Of a stretch of 48,800 nucleotides of DNA, positions 1 to 48,800 are shown one piece after another. Position numbers and translations under genes: made by a program. Every line of letters begins with the position of its first letter. The stretch's first letter is position 1. The stretch is from Syntrophorhabdaceae bacterium (GTDB taxonomy: Bacteria > Desulfobacterota > Syntrophorhabdia > Syntrophorhabdales > Syntrophorhabdaceae). The stretch covers positions 1 through 48,800 of the forward strand of contig DATKMQ010000068.1 in NCBI GenBank assembly GCA_035541755.1. Direction: 5' to 3'. The notes below the pieces were generated by a model. It searched no databases and was not told where the DNA came from. It saw only the letters and a program-made list of their open reading frames with translations.

Positions 1-1457
1 GAAGATTTGTCCTCCACGATGAGTAATATATCATCTTTGCTCTGTTTTATCTCGTCAATATCGACTCCTATGTGAACCGGCTTACCGAGGTAGAATATGA
101 TCCCCGCCGAATTGAAGCCGAGCGTGTAGAACTCCTTGGTGTTCTTGTACGGGGCAAGCTCATCGGTGATGAGCTTGAGAGACTTCGTCGATTTATCCAC
201 AAGTGGCATGTACCAAGCATTATAGAAATAGCCGGCCACAACAAGATAGACGATGAACATACCGAGGGCCAATCTTCCCGATCGCTTGACAAGCATGGCA
301 AAAAACAATGCACCCGTGGCAGAAAGAAGGCCAAGATACGCATACAGGGACTTAGGACCGCTCCTCACCACATCGATCACGTCCGAGCCCCGCATGGAGG
401 GAATCATGATCATGGCACAGGCTGGAAGCAGGACAAGGAAAGCGGCGAGCGCCTTGAGAGTACGATTTGTCCCGACTCCGTCCACGAGGCCGACCCAGGC
501 ATCCTTCAAAAAGAGGCCACAGATGAGCGCCGACGCCGGATACAGGGAAAGCAGGTATATGGCCCGTTTGCTCTGAGAAAACTCAAAGAACAAAAAGGTC
601 AGCACAAACCATATAAGGGGCAGCCAGTACTTCTTTTTCCACGCGTGAACCAGGGCAAAAGGCAGAAACATGCTCCAGGGAAGAAAATTGAAGAAGAGTT
701 TGTGGAAATAATAGAAGAACGATTCCCTATGGTCGAAGGCGTTCGCATAGCGGGTTATGTTCTGATGGAGGATGAACTCCCTGATGTAGGCTTCACCCGC
801 GGCAAAAAACCAGATGGAGGCAACGGCAGCAGATAAAAGACATCCGCCTATGAGGGGTATAATGAACCGTTTCCATTTCCCCTCTGTAAGCAGGTAGACA
901 AAGGCCACGCCGGCCGGGATGACAAGGCCCGCCGGGCCTTTTGTGAGGATCGCGATCGAAGCGGGAAGAAAAGAGAGCGCAAAAAAGAACCTCCTGTCTT
1001 TGGCCGAAGCAACATAATTCAGGAAGATTGTGAGGCCGATGAAAAATGCAAAGGTCATATCCATGACCGATTCCCTGGCGTTTGAGAGATACTGGTAATT
1101 AGTTGCAAGCACGAGCGCGGAGAGGAAACCGCACTGTACACCGACGAGCATCCTGCCCAGGAAAAAGACCACGAAAATAAGGAGCGTAGCCGCAATAGCC
1201 GAGGGTGCCCTTGAGGCAAATTCGTTGAGAGCTCCCCCTATCTTTGCGGCCGCCACAATCATCCACGGATAGAACGGAGGCTTCTCGAGATACGGCTGAC
1301 CGTTGAGATAGGGATGCACATAGTCGCCCCTTTGCATCATCTCCCGGGCCATAATTGCCTGCCTGGGTTCGTCGGGGTCCCAGAGAGAAGTGGCCCCCAG
1401 ATAGGAAAAGAAGAGCACTAAGGCGAGGGCAATCACGATTAATATTCTCAAGCGCAT
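1..1457 (-). CDS. GT39/ArnT-like membrane glycosyltransferase, 3' end missing
   Basis: The minus strand is open from the ATG at 1455-1457 to the window edge (485 codons, no stop reached). The protein begins with a transmembrane helix and then has the WDPDEPR motif near residues 26-32, the acidic first-loop motif of GT-C glycosyltransferases that use lipid-phosphate sugar donors (ArnT/PMT superfamily). A second loop ends in KPPFYPW, and at least eight further hydrophobic helices follow, as expected of an inner-membrane enzyme that adds sugars outside the cytoplasm. Acceptor and sugar cannot be read from sequence. The upstream AGGACAGG-like stretch is a modest ribosome binding site. The gene is divergent from the ilv operon. 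Family assignment is firm; ArnT-type function is not established. Confidence 0.85.
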   Translation of the reverse strand, partial: MRLRILIVIALALVLFFSYLGATSLWDPDEPRQAIMAREMMQRGDYVHPYLNGQPYLEKPPFYPWMIVAAAKIGGALNEFASRAPSAIAATLLIFVVFFLGRMLVGVQCGFLSALVLATNYQYLSNARESVMDMTFAFFIGLTIFLNYVASAKDRRFFFALSFLPASIAILTKGPAGLVIPAGVAFVYLLTEGKWKRFIIPLIGGCLLSAAVASIWFFAAGEAYIREFILHQNITRYANAFDHRESFFYYFHKLFFNFLPWSMFLPFALVHAWKKKYWLPLIWFVLTFLFFEFSQSKRAIYLLSLYPASALICGLFLKDAWVGLVDGVGTNRTLKALAAFLVLLPACAMIMIPSMRGSDVIDVVRSGPKSLYAYLGLLSATGALFFAMLVKRSGRLALGMFIVYLVVAGYFYNAWYMPLVDKSTKSLKLITDELAPYKNTKEFYTLGFNSAGIIFYLGKPVHIGVDIDEIKQSKDDILLIVEDKS

Positions 1458-1598
1458 GAGTCTACCTGTCCTGTCAAGGGTACGGTAAAGAGAGGAGAAG
1501 ACATCCGAGAGGAGGTACGCTTTCAAAACAACATTTTTTCTGGATGGATGTGCGACTCCTCGGTCGCCAAATATTTGGTAACTTTTATATGCTAATAT

Positions 1599-1627
1599 TT
1601 GACATTTTTCAATAATTTTTATACCAT
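1599..1627 (+). promoter_or_regulatory. Candidate sigma70-type promoter of the DUF465-ilv operon
   Basis: A perfect TTGACA at 1599-1604 is followed after 17 nt by TACCAT (1622-1627; 4 of 6 matches to TATAAT) in an AT-rich stretch. Transcription would start near 1634, only about ten bases before the ATG at 1644. A 12-bp palindrome, CCAAATATTTGG (1567-1578), lies about 20 bp upstream of the -35 box and could bind a regulator. This is inferred from sequence only. Confidence 0.5.
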
Positions 1628-1643
1628 ATCCTTCAATTGTCAT

Positions 1644-1853
1644 ATGGAAAATATTGAAAGTAAAGAAGAAATCTATAAGCGGGCAAAAACCCAGCACGTT
1701 CTCTTGGATAAACGTTTACAGATACTGTTGAAAAAACCGTATCTTACCGACGAGGAAGAGCTTGAGGTGAGGGTCCTCAAAAAGAAGAAACTTTACTACA
1801 AGGACATTATGGAGAATATGAGCAAAACCGGGGAACCAGAGGAGAGGGATTGA
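1644..1853 (+). CDS. DUF465 (YdcH-type) small helical protein
   Basis: This 69-residue, strongly charged helical protein has the DUF465 pattern: a His-x3-Asp/Lys stretch (HVLLDKR) near residue 13, a variable middle, and a C-terminal [12 protein letters not shown] segment matching the LKK-x-KL-x-KD signature of the family. DUF465 proteins are small, probably antiparallel helical pairs of unknown biochemical role. The ATG at 1644 is chosen over an upstream in-frame ATG at 1599 because 1599 falls inside the predicted -35 box and the family starts here. No Shine-Dalgarno is visible, so the message may have a very short leader. The stop overlaps the ilvB start (TTGA), so the two genes are translationally coupled. 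Confidence 0.75.
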
Positions 1854-3538
1854 AGAAGACAGGCGCCCAGATATTAGTCGAATCATTGAAAGCGGAGGGT
1901 GTGGAATCCCTGTTCTGTTACCCCGGAGGCGCCACACTCAATATCACTGACGCCCTCACCTACGCCGATGTCGAACAGATCGTTGTGAGGCACGAGCAGG
2001 CTGCGGTACACGCCTCTGACGGATATGCCCGCGCGTCGGGAAAGGTCGGCGTGTCGATTGTAACGTCCGGTCCGGGAGCCACGAATACCGTAACGGGCAT
2101 AGCCACGGCCTACATGGACTCAATCCCGCTTGTCATCTTCTCCTGCCAGGTGAATACGGCGCTCATCGGCAACGACGCCTTTCAGGAAGCCGATATTGTC
2201 GGGATAACCCGACCCTGCACCAAACACAGTTACCTCGTGAAAGACGTGAGAGATTTGAGCCGAATCATCAAAGAGGCCTTTCATATTGCCAAATCGGGCC
2301 GTCCAGGGCCTGTGCTCGTCGATATCCCGAAAGACGTGTCGGCGCACGTCGCCGAATTCAAGTACCCCGACAAGGTCATGATCAGAAGCTATCAGCCCAC
2401 GTATTCGGGCCATATAGGCCAGATCAAGAAGGCCATGCGGCTTATCGCGAGCTCGAAGAGACCCGTGCTCTATACGGGCGGCGGGATCATTTCCTCGGGC
2501 GCGGCCGAGGAGCTTCTCAAGTTCGCCGAGACGCTGTCGATTCCGGTCACGAATACCCTCATGGGGTTGGGTGGCATTCCGGGGAACCATCCACTTTTCC
2601 TCGGTATGCTCGGAATGCACGGCACGTACGCTGCCAATATGGCCGTCACCGAGTCGGACCTGATCATCGCCATGGGGGCGCGCTTCGACGACAGGGCAAC
2701 GGGCAAGACCGATGAATTTGCCTCACACGCAAAGATCATACACGTGGATATAGACCCCACATCCATCAGCAAGAACATACAGGTCGACATACCGATCGTA
2801 GGCGACACAAAAAACGTCCTCCTTAAGATGTTTGAACTGATCGATGAAGAAAAAGAGACGTACAAACATCACCACAAAACCGTGTCCGAATGGCTCGCGA
2901 AGATCAATAAATGGAAAGAAGAGTACCCGCTCACGTACCAGAAGAACGGGACATTGAAGCCCCAATTCGTCATCGAGAGAATTTATGAACTCACTAAAGG
3001 CAAGGCCATCATCACGACCGAAGTGGGACAGAACCAGATGTGGACGGCCCAGTTCTACAAATTCCTCAAACCGAGGACCATGATCACCTCGGGAGGACTC
3101 GGTACCATGGGCTTTGGGTTCCCTGCCGCTATCGGCGCTCAGGTAGCTTTTCCAAAATCACTGGTTATCGACATAGCCGGTGACGGAAGCATCCAGATGA
3201 ACATCCAGGAGTTGGCAACGGCGGTGCAACATAACCTGCCCGTCAAGGTCGTTATCCTCAATAACAGATTTCTCGGCATGGTCAGGCAATGGCAGGACCT
3301 CTTCTACGAGAAACGACATACGTGGACGCATCTTCACTCACCCGATTTCGTAAAAGTAGCAGAGGCTTATGGGGCCGTGGGATACAGGATTGAAGCGGAA
3401 CATGAAGTCGACAAGATATTGAAAGAGGCCTTCCGCAATAACAAGCCGACCTTTATCGATGCGCGGGTAAACCCCGAAGAATGCGTCTATCCCATGGTAC
3501 CGGCGGGAGCCGCGTTAAAAGAGATGCTTCTTGTTTGA
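1850..3538 (+). CDS. ilvB: Acetolactate synthase, large (catalytic) subunit
   Basis: This 562-aa ThDP-dependent enzyme joins two pyruvates, or pyruvate and 2-oxobutyrate, in the first common step of valine/leucine/isoleucine synthesis. The catalytic Glu is in [11 protein letters not shown] (E49). The central FAD-binding region contains the [11 protein letters not shown] segment. The C-terminal ThDP/Mg motif GDGSIQMN starts near residue 444 and ends in [12 protein letters not shown], typical of AHAS rather than pyruvate oxidase. The start is TTG at 1850, placed 3-4 nt after GGAGAGGG and overlapping the DUF465 stop. Length is normal. It forms an operon with ilvN and ilvC downstream, although a 200-nt gap precedes ilvN. 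Confidence 0.97.
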
Positions 3539-3738
3539 GAAATGAGGTGAAGGCGTGACCTGTGGCCACATGGTTGCCAAGCTTCGGCACGGAAAAGTAT
3601 CGAGATACGAACCCCATGTGTTCAGCCCGAACTTGTCTAGCATGTGCCCGACAGGAAGGGAAGTTCAGTTACCGGATTGCGGATGAATCTTTGCTGATGG
3701 AAGGGGCGCATGTCACACCCCTGAGAATCTAGGAGGAA
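3539..3738 (+). other. Unexplained 200-nt gap between ilvB and ilvN
   Basis: All other gene junctions in this operon overlap, but ilvB and ilvN are 200 nt apart. The gap holds no convincing open reading frame and no U-tract terminator. It contains the short palindrome TGTGGCCACA (about 3563-3572), a GAACTT/AAGTTC inverted pair and an AGGGG/CCCCT pair just before the AGGAGG ribosome binding site of ilvN. No known riboswitch or T-box could be recognised. Confidence 0.3.
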
Positions 3739-4269
3739 ATGGTGCGACACACAATATCGTTGCTCGTAGAGAATGAATTCGGAGTCCTTGCCCGGATCGC
3801 AAGCCTTTTCAGTGGTCGGGGCTTCAATATCGAAAGCCTCTGCGTGGCCGAGAGCCTCGATCCCACGATCTCCACCATGACAATCGTTACTCGCGGGAAT
3901 GACGCAGTACTTGAACAAATTCTCAAACAGCTCAACAAGCTGATTAACGTGGTAAAAGTCGTCGACTTTAAGGAAATGGACTATGTCTCAAGGGAAATGG
4001 TTCTTGTCAAGGTACATGCGGACGACAAAACCAGGGAAGAAATCCTGCGCATGTCGGAAATATTCAGGGGAAGGATCATCGATGTGTCCAGCAAATCATA
4101 CACAATTATGATCACCGGCGATGAAAACAAGCTCCAGGCCTTCTTGAATCTCATCAGGCCGCTCGGCATCAAGGAACTCGTCCGTACAGGCCCTATCGCT
4201 ATGGCGCGAGGCGAAAGAACCATTAAAATGAAGGAAACCAATATAAAAGGAGGAGAACAAGATGGCTAA
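3739..4269 (+). CDS. ilvN: Acetolactate synthase, small regulatory subunit
   Basis: This 176-aa protein has the two-part layout of the AHAS regulatory subunit: an N-terminal ACT domain (residues 1 to about 80; [23 protein letters not shown], then GFNIESL) that binds valine for feedback inhibition, and a C-terminal domain (about 85-165) that contacts and activates the catalytic subunit. Length is that of the full-size bacterial form (about 160-175). The start is set by AGGAGG seven bases upstream of ATG 3739. Its last codons overlap ilvC by 8 nt (GATGGCTAA), so ilvC translation is probably coupled. Also named ilvH in some genomes. Confidence 0.96.
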
Positions 4270-5260
4270 GATGTATTATGACCGCGATGCGGACCTCGGC
4301 GTACTAAAAGGGAAGAAGGTCGCCATCATCGGTTATGGCAGTCAGGGACACGCACAGGCGCAAAATTTGAGAGATAGTAAGGTCAACGTGATCGTTGCGG
4401 AGCTTCAGGGCACGGCCAATTATAAACTTGCTTTAAGCCACGGTTTCAAGCCTTTGAGCGCTGCCCAGGCGGCAAAGGAGGCTGATATTGTCCAGATACT
4501 CGCTCAGGACAACCTCCAGGCCCAACTTTACAGAACCGAGATTCAGACCCATCTGAAGAAAGGCAAGACCCTTGTCTTTTCCCACGGGTTCAATATCCAC
4601 TATAACCAGATCGTGCCCCCGGCCGACATCGACGTGATCATGGTCGCCCCCAAGGGTCCGGGACACCTTGTGAGACGCGAGTTCGAAAGAGGAGCCGGCG
4701 TCCCCTCCTTGATCGCCGTATATCAGGACTACACAAAGAAGGCAAAAAAGACCGCCCTGGCCTATGCTAAGGGCATCGGTTCAACGAGGGCCGGGGTGCT
4801 GGAGACCACGTTTAAGGAAGAAACTGAGACTGACCTCTTCGGAGAGCAGGCCGTGCTTTGCGGCGGGGCTTCAGAACTCGTGCGGGCCGGATTCGATACG
4901 CTCGTGGAGGCAGGTTATCAACCGGAGATCGCCTATTTCGAATGTCTCCACGAATTAAAGCTCATTGTGGACCTCATGTACGAGGGCGGTATCGCCAACA
5001 TGCGATACTCCATCAGCGACACCGCTGAGTATGGCGACCTCACAAGGGGTCGCAGAGTCATCAATGAGGATACCAGAGAAGAGATGCGGGCAATACTCGA
5101 CGAAATCCAGACGGGCGAATTCGCTCGGGAATGGATACTGGAGAACATGGCCGGACGGCCCGTCTTTAACGCTGTACGAAGAATAGACAGCGAACATCTC
5201 ATTGAAAAAGTCGGCAAGCAGCTCCGCTCCATGATGGGCTGGATCGGGAGAAGAGATTGA
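4262..5260 (+). CDS. ilvC: Ketol-acid reductoisomerase (NADP+), class I
   Basis: This 332-aa enzyme converts acetolactate or acetohydroxybutyrate to the dihydroxy acid, the second common step of branched-chain amino acid synthesis. The N-terminal Rossmann fold shows [11 protein letters not shown] at residues 24-34, and the KARI body contains [13 protein letters not shown], the Mg-binding region around [11 protein letters not shown], and [17 protein letters not shown]. The length places it in the short class I. An AGGAGG lies inside the end of ilvN. The gene ends in TGA overlapped by the TTG start of psd. Confidence 0.97.
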
Positions 5261-5901
5261 GACAAGCCTGTATCGCCAGGGAGGGGTGGAAACTGACTAT
5301 CCCCTCCCTGGCACTTTTTTTTGTGCTCCTGTCTCTTCATTTCTGGAGCCTTGCAGCCCCCGTCTTCCTTTTCTGTGCATTCTGTCTTTACTTCTTCAGA
5401 AATCCCAGGCGTGAGACCGCGGCAGGCCGTGAGGCCCTTATCTCTCCGGCGGACGGCAGGGTAACCGAGATCAAGGACATGGTGGAGCCCGAGTTTGTAG
5501 GCGGGGAATGCAAAAGAATCAGTATCTTCATGTCTCCTACGGATGTGCATGTGAACCGGGCGCCCTGCGAGGGCCGCATCGTTCGGATGGTCCACAGGGC
5601 CGGCGATTTCGCGCTCGCCTTCAAGAAGGATATCGACAAGGAGAATGAGCGCAATTACATACTCCTGGACCGTGAGGGGGAGAAGATCCTCCTTGTCCAG
5701 ATAGCAGGATTTCTCGCGAGAAGGATCATCCCCTACGTGAAAGAGAACGATCAGGTGAAAAGGGGCGAACCTGTCGGTATCATTGCTTTTGGGTCACGGG
5801 TTGATATTTACTTTCCCAAAATGTATGAATCTATGGTACAATTGCACGAGAAAGTAAAAGCGGGTCTTACACCGCTGGCACAGAAAAAGGGGAGTTTATG
5901 A
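5257..5901 (+). CDS. psd: Phosphatidylserine decarboxylase proenzyme (short, type A)
   Basis: This 214-aa membrane-associated enzyme makes phosphatidylethanolamine from phosphatidylserine. Residues 15-47 form hydrophobic helices and the motif FFRNPRR follows, as in the small archaeal-type PSDs. The self-cleavage site that creates the pyruvoyl group is Gly179-Ser180 in IIAFGSRVD. Other conserved parts are SPADGRV, the SPTDVHVNR segment and the final short alpha chain. The start is TTG at 5257, five bases after GGGAGAAGA, overlapping the ilvC stop as TTGA. Coupling to ilvC and pssA in one operon is common in this bacterial group. Confidence 0.95.
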
Positions 5902-6677
5902 AATACACAAAGAGACGAAAAGGCAAAGGGATCTATCTGCTTCCCAATCTTTTGACCTCTATCAGCCTGCTCGCCGGTTTCTATGCAATCGTGACGGCCA
6001 TGGACAGGAATTTTGCCTATGCCGCGTATGCGATCTTTGTATCCTGCCTTTTCGACATGCTCGACGGCAGGGTCGCGCGACTTACCCATTCGAGTAGCAA
6101 ATTCGGTGTGGAATACGACTCACTCTCTGACCTCGTGGCCTTCGGCGTGGCCCCGGGCGTGCTCGTCTATCTTTGGGCGCTGAAAAGCTATGGCAAGTTC
6201 GGCTGGCTCGCCGGTTTTCTCTATGTGGCCTGCGGCGCCGTCAGGCTTGCGCGGTTCAACATACAGGTCGATACTGTCCAGAAGAAGAGCTTCCTCGGTC
6301 TTCCCATACCGGCCGCCGCGGCAACAATTGCGGGCAGCGTGCTCTTTTACGCATGGCTCGAATACAAGGGCATGTTCAAATCAACCTTGATCCCGATACT
6401 CGTCTACGCACTTGCATTCCTTATGGTCAGCAACATCCGTTATTTCAGCTTCAAAGACATGCGTTTCTTTAAGGAAAAACCCTTTCGCTCAACCGTGGCA
6501 GCAATAATACTGCTTGTCATCATATTGAGCGAGCCCAAGATTACCCTTTTTGTGGCGACCCTGGGCTACGCTTTGTCAGGACCAGTCTATTCGCTTATTT
6601 TAAAAGTGAGGAAACCGGTGACTGAGGACGCTACCCATCCGCGAGAAACCTCAGCAGATCAAGGTGCTCGTCTATAG
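5898..6677 (+). CDS. pssA: CDP-diacylglycerol-serine O-phosphatidyltransferase
   Basis: This 259-aa multi-pass membrane enzyme makes phosphatidylserine from CDP-diacylglycerol and serine, supplying Psd, the neighbouring gene. The CDP-alcohol phosphatidyltransferase signature is complete: D56-G-x2-A-R, eight residues, G-x3-D-x3-D (DGRVAR ... FGVEYDSLSD). LPNLLTSISLLAGFYA at the N-terminus and about six to eight hydrophobic helices are typical of the type II PssA family. ATG overlaps the psd stop (ATGA). The last 47 bp overlap the convergent HAD gene on the other strand. Confidence 0.96.
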   Translation: MKYTKRRKGKGIYLLPNLLTSISLLAGFYAIVTAMDRNFAYAAYAIFVSCLFDMLDGRVARLTHSSSKFGVEYDSLSDLVAFGVAPGVLVYLWALKSYGKFGWLAGFLYVACGAVRLARFNIQVDTVQKKSFLGLPIPAAAATIAGSVLFYAWLEYKGMFKSTLIPILVYALAFLMVSNIRYFSFKDMRFFKEKPFRSTVAAIILLVIILSEPKITLFVATLGYALSGPVYSLILKVRKPVTEDATHPRETSADQGARL

Positions 6678-7272
6678 CACCGTCCGCTTCGAGGCCCTGA
6701 TTCTTATAAGCGATAAATTTGACACCGGCCGCCCTCGCCGTACCCCTGTCAACCTCTGAATCGCCCACATAGAGCACCCGCTCACGGTCCATCTTCATTA
6801 CATCGAGGATCTTCTCCACGCTCTCCGGATGGGGCTTGGGATTTTCCACATCCAGAGCGGTCACCACCATGTCAAACCACTTATTGAGACCGAACGCCTC
6901 CATAATGTGTTTCATGGTGGTGGTTCTGTTCGTGCTGATGGCGAGCTTCACGCCCCGCTCTTTGAGAGCGGCCAGTGTTTCCGTGAGGTGGGGCTCCATC
7001 TTGAGATAGACGATGAAATCCATAAAGTTTATGCTGCTCTTCCAGAAGGCAACGGCCCCCTCTTCTTTGTCAGAGGTGTCTTTAAAAACATAATGGATCG
7101 ATTCGTAGACCGTATGAGCGTGGCAGTAATGGGCCTCTTCATCGGTAAGCGGTGCTCTTCCCTGAGATTGGGCGATATAATTGTAGAGCATTCTATTCTG
7201 CTCGAAAGAATCAAAAAGCACCCCGTCACAATCGTAGATCACGCAGTCGATATCCCATTTCTTTGTTTCCAT
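6631..7272 (-). CDS. HAD-family phosphatase (phosphoglycolate phosphatase-like)
   Basis: This protein of about 213 aa has the four HAD motifs: I, DCDGVLFDS (nucleophile Asp); II, STN; III, the Lys in NPKPHP; and IV, GDSEVDRGTA. The helical cap between motifs I and II fits subfamily IA (Gph/PGMB type). The substrate is unknown. ATG 7270-7272 is preferred because GGAG lies 9 nt upstream; an in-frame TTG at 7287 would add five residues but would use that GGAG as codons. It converges on pssA with a 47-bp overlap, with no room for a bidirectional terminator. Confidence 0.88.
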   Translation of the reverse strand: METKKWDIDCVIYDCDGVLFDSFEQNRMLYNYIAQSQGRAPLTDEEAHYCHAHTVYESIHYVFKDTSDKEEGAVAFWKSSINFMDFIVYLKMEPHLTETLAALKERGVKLAISTNRTTTMKHIMEAFGLNKWFDMVVTALDVENPKPHPESVEKILDVMKMDRERVLYVGDSEVDRGTARAAGVKFIAYKNQGLEADGAIDEHLDLLRFLADG

Positions 7273-7439
7273 ATGCACTTTCTCCAAACGCTTTTTTTCT
7301 CGCTGTTTTAAACTCTATTTAAAAAAAAATCAAGCAAAAATGGGTGCGACGCCCGACTTTGCAGAGCGTTAAATCGTCTATCGCCTGCACTTAGGCTTCA
7401 CGCATGCAAAATTTTAGTTTTAAATGCCTCAAGATATGG

Positions 7440-7475
7440 TACAATGGGTGTGGCAAATAAGAACAGGAGGTTGTA
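7440..7475 (+). promoter_or_regulatory. Candidate -10 box and ribosome binding site for the soluble phosphatase gene
   Basis: TACAAT at 7440-7445 is a 5 of 6 match to the -10 consensus, about 30 nt before the ATG at 7476. No good -35 box is 17 nt upstream. A strong AGGAGG is located 6-7 nt before the ATG. The divergent gap 7273-7475 is AT-rich with a run of nine A at about 7320. Confidence 0.4.
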
Positions 7476-7946
7476 ATGATAAGTGTTTCCATTCCAGGAT
7501 GGGGAGATCTTGATATCGAATATCTTGTTGTGGACTATAACGGGACATGCGCTTTTGACGGCAAAATAAAAGAAAACGTAAAAGAAATGCTGGAGAAGGT
7601 GTCCCGGTACATCAAGGTCTTTATTATCACATCCGACACGTACGGCAATATTGACAGCGAAGGTAATACCATAGGGTTCAGCATAATCAAAGTCGGAAAA
7701 GAGGCAAGCGGTCAGGAAAAAGCGAAGATCATACGGGAGCTTGGACCGGAAAAGATCGTGGCCATAGGCAACGGGGCCAATGACGTTCTCATGCTCAGGG
7801 AAGCATCGCTCGGCATCGGCGTAATCGGCGGTGAAGGCTGTTCAAAAGATGTACTCAAAGAAGCTGATTTTGTGGTCAACAATATTCTCGATGCCCTAAG
7901 CATTCTTCTGCACCCTGAAAGAATCGTCGCGACATTGAGAGAGTAA
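7476..7946 (+). CDS. Soluble HAD phosphatase of the P-type-ATPase-like group (COG4087 type)
   Basis: This 156-aa protein has HAD motif I in an unusual form, VDYNGTCAFDG (residues 19-29), close to the DKTGT phosphorylation loop of P-type ATPases. Motif II is ITSD, a Lys lies in the GQEKAKI region, and motif IV is GNGANDVLML. There are no membrane helices, so it is a stand-alone soluble P-domain relative; such proteins are conserved in anaerobes and archaea but have no settled function. AGGAGG precedes the ATG. It lies 65 nt upstream of secA on the same strand, with a hairpin between them. Confidence 0.8.
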   Translation: MISVSIPGWGDLDIEYLVVDYNGTCAFDGKIKENVKEMLEKVSRYIKVFIITSDTYGNIDSEGNTIGFSIIKVGKEASGQEKAKIIRELGPEKIVAIGNGANDVLMLREASLGIGVIGGEGCSKDVLKEADFVVNNILDALSILLHPERIVATLRE

Positions 7947-7955
7947 TTGGATTAC

Positions 7956-7993
7956 AAAGGGTTACGGCTTGGCGAGGTCACCCGTAACCCTTT
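7956..7993 (+). terminator. Perfect 12-bp stem-loop in front of secA
   Basis: The arms AAAGGGTTACGG (7956-7967) and CCGTAACCCTTT (7982-7993) pair perfectly around a 14-nt loop. The hairpin lies 9 nt after the upstream stop codon and 18 nt before the secA ATG. Only TTTATT follows, not a real U-run, so it may be a weak terminator, an attenuator or an mRNA-processing/stability element rather than a strong intrinsic terminator. Confidence 0.6.
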
Positions 7994-8011
7994 ATTCATA
8001 CGCCCCTAACC

Positions 8012-10624
8012 ATGATTGGTAATCTCATAAAAAAAATCGTCGGCACCAAGAACGAGCGGGAACTCAAGCGCATTGAGCCGCTCGTCCAGGCGGCGAGCGG
8101 TTACGAAGAAGAGGTGAAGGGTCTCACCGATGACGCCCTCAAGGCAAAGACCCCCTATTTCAGAGAAAGGCTCGCCAACGGAGAGAACCTTGATGCCCTG
8201 CTCCCCGAGGCATTTGCCGTCACCCGCGAGGCAGCCAGGCGAGCTATCGGTATGAGGCATTTTGACGTGCAACTCATCGGCGGCATCGTGCTCCATGAAG
8301 GAAAGATCGCCGAAATGTCCACCGGCGAAGGAAAGACCCTCGTCGCCACCCTGCCCGTGTATCTCAATGCCTTAAGCGGACTCGGCGTGCACGTAGTTAC
8401 CGTCAATGATTACCTGGCCAAAAGGGATGCCGAATGGATGGGACCAGTCTATAAGTTCCTCGGTCTTTCCGTGGGGACCATCGTAAACGACATGGACAAC
8501 GAAGAGCGCAAAAAGGCCTATGGCTGCGACATTACCTACGGAACCAACAACGAATTTGGGTTCGACTATTTAAGAGACAACATGCACTATTCCCTCGATG
8601 ATTGCGTACAGCGGGAATTCAACTACGCCATCGTGGATGAGGTGGATAGCATACTTATTGATGAGGCGAGGACACCGCTCATTATTTCGGGGCCTGCCGA
8701 AGAATCGACTGATAAATATTACAAGATCAACAAGCTGATTTATCAGCTCCAGAAAGAAAAAGACTTCATGCTCGATGAGAAGGCAAAAAGCGCTTATCTC
8801 ACGGAAGAGGGAGTAGCAAAGGTCGAACGCCTCATCAACGTGGACAATCTCTACGATCCCAAGTATGTGGATTTTCTCCACCATATCAATCAGGCGCTCA
8901 AGGCGCACCAGTTCTTTGCCCGGGACGTAGATTATATCGTAAAAGACGGACAGGTCATCATCGTCGATGAGTTCACCGGACGGCTCATGCCGGGCAGACG
9001 CTATAGCGAGGGACTCCATCAGGCCCTGGAGGCAAAGGAAAACGTCAAAATAGAGCGGGAGAACCAGACCCTTGCCACGGTCACCTTTCAGAATTACTTC
9101 AGGATGTACAAGAAGCTTGCCGGCATGACCGGTACGGCGGACACGGAAGCGGTGGAGTTCAAGAAGATTTACAACCTCGAGGTCATTGTAATCCCCACAA
9201 ACAGGCCGCTCATCCGCACCAATAATGCGGACGTGGTCTATCGGACGGAGAAAGAAAAATTCAAGGCCGCCGTGAACGAGATCGCCGACCTCTATGGTAA
9301 AGGCAAACCCGTGCTCGTGGGCACCCTCTCTATCGACAAATCTGAGCGTGTCTCTGAGATGCTCAAGCGCCGCGGCGTACCTCATCATATTCTCAACGCA
9401 AAGAACCACGAACGGGAAGCCGAAGTCGTGGCCCAGGCGGGCAGGTCCAAGGCCGTCACCATTTCGACTAATATGGCTGGCCGCGGCACCGACATCCTTC
9501 TCGGGGGCAATCCCGAGTTCCTGGCGCTCTCCATGTGTAAGGGACAGAAAGAGAGCGAGGAATATCAAAAGGCCCTTGAAGAGGCGAGGAAGATCTGCGA
9601 AAAGGATAAGCAGTACGTGATCAGTCTAGGTGGTCTCCATATCCTCGGCACGGAACGGCACGAATCCAGGCGCATCGATAACCAGCTGCGCGGACGATCG
9701 GGCAGGCAGGGAGATCCCGGTTCTTCGCGGTTCTACGTGTCGCTCGAAGATGAGATCATGCGGATCTTCGGATCGGACAAAGTGTCTCCTATCCTCGCAA
9801 AGCTGGGCATGGATGAGGACATGCCCATCGAGCATCCCTTCATCTCAAAGGCCATAGAGAACGCCCAAACAAGGGTGGAAGGACATAACTTCGAGATCAG
9901 AAAATATCTCCTCGAATATGATAATGTCATGAACAAACAGAGAGAGACTGTTTATGGCATGAGACGCGAGATCATGAAAGAGCAGAGCGTCAAAGACCGG
10001 ATCAGCGACATGGTCGAAGACCTATGCGAGGACATAGTCTTCGAATGCGCTCCGGAGAAGGTCTATCCTGAGGAGTGGGACCTGGCCTCCCTGAAAAACA
10101 GGGTGTATGAGACGTTCTTTTTTCACATAGACCTCGAATCGATGCACGTGAAGGATATGACCCGGGAAGGGCTTTTCGACTCGGTGCTTCAGGCTGCGAA
10201 AACCTTTTACGAGAACAAGGAAAAGCAATTCGGAGAGGGCGAACTCCGTCCGGTCGAGCGATTCCTTGTGCTCAATTCACTCGACACGTTTTGGAAAGAG
10301 CATCTGCTCGCCCTGGATCACCTCAAGGAAGGCATAGGTCTCAGGGGATATGCCCAGAAAGACCCTTTGCGAGAGTATCAGCGGGAGAGTTTCGAGCTCT
10401 TCCTCGACATGCTCGAACGCGTGAAATACGACACCGTGAGAAAGCTTTACGCAGTCCAGCCCGCCAAAGAAGAGATCGAATACAAAGAACCGGTCATGTC
10501 CTTTAATCTTGGCGGCGACGGCAGTCTGTCCGGTCAGCAGGAAAAAAAGGGCAAGAAGGTCGGCAGAAATGATCCCTGTCCCTGCGGCAGCGGAAAGAAA
10601 TACAAAAGGTGCTGCGGACGCTGA
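8012..10624 (+). CDS. secA: Preprotein translocase ATPase SecA
   Basis: This 870-aa motor drives proteins through SecYEG. Walker A is MSTGEGKT (residues 102-109); [13 protein letters not shown] is the DEAD-type Walker B near residue 210. Next come the preprotein cross-linking domain, NBD2 with [13 protein letters not shown] and [13 protein letters not shown], the helical scaffold, and a C-terminal zinc-binding SEC-C tail ([16 protein letters not shown]) that binds SecB or phospholipid in relatives. The first residues MIGNLIKKI match family starts, yet no Shine-Dalgarno is visible before the ATG (CGCCCCTAACC). Its position directly after the 12-bp hairpin suggests leader-based control, which is not demonstrated. 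Confidence 0.98.
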
Positions 10625-10718
10625 GATAAACGCCGGCCCGCGCATTCAGAGACTCGTAACTTGCGGATCCGACGTTTGACCTGAAAGCAGGATAATAAAA
10701 CCATCGGCAGGTGAAACC

Positions 10719-11867
10719 ATGATCAAAGGCATCAAGTTTTCGGGCATTGCATCGGGTATTAAACCATCGGGGCTCGATCTGGGGCTTGTTCTGTTTCAGG
10801 AGAAAACGCATGTCCTGTCTCTCTACACAAGCAATAGAGTAAAAGCCGCACATATACTCTACGACAGGAAATATGAGGGAGACCCCGTCAGGGCTCTTGT
10901 CGTGAACAGCGGATGCGCGAATGCGTGTACGGGAAAAGAGGGCATAGCCGATCTCGAGGTAATCGGCGAAAAGCTTGCTAAACTGCTTAAAATAGGACGC
11001 ACGGAAGTGCTCTTCGCCTCTACAGGGGTTATCGGTAAAAGACTTCCCGTGGATACAATTAAGAGCGCCCTGCCCGTTGCGGTTAAGAGCTTGAGGGAAG
11101 GACACGCCGAGGATTTTGCCAAGGCCATCATTACGACAGACACCCATCACAAGTTGGTCAAGGAGACCTTCAAAGGAAAAAAAGACTATAGCATCATTGG
11201 TGTTGCGAAGGGATCAGGCATGCTCAACCCCAACTTCGCTACCATGCTCGCCTTTGTGTTTACGGATTATCCAATTGCACCCGATGCAATAAGGGCCGCC
11301 TTCCGCCAGGCCGTAACGGAAAGCTTTGAGAAGATAACCGTTGACGGTGAATGCAGCACCAACGACACGGTCATGCTTTTCACCAGGCGGGGGGAGCAGG
11401 ACCTCTCGGCGCTCGGTGAATTCAAGGCAAAATTGCGCTCGGTGCTCAAGGACCTCGCCATAATGCTCATCCGGGACGGAGAGGGCGCCACAAAAGTCGC
11501 CCATATCATGATAAAGGGCGCCAGGAAAAAGGAAACGGCCGAGAAGATCGCCCGAAGGATAGCCATCTCGCCGCTCGTAAAGACCGCCTTTTTCGGTAGT
11601 GACCCCAATTGGGGACGGATCATCTGCGCTGCCGGCGACGCGGGCGTGCCCGTGGAACCGGCTAAGGTGGATATCACGCTGCAAGACCAGGAGATTGTTA
11701 AGGCGGGCGTTGAGCTACCCTTTGACGAAGAGAAGATGAAAAGAATGATGAACAAGAATGAAATAGCCGTTGTAGTGAACCTCAATGAGGGGAAGGCGGT
11801 ATTTGATATATATACGACTGATCTTACCTTTGATTATGTCAAAATAAACGCTTCATACAGGTCATGA
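10719..11867 (+). CDS. argJ: Glutamate N-acetyltransferase / amino-acid N-acetyltransferase
   Basis: This 382-aa enzyme recycles the acetyl group from N-acetylornithine to glutamate in the cyclic arginine pathway and may also use acetyl-CoA. It is a self-cleaving Ntn-type enzyme: the cleavage site is Ala-Thr175 in NPNFATMLAF, so Thr175 becomes the N-terminal nucleophile of the beta chain. GKRLPVD, the DGECSTNDT segment and the C-terminal SYRS end are typical. AGGTG is located 6 nt before the ATG. The last nine codons and the stop lie in a perfect inverted repeat, an unusual ending described separately. Confidence 0.96.
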   Translation: MIKGIKFSGIASGIKPSGLDLGLVLFQEKTHVLSLYTSNRVKAAHILYDRKYEGDPVRALVVNSGCANACTGKEGIADLEVIGEKLAKLLKIGRTEVLFASTGVIGKRLPVDTIKSALPVAVKSLREGHAEDFAKAIITTDTHHKLVKETFKGKKDYSIIGVAKGSGMLNPNFATMLAFVFTDYPIAPDAIRAAFRQAVTESFEKITVDGECSTNDTVMLFTRRGEQDLSALGEFKAKLRSVLKDLAIMLIRDGEGATKVAHIMIKGARKKETAEKIARRIAISPLVKTAFFGSDPNWGRIICAAGDAGVPVEPAKVDITLQDQEIVKAGVELPFDEEKMKRMMNKNEIAVVVNLNEGKAVFDIYTTDLTFDYVKINASYRS

Positions 11868-11885
11868 AGCGTTTATTTTGACATA
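11835..11885 (+). repeat. Perfect 22-bp inverted repeat spanning the argJ stop codon
   Basis: The left arm 11835-11856 and right arm 11864-11885 are exact reverse complements (22 of 22), separated by the 7-nt loop ACAGGTC. The left arm is coding sequence of argJ and the right arm contains its TGA (11865-11867). Both arms are AT-rich in the middle (AAAATAAACG / CGTTTATTTT), so the right arm supplies a short U-run. A transcription terminator or mRNA-end structure grown out of the coding end is the simplest reading. Confidence 0.85.
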
Positions 11886-11933
11886 TGATCGTCTTAAGGC
11901 CTCGTGCTTTTCGCGGCAAGCTTTGTCAGCTGC

Positions 11934-11986
11934 GGCGCCTCACAATCCTCGATGTACGCTGTGGTACACCTCCCGTTGGCGGCGCC
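11934..11986 (-). repeat. Repeat-like intergenic hairpin element (GGCGCC ... GTAC)
   Basis: Two GGCGCC hexamers (11934-11939 and 11981-11986) flank an inner inverted pair, TGTAC (11953-11957) and GTACA (11964-11968) around a 6-nt loop. Arms and spacing are reminiscent of short dispersed intergenic repeats in Geobacter/Syntrophus-type genomes, but only one copy is in this window, so the repeat nature is inferred. The surrounding 11886-12224 region has no convincing gene on either strand. Confidence 0.35.
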
Positions 11987-12224
11987 TTGTTTCGCGTTAT
12001 CCATCGAAAATCTCTTCGGCCTGAAGAATCTGCGTAGCCGATAGACATCCACTTTCCCAGGAAAGCCGCTCGTGCCCTTCCGGGCGAATAAAGGTCCGCT
12101 CTGTGTTTTTTAACTATTAGCTGCACAGCGGCCCTGTCGAGCATGCCCGCCCTTGAAATCCATCGTGGAATGCTTAGAGGATATAAAGACAAACCTCTTG
12201 AAGACAGAACATAGGAGATATGAT

Positions 12225-12527
12225 ATGCCTGCATGGTACAGCGCAATCATGACGGAATCGGAGGAGATTAAATGGCGGGCTAAGTCTAACACCGAGCTTT
12301 CCGCCTTAGGGCCCGACGATCGCAGGGTCGTTATCGAGTTCGAAGGTGATCTCGAGAAGGTGCCGTGGATAGACGATATTCACTGCGAGGATATTACCGT
12401 GGACCTGGGAATGCTCGCTGATTCTGCTCCACAGCTCTTTGACAAGCCCTGGATCAAGGGTCGGCATGCCCGAAAGGTAACCCTTGCCGCCATGGGACAC
12501 CATTATCTCATCGATATACAGCTATAG
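12225..12527 (+). CDS. Orphan hypothetical protein, 100 aa
   Basis: No family is recognised. The acidic 100-residue protein begins MPAWYSAIMTE and contains PWIDDIHCED, a short LGMLADSAPQLFDKPW segment and a C-terminal GHHYLIDIQL. There is no signal peptide, membrane helix or cysteine pair; it has a single Cys. The ATG at 12225 is chosen because AGGAG lies 7 nt upstream; an in-frame ATG at 12153 has no ribosome binding site. It stands alone between an intergenic repeat-like region and a convergent operon. It is probably a real gene, because the ribosome binding site is strong and the reading frame is well formed. Confidence 0.55.
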   Translation: MPAWYSAIMTESEEIKWRAKSNTELSALGPDDRRVVIEFEGDLEKVPWIDDIHCEDITVDLGMLADSAPQLFDKPWIKGRHARKVTLAAMGHHYLIDIQL

Positions 12528-12585
12528 GCATAAACGTTCGCACGGGCAAGTTTGGCAGAGCTTAGTCTCGTTCACGAATTTGTCA

Positions 12586-14001
12586 TCAGAGATTCTGTTT
12601 TAAGTCTCGGGCAAAGAAACGGGTTTTGCATCTCGCAGGCCAGTGACGGGGATGCACGAGTGAGATAAGGGCCGACCTCACCGGCCCAAAATACTCCGGG
12701 CAGACCGTAGCGTCTCCGTAGGCCTCCTTATTGAAGGCGCCCACAATAAGATTCACTTGAGCGGCCAAGTCAGGGAAATAGCCGTTTAAGCGCGAGCCGA
12801 ACTCCAGAGGTGTTTCCTGAATTCCACGATGAATGCCGCTATGGTCTGCCCACCGCAGAAGTGCCTGAAAAACCTCGGATGCTCTGTCATATCCCCGGAC
12901 GCGTTGCAGAATCGAACGATAGAGAAAGATAACGATCCGCCATAAACGCACGTACCACGGGATGTTCTCACCCGTCGCCCTCATCTTCTTGAGCCCGTAC
13001 GAGGTCCTCGAAAAAAGCCATTTGACGAGATAGTAGATTAACATTGCACAGAGAAAGACGAGAAGCGCTACCGCGAGACCTCTTATCCCCCAGGCAAGGA
13101 TCTTATCGAGAAGTCTCATCCACCAGGTGTCCGAGCCAAGCAACCGGTCGGCCACCATGCCTTTAAGCGAGGAGCCGGCGGGCTCGGGCCGCACGTTCCT
13201 GGCCCCGAAAACGAACCGCAAGACCGTCTCTATGCCGGGCACCATCCAACGCGCTCCTGTATGAAGCGCGCGATAGCCAACCGTGGCAGCGCCCTTGAGC
13301 ACAGGCACAAAGAAGAGCGCCAGGCTGCCCGCCGACAGGAAGATAGCGGCTATGAATCCGGCCATGGTACCGACTCCGCGATAACCGGGCAGGAAATCAG
13401 TGGTCTCCCCGTTCTCGTCCTTTGCCATGCCAACAGCCATGAGACTGAACAGGAAGAATGGAAAGATCAAAGCAAGGGAAGTCCTATCCTCGATCACTAC
13501 ACCGCCTTTGGTGCCCAATAATAGTTTCAGGATGGAAAGGCCGAAGAATGCCGCGAGACCGGCATCGAACCGGTAACAGAGGTCGTAGTAGCTCATGGGC
13601 CGCCGGCAAAAGGTTATCCCACCTACCCAGAAAGCAAGTATCCAGAAAATAACGAGAAAAAGAACGAGCCATTCGAGAGGATCTCTTGCCATGTGGATAA
13701 ATGCGACGCACCAGCCTGAGCTAAAGAGGGGACGCGTCTGTTCGTATATATCGTGGATGACGAGAAGGCTGACGCATAGAAAACCGAGTACTTGTAAACC
13801 TCCCACATAGATGACCCGCCACCCTTTTCCCTGGGAGATACGGGTGAGCATGGCCGCACCGACAAACGCAAGCAGGGCGCCGAGAATAGGAAAAGGCTGG
13901 TGCATGCAGGCCGTGACGGAGAATATCGCCCAGCTGTAAAGCCAGCATATCTCCATGCCTCCTGATGTAAGCGCGAGCGCGACCGTGGCTTGTTTTTTCA
14001 T
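12586..14001 (-). CDS. Membrane protein with C-terminal DUF4129 domain
   Basis: This 471-aa protein has about nine or ten hydrophobic helices. They are in two blocks (roughly residues 10-250 and 305-335), separated by a polar loop. A soluble C-terminal part (about 365-450) matches DUF4129: vFQALLRWADHSGI, then TPLEFGSRL and AFNKEAYGD. DUF4129 domains usually sit at the C-terminus of transglutaminase-like TgpA proteins or in stand-alone membrane proteins beside MoxR and DUF58 genes. No transglutaminase Cys-His-Asp core is visible. ATG overlaps the DUF58 stop by 4 nt, so it is the last gene of the moxR operon. Function is unknown. Confidence 0.8.
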   Translation of the reverse strand: MKKQATVALALTSGGMEICWLYSWAIFSVTACMHQPFPILGALLAFVGAAMLTRISQGKGWRVIYVGGLQVLGFLCVSLLVIHDIYEQTRPLFSSGWCVAFIHMARDPLEWLVLFLVIFWILAFWVGGITFCRRPMSYYDLCYRFDAGLAAFFGLSILKLLLGTKGGVVIEDRTSLALIFPFFLFSLMAVGMAKDENGETTDFLPGYRGVGTMAGFIAAIFLSAGSLALFFVPVLKGAATVGYRALHTGARWMVPGIETVLRFVFGARNVRPEPAGSSLKGMVADRLLGSDTWWMRLLDKILAWGIRGLAVALLVFLCAMLIYYLVKWLFSRTSYGLKKMRATGENIPWYVRLWRIVIFLYRSILQRVRGYDRASEVFQALLRWADHSGIHRGIQETPLEFGSRLNGYFPDLAAQVNLIVGAFNKEAYGDATVCPEYFGPVRSALISLVHPRHWPARCKTRFFARDLKQNL

Positions 14002-15206
14002 GTCCTCTCGACCCGCACTCCGACGGGACCATCCGTATGGCTCGTGTAAGCCCCCTGCGCTTGCCCATCCCTTCGCAAGAGACTCATCCCTTCACAGGTG
14101 ATAACGGTTACGGGCGTCCTGCGGCTCCTGCCGTATTCTTTTACCATGCGAGTCATGTAATCTTCCTTCCTGGTAATATATACGCAGCTTGTTCCCCACG
14201 GAATTTCAAGGGAATCGCGTAGTACCTCCAATAGGGTTGCCCGCGGTTTCATTTCAAGCCTGGCCAGGACCTCCAAAATGGCCGGCACCTGTCGCGCGCT
14301 TCGCGCGACCGAGACAAATGCAGAGGTGCCTCCAACTATGGCGCCATTCGTCAGCATGCCTATAGCACATCCTTGCCTGTCAAACTTGACTGCGAGGGAA
14401 GCGGCCACCTCCAGTGAACGCTCAAAAGCTTGCGTGTCGGCATCGGTGAATTGTCCCACATCGACGATCAGGAGCACTTTCTCCTGCTCGGTGGATTCAA
14501 AAATCTTCTCCTGCAGGCGGTGGTGTCGAGCAGACGCTTTCCAGTGGATATACTTTGCCGGTCGTCCATATTGATAATCGGCGGTACCCAGAATGTAAAC
14601 AGGATCGTTGACCGGGCTTTCACCCCCGGGCACGCCGAAAAAATCACGCTTAGGCAACGTAATCGGGTTAAGAGGCAAAAGCTTCGGGTAAACAATCACT
14701 TCAGTTGCCTCGCCGATACTCTGCTGTCTCACGAAAAACCCGAAGAGATCGCCCGACGATGCTTGTATCGGACCGATTGTGTGGACGCCCCGGTGGGCGG
14801 CCACAAAGCTCCACCGGAACTTCGTGATCTGATACCAGAGCAGGCTTCTTTGCGCGGTGAGCGGCGCATCAAAGAGCCGAGCGTGGCCACCGTCACCTAC
14901 CGGGATCTCAACCTCCAGCCAGACAGGCAGGGCTTTTCCGTTTTGCGCATTGATGGTAAGCGTCATCTCTTCGCCCGCGAACACACGGACTTTGTCGAGC
15001 ACCTGCCTCAAGCCGATCTTCGAGTGGGAGAACGCCGTCCAGAGTTTCAATCCTCCCATCATGACTATTACGAGGAGGGAAAGGATAAGGAGATCGTGGC
15101 CACCCCTTGAGACGTTGAGCAGGGCCACGAAAAGCAGTATGCCCACGAAAAAAATGATCATCGCTGTGGAGAAAAGGGTTGAGACCCTGCGCTGAGATAT
15201 CGTCAT
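13998..15206 (-). CDS. DUF58 (von Willebrand A-like) protein
   Basis: This 402-aa protein begins with two transmembrane helices (about 12-32 and 35-55), followed by a beta-rich domain and then the DUF58 signature DYQYGRPAKYIHWKASAR (about residues 210-227). After that, LLIVDVGQ resembles the start of a vWA/MIDAS-like fold. DUF58 proteins are the usual partners of MoxR AAA+ ATPases and are thought to be chaperone-served adaptor or maturation factors at the membrane. The gene lies 21 nt after moxR and overlaps the DUF4129 gene, forming one operon. The substrate complex is not identified. Confidence 0.88.
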   Translation of the reverse strand: MTISQRRVSTLFSTAMIIFFVGILLFVALLNVSRGGHDLLILSLLVIVMMGGLKLWTAFSHSKIGLRQVLDKVRVFAGEEMTLTINAQNGKALPVWLEVEIPVGDGGHARLFDAPLTAQRSLLWYQITKFRWSFVAAHRGVHTIGPIQASSGDLFGFFVRQQSIGEATEVIVYPKLLPLNPITLPKRDFFGVPGGESPVNDPVYILGTADYQYGRPAKYIHWKASARHHRLQEKIFESTEQEKVLLIVDVGQFTDADTQAFERSLEVAASLAVKFDRQGCAIGMLTNGAIVGGTSAFVSVARSARQVPAILEVLARLEMKPRATLLEVLRDSLEIPWGTSCVYITRKEDYMTRMVKEYGRSRRTPVTVITCEGMSLLRRDGQAQGAYTSHTDGPVGVRVERT

Positions 15207-15227
15207 CTGCTTTGAGTCCTTCGGATT

Positions 15228-16166
15228 TTATGCTTGAGGAACGGGTACAGGTATCCGCTCCATGATCTCATCGACCACGTGTCTCTGCGTGGTCCCGCGT
15301 AGGTGCTCCTCTTCCTTGAGAATCAGCCGGTGTGCAAGGACCGGGACAGCGAGGGATTTGATATCATCGGGTAACACATAATCGCGCCCACTCAGGGCCG
15401 CTTTCGCTTGGGCAGCGCGCATAAGCCCCAACGAACCGCGTGGACTCGCCCCGAGACGCAAAGCCGGATGGTTCCTCGTTGCCGCCACGATGGCCGTGAT
15501 ATACTCCTTGATGACAGCTGCCACATGGATTCTTCTTCGTGCAAGTTGCAGTGCGGAGATCTGCTCGGGGCTCCCCACCGGAGCGAGGTCGAGCAAAGGG
15601 TCCTGCTCCTGAAAGCGATCCAGGATATCTATCTCCTCTTGCTGCTCGGGATACCCAAGGCTGATCCTGAGCAGAAACCTGTCGAGCTGGGCCTCCGGCA
15701 AGGGGAAGGTGCCTTCAAGCTCGATGGGGTTCTGGGTCGCCATAACGAAAAAGGGATGGGGTAGGATATAGGTCTTGCCGTCCACGGTGACCTGTCGCTC
15801 TTCCATGCTCTCCAAAAGACTTGACTGGGTACGGGGAATCGTGCGGTTGATCTCGTCGGCCAGAAGCACGTGGGTCATAACGGGGCCGGCCTGAAACACA
15901 AACTCACCGGACTGCTGATTGTAGATATTGAATCCGGTAATATCTGCGGGCAGCAGGTCCGGGGTGAACTGCACCCGCTTGAAGGAGGCGCCCATGCTGC
16001 GCGCCAGCGACTTGGCAAGAAGGGTCTTACCAAGTCCGGGGAGATCTTCCAAAAGTACGTGGCCGTCAGCTAAGAGCCCTACGAGAAGCAGCTCTACGGA
16101 ATCTCGCTTGCCCACGATGACCCGAGAGATATTCTTGATGATCTGCGTGCACAGTTCGAAATCCAT
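15228..16166 (-). CDS. MoxR-family AAA+ ATPase
   Basis: This 312-aa AAA+ ATPase has Walker A in EDLPGLGKT (residues 40-48), Walker B VLLADEINR (about 101-109), sensor 1 ATQNP, the arginine-finger region EAQLDRF, and the C-terminal lid with GASPRGSLGLMRAAQAKA. The MoxR proper subfamily is indicated by FKRVQFTPDLLPADITG. Such ATPases act as chaperones that insert cofactors or assemble complexes with vWA/DUF58 proteins. AGGAGG is located 8 nt before the ATG. It is the first gene of a three-gene minus-strand operon with DUF58 and DUF4129. Confidence 0.93.
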   Translation of the reverse strand: MDFELCTQIIKNISRVIVGKRDSVELLLVGLLADGHVLLEDLPGLGKTLLAKSLARSMGASFKRVQFTPDLLPADITGFNIYNQQSGEFVFQAGPVMTHVLLADEINRTIPRTQSSLLESMEERQVTVDGKTYILPHPFFVMATQNPIELEGTFPLPEAQLDRFLLRISLGYPEQQEEIDILDRFQEQDPLLDLAPVGSPEQISALQLARRRIHVAAVIKEYITAIVAATRNHPALRLGASPRGSLGLMRAAQAKAALSGRDYVLPDDIKSLAVPVLAHRLILKEEEHLRGTTQRHVVDEIMERIPVPVPQA

Positions 16167-16521
16167 GGCAATGCCTCCTACTTTGTAAACACTCCATATT
16201 GTCGCGTATGTCAGTCAGGATACGGATTGAACTCGCGTACTCGCGGCATGCGCATGTTCTTGTTATACCAGGCTATCTTCTTACGCTCGTCCTTCGCTCT
16301 CTTTTTACCGCTCTTTTCGAGGTACTTTCATGTACACCCGCCTTTGGGCCCGCCGGCTGACGAGCGTTCATCGCCATCTCATTCAAGCCCTGGAAGACGA
16401 TGGCTGTGACATACGAACCTAACACGAAGTAGCTTCAGTTGTAAAGGAATTCACAGCACAAGAACCTGCATGAGAAGATCTTCCCGAGGCGCGTTCCATG
16501 GAACGCGAGACACCCTGCCCG
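16167..16521. other. 355-bp intergenic region with an 18-bp palindrome
   Basis: This gap separates sppA (ends 16522) from moxR (starts 16166), both on the minus strand, so it should hold the moxR operon promoter. No good paired -35/-10 boxes could be found. A perfect palindrome, CGCGTTCCATGGAACGCG (16490-16507), lies next to the sppA end and could be an operator or a termination hairpin without a U-run. No convincing gene is present. Confidence 0.4.
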
Positions 16522-17385
16522 CTACGGCTTATAGAGGAAGCTCACAGGCTGAGAAAATGTTCGAGACAGGATGTCCTGCATGGCCGATGAGATAAGCCAC
16601 TTGAGAATTGAGAAAGGCCTCTTACCATGGATGAGGGTGGGTTTTCCTTTGATACCCAGGGTCTTCTTCATATCATCGACAACATCGTAGAACGTGCCGA
16701 TACTATCGATGAGCTTCACTTCCCTGGCCTGCAAACCCGTATAGATTCTGCCATCGGCGAGCTCTCTGACCTTTTCCACGGGGAGCCGTCTTCCCTCGGA
16801 TACGTCTTTGATGAACTGCTCATAAATGCTATTGATAATATCTTGAAGATATTTGCGTTCCTCATCGGTCATTTTACGAAAGGGCGATCCCGTGTCTTTT
16901 AACAGACCTGATTTAATCGTGTTCTCCTGCACGCCGATCTTCTTCATCAGGTCTTCCACCACAGCCTGTTGCATAATGACGCCTATGGAGCCGGTGATAG
17001 TTGACGGATTCGCATAGATTCGATCCCCCATGGCTGCAAGGTAGTATCCTCCCGAAGCGCAGACTGATCCCATGGACACATAGACGATCTTGTTCTTTGA
17101 CTTAAGTTTCTTGAGTTCGGCATACATCTCCTGCGTGGGACCCACGGCGCCGCCGGGGGAATTGATCCTCAAGATGACCCCTCTAATGCTGTCATCTTCC
17201 TTGAATCGTATCACGTCCTCCATGGCATCGCTAAGATCGGTGATCGTGCCTTCGACCTCGATCACCCCGATTTTGCCCTTGCCTGTTCCCTTAACGAGAG
17301 AGAAGGTGAGAGGGACGACCACTCCGAAGACAAAAAGAATAATAACAATAATGAGAAGTATCTTTTTTCCTCTTGATATTGCCAT
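16522..17385 (-). CDS. sppA: Signal peptide peptidase SppA (short form)
   Basis: This 287-aa membrane-anchored Ser-Lys protease degrades cleaved signal peptides. It has one N-terminal transmembrane helix (residues 8-30) and one protease domain, as in the Bacillus-type 36-kDa form rather than the doubled E. coli form. The nucleophile is Ser111 in CASGGYYLA. The likely general base Lys163 (LLKDTGSP) is 52 residues later, the same spacing as in B. subtilis SppA. NSPGGAVGPTQEMY and TGSIGV are the oxyanion and core motifs. AGGAGGGG is located 8 nt before the ATG. Confidence 0.93.
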   Translation of the reverse strand: MAISRGKKILLIIVIILFVFGVVVPLTFSLVKGTGKGKIGVIEVEGTITDLSDAMEDVIRFKEDDSIRGVILRINSPGGAVGPTQEMYAELKKLKSKNKIVYVSMGSVCASGGYYLAAMGDRIYANPSTITGSIGVIMQQAVVEDLMKKIGVQENTIKSGLLKDTGSPFRKMTDEERKYLQDIINSIYEQFIKDVSEGRRLPVEKVRELADGRIYTGLQAREVKLIDSIGTFYDVVDDMKKTLGIKGKPTLIHGKRPFSILKWLISSAMQDILSRTFSQPVSFLYKP

Positions 17386-17432
17386 GTGATTATCCCCTCC
17401 TTAATCTTATTGCAAAAAAACCATGGATCTCT

Positions 17433-18173
17433 CTACTGTTCAATATCGGCCTGGTTCGTCAATGTTCCCGCAATGGCCGTCAAGTCCCGTCTTTTCAGCA
17501 CGATTTTGCCAAAAGGCCGTCGTTGGCTCAGGGTGGCCGCTCGCACCTTGGCCAACTCGAGTATCCCGAGGATCGTGGCCACCACTTCGCTACGTTCTTC
17601 CTCGCCATAGAGGTCCCACTCAAAACGGCCTGATGTTTCGAGGATACCTCTCAACATTTCGAGCTTCTCTTCCAGGGTAGGTTTTATGATGCGCACGGAA
17701 AAGTAACGCTCTTCCTTGACCTTGAGCAGTTCGAAATAGAGATTGCACAGGCCCAAAAGGTCGTATTCCGATTCCCGCTCTACTGCGCCGTTACCCACGG
17801 CGAATACATCCCGCTCGAGCATGGGCAGGGCGTCTATGGCCTGGGCCATATTCCGGAGCCGCTCGTATTCGATGATCCTCTCCACGAGCTCTTCCCTGGG
17901 GTCTTGTTCCTCGTCGCCACCGTTGCCGATTGACGGCAGAAGCATCTTGGATTTGATGAAGATAAGCAACGAGGCCATTTCGATGAAATCTTCAGCGATC
18001 CTCAGGTTCATATCCCTCACCAGTTCCACGTACTGAAGAAACCGCTCGGTGATCGCCGAGATCGGGATGTCCCAGATACTTATTTTATTCCGCTTGATGA
18101 GCGTGATGAGGACGGCCAGCGGACCTTCGTAGCATTCGAGCTGCACGTCGAGCGTGGGCACAAGGAGACTCAT
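17433..18173 (-). CDS. scpA: Segregation and condensation protein A
   Basis: This 246-aa kleisin is the subunit that bridges SMC heads in the bacterial condensin. The N-terminal SMC-neck-binding part shows the family signature FEGPL-type (YEGPLAVLITLIKRNKI), followed by IWDIPISAITERFLQYVE and EMASLLIFIKSKMLLP. The acidic linker and winged-helix C-terminus ending near ILELAKVRAA are normal. Start ATG overlaps the stop of the upstream DHH-CBS-nucleotidyltransferase gene (4 nt). No scpB follows within the window; sppA is next. Confidence 0.93.
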   Translation of the reverse strand: MSLLVPTLDVQLECYEGPLAVLITLIKRNKISIWDIPISAITERFLQYVELVRDMNLRIAEDFIEMASLLIFIKSKMLLPSIGNGGDEEQDPREELVERIIEYERLRNMAQAIDALPMLERDVFAVGNGAVERESEYDLLGLCNLYFELLKVKEERYFSVRIIKPTLEEKLEMLRGILETSGRFEWDLYGEEERSEVVATILGILELAKVRAATLSQRRPFGKIVLKRRDLTAIAGTLTNQADIEQ

Positions 18174-20812
18174 GGGATTATGCCTTTCTGCATCAGATAA
18201 ATTTCGACGAAGTGTCGTTCTTCTTCTTTCGTCTTCAGGTTCATGTCTATTTTAGCATCTTTTAGCTTCTCAAGCACCTCTTTGTAGATCGGACCCTCCT
18301 CAATGCCGAACTCCTTCAAATCCTCGCCCGTCATAGAGGGCCTGCCAGGATCACGGCCCGTAATGTGGCCTGAAATGGCCTTTTTTATCTCCTCCGATTT
18401 GGTCTTGGCCATGATAAAAAGCATAGCTTCTCTGGAGAGCGGCGTCATGGTCCTGTAAACTTCGCTCTTCTTCATGACGGCAATACCCATGGAAAGCCTG
18501 GCCATGGCAGAACGTAATCGTTCCATGTTCTCGACAGTCTTTTTCTTGAGCCTCTCCATCATTTCCATGCGCCTGCAAAACTCCACCACATCCTCAATCT
18601 TCATGTGATCTGTGAGACCCAGTAGATAATATTCGAGCTTATCTACCGCTTTGCCCTGGTATAGGAATTCGTGCCATTTGAACACAGCGCGCATCTGACT
18701 GAAGAGCTTTTCCTTTTCCTTATCGAATGTAATCGCCGTAGAGATAAACCGCAAGAGATCATGTTCTTGTAAACCTCTTAAAACCTTTTCAGGCTCATCC
18801 TCCCGAAGGATCAGTGCGAGTTCTGTCCAGAGCCTTTTCCCCTTAATTCTCGCGAGAAAGTTGAGTTTCACCGCATTTTTGATGAGGTCCAGGGTGTGCT
18901 TGCCAAGCCTGAAATCAAAGCGATGCTCAAACCGAATGGCGCGAAACACGCGAGTGGGGTCCTCGACGAAACTTAAGGAGTGGAGCACCCTGATGGTCTT
19001 TTCCTTGATATCGCGCTGGGCGCCGAAAAAATCGATGAGCTCACCGAAGGTATTCTTATTGAGCGAGATGGCCAGCGTGTTGATGGTGAAGTCCCGTCGA
19101 TGAAGATCGAGTTTCAGGGAGCTGTGCTCTACAACGGGAAGCGCAGCCGGAGCCTTGTAGTATTCGAGCCGCGCCGATGCAATGTCCACCTTAAAGCCGT
19201 CGGGATAGAGTATTTTTGCCGTGGCGAATTCCTTGTGGGAACGCATCTTAACCCGAAAATTCCTGGACATTTCTTCCGCAAACGCTATGCCGTCTCCCTC
19301 CACAACGATATCAATATCATAGTTATCGTTCCGAAGGATGAGGTCTCTCACGAACCCGCCCACGAGAAAGGCATGGTAGCCGAGTGCGTCGGCCAGCTCG
19401 CCGATGTCCTCAAGCCTTTTCATGGTTTCCTTAGGAAGCCGCTCCACCATGAGTTTCCTGACATTCTTTCTCTTCGCGTATTTTTCGTGGAATTCGAGTT
19501 TTTCAAGGACCGTTTTGGCTATCTCGTCTTCGAGTATCCTTAAAAGGTCTGTGCGGGTTATGGCCCCTTTGAGTTCTCCCTCTTCCACAACGGGTAGGAA
19601 CCTCTGGCCGCTTCCTATGATCTGTTCTTTTACCCGCTCGATAGAGTCTTCGGGCTTCACACTCTGGAATTCCGTGAACATATATTCGCTTACGGGAACA
19701 TTCTCCAGCTTGTGAAACGCTGCCTTCTCCGCCACCTGTCGCGTAATCACGCCTACAAGCTTACCGCCCGATAGAACCGGCAGGGCGTTGATATTATATT
19801 TGGTGAGGATGCTCTTGGCATCGTGTATCAAACCGGAGGCCTCCACAAACTTGACAGGGAAAAACATGATATCTTTTGCCTTCCATAACGGTTTTACGTT
19901 ATACCGGAGGATCTCCACGAGGCGGTCTTTCGCCTCAACGAGAGTCATGTCTTTCACTGTGGCCGAAGCGGCAACTTTGTGGCCTCCACCTCCCATGAGC
20001 GACATGATGTAACCCGAATCGACCTCCGGTATGCGGCTGCGCCCTATTATGTGAACCCTGTCCTCCATCCTGAAGAGCGCAAAGAGCACGTTGATATTCT
20101 CCATGTCACGGAATTTGTGGACGATGACCGCAAGGTCTCCCACGTACTCTTCGGTGCTCGCCTCGGTAATCACCACATCGATTCCGTTGATGCTATAGAC
20201 TGCGGCGTTTTTGATGATATCGTTGAGCAAGAAAACCTGCTCGGGGGTGAGTTCCCTAACGAGCATATCAGAAATGAGATTGACGCTGGCCCCTTTGGAA
20301 AGCAAATACGATGCGGCTTCGAAATCGAATGTGGTAGTCGATGAAAACCTGAAGCTGCCGGTTTCTTCGTAGATGCCGAGCATGATAATTGTGGCTTCTT
20401 CCGAAGTAACGGGTATTTCGCGCTCCTTCAGAATGGAAACAAGGATACTCACTGTGGCCCCCACGGTGCGTATCACCTCTAAGTCTCCTTTTATGTCGTC
20501 GCTCGATGCCGGATGATGGTCGTAGATGTGGACTTTGGCCTTACCGTTCTCGAGAATCTTGGCCAGTTCCCCGATGCGCGATTTCTGCCGCGTATCCACA
20601 AGAATAAGCGTATCTACGTCGTCGTAGTCGATCTTCTTCATCTTTTCGATGTCAAAGAGATAGAGCGTCGAGTGGATAAGAAAATCACGGAGCGTCTTCT
20701 CCTGTGAACCGGGGAAGACGAGCGCCGCATCAGGATAGAGCTTCTTGGCCGCCACCATGGACGAGAGCGAATCGAAATCAGCGTTCATGTGGGACGTAAT
20801 GACCTTCATCAA
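18170..20812 (-). CDS. DHH phosphoesterase - CBS pair - tRNA nucleotidyltransferase (A-adding type) fusion
   Basis: This 880-aa multidomain protein starts with a DHH/DHHA1 phosphoesterase (about 1-310): SHMNADFDSLSS, the VDTR motif and D98-H99-H100, with a GGGGHKVAAS loop. Two CBS domains follow (about 315-435). From about 455 comes a class II poly(A) polymerase/CCA enzyme: GGFVRD near 484, NYDIDIVVEGD near 496, RRDFTINTLA, and EDPTRVFRAIRFEHRF. Related fusions in Aquifex and Geobacter-type bacteria include A-adding enzymes that finish tRNA CCA ends, and the DHH part may act as a nuclease on RNA. No separate CC-adding enzyme is in the window. It overlaps xerD and scpA by 4 nt each. Confidence 0.9.
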   Translation of the reverse strand: MMKVITSHMNADFDSLSSMVAAKKLYPDAALVFPGSQEKTLRDFLIHSTLYLFDIEKMKKIDYDDVDTLILVDTRQKSRIGELAKILENGKAKVHIYDHHPASSDDIKGDLEVIRTVGATVSILVSILKEREIPVTSEEATIIMLGIYEETGSFRFSSTTTFDFEAASYLLSKGASVNLISDMLVRELTPEQVFLLNDIIKNAAVYSINGIDVVITEASTEEYVGDLAVIVHKFRDMENINVLFALFRMEDRVHIIGRSRIPEVDSGYIMSLMGGGGHKVAASATVKDMTLVEAKDRLVEILRYNVKPLWKAKDIMFFPVKFVEASGLIHDAKSILTKYNINALPVLSGGKLVGVITRQVAEKAAFHKLENVPVSEYMFTEFQSVKPEDSIERVKEQIIGSGQRFLPVVEEGELKGAITRTDLLRILEDEIAKTVLEKLEFHEKYAKRKNVRKLMVERLPKETMKRLEDIGELADALGYHAFLVGGFVRDLILRNDNYDIDIVVEGDGIAFAEEMSRNFRVKMRSHKEFATAKILYPDGFKVDIASARLEYYKAPAALPVVEHSSLKLDLHRRDFTINTLAISLNKNTFGELIDFFGAQRDIKEKTIRVLHSLSFVEDPTRVFRAIRFEHRFDFRLGKHTLDLIKNAVKLNFLARIKGKRLWTELALILREDEPEKVLRGLQEHDLLRFISTAITFDKEKEKLFSQMRAVFKWHEFLYQGKAVDKLEYYLLGLTDHMKIEDVVEFCRRMEMMERLKKKTVENMERLRSAMARLSMGIAVMKKSEVYRTMTPLSREAMLFIMAKTKSEEIKKAISGHITGRDPGRPSMTGEDLKEFGIEEGPIYKEVLEKLKDAKIDMNLKTKEEERHFVEIYLMQKGIIP

Positions 20813-21669
20813 CCCCTCGGATGGTACTTTTTGTGGATCTCTTTGAGCCTTTTACTGTCCACGTGCGTGTATATCTGCGTGGTCGCAATATCTTCGTGAC
20901 CGAGCAGCATTTGAACCGAACGGAGATCCGCGCCCCCTTGAAGCAGATGCGTGGCAAAGGTGTGCCGTATGGTGTGGGGAGAGACATGGCGGCTCTGCAT
21001 ACGCGCGCCGTACTTCTTGATGATCTTCCAGACCGCCTGCCGTGTGAGCATTCCGCCCCGGTTATTCGGGAAAAGATAGGTCCCGGCAGGCTTCTCCGTA
21101 TCAAGATACAACTTTATGGCCTCTCTCGAATAGGTCCCGAGCGGCACGACCCTCTCCTTGGATCGCTTTCCCATGGCCACCACAAAGCCGCCTTCGAGGT
21201 TCACATCGCTCTTGTTGAGCTTCACCAGTTCGGAAACGCGAAGTCCCGTGGCGTAGAGAAGTTCCAGCATGGTCCTGTCGCGAAGCGATGTCTTGGAGCC
21301 TTCAGGCATCCGGATAAGCTCCACGATTTCCTGCTCGGACAAAACATCGGGGATCGGCGCCTTGAATCGGGGGATTTCAACGTCTTCGAGGGGGCTCACC
21401 TTGACTGTACCTTCCATGAGGAGAAAGTTGAAGAAACCTCTTAAGGCCGACACAGCACGCACGATGCTTCTCGCCTGCTTGCCCCGCTCGTGGAGATGGC
21501 CTATGTAGGCTTCCACGTGCCTTCGCTCCGGCATACCGGGGCCCGCGTTTTCTATGAACTTGAGAAATTCGATTATGTCTCTGTTGTATGCATCAACCGT
21601 ATGCGGCGAGGCGCCCCGCTCGGTGATGAGGTATTGGATGAATTGGTCAAGGTAATGGTATAGGGACAT
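20809..21669 (-). CDS. xerD: XerC/XerD-type tyrosine recombinase
   Basis: This 286-aa recombinase has an N-terminal SAM-like core-binding domain (about 1-90; YLDQFIQYLITERGAS) and a catalytic domain with all active residues, counted from the chosen start: R144 in TGLRVSEL, K168 in GKRSKERVVPL, H232 and R235 in PHTIRHTFATH, H258 in LLGHEDI, and Tyr267 in TTQIYTHV. It is the chromosome-dimer-resolution type rather than a phage integrase. ATG 21667-21669 is preferred because the family begins here and a predicted promoter ends at 21695, leaving the ATG at 21693 without a leader. Whether it is XerC or XerD cannot be told from sequence. Confidence 0.9.
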   Translation of the reverse strand: MSLYHYLDQFIQYLITERGASPHTVDAYNRDIIEFLKFIENAGPGMPERRHVEAYIGHLHERGKQARSIVRAVSALRGFFNFLLMEGTVKVSPLEDVEIPRFKAPIPDVLSEQEIVELIRMPEGSKTSLRDRTMLELLYATGLRVSELVKLNKSDVNLEGGFVVAMGKRSKERVVPLGTYSREAIKLYLDTEKPAGTYLFPNNRGGMLTRQAVWKIIKKYGARMQSRHVSPHTIRHTFATHLLQGGADLRSVQMLLGHEDIATTQIYTHVDSKRLKEIHKKYHPRG

Positions 21670-21694
21670 AGATTCGCGTGAAAAGACCAGCATG

Positions 21695-21723
21695 ATGTTA
21701 TCGTATCAGCCATATTATGTCAA
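21695..21723 (-). promoter_or_regulatory. Candidate promoter of xerD
   Basis: On the minus strand, TTGACA (21723-21718) and TAACAT (21700-21695) are exactly 17 nt apart. Transcription would start around 21688, supporting the downstream ATG at 21669 as the xerD start. The remaining gap, 21724-21867, shows nothing else. Confidence 0.5.
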
Positions 21724-21867
21724 CAGAAATCCCCGTGGTGATGTGGCAGACGTGCTCGAATTGTCTGTACGGCTTAACCCGGAGCACACCATTGAACAGC
21801 CCGCTTCATGGCAGATTTTGTCTCTTTTATCCGTTGCGCCCTTGCCACCGCTTACCGTGGATCGGGG

Positions 21868-22617
21868 TCACGGCATAGCCGCACCTGCCTGAGATGTCCC
21901 CTCAATCTTCTCCACCATTCCCCTGAGTTCTTCTATGAATAGGGAGTAACCGACCTCGTTGAGATGCACGCCATCGTCTTCATGGTATGCTTTCCTGAGA
22001 TTGCCCGAAGAATCTGCAAACCTGGCAGTCGGGTCTATGAAGAAGCATCTGCTACCTTGGGCTTCGCAGAGTTTTCTCAAATCGCCGTTTAACTCCCTCA
22101 CCCGTTTATTTCTGCCCGCAAGATCGCGTCGCACGCCCTCGTCAACGGGTAACACGGCAGTAAATAGACACGTGAGGTTGCCCGGCAGGGCCGAGATGAT
22201 TGCCGAGTAATTCTTAAGGATTTCCTCGTTGCCTCTGCGCCGCAGGTCATTGCTGCCTATAGTTAAAATGCATATTCTTGCCCGCTCAAGAGAGCGATAC
22301 TTGGGTAATCTCTTCAACACGCCCAATGTGGTATCGCCACCGATGCCGAAATTTACTGAGGGATTAGCTACGGCAGTGACGCAAAGCCCCTGGGTGAAGC
22401 TATCTCCGACAAAAATCGCCGCCCCCTTCGGGATGTTCACATCCATTCTTTCATGGAATTTGACCATTGTCTCATAATACTCACTCAACTCCGGTTCAAT
22501 ATCCTTAATAAGTCCCAACCGGAATCCAATGCGAGGGATAATGTCAGTCTTCACGACCAAAACAAGCAAAAGAAGATGCAGAGTAACGACGTAACCGATC
22601 ATCAAGCCTTTTTGCAT
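21868..22617 (-). CDS. SGNH/GDSL-type hydrolase with N-terminal membrane anchor
   Basis: This protein of about 249 aa has an N-terminal hydrophobic helix (residues 4-24), so it is probably anchored and faces the periplasm. Block I is VGDSFTQG (Ser nucleophile), block II a Gly in NFGIGGDTT, block III GSNDLRRRG (Asn), and block V DDGVHLNEVGY (Asp and His). These are the SGNH-hydrolase residues of esterases, lysophospholipases and sugar O-deacetylases; the substrate is unknown. ATG 22617 is chosen because AGAGGTG lies 7 nt upstream; the GTG at 22626 would sit on that site. Confidence 0.85.
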   Translation of the reverse strand: MQKGLMIGYVVTLHLLLLVLVVKTDIIPRIGFRLGLIKDIEPELSEYYETMVKFHERMDVNIPKGAAIFVGDSFTQGLCVTAVANPSVNFGIGGDTTLGVLKRLPKYRSLERARICILTIGSNDLRRRGNEEILKNYSAIISALPGNLTCLFTAVLPVDEGVRRDLAGRNKRVRELNGDLRKLCEAQGSRCFFIDPTARFADSSGNLRKAYHEDDGVHLNEVGYSLFIEELRGMVEKIEGTSQAGAAMP

Positions 22618-22815
22618 TTTGATCACCTCTGTCGCTTCTGACCGGTTACCCGGCTACCCCGCACGGCGAATTCACGCCTCGTTGCCAAAAACGGTCAAAC
22701 CGGTTCGAAGAAAAAACCCTTCTGAGCAATACGATACATGAACTCAAACCGGAATTGAGCACGTCCTCGGCTCGCACAGCCAAACATCTCTTTTTACGCT
22801 TTACAAACGTCGTGA

Positions 22816-23259
22816 TTAGCGGTGACCGGTTGAACCGAAGCCGCCCTGACCGCGTTCCGTCTCTTCCAGCCGGTCGACAATCTTCCACTCTACCCGGGCC
22901 ACCTTGTTGAAGACCATTTGCGCAATCCTGTCCCCGCCCTTGATCACGAACGCCTCATTTCCCAGATTGACAAGGATGATCTTCACCTCGCCCCGGTAAT
23001 CCGCATCGATAGTGCCGGGCGTATTGAGGACCGTCACACCATACTTGATCGCCAGCCCGCTCCTCGGTCGTATTTCCGCTTCGTACCCCTCGGGGATACT
23101 GATGGAGAGACCCGTAGGTATGAGGGAGCGTTCCATATGATTTAAGACCACAGGTTCGTCTATGAACGCGCAAAGATCCACGCCGGAGGAGGCGTCCGTG
23201 GCGTAGGTGGGTAGCTCAACGCCCTCACGCTTAGCCACCAAGACCTCTATCCTTTCCAT
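22816..23259 (-). CDS. dut: dUTP diphosphatase
   Basis: This 147-aa trimeric dUTPase hydrolyses dUTP to dUMP, keeping uracil out of DNA and feeding dTMP synthesis. Conserved motifs are visible: AGVDLCA-type motif I (SSGVDLCAF), RSGLA (motif II), [10 protein letters not shown] (motif III, with the catalytic Asp and Tyr), GDRIAQMV (motif IV), and the glycine-rich C-terminal arm [11 protein letters not shown] (motif V). Length is normal. The start overlaps the end of the M16 protease gene by 13 nt. About 190 nt of apparently empty sequence (22627-22815) follows before the SGNH gene. Confidence 0.97.
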
Positions 23260-24503
23260 ACGTTCTCGACCTTTTTTGCGTCAACATTTCCGAGCACCGT
23301 TATAGATATTTCTTCGGGATTTTCGAAGATCTCCCGGGCAATCTTATCCACGTCCTTCTTCCGTATGTCCTCTATTTCGCGTACCGTCTCCTTGAGCGGT
23401 ATGTAATCGCCGAAGTATATTTCGTTCTTGGCAAGCCTCCCCATCCGCGTTTCCGAACTCTCGAGCGAAATAAACAGGTTACCCTTAATGTGCTCCTTGG
23501 AAAATGCGAGCTCGGCGTCGCTAATTCCCTCATCCCTGAGCCGTCGTATCTCGGTCTTGATGAGATATAACACCTCGTCGATAAACTCTCTGGATGTGGA
23601 TGTAGATATACCGAAGGTCCCCGCGTCGTGGTAACAGTTTACATAAGAATAGATGCTGTAGACAAGCCCCCTCTGCTCACGAATTTCCTGAAACAGATGG
23701 GAACTCATGCTCCCGCCCATAAGCGCGTTGAGCACGTATATGGGGTAGCGTCTTCGGTCCACCTGGCTTACGCCTTCGGTGCCGATGCAGAGATAGATGT
23801 GTTCGAGGTCTTTTTCGTAGATATCGATGCCCCGGTGCGCAACCGGCGGCCTGAGGTCCCTTGTTATCCCGTTATGCGCCACGCCCGCAAAGAATTGCTC
23901 GATCCTATTGGTGCAATCATCATGGTCCACCCTGCCCGATATGGTGATGATCGCAGCCCCGGGGCCGTAGTATTCTTTGAAGTAGCTTTTGAGTCCGCCC
24001 TCGTTGAAGCTCTCTACGTTCTTCTCCGATCCGAGGATCGTCATGCCCAGGGGATGATCCTTGAAATAGGAGGCGTTAAACATATCGTAGATCGACTCAT
24101 CGGGCGTGTCATCGACCATTTTGATTTCCTGGACAACCACATACCTTTCCTTCTCGATATCGTCGCTTTTGAAAAGGGAGTTCTTATACATGTCGGAGAT
24201 GATGCCGAGGGCGATATTCATGTCCTTTTTCAGCACCCGGGCATACAGACAGGTGTACTCTTTGCCGGTGAAAGCGTTGATTGAACCCCCGATGGCGTCG
24301 AACTCCCTCGCGATGTCGTAAGCACTCCGTGAGGATGTGCCCTTGAAAAGCATGTGCTCGATAAAGTGGGAGATGCCGTTGTTCTCCGGGGTTTCGTATC
24401 TGCTGCCCGCTTTCCACCAGATGCCGAGAGAGACCGTGGAAAAATACGGAACGGATTCCGTTACAACGGTGATGCCGTTACTAAGCACGGTCTTCTTGTA
24501 CAT
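23247..24503 (-). CDS. M16 family zinc peptidase (processing-peptidase-like)
   Basis: This 418-aa insulinase-family protease has the inverted zinc motif H46-F-I-E49-H50 (HxxEH) and the distal zinc ligand Glu126 in [10 protein letters not shown]. The C-terminal half contains the substrate-binding RGLVYSIYS segment. It is the PqqL/YmxG-like single-unit form (about 410-430 aa) that forms homodimers and is usually found after pnp in many bacteria, as here. The ATG at 24503 directly follows the pnp stop. Cellular substrate is unknown. Confidence 0.93.
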
Positions 24504-26591
24504 TTACCCCCGCGGCGGCTTCTGGTCTCTCAGGACAGCCTTTCTTGACAATTTTATTCTGCCATTATCCTCGATATCGATGACCTTTACAGTCATCTCC
24601 TCGCCCTCTTTCGCAACATCGGATGCCTTTTTCACAAATCCGTCGGCTAGCTGACTCACATGGACAAAACCGTCCACATTGGGCCCTAATTCGACAACGA
24701 CACCGGCGTCGATCACTTTCTTCACTTTGCCCGTGTAAATCGTTCCGATCTCGATCTCTTTGGTAAGCATCTTGATCATGTCAATTGCAGCATTTGCCGA
24801 GCCCTCATCGATGGAGGCAATCCTCACTATACCGGAATCCTCGATATCGATCTTCACGCCCGTCTCTTCAATGATGCCCCTGATAATCTTGCCGCCGGGG
24901 CCGATAACATCCCGTATCCTGTCCGGCTTTATCTGCATGGTGAAGATACGCGGGGCATAAGGGGATAGATGCTCTCTCGGCCCTTCGATGGTCTGCTTCA
25001 TGATGTCGAGTATTGTTGCAATTCCCTTCTGGCCCTGGGTTACCGCTTTGGACATGATCTCCTTTGTAATGCCCTTGATCTTAATATCCATTTGAATGGC
25101 GGTGACGCCTTCCCTGGTACCGGCAATCTTGAAATCCATATCGCCTAAGTGATCTTCGTCGCCCAGGATATCGGAAAGGATCACTTCTCTATCCCCTTCC
25201 TTCACAAGACCCATGGCGATGCCGGCAACAGGCTCCTTAATGGGAACGCCCGCATCCATGAGAGAAAGGCACCCCCCGCAGACCGTAGCCATGGAGGAAG
25301 AACCGTTCGATTCGAGGATTTCCGAGACGATGCGTATGGTATAGGGAAAATCTTCCTTGGACGGCAAAATCGGGGTAAGCGCCCTTTCCGCCAGATTCCC
25401 ATGACCGATCTCGCGACGTGTAGGGCCGCGAAGCATGCCGACTTCGCCCACAGAAAAAGGTGTAAAATTGTAGTGCAGCAGAAAGCTCTTGAAAGTCTCT
25501 CCTCCATGGAGGGATTCTATCTTCTGTTCGTCTTCGGAAGTCCCGAAGGTGGTGACTGCAAGCGCCTGTGTTTCACCTCTCGTGAACAGACCTGAGCCAT
25601 GGGTCCTTGGAAGGATGCCCACCGCACAGGAGATATTCCTGATATCTTCGAAGCCTCGCCCGTCGATCCTTTTGCCGTTTGACAATAGCTGTTCGCGCAT
25701 GATGTCCCGGGTCACGTCTTCAAAAACCTTGCTTACCGCACCTTCTTCAGTATCAGGGTAGGCCTTTTTCACCTCGGCGAGAATCTCTTGCTGGCGCGCA
25801 CCCCTCTCAAGCTTCGCCTTTACGGCAAAGCTTTCCATGAGGTCCTTCTCGACCTTCCCACGCATCTCCTTCTTGAGATCTTCCGTATCTAAAGGCGCCT
25901 TGATCTGCCACTTCGGTTTCCCCACCTTGTCCTGCAGTTTCTCCTGCATTTCGATAAGAGGAAGCAAGCTCTGATGGCCAAACTGAATTGCCTCTATCAG
26001 ATCGGCTCCGCTCACAAATTGTGCTTCACCTTCCACCATGATGATCGCGTCCTTGGTGCCCACGACGACGATGTCGATATCGCTCCCTTCCATATCGGCG
26101 GGTGCGGGGTTCACAATGAAGGTGCCATCTTTCCTGCCCACCTTCACTCCGGCAAAAGGACCGGCAAAGGGTATCCCTGAGACGGTTACCGCACAGGAAG
26201 CTCCGATGAGTCCGGCGATGGCCGGATCATGCTCCTGGTCAGCAGAGAGTACCGTGGCGATAACCTGCGTCTCGTTGCGAAAACTCTTGGGGAAGAGAGG
26301 TCTCAGCGGTCTGTCGATGAGACGTGACATGAGCGTTTCCAGCCCCGAGGGTCTTCCCTCTCGTTTAAAAAACCCGCCGGGAAATTTCCCTGCCGCGTAG
26401 GACATTTCCTGGTAATTGACCGTGAGAGGAAGGAAATCGTTTGTCGATTCTTCCTTTTCGGCCACTGCCGTTACCAGTACAACTGTGTCTCCGTACTGGA
26501 CAAGGACGCTGCCATCCGCCTGTTTCGCAAGGTCCCCTGTGCTGATCGTGAGCGGTTTGCCCGCAAAATCAATACTAATACTTTCTTTCAT
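24504..26591 (-). CDS. pnp: Polyribonucleotide nucleotidyltransferase (PNPase)
   Basis: This 695-aa phosphorolytic 3'-5' exoribonuclease has two RNase PH domains (about 1-220 and 310-540) joined by an all-helical domain. The second core carries FTRGETQALA and EILESNGSSSMATVCGG, and GDEDHLGDMDFKIAGT contains the catalytic Asp residues. A KH domain (about 550-610; IGPGGKIIRGI) and an S1 domain (about 615-690; GTIYTGKVKKVIDAG) complete it. AGGAAG precedes the ATG. The order rpsO-pnp is conserved; in E. coli the two are co-transcribed and the message is processed by RNase III. Confidence 0.98.
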   Translation of the reverse strand: MKESISIDFAGKPLTISTGDLAKQADGSVLVQYGDTVVLVTAVAEKEESTNDFLPLTVNYQEMSYAAGKFPGGFFKREGRPSGLETLMSRLIDRPLRPLFPKSFRNETQVIATVLSADQEHDPAIAGLIGASCAVTVSGIPFAGPFAGVKVGRKDGTFIVNPAPADMEGSDIDIVVVGTKDAIIMVEGEAQFVSGADLIEAIQFGHQSLLPLIEMQEKLQDKVGKPKWQIKAPLDTEDLKKEMRGKVEKDLMESFAVKAKLERGARQQEILAEVKKAYPDTEEGAVSKVFEDVTRDIMREQLLSNGKRIDGRGFEDIRNISCAVGILPRTHGSGLFTRGETQALAVTTFGTSEDEQKIESLHGGETFKSFLLHYNFTPFSVGEVGMLRGPTRREIGHGNLAERALTPILPSKEDFPYTIRIVSEILESNGSSSMATVCGGCLSLMDAGVPIKEPVAGIAMGLVKEGDREVILSDILGDEDHLGDMDFKIAGTREGVTAIQMDIKIKGITKEIMSKAVTQGQKGIATILDIMKQTIEGPREHLSPYAPRIFTMQIKPDRIRDVIGPGGKIIRGIIEETGVKIDIEDSGIVRIASIDEGSANAAIDMIKMLTKEIEIGTIYTGKVKKVIDAGVVVELGPNVDGFVHVSQLADGFVKKASDVAKEGEEMTVKVIDIEDNGRIKLSRKAVLRDQKPPRG

Positions 26592-26612
26592 GTTTTCTTC
26601 CTATCTTTATTT

Positions 26613-26882
26613 TTATTTTCTCAGACCGAGCTTCTCGACAACTTTCTTGTATCGATCCACATTTTTTTCCCTGAGATAGTTGAGAAGTCTTCTCCTGCTA
26701 CCCACAAGAACGAGCATGCCCCTGCGGGAATTATGGTCTTTCGAGAATTTCTTAAAATGCTCTGTCAGTGATTTGATCCTTTCCGTGAGAAGAGCAATCT
26801 GAACCTCGGGAGAGCCCGTATCTTTTTCATGGACTTTAAAGTCCTCGATGACTGTCTTTTTCCGATCCGTGGTAAGCGCCAT
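26613..26882 (-). CDS. rpsO: 30S ribosomal protein S15
   Basis: This 89-aa protein is the primary 16S rRNA-binding protein S15. It shows the family layout: an N-terminal helix, then [44 protein letters not shown], and a C-terminal helix. Length is the usual 88-89. AAGGAGG lies 6 nt before the ATG. It is between truB and pnp, as in most bacteria, and S15 commonly represses its own translation. Confidence 0.98.
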
Positions 26883-26892
26883 GTAATCCTCC

Positions 26893-27777
26893 TTAGTTGT
26901 TGATTAACCTTTTGATCTTTATGGTCTTCGAGGCGGTGTCGGCGACTCCGATGCCGATAAGTGCGCCCTGCTTGTTGAGAAGCCGCGTGGCCTCGCCGTT
27001 CTTCCATTCCCTGGAATTACCCGTAATCGGCACGGGCATGCCATTTTTCAAGAATCTTTCCAAAGCCGTTTCCACTACAACCCCTCGTACAGATTGTAGT
27101 ACATTTTCCAACGATAATAAATAGTTATTTAGATCTTCTTGAATTTTGAAGCGATCCACGTCTACACCCATATCTTCAGTAAATTCCCCATGACGGGTGC
27201 GTTTCAAGGCGTATAGCGTTGACCCGCAGCCAAGTTTCTTTCCAAAATCGTGGGCAAGGGCCCTGATGTAGGTCCCCTTGGAACAGGTCACTTCAACATC
27301 CACGTAGGGGTGGGAATAATCGAGAAAATTGATATCGAAGATCTCCACCTCTTTTTCCGGAGGCTCAATAGGTATCCCTTTACGCGCCCACTTGTAAAGA
27401 GGTTTCTTGTTGATCTTTTTGGACGAGTAGACCGGAATGACCTGGGTTATCTTGCCCACAAACCCTCTCAGCATGGCTTCAAGTGTGGCCCTGTCGAAAA
27501 CCGGAGGATCGACCTTAGTAAGCACCTTCCCTTCAATGTCAAGCGTATCGGTCGTAACGCCGAGGAGAAACCTTGCCCGATAGGCTTTTTCGACATTTTC
27601 AAGAAAAGGGATGAGCTTGACCCCTTCATTGAGCGCGACCGGCAATATTCCTGTCGCGTTTCTGTCAAGGGTCCCTATGTAGCCGATCTTGGTAAAAGTA
27701 TCGATTTTTTTGAGCCGTCTTATCACATCAAAGGAAGACATGCCCGCTTGTTTGTCAATAATCAGAAAACCATTCAA
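26893..27777 (-). CDS. truB: tRNA pseudouridine55 synthase
   Basis: This enzyme of about 294 aa forms pseudouridine at position 55 in the T loop of tRNAs. The catalytic Asp38 is in [13 protein letters not shown]. Also present are RVGYIGT-like IGYIGT, the [16 protein letters not shown] segment and [17 protein letters not shown]. The TTG at 27777 is chosen because GGAGG lies 8 nt upstream and the protein then begins [12 protein letters not shown], the normal family start; the in-frame GTG at 27807 has no ribosome binding site. It lies in the nusA-infB cluster between nrnA and rpsO. Confidence 0.94.
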
Positions 27778-27808
27778 AACAAAGACCTCCGCATTGTCAA
27801 AATCCACG

Positions 27809-28756
27809 TCATGATATGTTAAATGCCTTTTTCAGCTCGCGTTCCACCGCCTCAAGATCGCCGTCTATCTGGCAACCTGCGGCGTTCTTGTGCCCGCCTC
27901 CGTCGAAACGGTTGCAGATCTCCGCCACATCCACGGTTCCTTTTGAGCGCATACTGATTTTGTAGCGTCTCTCATCAACCTGGCGCATGAGAATCGCGAC
28001 CTCTACGCCGCGGATCTGTTTAATCTCTTCGGCAAAACCATCGGTATGCGCCCTGTCCGTACCCGTCTTCCGGAACATATCGGCAGTCACGTGCGCCATG
28101 GCGATTCTATCGTTGTCGAAGGTTCGCAGGGTGCAGAAGACTTCACCGAGAAGCCTGAATCGTTCTTTAGGATGGTTCTCATAGACCATACGGGATACAT
28201 AGGAGGGTTTAACACCTAATTCAATCATCTCGGTGCAGATGGCATAGGCCGCCACCGAGGCGTTATCGTAGCGCAAAGAACCGGTGTCTGTAAAGACCGC
28301 CGTGTAGAGATTGATCGCCATCTCTTCTGTGACATCGAGCTTCATTGACGCATAGAGGTTGCAGAGAATTTCTCCGGTGGACGAAGCCCCGGGATCTACG
28401 AGATTGATCCTTGCGAAGGCCTCGTTCGTCTCATGGTGATCGATATTTACGAGGGGCCCCATAGCATGCAGGGAATCGCTTACCTGACCGACCCTTGAAA
28501 GATCGCCGCAATCGAGCACGAATATCGCGTCGTACTTCTCATGCGCAAGGCGGTGAATCACGGGGTTCGGCCGCGGCAAGAAGTCATAACGGTATGGCAT
28601 TTGGTCTTTCAAATAAACGACGGACTCCTTACCAAGCGACTTGAGGACCCATGCGAGAGAGAAGACCGAACCAAGCGCGTCCCCATCCGGGTCTATGTGT
28701 GTCGTAATCAGGAACCTCTTTCCTTCACGAATCGTCGTTTCAATCTGACTGAGCAT
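27809..28756 (-). CDS. nrnA: NrnA-type DHH phosphoesterase (oligoribonuclease / pAp phosphatase)
   Basis: This protein of about 315 aa has the DHH/DHHA1 fold. Motif I is THIDPDGDALGS (residues 19-30), motif II is LDCGD, and motif III is NIDHHETN. The DHHA1 end contains RSKGTVDVAEIC and the substrate loop GGGHKNAAGC. NrnA degrades short RNA leftovers (nanoRNA) and dephosphorylates pAp; most bacteria of this group lack orn. ATG 28756, inside the end of rbfA, is chosen because AGAGG lies 3-4 nt upstream and the family starts here. The protein has the same fold as the DHH part of the 18-20 kb fusion. Confidence 0.92.
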   Translation of the reverse strand: MLSQIETTIREGKRFLITTHIDPDGDALGSVFSLAWVLKSLGKESVVYLKDQMPYRYDFLPRPNPVIHRLAHEKYDAIFVLDCGDLSRVGQVSDSLHAMGPLVNIDHHETNEAFARINLVDPGASSTGEILCNLYASMKLDVTEEMAINLYTAVFTDTGSLRYDNASVAAYAICTEMIELGVKPSYVSRMVYENHPKERFRLLGEVFCTLRTFDNDRIAMAHVTADMFRKTGTDRAHTDGFAEEIKQIRGVEVAILMRQVDERRYKISMRSKGTVDVAEICNRFDGGGHKNAAGCQIDGDLEAVERELKKAFNIS

Positions 28757-29090
28757 GGGCCTCTTTCTTGAGAATCTCGTCAATCCTTGCTGCCTTCTCA
28801 AAGGTATCATCAAGCACAAAATTGATCTCCGGCATGTATCTGAGATTTACTCTCTTACCGAGCAGAAATTTTATATAACCCTTTGACCTTTTGAGCGCCT
28901 CCAGCGTATTTTTCTTTGCCTCCTCATCCCCGTATATGGAGAGGTACACCTTTGCAATTTTCAGGTCCTCACTCATCTTTACCCCAAGAATCGTAATGAA
29001 CCCCATCCCTGGATCCCGTATGTCCCGCTGGATAATCAGTGAGATCTCTTCCTGCAACAACTCCTGAACTTTGAGCTTCCTATATCTCAT
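28740..29090 (-). CDS. rbfA: Ribosome-binding factor A
   Basis: This 116-aa KH-fold protein binds the 30S subunit late in assembly, near the 5' end of 16S rRNA. MRYRKLKVQELLQEEISLIIQRDIRDP and the ISVKMSEDLK-type VKMSEDLKIAKVYLS are diagnostic, as is RYMPEINFVLDDTFEKAARIDEIL. Its ATG overlaps the DUF503 stop (AATGAG). Its last 17 nt overlap the chosen nrnA start. The order infB-DUF503-rbfA-nrnA-truB is the classical translation cluster. Confidence 0.96.
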   Translation of the reverse strand: MRYRKLKVQELLQEEISLIIQRDIRDPGMGFITILGVKMSEDLKIAKVYLSIYGDEEAKKNTLEALKRSKGYIKFLLGKRVNLRYMPEINFVLDDTFEKAARIDEILKKEAHAQSD

Positions 29091-29379
29091 TTCCCATCAC
29101 GATGATTTCCGTCCAGGTGTCGATCACCTCGCCGGCGTACAGAGATTCCACATAACGCTGGACATTCTCGAGAGCTGCATGCACATGATCCTTCTTGACG
29201 CCCATGACCGCAAAGCCTATGCTCCCCCTTTGCCAGAGGTTCGAGTCCGCGATCTCCACCATGGATATGTTAAACTTCACCCTCGTTTTTTCAACAATCT
29301 TCTTTATCATCTGTCTCTTGTCTTTGAGCGATTGAGCTTCAGGAAAGAAGATCTCTATTTGAGAAACGCCAACAACCAT
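29080..29379 (-). CDS. DUF503 (YlxP-like) protein
   Basis: This 99-aa protein begins MVVGVSQIEIFFPEAQSLKDKR, the DUF503 signature, with the conserved SNLWQRGSIGFAVM segment. DUF503 proteins adopt a small ferredoxin-like fold and occur between infB and rbfA in many bacteria. A role as a ribosome-assembly or RNA-binding factor has been suggested, but the biochemistry is not firm. GAGAG precedes the ATG. It overlaps rbfA by 11 nt. Confidence 0.92.
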   Translation of the reverse strand: MVVGVSQIEIFFPEAQSLKDKRQMIKKIVEKTRVKFNISMVEIADSNLWQRGSIGFAVMGVKKDHVHAALENVQRYVESLYAGEVIDTWTEIIVMGNEI

Positions 29380-29384
29380 CTCTC

Positions 29385-31967
29385 TTATCCGTCAAGGGTT
29401 TGCCTTTCTTTTTCTTCAACGAAGAATTCAAATACATCGCCTTCTTGTATGTCGTTATACCCCTCAAGGGAGATCCCGCATTCGTATCCGGACTGCACTT
29501 CTCTCACGTCATCTTTGAATCGTTTCAGTGAAGCGATCTTGCCCGTGAAAGTAACCTCGCCATTTCTTACCACCCTGGCTAAGGCGCTTCTCGTTACCTT
29601 GCCCTCGGTCACATAAGACCCTGCAATGGTACCCACCTTGGATACGCTGATGGCTTTTCTCACTTCAGCTTTTCCGATCACGACCTCTACGATCTTGGGT
29701 TCGAGCAGGCCTTCCATGGCCTTTCTCACATCATCAATCATTTCATAGATGATCGAATACGTCCTGATCTCGATCTTCTCCTGTTCGGCTAAAGCCTGTG
29801 CCTTCTGAACGGGTTTCACGTTAAAACCGATTATGATGGCGCCCGTGGCCATAGCAAGGTTGATATCAGTCTCGGTAACAGCCCCGACGCCGCTGTGGGT
29901 GATCTGCACCTCTACCGCATCGGTTGAAAGTTTCTTCAACGCCTCTACGATCGCGTCAATAGTGCCCCGCACATCGCCTTTAAGAATGACATTTAGCACG
30001 ACCTTCTCGGACCCGCCGATCTTGGAATAGAGGTCCTCCAGGGTGGTCCTTGAGCTTTTCAACGCTTCCTTTTCTCTGAGCTTTTCCTGTCTGAATTTAG
30101 AAAGCTCCCGCGCGTAATACTCTTCTGTGGTCACGATGAACCGATCCCCACCATGGGGCACGTCCTGAAAACCGACAACAACGACGGGCGTGGCAGGGGG
30201 CGCTTTTTGAATCCTCTTTCCCCGGTCATCGATCATGGCCCGTACCCTTCCGAAGGTCATGCCGGCAATAAAGGGGTCCTGAATTTTCAAGGTGCCTTCC
30301 TGGATGATGACCGTACCAACGGCGCCATGTCCCCTGTCCAGTTCTGATTCTATTACAGTGCCCTTGGCAAGCTTATCGGGATTGGCCTTTAGTTCAAGCA
30401 TCTCGGCCTGGAGTATGATAAGTTCGAGAAGTGCCTCAATACCCTGTTTCTTTTTTGCGGAAATCTTCGCATAGAGCGTGGTCCCGCCCCATTCCTCCGG
30501 TATAAGATTGAGCTCCGCCAACTCCTTCATGACCTTGTCCGGGTTTGCATTCGATTTATCAATTTTGTTGATGGCAACAATAAGCGGCACACCGGCCGAC
30601 TTGGCGTGGTTAATAGCCTCTATGGTCTGCGGCATGACGCCATCATCAGCGGCCACAACGAGAACAACGATGTCGGTGACGAGCGCCCCGCGTGCCCTCA
30701 TCGCAGTAAATGCTTCATGACCGGGGGTGTCTACAAAGACTATTTCTTTGTTGTTCACGTTCACCTTGTAGGCCCCGATGTGCTGCGTGATACCCCCGGC
30801 TTCGCGCTCCGCCACGTTGGTATTGCGTATGGTATCGAGAAGAAGGGTCTTGCCATGGTCCACGTGTCCCATGATTGTCACCACGGGAGATCTGGGCTTT
30901 AAATTCTCATCCTTTTCCTTTTCCCCCTCCTCGCGCTCTTCACGGGCAAGAAACTCTTCTTCAATAGAGACGATCTTTTCCACGTCGTACCCCAGCTCGG
31001 CGGCTGCAAGACTGGCCGTATCATAATCGATGCTCTTGTTCACCGTCGCGATTATTCCGAGCGGGAGCAGCCTGGTGATAATGTCCTGGGCTTTTATGTT
31101 CATCCTCTTTGCAAGCTCACCGACCTGAATTTCATCACTTATCTTCACGACCTTGCGAAGAGGCTTTACTTCCTTTTTCTCTTCTTCCTCCACCCTTTTC
31201 TCTATGGCCCGGTCTCTCCTGTCCTTCCTGAAGGGCGCCCCTTTGGGTCTCTGGCGCCTGAAGGCATAGAGATCCTCTTCCTTGATGACCACCTTCCGCT
31301 TGAGCATACCTTTCTTCTTAACTTTGGTTTCCTCAAGCTCCTGCTCCTCTATCTTCTTGAGAAGTTTTTCGGTTTTCTTCCTCTGTCGTTCCTCCTCGCT
31401 ACCCCCCTCGGCGAGTGTAAAATCTTTCTCAAGGTCATGTTTGTACGCTTCTTCCAGGACCTTGGTTATCTCTTTCTCTTTTGCCTGCTCGATACGCTCT
31501 GCCCCGCCCTTCAGCGCCTCTTCTTTCTCCTCGGGAACCTCTTCGATTTCCGTCCCGGCAACCTCTTCTTCGCGGGGCCTCTCTTCGATCACTACCTGCG
31601 GGCCTGTTTTGGCCTTTCTCCCGGCAGGTTTCTTGGGCTCTTCCTCAGGTTCCTTTGCCGCCTTTTCCCCAACCCTCTTCCTCGGAGCCTTGGGCTCTGT
31701 CTTCTCCTCAGACGGTTCCTTTACTTCCTCTTTGACCTCTTCTTTTGGCGGGGCCGGCGGCGGTTGGACCCTCCGGCGGATGATCGTCGAGGCGACCCGC
31801 TTCTCTACGAGCGTCTCCCCTCCGGCCGAAGCCTGTTCCCTGGCCTCTTCTTTGCTTGACTCTTCTTTGGTTTTATCTTTTATTTTGACGCCGATTTTTT
31901 TCAGTTTGGCGAGGATTTCTTCGTCATTGGCTTTATCGGTAAGAGCTGTAATCTTTATTTTTGTCAT
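29385..31967 (-). CDS. infB: Translation initiation factor IF-2
   Basis: This 860-aa GTPase delivers fMet-tRNA to the ribosome. It has a short IF2 N-terminal domain, a long charged linker (about 50-280) rich in Glu, Lys and Pro, then a second IF2_N module ([20 protein letters not shown]). The G domain follows: G1 GHVDHGKT, G2 around [12 protein letters not shown]3 DTPGHEAF, G4 NKIDK. The C-terminal domains end in the fMet-tRNA-binding C2 region ([19 protein letters not shown]). AAGGAAGG precedes the ATG. It follows nusA after 56 nt. Confidence 0.98.
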
Positions 31968-32023
31968 TTCTTGAACCTTCCTTGCTCCCAGAAATATGAG
32001 GAATTCTCCATACGCTTCGACTT

Positions 32024-33325
32024 TTACTCTGTCTTATCTTCCTTATCTTCCGTACCCCCTTCGGTCTGTTTCGGTTCCTCGTTTTCGGCGTTTGCGCTCA
32101 GAAGAGATTTTGCCTCATCGATGATCCGCCTGCAATCGTCAACGGAAATACTGGTAATCTTGTTTAACTCTTCAGGCGTCAATTTGGCAATATCTTTGGG
32201 ATCTCGCAAATACTCATCGTGCAGTACGCGGGCAAGGATTTCGCTGATTTTCAGTTTTTCTGTGAGCTCATCAATAATCTTCTTCGACGTCTTCTCGACT
32301 TCCGATTCACTGCTGATATCGATCTTCCATCCGGTCAGCTTTGACGCGAGCCTGACGTTCTGCCCTTTCTTTCCGATGGCAAGGGAAAGCTGGTCATCGT
32401 TGACGATCACTTCCATCGAATGGTCTTCTTCATTTATGTATACCTTCGATACCTTGGCCGGGGCAAGTGTGTTACAAACGAACTTGGCTATCTCCTTGCT
32501 GTAAGGGATAATGTCGATCTTCTCACCGCGCAGCTCCTGGACGATGGCCTGGACCCTCGATCCTTTGACGCCCACGCAGGCTCCGATCGGATCGATGTCG
32601 TGGTCCTCGCTGTAGACCGATATTTTGGCCCGCTCTCCCGGCTCGCGCGCAGCGCCGAGAATTTTGATAATGCCCTCCTGTATCTCAGGGACCTCCAACT
32701 CGAAAAGCTTCATGAGGAACCCGGGGTGCGTCCTTGAAAGCAGGATTGAACATCCCTTCTGGCTTTTCTCCACGTCGAGTATATAGGCCTTCACCCGTTC
32801 TCTCTGCCGAAACGTTTCCCCCGGTATGACCTCTTTGACCGGCAGAAGCGCCTCAGTCCTCCCGAGATTCACGATAAAGTGGTTCTTCTCTATCCTCTGG
32901 ATCACACCTGTGACGATTTCGCCCCTCTTGTTCTTGTATTCGTTATATATAACATCGCTCTCAGCGTTGCGCACCTTTTGAATAATGATCTGCTTGGCCG
33001 TCTGCGCAGCAATTCGACCCAGAGAAGAGGTGTTCAGCTTGATACCGATGGCGTCTCCTATCATGCACTCCGGGTCGTGGACCTTTGCGTCCTCCACGGA
33101 GATCTCCATATCGGACTCTGCGATCTCTTCGACCACGGTCTTGAATTGGAATACCTCTATCTCGCCGAGCTCCTCGTTATAATGGGCCTCGAGGTCCAGG
33201 TGACTGCCGTATTTCTTCTTGGAGGCGGATAAAATGGCCTCCTCCAGGGCTTCCACAATGGTCTCCTTGGGTATCCCCTTTTCTTTTCCCACCTGTTCGA
33301 TCACATAGTTCAAATCAAAGTACAT
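32024..33325 (-). CDS. nusA: Transcription termination/antitermination protein NusA
   Basis: This 433-aa protein binds RNA polymerase and nascent RNA. The N-terminal domain begins MYFDLNYVIEQVGKEKGI, followed by an S1 domain (GEIVTGVIQRIEKNHFIVNLGR), KH1 and KH2 with GACVGVKGSRVQAI and IGKKGQNVRLASKLTGW. There is a short helix-hairpin-like end (LTPEELNKITSISVDDCRRI) and a very acidic tail. GAGGAG is located 6 nt before the ATG. It forms the standard rimP-nusA-infB operon. Confidence 0.98.
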   Translation of the reverse strand: MYFDLNYVIEQVGKEKGIPKETIVEALEEAILSASKKKYGSHLDLEAHYNEELGEIEVFQFKTVVEEIAESDMEISVEDAKVHDPECMIGDAIGIKLNTSSLGRIAAQTAKQIIIQKVRNAESDVIYNEYKNKRGEIVTGVIQRIEKNHFIVNLGRTEALLPVKEVIPGETFRQRERVKAYILDVEKSQKGCSILLSRTHPGFLMKLFELEVPEIQEGIIKILGAAREPGERAKISVYSEDHDIDPIGACVGVKGSRVQAIVQELRGEKIDIIPYSKEIAKFVCNTLAPAKVSKVYINEEDHSMEVIVNDDQLSLAIGKKGQNVRLASKLTGWKIDISSESEVEKTSKKIIDELTEKLKISEILARVLHDEYLRDPKDIAKLTPEELNKITSISVDDCRRIIDEAKSLLSANAENEEPKQTEGGTEDKEDKTE

Positions 33326-33334
33326 CGTAACTCC

Positions 33335-33799
33335 TCATAGATCAAATTCTAAGTATGCCTTTTTTATAGCACAAATCGGGATAGTAAAAATACCTATTTT
33401 TTCTTTGATTTCCAACTGCTCGGGGGTAACTCTCCCGATCTCTCCCCTGAACTCGCGCTTACCCGCAATCGGATCTCGTGTGACGATTCTACACGTCCGT
33501 CCCTCGTATCGTTCGAAATCGGTGCTTTCCTTGAGCCGCCTCGTTAGGCCCGGAGAGGAGACTTCAAGTGTGTAGGGGTGGTCAATGATATCGTCCACAT
33601 CGAGGCGCCTGGACAGCTCGCGGCTTACGTATTCGCAATCATTTATCGCAATGCCCCCGGTCTTATCGATATAGACCCTGACTAGCCACCTCTTGCCGGC
33701 AGGCTTAAACTCTATTTCCACAAGATCGAGACGTCCATCCTCCAGGATAGGTAGCACTATATCCCTGATCTTTTCTATTATTTCCGTATTGGATAGCAT
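33335..33799 (-). CDS. rimP: Ribosome maturation factor RimP
   Basis: This 154-aa protein assists 30S maturation. The N-terminal domain has the LVEIEFKPAGKRWLVRVYIDKTGG pattern, with ISVDDCE-like AINDCEYVSRELSRRLD, then YTLEVSSPGLTRRLK, a hallmark of the family; the C-terminal part is an SH3-like barrel. It is the first gene of the operon leading into nusA and infB. ATG 33799 lies about 7 nt after the U-tract of the leader hairpin, with AAAGGG immediately before it, an atypically close ribosome binding site. Confidence 0.95.
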   Translation of the reverse strand: MLSNTEIIEKIRDIVLPILEDGRLDLVEIEFKPAGKRWLVRVYIDKTGGIAINDCEYVSRELSRRLDVDDIIDHPYTLEVSSPGLTRRLKESTDFERYEGRTCRIVTRDPIAGKREFRGEIGRVTPEQLEIKEKIGIFTIPICAIKKAYLEFDL

Positions 33800-33805
33800 C
33801 CCTTT

Positions 33806-33833
33806 AAAACAAAAAAGCGGGCTGAACCCACTT
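33806..33833 (-). promoter_or_regulatory. Leader hairpin plus U-tract upstream of rimP (attenuator-like)
   Basis: On the minus strand AAGTGGG (33833-33827), loop TTCAG, and CCCGCTT (33821-33815) form a stem with one G-U pair, directly followed by TTTTTT and GTTTT. It looks like an intrinsic terminator within the rimP leader, 15 nt before the start codon. Similar short AGTGGG/CCCACT hairpins precede rimP in many bacteria, and the rimP-leader is a described RNA element in enterobacteria. Control by NusA through readthrough is an inference. Confidence 0.75.
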
Positions 33834-33842
33834 GAACGTAAT

Positions 33843-33871
33843 ACATTACCACAATATGGAATTTAGTGCAA
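33843..33871 (-). promoter_or_regulatory. Candidate promoter of the rimP-nusA-infB operon
   Basis: TTGCAC (33871-33866) and TAATGT (33848-33843) are 17 nt apart on the minus strand. Transcription would start near 33836, placing the leader hairpin at the very 5' end of the message. The -35 is 4-5 of 6; the -10 is weak. The rest of the gap to 34063 holds no gene I can support. Confidence 0.4.
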
Positions 33872-34063
33872 TAATTAATACTCGCTGCAGGTTACGGGCT
33901 TTCAAGCCTCCCCATAAGGTTTGTGGTGGAAATCGTTTCTTAGTTGACTTTGGCGAGCACCCATGATTAAAGAGATGAGAGGGGTCGACAATTACGGATC
34001 AAATAAGTTTTATCCGCAGGCTTTGTGGAAAAGTGGCAGCAAAATTCTGCACGGGGAGGACAG

Positions 34064-35074
34064 ATGTATCACTATAACACCTATCAGGAGCCAAAACGTA
34101 TACTCGTCACGGGCGGTGCGGGTTTCATCGGCTCGCATCTCTGCGAGCGTCTCGTTGAGGATGGGCACGATGTACTATGCCTCGACAACTATTTCACGGG
34201 GACCAAGAATAATATCCTCCACCTGCTCAAGCATCCGCGATTTGAATTTATGCGATACGACGTAACCGAACCCCTTCTCGTGGAGGTGGATTGGATCTTC
34301 AACCTCGCCTGTCCCGCGAGCCCCATACACTATCAGTACAATCCGGTAAAAACGATCAAGGTGAATGTACTCGGTGCCATGAACATGCTGGGACTCGCCA
34401 AAAGAGTGAGGGCACGGATACTTCAAGCCTCAACAAGCGAAGTTTACGGTGATCCCGAAATTCATCCGCAAACGGAGGATTACTGGGGCCACGTGAACCC
34501 GATCGGCAAGAGAAGTTGCTATGACGAAGGCAAACGGGTTGCCGAGACGCTTTTCTTTGATTATCTCAGACAGAATAAAGTGGATATCAAGGTGGTGCGT
34601 ATCTTCAACACGTATGGTCCGCGCATGAGACCCGATGACGGTCGCGTGGTAAGTAATTTTGTGGTAAGCGCCCTTAAAGGTATGCCCATTACCATTTATG
34701 GAAAAGGGTCGCAGACAAGGTCCTTCTGCTATATCGAAGACATGATAGAGGGCCTCATACGAATGATGGATTATGAGACAGGAGAACAGAAGCGGGGGCG
34801 TGATTACACAAAACCATACCTCTCAGGTTTCCCCGGCCCCATAAACCTCGGAAATCCTGATGAAGTCTCTATCTTTTCCATTGCTGATAAGATCGTCCGC
34901 CTCACAGGCTCGAAATCAAAGCTCGTGTTCGAAGATCTCCCCGAAGACGATCCTATGCGCAGACGTCCTGACATAAGCACAGCGAAGAAAATCCTGAAAT
35001 GGCAGCCACACACGAGGCTGGATGAGGGATTGAAAAAAACTATCGCTTTCTTTAAAGAGGCGAAGAAACATTAA
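34064..35074 (+). CDS. UDP-glucuronate decarboxylase-type NAD-dependent sugar epimerase/dehydratase
   Basis: This 336-aa extended SDR has the Rossmann motif [12 protein letters not shown] (about residues 15-26). Next come LDNYFTG, the STSEVYGDP segment with the catalytic Thr/Ser region, and the catalytic pair Tyr-x3-Lys (SCYDEGKR). [18 protein letters not shown] and [16 protein letters not shown] are typical of UDP-xylose synthases (UXS), which turn UDP-glucuronate into UDP-xylose. ATG 34064 is chosen because GGGGAGG is 5 nt upstream. No other sugar-nucleotide or polysaccharide genes lie beside it, and its stop overlaps the next small gene. Confidence 0.9.
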
Positions 35075-35325
35075 TGAGACGGGACGATGAGCTTGCTCGA
35101 GCCGGTTGGGAAAGGCGCTTTATCGCGTGCGAGCCGAGGCTTTCCGAGATGGCTGCAATGTACCAGGAGATAGGGCTCGATGTTCACCTTGAACCGCTTC
35201 CCGCTGAAGAAGGCGAGGCCGAGGAGCGAGGATTGTCCTGCGCCGACAGAGAATGTACCGCATGTTTTGATGCGGATAGGGATCGCTACCGGATCATCTT
35301 CACAAGGCCGCGGGCCGACAGCTAG
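35074..35325 (+). CDS. Small Cys-containing conserved-looking protein, 83 aa
   Basis: The start ATG shares one base with the stop of the UXS gene (TAATG). The protein has a WERRF start region, an amphipathic segment MAAMYQEIGLDVHLEPLP, and a C-terminal cluster with three Cys (C-x4-C-x2-C: SCADRECTACF) ending in YRIIFTRPR. This could bind a metal or FeS cluster. I do not recognise a characterised family, but the coupling to the sugar enzyme and clean reading frame support a real gene. Confidence 0.6.
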   Translation: MRRDDELARAGWERRFIACEPRLSEMAAMYQEIGLDVHLEPLPAEEGEAEERGLSCADRECTACFDADRDRYRIIFTRPRADS

Positions 35326-35571
35326 CAGCTCCTCTACGGTATCGAGCGAGAAGACCGTTTCCCGCCTATCGGTCGGCCTTGGTCACATATGGCTAATCTT
35401 TTGAAGAGGGCATAATGGCTGAGGCCAAAAACACGGCACATCCGCTGAAGAATCTGATCTTAAGAGCCAAATTCGCGCAGAGGGTTCGGGGTACGACCTC
35501 ACCTTGGGACGCGTAAAGGTCGTCTGCATTCTGCCTTAACAGGTGCCCGCACAACACAAACAGGGATATAA

Positions 35572-35853
35572 TCAGTTTGATTTCTTTGTGAGCGAGGCCC
35601 AGAGTTTTTCGGCTTCGTCCCGAGCTGATTGTTTGGCCGAAAGGTCCGTAAAACGGAAATAATCGCAGTAGTTGGCTTTCTCCTTTTCCTTCACGTAGTC
35701 GGCCTGGTCTTCTCTGCATGAGTTCGCTTTTCCCGTATCGTAAAAGGAACAGTTGAGGCAGACGTGGAGGTCAGAGCCGCATACGGGACATTCTTCACGG
35801 AAAGAAATCTTCTCGCTTTCGATCTCCGCCTTGCATTTATAGCACTTTTTCAT
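35572..35853 (-). CDS. Small zinc-ribbon protein, 93 aa
   Basis: This protein starts MKKCYKCKAEIESEK, followed by CPVCGSDL (two CxxC pairs), a third pair in HVCLNCSFYD, and single Cys residues in NSCRE and NYCDYF. This rubredoxin/zinc-ribbon-like arrangement, with an FR-x-TD end, matches small conserved hypothetical proteins of delta-type bacteria, without known function. The ATG overlaps the stop of the upstream HAD gene (4 nt), so the two are coupled. The 246-nt gap 35326-35571 shows no clear gene. Confidence 0.7.
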   Translation of the reverse strand: MKKCYKCKAEIESEKISFREECPVCGSDLHVCLNCSFYDTGKANSCREDQADYVKEKEKANYCDYFRFTDLSAKQSARDEAEKLWASLTKKSN

Positions 35854-36512
35854 AAGTCCCCCAGATCTAAAAGCTCCCTGAGATCTTTGATGGTCCTCCT
35901 TCCGTTGATATATGCCCCGGGCCCCGTGTCGGCGCCGTCGCCATCTGTGAGGTGGTAAGATTCGATACCCGCGCTCGCCGGTACATCATAATCGAATACC
36001 GGATGGTCACCGACATGGACAATCTGTGAGGCCGGCACCTGTAACTCATCGCAAAGCCTCTTGTAGAATGCCTTTTCTTTTTTTACCATCCTGTAATCGG
36101 TGGTCGCCGATACAATGTGCGCAAAATAACCGCGAAGGCCTGTGAGGGCAAGCTCTCTGTCGATGAATATCCTGGCGGCGTTCGAGGCGATAACGAGCGA
36201 ATACCTTCGGCCCAAAGCGGCAAGCGTCGCTTCTGCATGGGGGGCGGGCTCTATGTACGATTCATAGAGCTTGAGCAAATCTTCTTTTGAGATGGGAAGC
36301 TTAAATTTCTTAAGCCAGTGGTCTATTTCATACCATAACAGGTTGTGATCACCCACGGATTCATATTCCCGACGGATAATGATCCTGGCCTTGTCAACGG
36401 GGACACCGTACTTCTTCGAATACTCGAGGGGAATCCCGTAGTTCCATACAACGTCGCCGTACGCCGCGTTCACGAGTGTGCCATCGAGATCAAAGGAGAT
36501 GATCTTTTTCAT
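35850..36512 (-). CDS. HAD-family hydrolase
   Basis: This protein of about 220 aa has HAD motif I, SFDLDGTLV; motif II, ASNAA; motif III, Lys in RMVKKEKAFY; and motif IV, HVGDHPVFDYD. The helical cap between I and II indicates class C1. The substrate is unknown. The start MKKIISFDLDGTL at 36512 is the natural family start; upstream in-frame ATGs at 36521 and 36518 exist. A perfect TATAAT (36525-36520) overlaps the ATG at 36521, so the message could start at or near the 36512 ATG and be leaderless. It is coupled to the zinc-ribbon gene and divergent from the CobD-like gene. Confidence 0.88.
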   Translation of the reverse strand: MKKIISFDLDGTLVNAAYGDVVWNYGIPLEYSKKYGVPVDKARIIIRREYESVGDHNLLWYEIDHWLKKFKLPISKEDLLKLYESYIEPAPHAEATLAALGRRYSLVIASNAARIFIDRELALTGLRGYFAHIVSATTDYRMVKKEKAFYKRLCDELQVPASQIVHVGDHPVFDYDVPASAGIESYHLTDGDGADTGPGAYINGRRTIKDLRELLDLGDL

Positions 36513-36612
36513 GGGCATCATTATAACACTATTCCATAGGCCTTTGGCATCTCAAGCGGCACCCCGATTCTTCAAACATTCGTTGATAATTGGTCAAGAA
36601 TCGGTATAGAGT

Positions 36613-37683
36613 ATGGACTCCAGGGGTTCTATGGATATGGACGGTAAGATGCAACAGAAAGGATTCTCCGTAAGACGGCTTCAGGATTTCACAAGCGCCG
36701 TAAACCCCCTCGGCCCTTCCAGGAAAGCCAAGAATGTGTTGCGACGACATCTTAAGGACCTGGAATTTCCCGATAATCAATCGTACCACTTACTTAACCT
36801 CCTCGCGAAGAACGAACATATAGACGGGGAGATGCTTATGCTCAGGCACGGCTCAACAGACCTTCTTCATACCGTACTGCATGTTTGCAAGCCTTCACGG
36901 GTCTTTGTTCCTGCGCCGGTTTCTCAGGGTTATAGACAAGTGATTTCCCGCGCCGGCGCTACCCTTCACGAGGAACGACTCGGGCAGGATGAACTATTTT
37001 CTATGAGCCTTCCCAGACTTATCAAAGGAATGGAAAGAGCGGATGCCGTGATTCTACCCTACCCTCACGACATTGTGGGGACTCACCTCCCGATAGATGA
37101 TCTCAAATCAATCATCGCGGAAGCCGATGCACAGAGAAAGGTTCTCATTCTCGACGAATCGTTGCGAGATTTTACCACACTTAACTCACCCGTGGACGAG
37201 GCAAGCCAATCGAAATATGCGATCATCGTGAGGACATTTTCGCTCTTTTATGCACTGGCCGGTTTACCGGTCGGCTACGCCATTGGCAGCGCATCGATGA
37301 TCGGAAACATAAAAAAAAGCGCGCTTCCCTTTCGGACAAACACCCTTGCGATTCGTGCAGCCATGGCTTCGCTGAAAGACAGGCCTTACGGGATAAGAAC
37401 ACACCGTTTCGTTCATGAGGAAAAGAAATATTTCATGAAGACCCTCGCCGCAATTAATGAGGGCGTGTCCTGCATCGATACGACTTGTCCGTTCCTTGTG
37501 CTCAAGATTGAAAAAGAGGAGAACCAATTGAAAGACCTCTTTTCCCGCTACGGCATGTTGATCGATACGTTTTTTTGCGGTGCAAACAACGAACGGTATC
37601 TCAGGGTGCCGATAAGGAACCATCACTGGAATGCCCGTTTCCTCAAAACCTTGAAAAACACCTTTGGGGTTACAAAAGAATGA
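36613..37683 (+). CDS. CobD/HisC-like fold-type I aminotransferase homologue lacking the PLP lysine
   Basis: This 356-aa protein follows the CobD/HisC layout: FTSAVNPLGP near the N-terminus, LRHGSTDLLH, a central LILDESLRDF (the PLP-binding Asp region), and RTFSLFYALAGLPVGYAIG. In that last motif CobD and HisC have S/T-Lys-x-F-x-(I/L)-x-G-L-R; here the Schiff-base Lys is Leu (CTC) and the Gly-Leu-Arg is Gly-Leu-Pro. The NPNNPTG-type motif is also changed (LPYPHDIVGTHLP). Catalysis by normal PLP chemistry is therefore unlikely. Alternative ATGs lie at 36631 (AGGGG 4 nt upstream) and 36637. Its stop overlaps the nucleotidase start (ATGA). Confidence 0.85.
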   Translation: MDSRGSMDMDGKMQQKGFSVRRLQDFTSAVNPLGPSRKAKNVLRRHLKDLEFPDNQSYHLLNLLAKNEHIDGEMLMLRHGSTDLLHTVLHVCKPSRVFVPAPVSQGYRQVISRAGATLHEERLGQDELFSMSLPRLIKGMERADAVILPYPHDIVGTHLPIDDLKSIIAEADAQRKVLILDESLRDFTTLNSPVDEASQSKYAIIVRTFSLFYALAGLPVGYAIGSASMIGNIKKSALPFRTNTLAIRAAMASLKDRPYGIRTHRFVHEEKKYFMKTLAAINEGVSCIDTTCPFLVLKIEKEENQLKDLFSRYGMLIDTFFCGANNERYLRVPIRNHHWNARFLKTLKNTFGVTKE

Positions 37684-39236
37684 AGGATACGAGGAAGCTT
37701 CTTTGCGGCCTGCTCCTTTCCGCTTTCCTGCTCCTTTTCTTTCTGCCCACACATGGGCAGGCAGAGGAGCTGAGAATACTCTATATGAACGATTTTCACG
37801 GCTTTGCGGCGCCTCAGAAACTTCTCGGCTCGGACGAAACCCAGGGCGGGATCGCCTACGTCGCGGCCCTTATCGATCGCTTGAGAAAGGAAAAACCCAC
37901 TCTTCTACTGGCTGCAGGCGATATGATCCAGGGCGATGCCTGGGCAAACATATTTCAGGGGAAACCTGTCATTGAGATCATGAATACGATGCGCTTCGAC
38001 GCCATGGTAGTCGGCAACCATGAATTTGACTTCGGCCAGGAAGCCCTCAAACAGAGGATACTGGAAGCAGGCTTCCCCGTGCTTGGCGCAAACGTGTCCG
38101 GATTTTCCGCATTGAGACCCTATGTGTTGAAGGAAATAGCCGGCCTCAAGGTAGCGATAATAGGTCTTGTCACGCAAGACACACCCACGGCCACCCGTTG
38201 GGGGAACGTGGAAGGTCTCACCTTTCTCTCTGTTGCGGACACGTCAGAGCGATATGTGGCCGAGCTACGTAACAAGGTCGATATCATCGTGGTCCTCTCT
38301 CACATTGGATATAATGCGGACATGGTGCTCGCGAGCATCGATCTCATCGTCGGCGGCCATTCGCATACAAAAGTGGATAAACAAATCCTTATCGGAGATA
38401 CCCTGCTCGTCCAGGCCTGGGAGCACGCCTTGGTGCTTGGCGTTCTTGACCTGCAGATCAAAGACGGAAAGATTATAGAGGCAAAGAACCGGCTCGAAGA
38501 AATCAGGCCCGCTTCCATGGTAAAGGACCCCTCGGTGGCGGCGATCGTTGAGAAATATTCGACGCAGGTGAATGGTGCTCTGAATAAAGTAATCGGGCAT
38601 ACCGAGATCGACCTGGACGGCGACAACGTGCGGGTGAGAGAAACAAATCTTGGAGATCTTATCGCGGACATCATGAGGAAGGAATCCAGTGCCGATGTGG
38701 CAATCATAAACGGAGGGGCGATCCGGACCAGCATCCGAAGAGGAGCGATAAAGGCCGGAGATATTTACTCCACAGTGCCTTTTGACAACTATATTGTGGC
38801 TATGAAGGTGAGCGGCAAACAGATCCATGACGCCTTAGAGCATGGGGTGTCAGCCGTAGAATCAAAAGACGGGCGTTTCCCGCAGGTATCCGGCATCTCT
38901 CTCACCTATTCGACTTCCGAAAACCCTGGCGCCAGAATACGCGCGATCACCGTGAACACCGATCCTCTTGACGACGGCAAAACGTACACCGTAGCAACGA
39001 CCGATTTTCTCGCGGCAGGCGGAGATGCGTATCAAGTGTTTCGGGACGCGATCAGGGACTCTGGCGGTTTTTCTGTAACGGGCGGCACGATCAAGAGCCC
39101 GGGTATTGTCTATAACGATGCGGGAAGATGGCTCAATGAGGTTGTGGTCCAGTATATCATGGGGCAGAAAAAGATCGGGCCGAAGACCGAAGGGAGGATT
39201 AGACAAGTCGACTGTAATGAAAATATTTGTAAATGA
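37680..39236 (+). CDS. Secreted 5'-nucleotidase / 2',3'-cyclic phosphodiesterase (UshA family)
   Basis: This 518-aa protein has a signal peptide (residues 1 to about 28, hydrophobic core then THGQAEE), so it is periplasmic or secreted. The N-terminal metallophosphatase domain has MNDFHG, AAGDMIQG, GNHEFDFG and GGHSHTK, which supply the two-metal ligands. The C-terminal nucleotide-binding domain (from about 320) contains ETNLGDLIADIMR, INGGAIRTSI, PFDNYIVAMKVSG and ATTDFLAAGGDAY. It probably dephosphorylates nucleotides or cyclic nucleotides outside the cytoplasm. ATG 37680 overlaps the upstream stop; longer frames have no support. Confidence 0.92.
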   Translation: MKDTRKLLCGLLLSAFLLLFFLPTHGQAEELRILYMNDFHGFAAPQKLLGSDETQGGIAYVAALIDRLRKEKPTLLLAAGDMIQGDAWANIFQGKPVIEIMNTMRFDAMVVGNHEFDFGQEALKQRILEAGFPVLGANVSGFSALRPYVLKEIAGLKVAIIGLVTQDTPTATRWGNVEGLTFLSVADTSERYVAELRNKVDIIVVLSHIGYNADMVLASIDLIVGGHSHTKVDKQILIGDTLLVQAWEHALVLGVLDLQIKDGKIIEAKNRLEEIRPASMVKDPSVAAIVEKYSTQVNGALNKVIGHTEIDLDGDNVRVRETNLGDLIADIMRKESSADVAIINGGAIRTSIRRGAIKAGDIYSTVPFDNYIVAMKVSGKQIHDALEHGVSAVESKDGRFPQVSGISLTYSTSENPGARIRAITVNTDPLDDGKTYTVATTDFLAAGGDAYQVFRDAIRDSGGFSVTGGTIKSPGIVYNDAGRWLNEVVVQYIMGQKKIGPKTEGRIRQVDCNENICK

Positions 39237-39399
39237 CAAGGAAATATATCTTCTTCCCGGCATGAAGGCGATACACGCCGTCATTGGGGCCGGGCTCATG
39301 GATCAAATAGAAAGCGGAAGAAGAGTGTATGATGAATGGGGCAACGAAATCGGGCTTAACGGGGAGTTCGTATCGGACACAAAGATCTTTGTGCGGTAG
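39217..39399 (+). CDS. 60-aa small protein, beta-grasp-like, coupled to the 5'-nucleotidase
   Basis: This Cys-free protein starts MKIFVNDKEIYLLPGMKAIHAVIGAG and ends VYDEWGNEIGLNGEFVSDTKIFVR. The first strand-turn-strand, the PGM turn and the helix look like the start of a ubiquitin/ThiS-type beta-grasp fold. The DEWGNExGLxG segment appears characteristic. It lacks the C-terminal Gly-Gly of ThiS and MoaD. It begins 20 nt before the nucleotidase stop and is probably translated with it. I recall similar small proteins in delta-type bacteria beside such nucleotidases, but no function. Confidence 0.65.
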   Translation: MKIFVNDKEIYLLPGMKAIHAVIGAGLMDQIESGRRVYDEWGNEIGLNGEFVSDTKIFVR

Positions 39400-39433
39400 A
39401 CTATCATCATATGCGTGTTTATTTTATTAGTAT

Positions 39434-40006
39434 ATGGTCAATACATTCCTCTTCGCCTTCATCCCCCTTTTCGTAGCCTTCGATGTCCTGGGGATCCTCC
39501 CTATCTATATCAAATTCACCTTGAATCTCGACAGCACAACGAGAAACAAACACCTGCGGGATTCCCTTATCACGTCATTCCTGACCGCCCTTATCTTTGT
39601 CATCATAGGCAACAGGGTCCTTACATACCTTGGCATATCCATCAGAGATTTTCTCATTGCCGGCGGGATTGTAATCTTTATAACAGCAATCAAGGATATT
39701 GTAAGCGACCACACCGAACCCATGCAGGAAAATGAGATGTTCGGCGTCGTGCCTCTTGGAATCCCCCTGCTCGCCGGGCCTGCCGTACTTGCGACATCAG
39801 CAATCCTCTGGAACGAGTATGAACATGTTTACTATATGATATCGCTCATTCTCAATATCGTAATTTGCGGAACGGTATTGAAATTTTCTTCGCTTATTTC
39901 GAAAATCCTCGGCAAGAGACTCATTGAAGCCCTCTCCAAGATCTTTAGCCTGATCATCGCGAGCATAGCTATCATGTTCATCCGCAAAGGTTTTCAAGGG
40001 ATGTAG
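39434..40006 (+). CDS. MarC-family integral membrane protein
   Basis: This 190-aa membrane protein has six hydrophobic helices. The family signatures are LFVAFDVLGILPIYIKF at the N-terminus, FLIAGGIVIFITAIKDI in the middle and GVVPLGIPLLAGPAVLATS, which matches the MarC/UPF0056 family consensus VPLAIPLLAGPGAI. MarC proteins are inner-membrane proteins of unknown transport function; an early link to antibiotic resistance is not supported. No Shine-Dalgarno is seen before the ATG. The gene is followed by a convergent nucleoside phosphorylase. Confidence 0.92.
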   Translation: MVNTFLFAFIPLFVAFDVLGILPIYIKFTLNLDSTTRNKHLRDSLITSFLTALIFVIIGNRVLTYLGISIRDFLIAGGIVIFITAIKDIVSDHTEPMQENEMFGVVPLGIPLLAGPAVLATSAILWNEYEHVYYMISLILNIVICGTVLKFSSLISKILGKRLIEALSKIFSLIIASIAIMFIRKGFQGM

Positions 40007-40060
40007 CGAGAGGGATGGAAGGGGAAGACACGAAGGCCCGTGGATGTCTTTTTGTAATCC

Positions 40061-40807
40061 TCAGGACACCGCTTCCGCAAGCACAAATTCCGTAAGGCGC
40101 TCCACCCCCTCTCTGAAAGGTTTAGTCCGAAAGCCACCTGTCCAGAGTCCATGAGAAAATCTGTCCGAGACTACGAGGAAGGCAACGCCACTCACGTTCT
40201 TGAAACGGCACACGGCATAGAATGATGCAACTTCCATCTCAACGGCCAGGATACCATGCTCCCCGTACAGGCCTATCTTGCTTACGGTCTCTCGATACAC
40301 GGCATCGCAACTCCACACGGCGCCACGATGGAAGCTCTGTGCAGGATTAGAAGATACCCATTCTTCGAGCCAGTTGCATTCAACAAAACTGTCATTACGC
40401 TCGAGATAGTGGTAGGAAACCCCGTCTTCTCTCAACGCTTTTGTCGCAATTATAATATCGCCGATCCGTATTCCCTCCTTGATTCCTCCGCAATACCCCC
40501 AGAGAACGAACTCTTTCACGCCAAAAGCGCTCAGTTCCTCCACCAGACTCGCGATATTGGGACCCCCAAAACCGGAGCGCGTGATCAGCGTATCACTTCC
40601 CTTAATCAGAAAGAGTGAGCGAAACGGTCGCCAGGCCTCGCAGGAGAGTGTCTCTCTCTTACCGGTAATCCGCCGTAGGTCTTGCGCACTGAAGGTGATA
40701 ATGGCCCTCTCGGGCAGGAGGAGTTCATCAGGTTTTCGTCCCGTAAAGGCAGATACGATATGGGAAGGCTTAAGCAGGGTCTTGGAAGGATCAAAGAACC
40801 TTTTCAA
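40061..40807 (-). CDS. Nucleoside phosphorylase (PNP/UDP family)
   Basis: This 248-aa protein has FGGPNIASLVEEL, then WGYCGGI (phosphate-binding Gly-rich loop), GDIIIATKALREDGVS and the ribose-contacting VEMEVASFYAV (Glu-Met-Glu), followed by the VVSD-region purine/uracil contact (FLVVSDRF). It splits nucleosides by phosphorolysis in salvage. Purine or pyrimidine specificity cannot be told. The start is TTG at 40807, 17 nt inside the HIT gene, with a weak ribosome binding site; no better start is near. Confidence 0.88.
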   Translation of the reverse strand: MKRFFDPSKTLLKPSHIVSAFTGRKPDELLLPERAIITFSAQDLRRITGKRETLSCEAWRPFRSLFLIKGSDTLITRSGFGGPNIASLVEELSAFGVKEFVLWGYCGGIKEGIRIGDIIIATKALREDGVSYHYLERNDSFVECNWLEEWVSSNPAQSFHRGAVWSCDAVYRETVSKIGLYGEHGILAVEMEVASFYAVCRFKNVSGVAFLVVSDRFSHGLWTGGFRTKPFREGVERLTEFVLAEAVS

Positions 40808-41279
40808 TAAACTTTCTCTTCAGTTTTTGATAAGACTCAAAGAGATGTTCGGATATGACCCGCGTCTCTCCGACAACGGGCATGAAGTTAGTGTCACCGA
40901 ACCAACGCGGCACCATGTGAATATGGACGTGGTCCTCAAGCCCTGCTCCGGCCGCCCTGCCCAAATTCATTCCCACGTTCACACCGTCCACCTTGAACTC
41001 GTCTTTGAACAATGAAACTGTTCTCTTTACCAGACGCATCATATCGAGCGATTCTTCATCGGTAAGTTCTTCGGCGAGGCCGATATGCCTCACAGGCACT
41101 ACCATTACGTGACCATTCGTATAGGGGTATCTGTTCATGATGAGAAATGCACTGCCCAGCCTGCCTACTACGAGGTTCTCCTGATCATGACCTGGCTCGA
41201 TGCAGAGAAAGCATTTGGCCCCTTTCGGCTTGGCGCTGCCTATATACTCTATTCTCCACGGAGCCCAAATTCTGTCCAT
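40791..41279 (-). CDS. HIT-family nucleotide hydrolase/phosphorylase
   Basis: This 162-aa protein has the HIT motif HVHIHMVPRW (about residues 116-125), whose middle His forms the nucleotidyl intermediate. Its start, MDRIWAPWRIEYI, and CFLC (CFLCIEPGHD) are typical of the Ap4A phosphorylase-like branch common in bacteria and archaea. The NRYPYTNGHVMVVPVRH segment binds the nucleotide. The gene is in a run with the HNH protein and the nucleoside phosphorylase, suggesting nucleotide salvage or clean-up. Confidence 0.93.
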   Translation of the reverse strand: MDRIWAPWRIEYIGSAKPKGAKCFLCIEPGHDQENLVVGRLGSAFLIMNRYPYTNGHVMVVPVRHIGLAEELTDEESLDMMRLVKRTVSLFKDEFKVDGVNVGMNLGRAAGAGLEDHVHIHMVPRWFGDTNFMPVVGETRVISEHLFESYQKLKRKFIEKVL

Positions 41280-41280
41280 A

Positions 41281-41793
41281 TCAATCCCTCAAAAATAGAT
41301 AATCTTTCCAGTACTCCGGCGGAACCTTTACACCGAGATGGAGCATGAACATATAGAAACCATTCGGTCTCGACGGTCTTTTTCGCGGGAACATCTTTAC
41401 TTCCTCGGGCAGCTTGTCGCCCTTCTCAAGGTTACACCGGATACAGGACGTGACGATATTCGTCCATTCCGTGATGCCACCCCTTGATTTAGGAATGATG
41501 TGATCGCACGTTAGGTGTTTTGGGTCAAATCTTTTTCCGCAGTACTGGCACGTGTGGTCATCCCTGAGAAAGATGTTTTTGCGAGAAAACTTCACATTAG
41601 CGTGATTACTCCGTACAAGCCTTAACAGCCTGATCACGGACGGCTGCCGCATGCTGATTGAAACCCCTTTTATTTCCCGCTCGTGTTCTTTCAATACTTC
41701 GACCTTGCCGAGGTAGACAAGCGTAATCGCCTTCTTCCAGGGCAAAACACTGATCGGCTCAAAGGTTGTGTTGAGAAGCAATGTTCTGTCCAT
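41281..41793 (-). CDS. HNH endonuclease-domain protein
   Basis: This protein of about 170 aa begins MDRTLLLNTTFEPISVLPWKKAI, a common start of a widespread HNH family. Zinc ligands C82-x2-C85, core CDHIIPKSRGG (D97, H98), TNIVTSCIRCN (C117, C120) follow, with NLEKGDKLPEE after. These proteins are conserved single-copy genes, often chromosomal rather than mobile; a DNA-repair or nick-processing role is possible but unproven. The start is chosen at ATG 41793, which gives the standard N-terminus. Confidence 0.88.
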   Translation of the reverse strand: MDRTLLLNTTFEPISVLPWKKAITLVYLGKVEVLKEHEREIKGVSISMRQPSVIRLLRLVRSNHANVKFSRKNIFLRDDHTCQYCGKRFDPKHLTCDHIIPKSRGGITEWTNIVTSCIRCNLEKGDKLPEEVKMFPRKRPSRPNGFYMFMLHLGVKVPPEYWKDYLFLRD

Positions 41794-42056
41794 AAACCAT
41801 TTGAAAATAACGTTTTTCGCCCCTATTGTCAAGGATAGTCAACTACCTGAAATAACTCGTGGTACGCGGAACCGGACCATCGTTAAGAAGCGTGCTCAAG
41901 GCGCTCTTGCCCCTGCGGAGAGACAAATGCTACGGCGCCTAATAGCGATGCAAGAATAGACGCTGCAAAGATGCAAAATATAACGTCGTGGCTTTTGAAT
42001 GAAACGCGAATTCAAAGATTAGCGGAGAGTCGTTACGTCCCCTCAACCGTCCCTGT

Positions 42057-42206
42057 TCATTCCGTAATATCGTTCGGGGTTTGGTCATTCTCAAGCATCT
42101 CAAGTACATGTACAACGAGGTTAAGCCTCTCTCGCGGGTTGAGTTCGAAATATGACCTGCTCTCCATCAGAATCCTGACGATTTCTTTCTTGGCATCAGA
42201 TTCCAT
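42057..42206 (-). CDS. Small helical protein, 49 aa (below usual ORF cut-offs)
   Basis: The minus-strand ATG at 42206 is preceded by AAGGAG 8 nt upstream and opens a 49-codon frame to TGA at 42057. The product starts MESDAKKEIVRILMESRSYF and continues ELNPRERLNLVVHVLEMLEN; this is an amphipathic helix pair with an L/V heptad. No family is certain, though it resembles small conserved proteins in delta-type bacteria. The strong ribosome binding site supports translation. The flanking gap 41794-42056 shows nothing else. Confidence 0.5.
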   Translation of the reverse strand: MESDAKKEIVRILMESRSYFELNPRERLNLVVHVLEMLENDQTPNDITE

Positions 42207-42330
42207 GCCGTAAGCTCCTTAAATATTGGTCGCAAAAGATGAGAAAAACTTTACCCTCCCGCCACTTTATTTTTGTATTCGAAACTGTTCTGTGTTAATT
42301 AGATAGAAACACTTTAACAAGGAGAAGACT

Positions 42331-42768
42331 ATGGCGGTTGATGAAGGCGGGCAGCAGATGATCGATAACGAAGATCTCCCCAACTTGAGAGATCCCGAAG
42401 ACGGCTCGGATAGTCGTAAGCCGAAATCAATTTTCAGAAGGGTACCGCTCGCGACCCTGCTTTTCGCCGTATTCGCTATCATCCTGCTTGTCCTCGTCGT
42501 CATGCTTGCGTTGAAGGTAACGTCTCTCAATCAGGAGGTCGCCGATTTATCCAAAGCCAAGCAACAGCTGGTTTCAGCCCAAAAGAAACTTGCCGACCTC
42601 AATGCCGAAAAGGAAAAGCTAGGCGCTGACTTGAGTCTTACCAAAGAAGAACTGGATACGGTAAAGAAACAAAAGGAAGATCTCGACGAGCAGCTGCAGA
42701 AACTGCAGGCCGCAAAGAAAGCCCAGGCGCCCAGGGCGGCGAAGAGACCGAACGCTTCTTCAAGGTAA
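42331..42768 (+). CDS. Membrane-anchored coiled-coil protein, 145 aa
   Basis: This protein has an acidic N-terminal tail (MAVDEGGQQMIDNEDLPN), one transmembrane helix (about residues 43-65, LLFAVFAIILLVLVVMLAL) and a long coiled coil (about 70-130) of repeated heptads (KKLADLNAEKEKLGADLSL, KKQKEDLDEQLQKLQ). It ends in a basic Ala-Lys-Pro tail. No enzyme motif is present; a scaffold or membrane-envelope role is possible but unknown. AAGGAGAAG is located 5-6 nt before the ATG. It is the last chromosomal gene before the prophage attachment site. Confidence 0.72.
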   Translation: MAVDEGGQQMIDNEDLPNLRDPEDGSDSRKPKSIFRRVPLATLLFAVFAIILLVLVVMLALKVTSLNQEVADLSKAKQQLVSAQKKLADLNAEKEKLGADLSLTKEELDTVKKQKEDLDEQLQKLQAAKKAQAPRAAKRPNASSR

Positions 42769-42863
42769 GGTCGGGGTTCGCTTCAGATATTCCGCAAGTG
42801 TAGTTCTCTCGCGTGACGTAAAGTAGTGATATCTTCGTGAGGGTATTTCGAATAAAACAGTTA

Positions 42864-42908
42864 TGGGCCGTGGAGGATTCGAACCTCCGACCAATTGATT
42901 AAGAGTCA
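42864..42908 (-). other. 3' remnant of tRNA-Lys(CTT): left attachment site of the prophage
   Basis: The minus strand holds the complete 3' part of a tRNA-Lys: TGA of the anticodon stem, anticodon loop CTCTTAA (anticodon CTT), TCAAT, the T arm with GGAGG-TTCGAAT-CCTCC, and the acceptor end CGGCCCA (no encoded CCA). The expected 5' half (acceptor 5' strand and D arm) is missing: beyond 42908 the sequence turns to unrelated phage-like DNA. This is the classical scar left by integration into the 3' end of a tRNA gene. The intact copy should lie at the right prophage end, outside the window. Confidence 0.85.
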
Positions 42909-42998
42909 CGTGTCGCATTTGTGATATCTTGACTATCAACGGTCTGCAAGCAATCTATGTCACCATGAAATCTTTCTACCCCGGCAGAAAAGGAGTTC

Positions 42999-44072
42999 AT
43001 GGTGGCAAAATCCGACAACAAATCCATCCAAATAACAGACGAGCGTGAGAGGGATTTCTACATCGCCCAGCGCGATCTTGTAGACAGGGCTGGAAGAATA
43101 ATTGGCCCGTTCGGCTGCGCCGTGTACAATAGCCTCCTGAGGCACGCGGACCAAGACCGCGAATCCTGGCCGTCCCTTGCCACCATAGCTGACGAGTTCG
43201 GCATGAGCAAGCCAACAGTCATAAAGGCAATCGAACAACTGCAAGAAGTTAACATAATCCAGATCGTCAAGAGAAAAGACCGCCGTGGCAACAAGTACCG
43301 CCTCATCGACGCAAAGCAGTGGAAACTTCCCGAACCGGCCGGAACAGTAAACGTGGTTGACCGTTCTTCTCATGGAACAGTAAACGTGGTTGACCGTTCT
43401 TCTCATGGAACAGTAAACGACATTGACCGTTCCGCGAAAAGAACAGTAAACGTGGTTGACCCGAAGTATATAAAAGAATCTTTAAAAGAAAAAACACTCT
43501 CGCGCGAGAGCGATGAAAAAAATGTGGATTACCAAACCGCGATAAAAAATCGCCTTGCACCGTTTGACCCCGAAACTCGAACCACGATCAAAGCGTTTCT
43601 CGACAACGTAAAGGATCACAACAAAACAGGGCGTATGAAAGATAGTCGTTACCTGTCCTTGCTTGACCAGGTGATTGAGATTGCACGAAGCACGGAAAAA
43701 GACGTATTCAGGTATGCACTACAAAAAGCCACCGACAAAGAAGCGTACAGCCCGAACTACGTCAAAGTCGTAGCTGAGGCAAAGAAAGCCGAGGCAAAGC
43801 CGCCGCTCTTCGTTGACAGAGGTCCCGAGCTTGATGGCAAGAAGTACATCGTCTATGGCGGGATGGAAAATCATGACGGAAAAGTCGTAAAACCCGTGAG
43901 CGCGGAATACGTGATGAAAGCTTTCAAGGTAGACCCGACAGAGTGCTTTATCGAGAGTGCACGCGCGCCGCTCAAAACCAAAGGCGTGGATGTCTCGCAG
44001 TACATCCATCTGCGCCCACAACACAACGGTATCTACGATCTGCAGAAAGTCCTGCAGGAAGGGAGAGCATAG
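42999..44072 (+). CDS. Phage winged-helix (HTH_36-type) protein, replication-initiator-like
   Basis: This 357-aa protein has an N-terminal winged-helix domain (about residues 35-108): GPFGCAVYNSLLRHAD, SWPSLATIADEFGMSKPTVIKAIEQL and the wing KDRRGNKYRLI. Phage replisome-organiser and regulator proteins have this fold. Residues 115-155 are four 11-residue repeats (TVNVVDRSSHG-type) encoded by iteron-like DNA. The rest is soluble, with helix-rich and Lys-rich segments. AGGAG is located 5 nt before the ATG. It opens the phage gene run, 91 nt from the attachment scar. Function as replication initiator is inferred from domain and iterons. Confidence 0.65.
   Translation: MVAKSDNKSIQITDERERDFYIAQRDLVDRAGRIIGPFGCAVYNSLLRHADQDRESWPSLATIADEFGMSKPTVIKAIEQLQEVNIIQIVKRKDRRGNKYRLIDAKQWKLPEPAGTVNVVDRSSHGTVNVVDRSSHGTVNDIDRSAKRTVNVVDPKYIKESLKEKTLSRESDEKNVDYQTAIKNRLAPFDPETRTTIKAFLDNVKDHNKTGRMKDSRYLSLLDQVIEIARSTEKDVFRYALQKATDKEAYSPNYVKVVAEAKKAEAKPPLFVDRGPELDGKKYIVYGGMENHDGKVVKPVSAEYVMKAFKVDPTECFIESARAPLKTKGVDVSQYIHLRPQHNGIYDLQKVLQEGRA
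43341..43462 (+). repeat. Four tandem 33-bp iterons inside the winged-helix gene (candidate phage origin)
   Basis: Copies lie at 43341-43373, 43374-43406 (identical), 43407-43439 (diverged in middle and end) and 43440-43462 (truncated). The shared core GAACAGTAAACGTGGTTGAC is an imperfect dyad: GAAC-n-GT-n-AAC reads toward its reverse GTT-n-AC-n-GTTC. Repeats are in frame (33 nt = 11 codons), so they also lengthen the protein. The arrangement parallels lambdoid origins, where iterons lie within the initiator gene. Confidence 0.8.
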
Positions 44073-44074
44073 CC

Positions 44075-44707
44075 ATGGAATTCGATATGAAACTTGAAGG
44101 CGTAGAACAGGCCTTGAAATTATTCGATCCCAACCTCGTGAGGCGGGCGGCGAACACTGCGATCAACGACGCTGCCAAAGAAGGAATCACCGGGGCAGAA
44201 AGAGAGATCCAGACCGAATACAACATCAACAAATCGAAACTTTCTCAGTTCCTCAAGCTGACAGTGAAGGCAAAAGGGTACGATGTCGAAGCGACCATTA
44301 CCGGAAAAGGTAGAGGTCTTGCCCTTTCGTATTTCGATGCTAAGCAAGTAGGCGTTATGATTCGCAATCTTAAGATTGGGGCTGAGAAATTCAAGACAGT
44401 CATGACCAAGAATGGACGGAGATTCGGTGGCGACGTGACAGCTCTCGTCAAGCTGGCCAGCGGACGCAAGATCGTACAGGGCAAGTATGGTAATAAGCCT
44501 TTCATCGCACAGATGAAGACAGGACACATTGGCGTGTGGGTTCGCCAGGGCAAAGAGAGAAAACCAATCGAGCAGCTATTCGGCCCGGGTGTAGGTGGTT
44601 TATTTGGAACTAAGAAGGTGATGGATCGGACCATAAGCATCATTAACGAGAAGTTCGGGTCTAGGTTTGCCTATTGGTTTAATCGATATAATGGAGATGC
44701 CCGATGA
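44075..44707 (+). CDS. Phage minor tail protein Z-like
   Basis: This 210-aa protein has an N-terminal pattern, VEQALKLFDPNLVRRAANTAINDAAKEG, then NIKSKL-like INKSKLSQFLKL, as in phage minor tail protein Z (GpZ) and related tail-completion proteins. The middle VKLASGRKIVQGK and KPFIAQMKTGHIGVWVRQGKERKP segment is also typical of the GPZ family. The ATG lies 2 nt after the winged-helix stop, with GGGAG about 10 nt upstream. Its place before the terminase genes is unusual: tail genes normally follow capsid genes. Confidence 0.65.
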   Translation: MEFDMKLEGVEQALKLFDPNLVRRAANTAINDAAKEGITGAEREIQTEYNINKSKLSQFLKLTVKAKGYDVEATITGKGRGLALSYFDAKQVGVMIRNLKIGAEKFKTVMTKNGRRFGGDVTALVKLASGRKIVQGKYGNKPFIAQMKTGHIGVWVRQGKERKPIEQLFGPGVGGLFGTKKVMDRTISIINEKFGSRFAYWFNRYNGDAR

Positions 44708-45213
44708 GCGCGGGTCCTTCCCTGAGTTCTGCGCCTTGCGATAGCCCAGGGCGCGAAACATCACTACTTTTGAAAAAAATCAGAAGTGGAAAAATGGAAA
44801 CGGCTGAGAAAACCGCAAGAACCCCCGGCTCAGGAGCGATCCAGCTCGGAGAGATTCTGAGTCAATTCTCGGCCGCTTTCTTCGACGAAACCAACTGCCG
44901 AACGTGGATATTGCGACAATTGCACCCCCATGGGGCGAAATGTCCCAGTTGCGGTGCGGAACTCCAGGGAAAATCCGAGAAATCTTTTTGGGAGAATCGC
45001 CGGATCCATTGTTCGCGGTGCAAAAACTGGTTCACGGCCCTCTCTAAGACCGCTTTCTCATCCGTACATATGCCTTTCTCCAAAATGATGCTCGTGGGCC
45101 TCATGTTTGCGCTCGGACAGCCGGTGCGCCTTATTGCCACCATGGCCGAATCCAACCGAAACACCGTCAGGGGGTGGCGGCGAAGGTTCCTCTGCTCGGG
45201 AGATTCACGATAG
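44704..45213 (+). CDS. Zinc-ribbon DNA-binding protein (transposase-ribbon-like), phage-encoded
   Basis: This 169-aa protein carries a zinc ribbon, CPSCGAEL ... HCSRCKNWFTAL (residues about 80-110), preceded by FFDETNCRTWILRQLHPHGAKC. The arrangement strongly resembles the N-terminal ribbon of IS1595/InsA-type transposases, followed by a helix-turn-helix-like NRNTVRGWRRRF end. No DDE nuclease domain follows, so it is not an active transposase; a regulator or packaging-accessory role is possible. The first 30-odd residues are low-complexity, so a later start (ATG 44794, METAEK) is possible. Overlaps its neighbour as ATGA. Confidence 0.55.
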   Translation: MSAGPSLSSAPCDSPGRETSLLLKKIRSGKMETAEKTARTPGSGAIQLGEILSQFSAAFFDETNCRTWILRQLHPHGAKCPSCGAELQGKSEKSFWENRRIHCSRCKNWFTALSKTAFSSVHMPFSKMMLVGLMFALGQPVRLIATMAESNRNTVRGWRRRFLCSGDSR

Positions 45214-46032
45214 ATGCAGAACATCCCCGATCGCACCGACGCCATCCTGAACAATCTTGAAGTCGGCAAACTCGCCAAACCCAAGATGTACAATAACCTC
45301 CTAAAAAGGGTCAATTCCGGCGAGGTCCTAACCAAGAAAGAGCTTGAGACCTTCGAAGCTCTCGATACGGAACTCAGGGCAATGTACCTTCCGCACCTTC
45401 CGGACCAGACGGCCCCTAAAAAGCCGGAGAAAGAAGCACCCGACAAGTTTGAAAGCGTGCTCAAAGTCGAGAAACACCTCACCGAAAAAGGATGGAAGGT
45501 AAAGAAGTCGGCTCTCTATAACGCAGTCAAAGCCCACAAACTGATACCCGACGCTCGCGGTCATTTCACTCAGGCCGAGGTCGACCGCTATGCCCTCGCC
45601 AATCTCAAGAAAGCCGATGGTTCGATCCCCAAGGAGCAGCTCTCCGAGGCCGACAAGATCGCCATGGAAGCGGCTGACGCCCGCCGTCGCCGTGAACTCG
45701 CCCAGGCCGCGATCCTCGAGAGTAAACTTGCCACCCTTCAGGGGTCTCTTGTGCCCCGCTACCTCTTTGAGACGGAGCTCGCCGCCCGGGCCGTTGTCTT
45801 CCGTTCCGATGGCGAGAACTTCTTCCGCTCTCAGGCCGCAGTGATCGTCAACGTGGTCTCCGGAGATCCGGCCAAGATCCCCGACCTAGTCGCCTTCTGC
45901 CTGGAGGCGTACGAGCAGCAGCTCGCCCGCTATCTCCAGGAGGAAGAATTCAAGGTGGATGCGTCCGTCTATGAGCGAATCTTCGAGAAAGCAGGCAAAG
46001 ATGAACAGGACCGCGAGGAGATCGACGGGTGA
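45214..46032 (+). CDS. Terminase small subunit candidate (Nu1-like)
   Basis: This 272-aa protein directly follows the zinc-ribbon stop (TAGATG) and ends overlapping the large terminase start. Residues about 75-125 (FESVLKVEKHLTEKGWKVKKSALYNAVKAHKLIPDARGHFTQAEVDRYA) resemble a Nu1-type winged helix that chooses a site on DNA, and the remainder is helical and Arg/Ala-rich (ADARRRRELAQAAILE). Small terminase subunits bind cos or pac sites and load the large subunit. Its position next to the GpA terminase supports this; sequence similarity alone is weak. Confidence 0.6.
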   Translation: MQNIPDRTDAILNNLEVGKLAKPKMYNNLLKRVNSGEVLTKKELETFEALDTELRAMYLPHLPDQTAPKKPEKEAPDKFESVLKVEKHLTEKGWKVKKSALYNAVKAHKLIPDARGHFTQAEVDRYALANLKKADGSIPKEQLSEADKIAMEAADARRRRELAQAAILESKLATLQGSLVPRYLFETELAARAVVFRSDGENFFRSQAAVIVNVVSGDPAKIPDLVAFCLEAYEQQLARYLQEEEFKVDASVYERIFEKAGKDEQDREEIDG

Positions 46033-48188
46033 ACGCTGCCTCCTCTTCCCCCTCCGCCCTTTCCGCTAACTCCCCCTTCGCCCCTTCTTCCCCCTTGGCC
46101 TCTTCCCCCGCCGCCTCTTCCTCCTCCGCCCTTTCCGCCGCCTCCCCCTTGGCCTCTTCCCCCGCCCTCTCGCTTCCTCCCTCCATCCGCTTCACCGAGG
46201 GCGAGCGCCGCGCATTCCGGCCGCGCGAGATCGATCCCCGCACAGGCCGCCCGCTCACGGTGTCGCAATGGGCCGAGCGCTACCGCATGGTGACAGACGG
46301 GAACCTCAAGGGCCGCTGGCAAAACATCAATTCCCCCTACGCCGTCGAGATCATGGACCTCTGGACAGCCCCGCATGTCCGCGAAATCTACGTCTGCGCC
46401 GCCCCGCAAATCGTGAAGACGCAGATCGCCTTCAACTGCATGGGCTATTCCATCGACCAGGATCCCGCCGGCATCATGTACACCATGCCAGACGAGAAGA
46501 CCACGAAACGGATCGCCCGCACGCGCATCCTTCCCATGATCAAGGCGACGCCCCGCCTGGCGGAACTCCTCTCGCCGCGCTACGACGACACGACCACGCT
46601 CGCGATCCGCTTCAAAAACGGCGCCGACATCATCATGGCCTGGGCCACCTCAGTCGCAGAGCTTTCCTCAGAGCCGCGCCGCTACGTCATCGGCGACGAG
46701 GTGAGCAAATTCCCCGGCTACGCCTCCGGGCAGAATAAGAAAGAGGCCTCCCCGATTGATCTCATGCGCGCCCGTCTTAATTCATACACCTACACGAGCA
46801 AAGCACTCTTTCTCTCTTCGCCCGGCGAGGACCCCTGCGCCATCACGGATCTCATGCACTACCATGCAGACGAAGTCCGCCGCCTCCAGGTCCCGTGCCC
46901 CGTCTGCGGCTATTGGCAGATCCTCGATGATGATCACATCGTCATTCTCCAGAACGCCGGCGACCCCCGCATCATTCTCCGCGACAACCTGGCCCGCTAC
47001 GCCTGCGACAAATGCGGAATGTACTGGGACGACTACATGCGAGTCCGCTCCATCCGTGCCGGCCAATGGGTATCAGGGCAATTCGACGAGGATGGTGAGT
47101 GGCATCCGGCCCCGCGCCTCTTGCGCCCCCTCGCCGTGGCCTTCCACCTTCCGAGCTGGTACGGGGTAAATACGCTCCTCTCGCGTGTGGCAGCGGCGAA
47201 AATACGTGCCAACGACGGGCCCGTAAAAAGACAGGTCTATGTCACCCAGCACAAAGCCGAACGCTACAAGGAAATCATCGAGACCAAGAAGGAATCAAAA
47301 CTCCTCGAAGAGCACAGGACCACTCTCCCCTCGCAGATCGCCCCCGCAGACGCCCTGACCCTTGTTGCCGCCTTCGACTCGCACACCTGGGGATATCGCT
47401 TTGCCGTGTGCGCCGCCGTTGAGGGTGCGCTCGGCTTTACGCTGCAAAAGATCCATCACGGACATCTCGGCACGCTCGCGGACGTGGAGAATCTCATTTA
47501 CCGCGTCCGCTACCCGGTAGAAAATTCTGTCGAGACTATGGGCATCTTCCGCGCCGCCATCGACACCGGCGGCAACCGGCCCGGCTCCGGCGAGACGGAC
47601 GCAGAAAAGACCATGACCTCGGAGATCTACGAATGGCTCCGCAAACAGCCCCGCACAGGCCTCATCACCGGCATCAAGGGCGCCTCGCGCGATCAGATCA
47701 AGGGCGTGAAACCGACGACCATCGACTCCTTTCCGCATTCAAACAGGCCCATCCCCGGAGGCCTGGAGCTGCGCCTCATCGATACTGGCCGTTTCAAGGC
47801 CTGGCTTCATTGGCGGTTTACCCGGGGTCCGAATGAGTCGCAGCGGGTCCTCTTCGATGCGGATACGGACAACGACTTCGTCCGGGAACTTTTAGCCGAG
47901 GAGCGTCAGAAACGGCACGGCCGCATACAGTGGGTCAAGGTCCGTTCGGCCAACCATTACCTCGATTGCATGGTCTACTGTCTCGCCATGATCGACAGCG
48001 AGTGGCACCCGGCGCTCAAAATCATGAGCCCCTTGATCAAGCAGAAAAGAATGGCCCGAATAGCATCCGCTTCCGCTCCAGTCCCAATGCCCGCGCTTGG
48101 GCAACAGCAAAACGAATTGAGACTATACCAGGATCGCCGCGATATGACGTCCATCCGCGAGCGCCTGGCCGACAGATTCAATAGGTAG
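46029..48188 (+). CDS. Phage terminase large subunit (GpA family)
   Basis: This 719-aa ATP-driven packaging motor and nuclease belongs to the lambda GpA family. The first 45-50 residues are a Ser/Ala/Pro low-complexity tail; the family part starts at PRTGRPLTVSQWAERYRMV. The ATPase has an altered Walker A, AAPQIVKTQIAFN (usual GpA form QxGKT), and Walker B RYVIGDEVSKFP. A zinc pair CPVCGYW and CDKCGMY follows, then the nuclease domain with AAFDSHTWGYRFAVC and FRAAIDTGGNR. The start is GTG 46029, overlapping the upstream stop (GTGA). The tail could also be trimmed by an internal start. Confidence 0.92.
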   Translation: MNAASSSPSALSANSPFAPSSPLASSPAASSSSALSAASPLASSPALSLPPSIRFTEGERRAFRPREIDPRTGRPLTVSQWAERYRMVTDGNLKGRWQNINSPYAVEIMDLWTAPHVREIYVCAAPQIVKTQIAFNCMGYSIDQDPAGIMYTMPDEKTTKRIARTRILPMIKATPRLAELLSPRYDDTTTLAIRFKNGADIIMAWATSVAELSSEPRRYVIGDEVSKFPGYASGQNKKEASPIDLMRARLNSYTYTSKALFLSSPGEDPCAITDLMHYHADEVRRLQVPCPVCGYWQILDDDHIVILQNAGDPRIILRDNLARYACDKCGMYWDDYMRVRSIRAGQWVSGQFDEDGEWHPAPRLLRPLAVAFHLPSWYGVNTLLSRVAAAKIRANDGPVKRQVYVTQHKAERYKEIIETKKESKLLEEHRTTLPSQIAPADALTLVAAFDSHTWGYRFAVCAAVEGALGFTLQKIHHGHLGTLADVENLIYRVRYPVENSVETMGIFRAAIDTGGNRPGSGETDAEKTMTSEIYEWLRKQPRTGLITGIKGASRDQIKGVKPTTIDSFPHSNRPIPGGLELRLIDTGRFKAWLHWRFTRGPNESQRVLFDADTDNDFVRELLAEERQKRHGRIQWVKVRSANHYLDCMVYCLAMIDSEWHPALKIMSPLIKQKRMARIASASAPVPMPALGQQQNELRLYQDRRDMTSIRERLADRFNR

Positions 48189-48194
48189 GGAACA

Positions 48195-48467
48195 TTGGCA
48201 CAGATGGAAAGAGGATTTGCCGCTGAAGATATGCTCACAACGAAAGACGAAATCAAGGTTGCATTCAACCTGTCGGAATACATGTTCTGGGAATTCATCG
48301 AGCAGGGAATGCCGGCTGTCTATCTTAAGGGACGCTGGTCCGCCTCCATCCGGGCAATCAATGACTGGTGGCGTAATTCGAGGAACGTCCAGATGCGCGG
48401 CATGATCAAAGAGATCCGCGCGGACGAAGAAAAAAACGCTACTTTGGAAAATCGCCCGCAGCGATAG
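48195..48467 (+). CDS. Small HTH-like phage protein, 90 aa
   Basis: This 90-aa protein has a likely helix-turn-helix core, LTTKDEIKVAFNLSEYMFWEFIEQGMPAVYLKGRWSAS, followed by a charged helix. It resembles excisionase/Nu1-like DNA-binding modules (the wing KGRW is typical), so it could be a small packaging or regulatory protein; family membership is unsure. The start is TTG 48195 with GGTAGGG 4-5 nt upstream; ATG 48204 is the alternative. It follows the terminase by six nt. Confidence 0.6.
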   Translation: MAQMERGFAAEDMLTTKDEIKVAFNLSEYMFWEFIEQGMPAVYLKGRWSASIRAINDWWRNSRNVQMRGMIKEIRADEEKNATLENRPQR

Positions 48468-48494
48468 CCATTTGCGCGCCCAAAAAGGTATCAC

Positions 48495-48510
48495 CAGGTC
48501 GTAAGACCTG
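48495..48510 (+). repeat. Small hairpin with GTAA loop after the 90-aa gene
   Basis: CAGGTC (48495-48500) and GACCTG (48505-48510) pair perfectly around GTAA, a GNRA-type tetraloop on the plus strand. No U-run follows on the plus strand; an A-rich linker leads into the cloverleaf. It could end or stabilise the upstream message. Confidence 0.5.
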
Positions 48511-48513
48511 AGC

Positions 48514-48621
48514 AAATAAAAAACGGACAGCAGTCCAGGGAGTCCTAGCTCCCTTAGACCATGCGCTTGCAACGCATGACGGGAAACCCGCTACCGTCCG
48601 CATTTCGCTTTAGCCGGCGAG
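48514..48621 (-). ncRNA. Candidate tRNA-like cloverleaf RNA with its own U-tract
   Basis: On the minus strand a 77-nt element (48600-48524) folds into a closing stem CGGACGGTAG/CTGCTGTCCG (10 pairs, two G-U) and three hairpins: CGGG-TTT-CCCG, ATGCG-TTGCAAG-CGCAT (a 7-nt loop with T33 and a GCA, Cys-type, anticodon) and GTCT(A)AGGGAG/CTCCCTGGAC. All three non-Watson-Crick sites are G-U on this strand but A-C on the other, which favours minus-strand RNA. TTTTTTATTT follows (48523-48514). T8-A9-like TA is present after seven pairs, but the T loop is CTAGGA, not TTCRA, so it is not a normal tRNA. Confidence 0.5.
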
Positions 48622-48627
48622 TGCGAC

Positions 48628-48656
48628 ATTGTATCAGGGAGACTCGTCAAGGTCAA
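48628..48656 (-). promoter_or_regulatory. Strong extended -10 promoter driving the cloverleaf RNA
   Basis: TTGACC (48656-48651) and TACAAT (48633-48628) lie exactly 17 nt apart on the minus strand, and TGA just before the -10 makes it an extended -10. Transcription should start near 48621, about 20 nt before the cloverleaf. It points away from the plus-strand phage genes, so its only evident target is the RNA. Confidence 0.65.
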
Positions 48657-48670
48657 GGGAGGAGGGCTCC

Positions 48671-48800
48671 TTGAAAGCAATCTCAAACCGCATCACAAAG
48701 ACCGATCTTATTCCGTGGAGAGATCTCAAATGGTTCCATACTGACCTAAAGAAACTCTCTGGTGCGGCGTTTGAGAAGCTCAAGCAATCCCTGGTTTCCA
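48671..48800 (+). CDS. Start of a further phage gene, truncated by the window edge
   Basis: An open frame begins at TTG 48671, five nt after GGGAGGAGGG, and runs to the edge (43 codons, no stop). The product starts MKAISNRITKTDLIPWRDLKW and continues LKKLSGAAFEKLKQSLV. The ISNRITKTDLIPW and EKLKQSL spacing resembles the N-terminus of ParB-like/Spo0J domain phage proteins that join a DNA methylase, but too little is visible to name it. Confidence 0.5.
   Translation, partial: MKAISNRITKTDLIPWRDLKWFHTDLKKLSGAAFEKLKQSLVS

Follow-up and report, generated by a model that had tools for sequence, protein, structure and literature searches.

What is a cloverleaf doing on the minus strand beside phage terminase genes? 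An earlier note on the window (the whole stretch of 48,800 nucleotides analysed here) had described at this place a self-contained transcription unit made of an extended -10 promoter (TTGACC-17-TACAAT), a leader, a cloverleaf and a U-tract, all of which can be read directly from the sequence. The description leaves the function to be explained. Is there really a structured RNA, and which strand encodes it? Is it a degenerate tRNA-Cys? Does it take part in packaging, as the pRNA of phi29 does? Or is it a regulatory RNA, and of which gene? The key feature for answering these questions is absent from the earlier note: one arm of the RNA, the hairpin P4, is a copy of the ribosome-binding region of the neighbouring gene.

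The RNA element of the window

The features to which the text refers are the following; the promoter elements and the U-rich tract are given as they read in the sequence.

46029..48188, plus strand: terminase large subunit, GpA type, in an operon that runs towards the RNA and the divergent ORF
48195..48467, plus strand: 90-aa ORF that separates the terminase from the RNA; locus L005 has an ORF in this position with 47% identity to it
48514..48523, minus strand: U-rich tract after P1
48522..48602, minus strand: structured core, a perfect four-way junction of P1-P4, supported by covariance-model matches, alignment, covariation and a fold z of -5.1
48523..48532, minus strand: 3' strand of P1, pairing with 48592-48601
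48533..48559, minus strand: P4 hairpin, whose 5' arm, loop and 3' arm are a copy of the translation-initiation region (TIR) of the divergent gene
48560..48578, minus strand: P3 hairpin, whose stem varies with compensation and whose loop (TTGCAAG in the window) is not conserved
48579..48591, minus strand: P2 hairpin, GCGGG-TTT-CCCGT, near-invariant across the family, with 100% of alignment cells paired
48603..48627, minus strand: RNA leader, variable in length across relatives
48628..48636, minus strand: extended -10, TGATACAAT; most relatives have a -10 of the TGCTAC/TGATAC type
48651..48656, minus strand: -35 of the RNA promoter, TTGACC
48651..48673, plus strand: TIR of the divergent ORF, GGTCAAGGGAGGAGGGCTCCTTG, with the Shine-Dalgarno (SD) at about 48657-48666 and the start codon TTG at 48671-48673
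48671..48800, plus strand: first 43 codons of the divergent ORF, the rest being cut off by the contig end

In the promoter, TACAAT (48633-48628, minus strand) is preceded by TG and separated by a 17-nt spacer from TTGACC (48656-48651), whose complement, GGTCAA, lies directly 5' of the SD of the divergent plus-strand ORF. The closing stem has 10 bp (48601-48592 with 48532-48523) and contains exactly three G-U pairs, the number that the earlier note had given for its imperfect pairs, and P4 has a small internal bulge. Folding bears out the claim that the minus strand encodes a structured RNA: this strand folds at -48.3 kcal/mol (z = -5.1, none of 200 shuffles being as good) and the opposite strand at -33.3 kcal/mol (z = -2.4). 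Together with P1, the U-rich tract possibly forms an intrinsic terminator. The tract claimed earlier is there in the window, but a long run of U following the closing stem distinguishes this copy, and most relatives have a weak or pyrimidine-rich stretch instead.

Three hairpins and a 7-nt loop with GCA are what would make one think of a tRNA. That the element is no ordinary tRNA had been recognised from the start, and it agrees with ARAGORN, which reports 0 genes, and with the Rfam tRNA model, which does not match even at E<=10. A degenerate or divergent tRNA, tRNA-Cys included, is hardly credible either: the element is without the GG of the D-loop, a T-loop, CCA and an acceptor discriminator pattern, the supposed anticodon loop is variable in relatives, and P4 tracks the TIR of the neighbouring gene.

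An RNA family outside Rfam 15

Is the cloverleaf peculiar to this phage? It is a member of a real RNA family outside Rfam 15. The host genome holds a second copy, 76% identical and adjoining uvrB, and the pattern GGTAGCGGG...CCCGTCATGCG led to two viral contigs. A first covariance model, built from these four (the window, the second host copy and the two viral contigs), detected the RNA in 9 of 46 genomes from this order. A looser pattern picked out 34 stretches, 21 viral and 13 from genomes, of which the covariance model confirmed most, and a second model, made of 30 members, found the RNA in 7 of 395 genomes of the phylum and in 5 of 296 of the Nitrospirae phylum. More than 40 distinct members come from Syntrophorhabdia, other members of the same phylum, Nitrospirae and many IMG/VR phage contigs; the titles of public records with members name Syntrophorhabdus sp., other Deltaproteobacteria and one Nitrospirae MAG. 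Uncultured sediment bacteria are the hosts of many phages with the RNA. Used as a DNA query against known phage and plasmid records, the element gave no real match. No Rfam 15 family matched the element in searches of the window and 18 further loci at the gathering score, of eight loci at E<=5 and of the window at E<=10; apart from chance-level matches, these searches returned only an ordinary tRNA elsewhere in L005, at 7063-7152.

Some chromosomal copies are orphans that keep an intact fold, such as the one in C87 by uvrB. In the host chromosome they are found at C87:2888-2968 (L004, adjoining uvrB) and C83:14312-14394 (L021); these two have a common upstream block, TTAAGTTTT...GCCGAT, and no modification gene.

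Covariation was counted over 30 aligned members in an alignment that was not fitted to the structure. The perfect four-way junction consists of P1 (11 bp), P2 (5), P3 (6) and P4 (about 10); in most members every base at the junction is paired. Changes on both sides occur at 14 of 32 pairs, in 73 cells, and none of 500 shuffles matches this; the stems are thus kept by compensatory changes, the property on which the earlier note had made its reading depend. Of all cells, 95.0% are paired, compared with 87.7% in shuffles (0 of 500 as high) and 40-53% with slid partners. Four pairs of P3 have changes on both sides. Its loop is variable in length and sequence across the 30 members and the GCA 'anticodon', to which attention had been drawn, is not conserved. 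P1 and P2 are nearly invariant in sequence and their G-U pairs are kept: a tandem U-G/G-U in P1 is UG at columns 7-87 in 29 of 30 members and GU at columns 8-86 in 29 of 30, the window having C-G/G-U at this site. Because these G-U pairs are conserved, the minus strand is the functional RNA strand.

Gene neighbourhood and promoter

Which genes does the RNA keep company with? In most members a tail or tail-fibre operon ends on one side of it, and on the other side is a D12-class adenine methylase gene (PF02086), which is transcribed away from the RNA and in the same direction as the upstream operon. The gene order in the non-orphan loci inspected is operon, anti-RNA stretch and modification gene, with the RNA encoded opposite the leader of the putatively regulated gene. 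The association is also found from the other side. When the search started from the methylase, 15 of 24 viral relatives carried the RNA by the covariance model, and at least two further methylase relatives (L080 and L088) have a cloverleaf of the same fold and unlike sequence.

Other genes can stand at the place of the methylase. In L006 a DAM-like-phage1 plus GNAT protein is followed by a ParB-like gene; L005 and L030 have a small ORF and a ParB-like protein beside the RNA, followed in L005 by a TET-associated (TAGT) glycosyltransferase; and L036 has a small ORF and then an N6_N4_Mtase. The DAM-like-phage1 and GNAT domains of L006 are fused (6394-7698, the ParB-like gene being next), possibly as a Mom-like modification module, and the L005 module of small ORF, ParB-like gene and TET-associated glycosyltransferase (255-2051) suggests DNA hypermodification. 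The divergent ORF of the window weakly matches the ParB-like protein that occupies the corresponding position in a related phage (43% over 35 aa, E = 0.003, one record); its 43 codons matched no PHROG and no phage record, and BLASTP against the homologue in L005 gave no match. The window's operon of TerS, TerL and the 90-aa ORF is common to L005. Two minor observations concern other genes of the window: the predicted N-terminus of TerL (46029-46200) is of low complexity, rich in Ser, Ala and Pro, and the true start may be further in; and a replication initiator gene at 42999-44072 has tandem repeats coding for GTVNVVDRSSH.

What does this leave of the link to packaging? A structured phage RNA near packaging genes, as the window has, recalls the pRNA of phi29, and the terminase does adjoin the RNA in the window, L005 and L036. 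These are the only three loci where the RNA is 'beside the terminase', as the earlier note put it. Because the neighbours in most loci are tail genes and the D12 methylase, the closeness to the terminase is incidental. Chromosomal orphans exist as well, no pRNA model or other Rfam 15 family matched, and no likeness to pRNA was found in sequence or structure. The guess of a packaging RNA is thus close to refuted by the gene contexts, and we give it next to no weight.

The RNA has a promoter of its own across the family. Of 39 distinct loci with a neighbour gene, 29 have a -35 and an extended -10 within 115 nt upstream of the RNA, compared with 0.7% of dinucleotide shuffles, and the remaining loci mostly have -10 variants of the TGCTAT type. 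The distance from the -10 to the element ranges in relatives from 13 to 48 nt (median 25), and the promoter abuts the SD of the divergent gene. The extended -10 motif is missing from L004, L021, L040 and L067, loci without a modification gene as neighbour. In several loci (L012, L013, L014, L025 and others) a palindrome, TCAAA-N5-TTTGA, lies over the -35, and the same loci have a GGG...CCC palindrome in the promoter spacer; these palindromes are possible operators or leader hairpins.

P4 as a copy of the neighbour's translation-initiation region

The TIR of the divergent gene recurs in the 5' arm and loop of P4, with letters that are not the same from one phage to the next. The shared stretches are TGGAGAGGTGCGACT in L065 and TTAGGGAGGCTCAAA in L042 (15 nt each), GGGAGGTCGCAC in L069 (12 nt), GGAGGGCTAAC in L013 (11 nt), GGAGGGTCG in L080 and GGGAGGGCGC in L088. 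Over 33 loci the longest shared stretch has a mean length of 8.6 nt, compared with 6.15 nt for permuted partners (z = 10.4, 0 of 5000 permutations). The copy persists when the loci are thinned to representatives of <85, <78 and <72% identity (0, 0 and 8 of 20000 permutations), the last set comprising 7 representatives, and in this test the P2/P3 part has no excess likeness to the TIR. The bases of the P4 loop have no partner within the RNA, and for this reason the RNA's own fold cannot account for their likeness to the TIR.

Could the two repeats have been kept alike by the replication machinery rather than by function? P4 and the TIR are inverted repeats about 100-130 bp apart, on which template switching or gene conversion might act, and the RNA would then act in trans through P1/P2, a thought to which the orphan chromosomal copies with their intact fold lend something. 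We regard this explanation as improbable: the spacing is long for quasipalindrome correction, the likeness is confined to P4 and absent from P2/P3, and even in the dissimilar variants L080 and L088 it spans exactly the SD to the start codon.

With what, then, does the TIR pair? Direct pairing of the RNA with the TIR was no better for own pairs than for permuted ones, and the idea that the RNA itself acts as antisense to the TIR was rejected. The complement of P4 on the plus strand, here called anti-P4, gives another result: the duplex of TIR and anti-P4 has a mean energy of -24.1 kcal/mol, compared with about -18.0 for permuted partners (0 of 20000). When read-through leaders are folded, the probability of pairing between SD and anti-P4 averages 0.78 and exceeds 0.5 in 28 of 33; the folds of L011, L019, L064 and L081 have no such pairing. 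The duplex of the window reaches -39.3 kcal/mol, lower than all 6935 other plus-strand segments of the window that were compared and than all 2000 shuffles, and the minimum-free-energy fold of its read-through leader is predicted to bury the SD and the start codon.

A proposed translational switch

How could such a copy be used? Regulatory RNA, one of several alternatives listed earlier, has become the best reading, and we see an even chance, on the strength of modelled pairing and gene order, that the ~80-nt phage RNA family is an antisense-encoded translational switch for the adjoining DNA-modification gene. The small RNA would be made from its own extended -10 promoter, divergent from the modification gene; the regulated gene would usually be the D12 adenine methylase and, in the sub-group of the window, a ParB-like or hypermodification gene. 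No promoter can be seen for the modification gene itself; its transcription would come from the phage operon beyond the RNA gene, a dependence on read-through that we deduce from the gene order only. The resulting mRNA would then contain a stretch complementary to the RNA, with anti-P4 ahead of the TIR. In the off state anti-P4 would pair with the TIR, hiding the SD and the start codon. The small RNA, which is complementary to the leader over its full length and has a TIR copy in P4, would compete for anti-P4; the presumed outcome is a lock that is changed or removed (the on state), or processing by RNase III. Our proposal of a lock within the sense leader, with the small RNA as its competitor, is based on the strong duplex of TIR and anti-P4, the paired SD and the buried start. 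The analysis shows the structure of the RNA and its conservation, the association with modification genes, and the TIR copy with its co-variation; that both RNAs are transcribed, that the lock forms in vivo and that the small RNA's effect has the direction given here is what we infer.

More tentatively, and with a chance that we put somewhat short of even, this would be a new RNA class: a junction scaffold with near-invariant P1/P2 and an exchangeable TIR-copy arm, forming a two-state switch that times phage DNA methylation or hypermodification, and spread across phages of Desulfobacterota-like bacteria and Nitrospirae. Counting against the switch, the conservation of P1/P2 exceeds what a pure antisense role needs, and it suggests a protein partner or some other role.

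The main rival takes up this point. It holds that the RNA is a decoy or mimic: a phage or host protein would bind the TIR hairpin of the modification mRNA, as Com does on the mom mRNA of Mu, and P4 would titrate or deliver that protein, P1/P2 being the conserved docking part. The near-invariance of P1/P2 fits such a part. The likeness of P4 to the TIR goes beyond the SD, with gaps (on the start-codon side CTCCCTTGAA vs CCCATGAA), some TIRs can fold into a mini-hairpin like P4, and in phage B3 the D12 dam is immediately preceded by a Com gene. The decoy also stays open because a test of pairing against identity, in which 13 differences between P4 and TIR were G-U-compatible and 21 were of the A-C type, did not favour pairing. 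We nevertheless find it unlikely: the shared stretch differs between phages, even close relatives, so that the specificity of the protein would have to shift each time; the neighbour genes are of several unrelated kinds; and the loci inspected have no Com-like gene beside the RNA.

Might the RNA act in trans on other mRNAs, the modification gene merely adjoining it? It has its own promoter, orphan copies exist, and many phage sRNAs do act in trans, for example VpdS of VP882 (PMC12197685). The tight linkage to modification genes across unrelated phage contexts and the specificity of the TIR copy for the neighbour gene argue against it. The P4 of an orphan, compared with its own host genome, matched exactly only itself, with near matches no more frequent than in a reversed-pattern control; it thus has no perfect second match there. 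A trans-acting sRNA seems to us a quite marginal prospect.

If the switch reading holds, it brings a testable rule, namely that P4 must match the neighbour's translation start. To our knowledge, how phage DNA-modifying enzymes are kept off until late is known in detail for little beyond mom of Mu; the family suggests a purely RNA route to such late control, repeated in unrelated phages. The RNA could also serve to find modification modules, among them ParB/glycosyltransferase hypermodification modules without a methylase. It is unusual for an RNA arm to co-vary with a ribosome-binding site of the other strand, and this should be of interest to RNA and phage biologists alike.

Comparison with known systems

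In Mu, the late DNA-modification gene mom is under translational control through the Com protein. The present arrangement resembles com-mom in that a phage DNA-modification gene is putatively controlled in translation at its TIR, and several relatives have the methylase at the right end behind the tail genes, which is also where mom lies. It differs in that control in Mu is exerted by a protein, while the candidate regulator here is a structured RNA from the opposite strand with a copy of the TIR; B3 has Com and then the D12 dam, and no Com-like gene was seen next to the RNA in the loci inspected. RNAI of ColE1 and other cis-encoded antisense RNAs of plasmids, IS10 and phages are rich in hairpins and pair fully with the leader on the opposite strand. 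The present RNA is likewise encoded opposite a leader to which it is fully complementary; unlike these classical antisense RNAs, it has a closing helix, a perfect four-way junction, near-invariant P1/P2 and an arm that duplicates the downstream TIR. Weinberg et al. are said to have described in 2017 a metagenomic D12-methyl RNA motif, whose name reflects its occurrence with genes for D12-class methylases; provided that Rfam includes this motif, it differs from the present family, as the loci tested match no Rfam 15 family. For an exchangeable arm that copies a TIR we know of no precedent. RNA antitoxins of the AbiF/RCd22 type are also structured prophage RNAs beside the gene they control; they are active in cis and in trans and work by binding the toxin protein (PMC12373285). 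The present case differs: the opposite strand carries a DNA-modification gene next to the RNA, and what ties the two together is that the RNA reproduces the TIR sequence of this gene.

Do characterised phages with a D12 dam have anything comparable? In VP882, phiHAP-1, KS9, B3, MuM16-1, S1, TJ1 and Aval the TIR-copy arrangement was not significant over nine loci. The first six of these (L102, L110, L104, L103, L101 and L109, respectively) have a gap of about 135-155 nt before the D12 dam (before com in B3), and these gaps contain strong opposite-strand hairpins unlike the cloverleaf. GGCTCAC is common to the gap and the dam TIR in VP882, MuM16-1 and L089, again without significance over the nine loci. 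In Pseudomonas phage Bise (L106, 46-1077), the gene immediately 5' of the D12 dam has an annotation as reverse transcriptase family protein.
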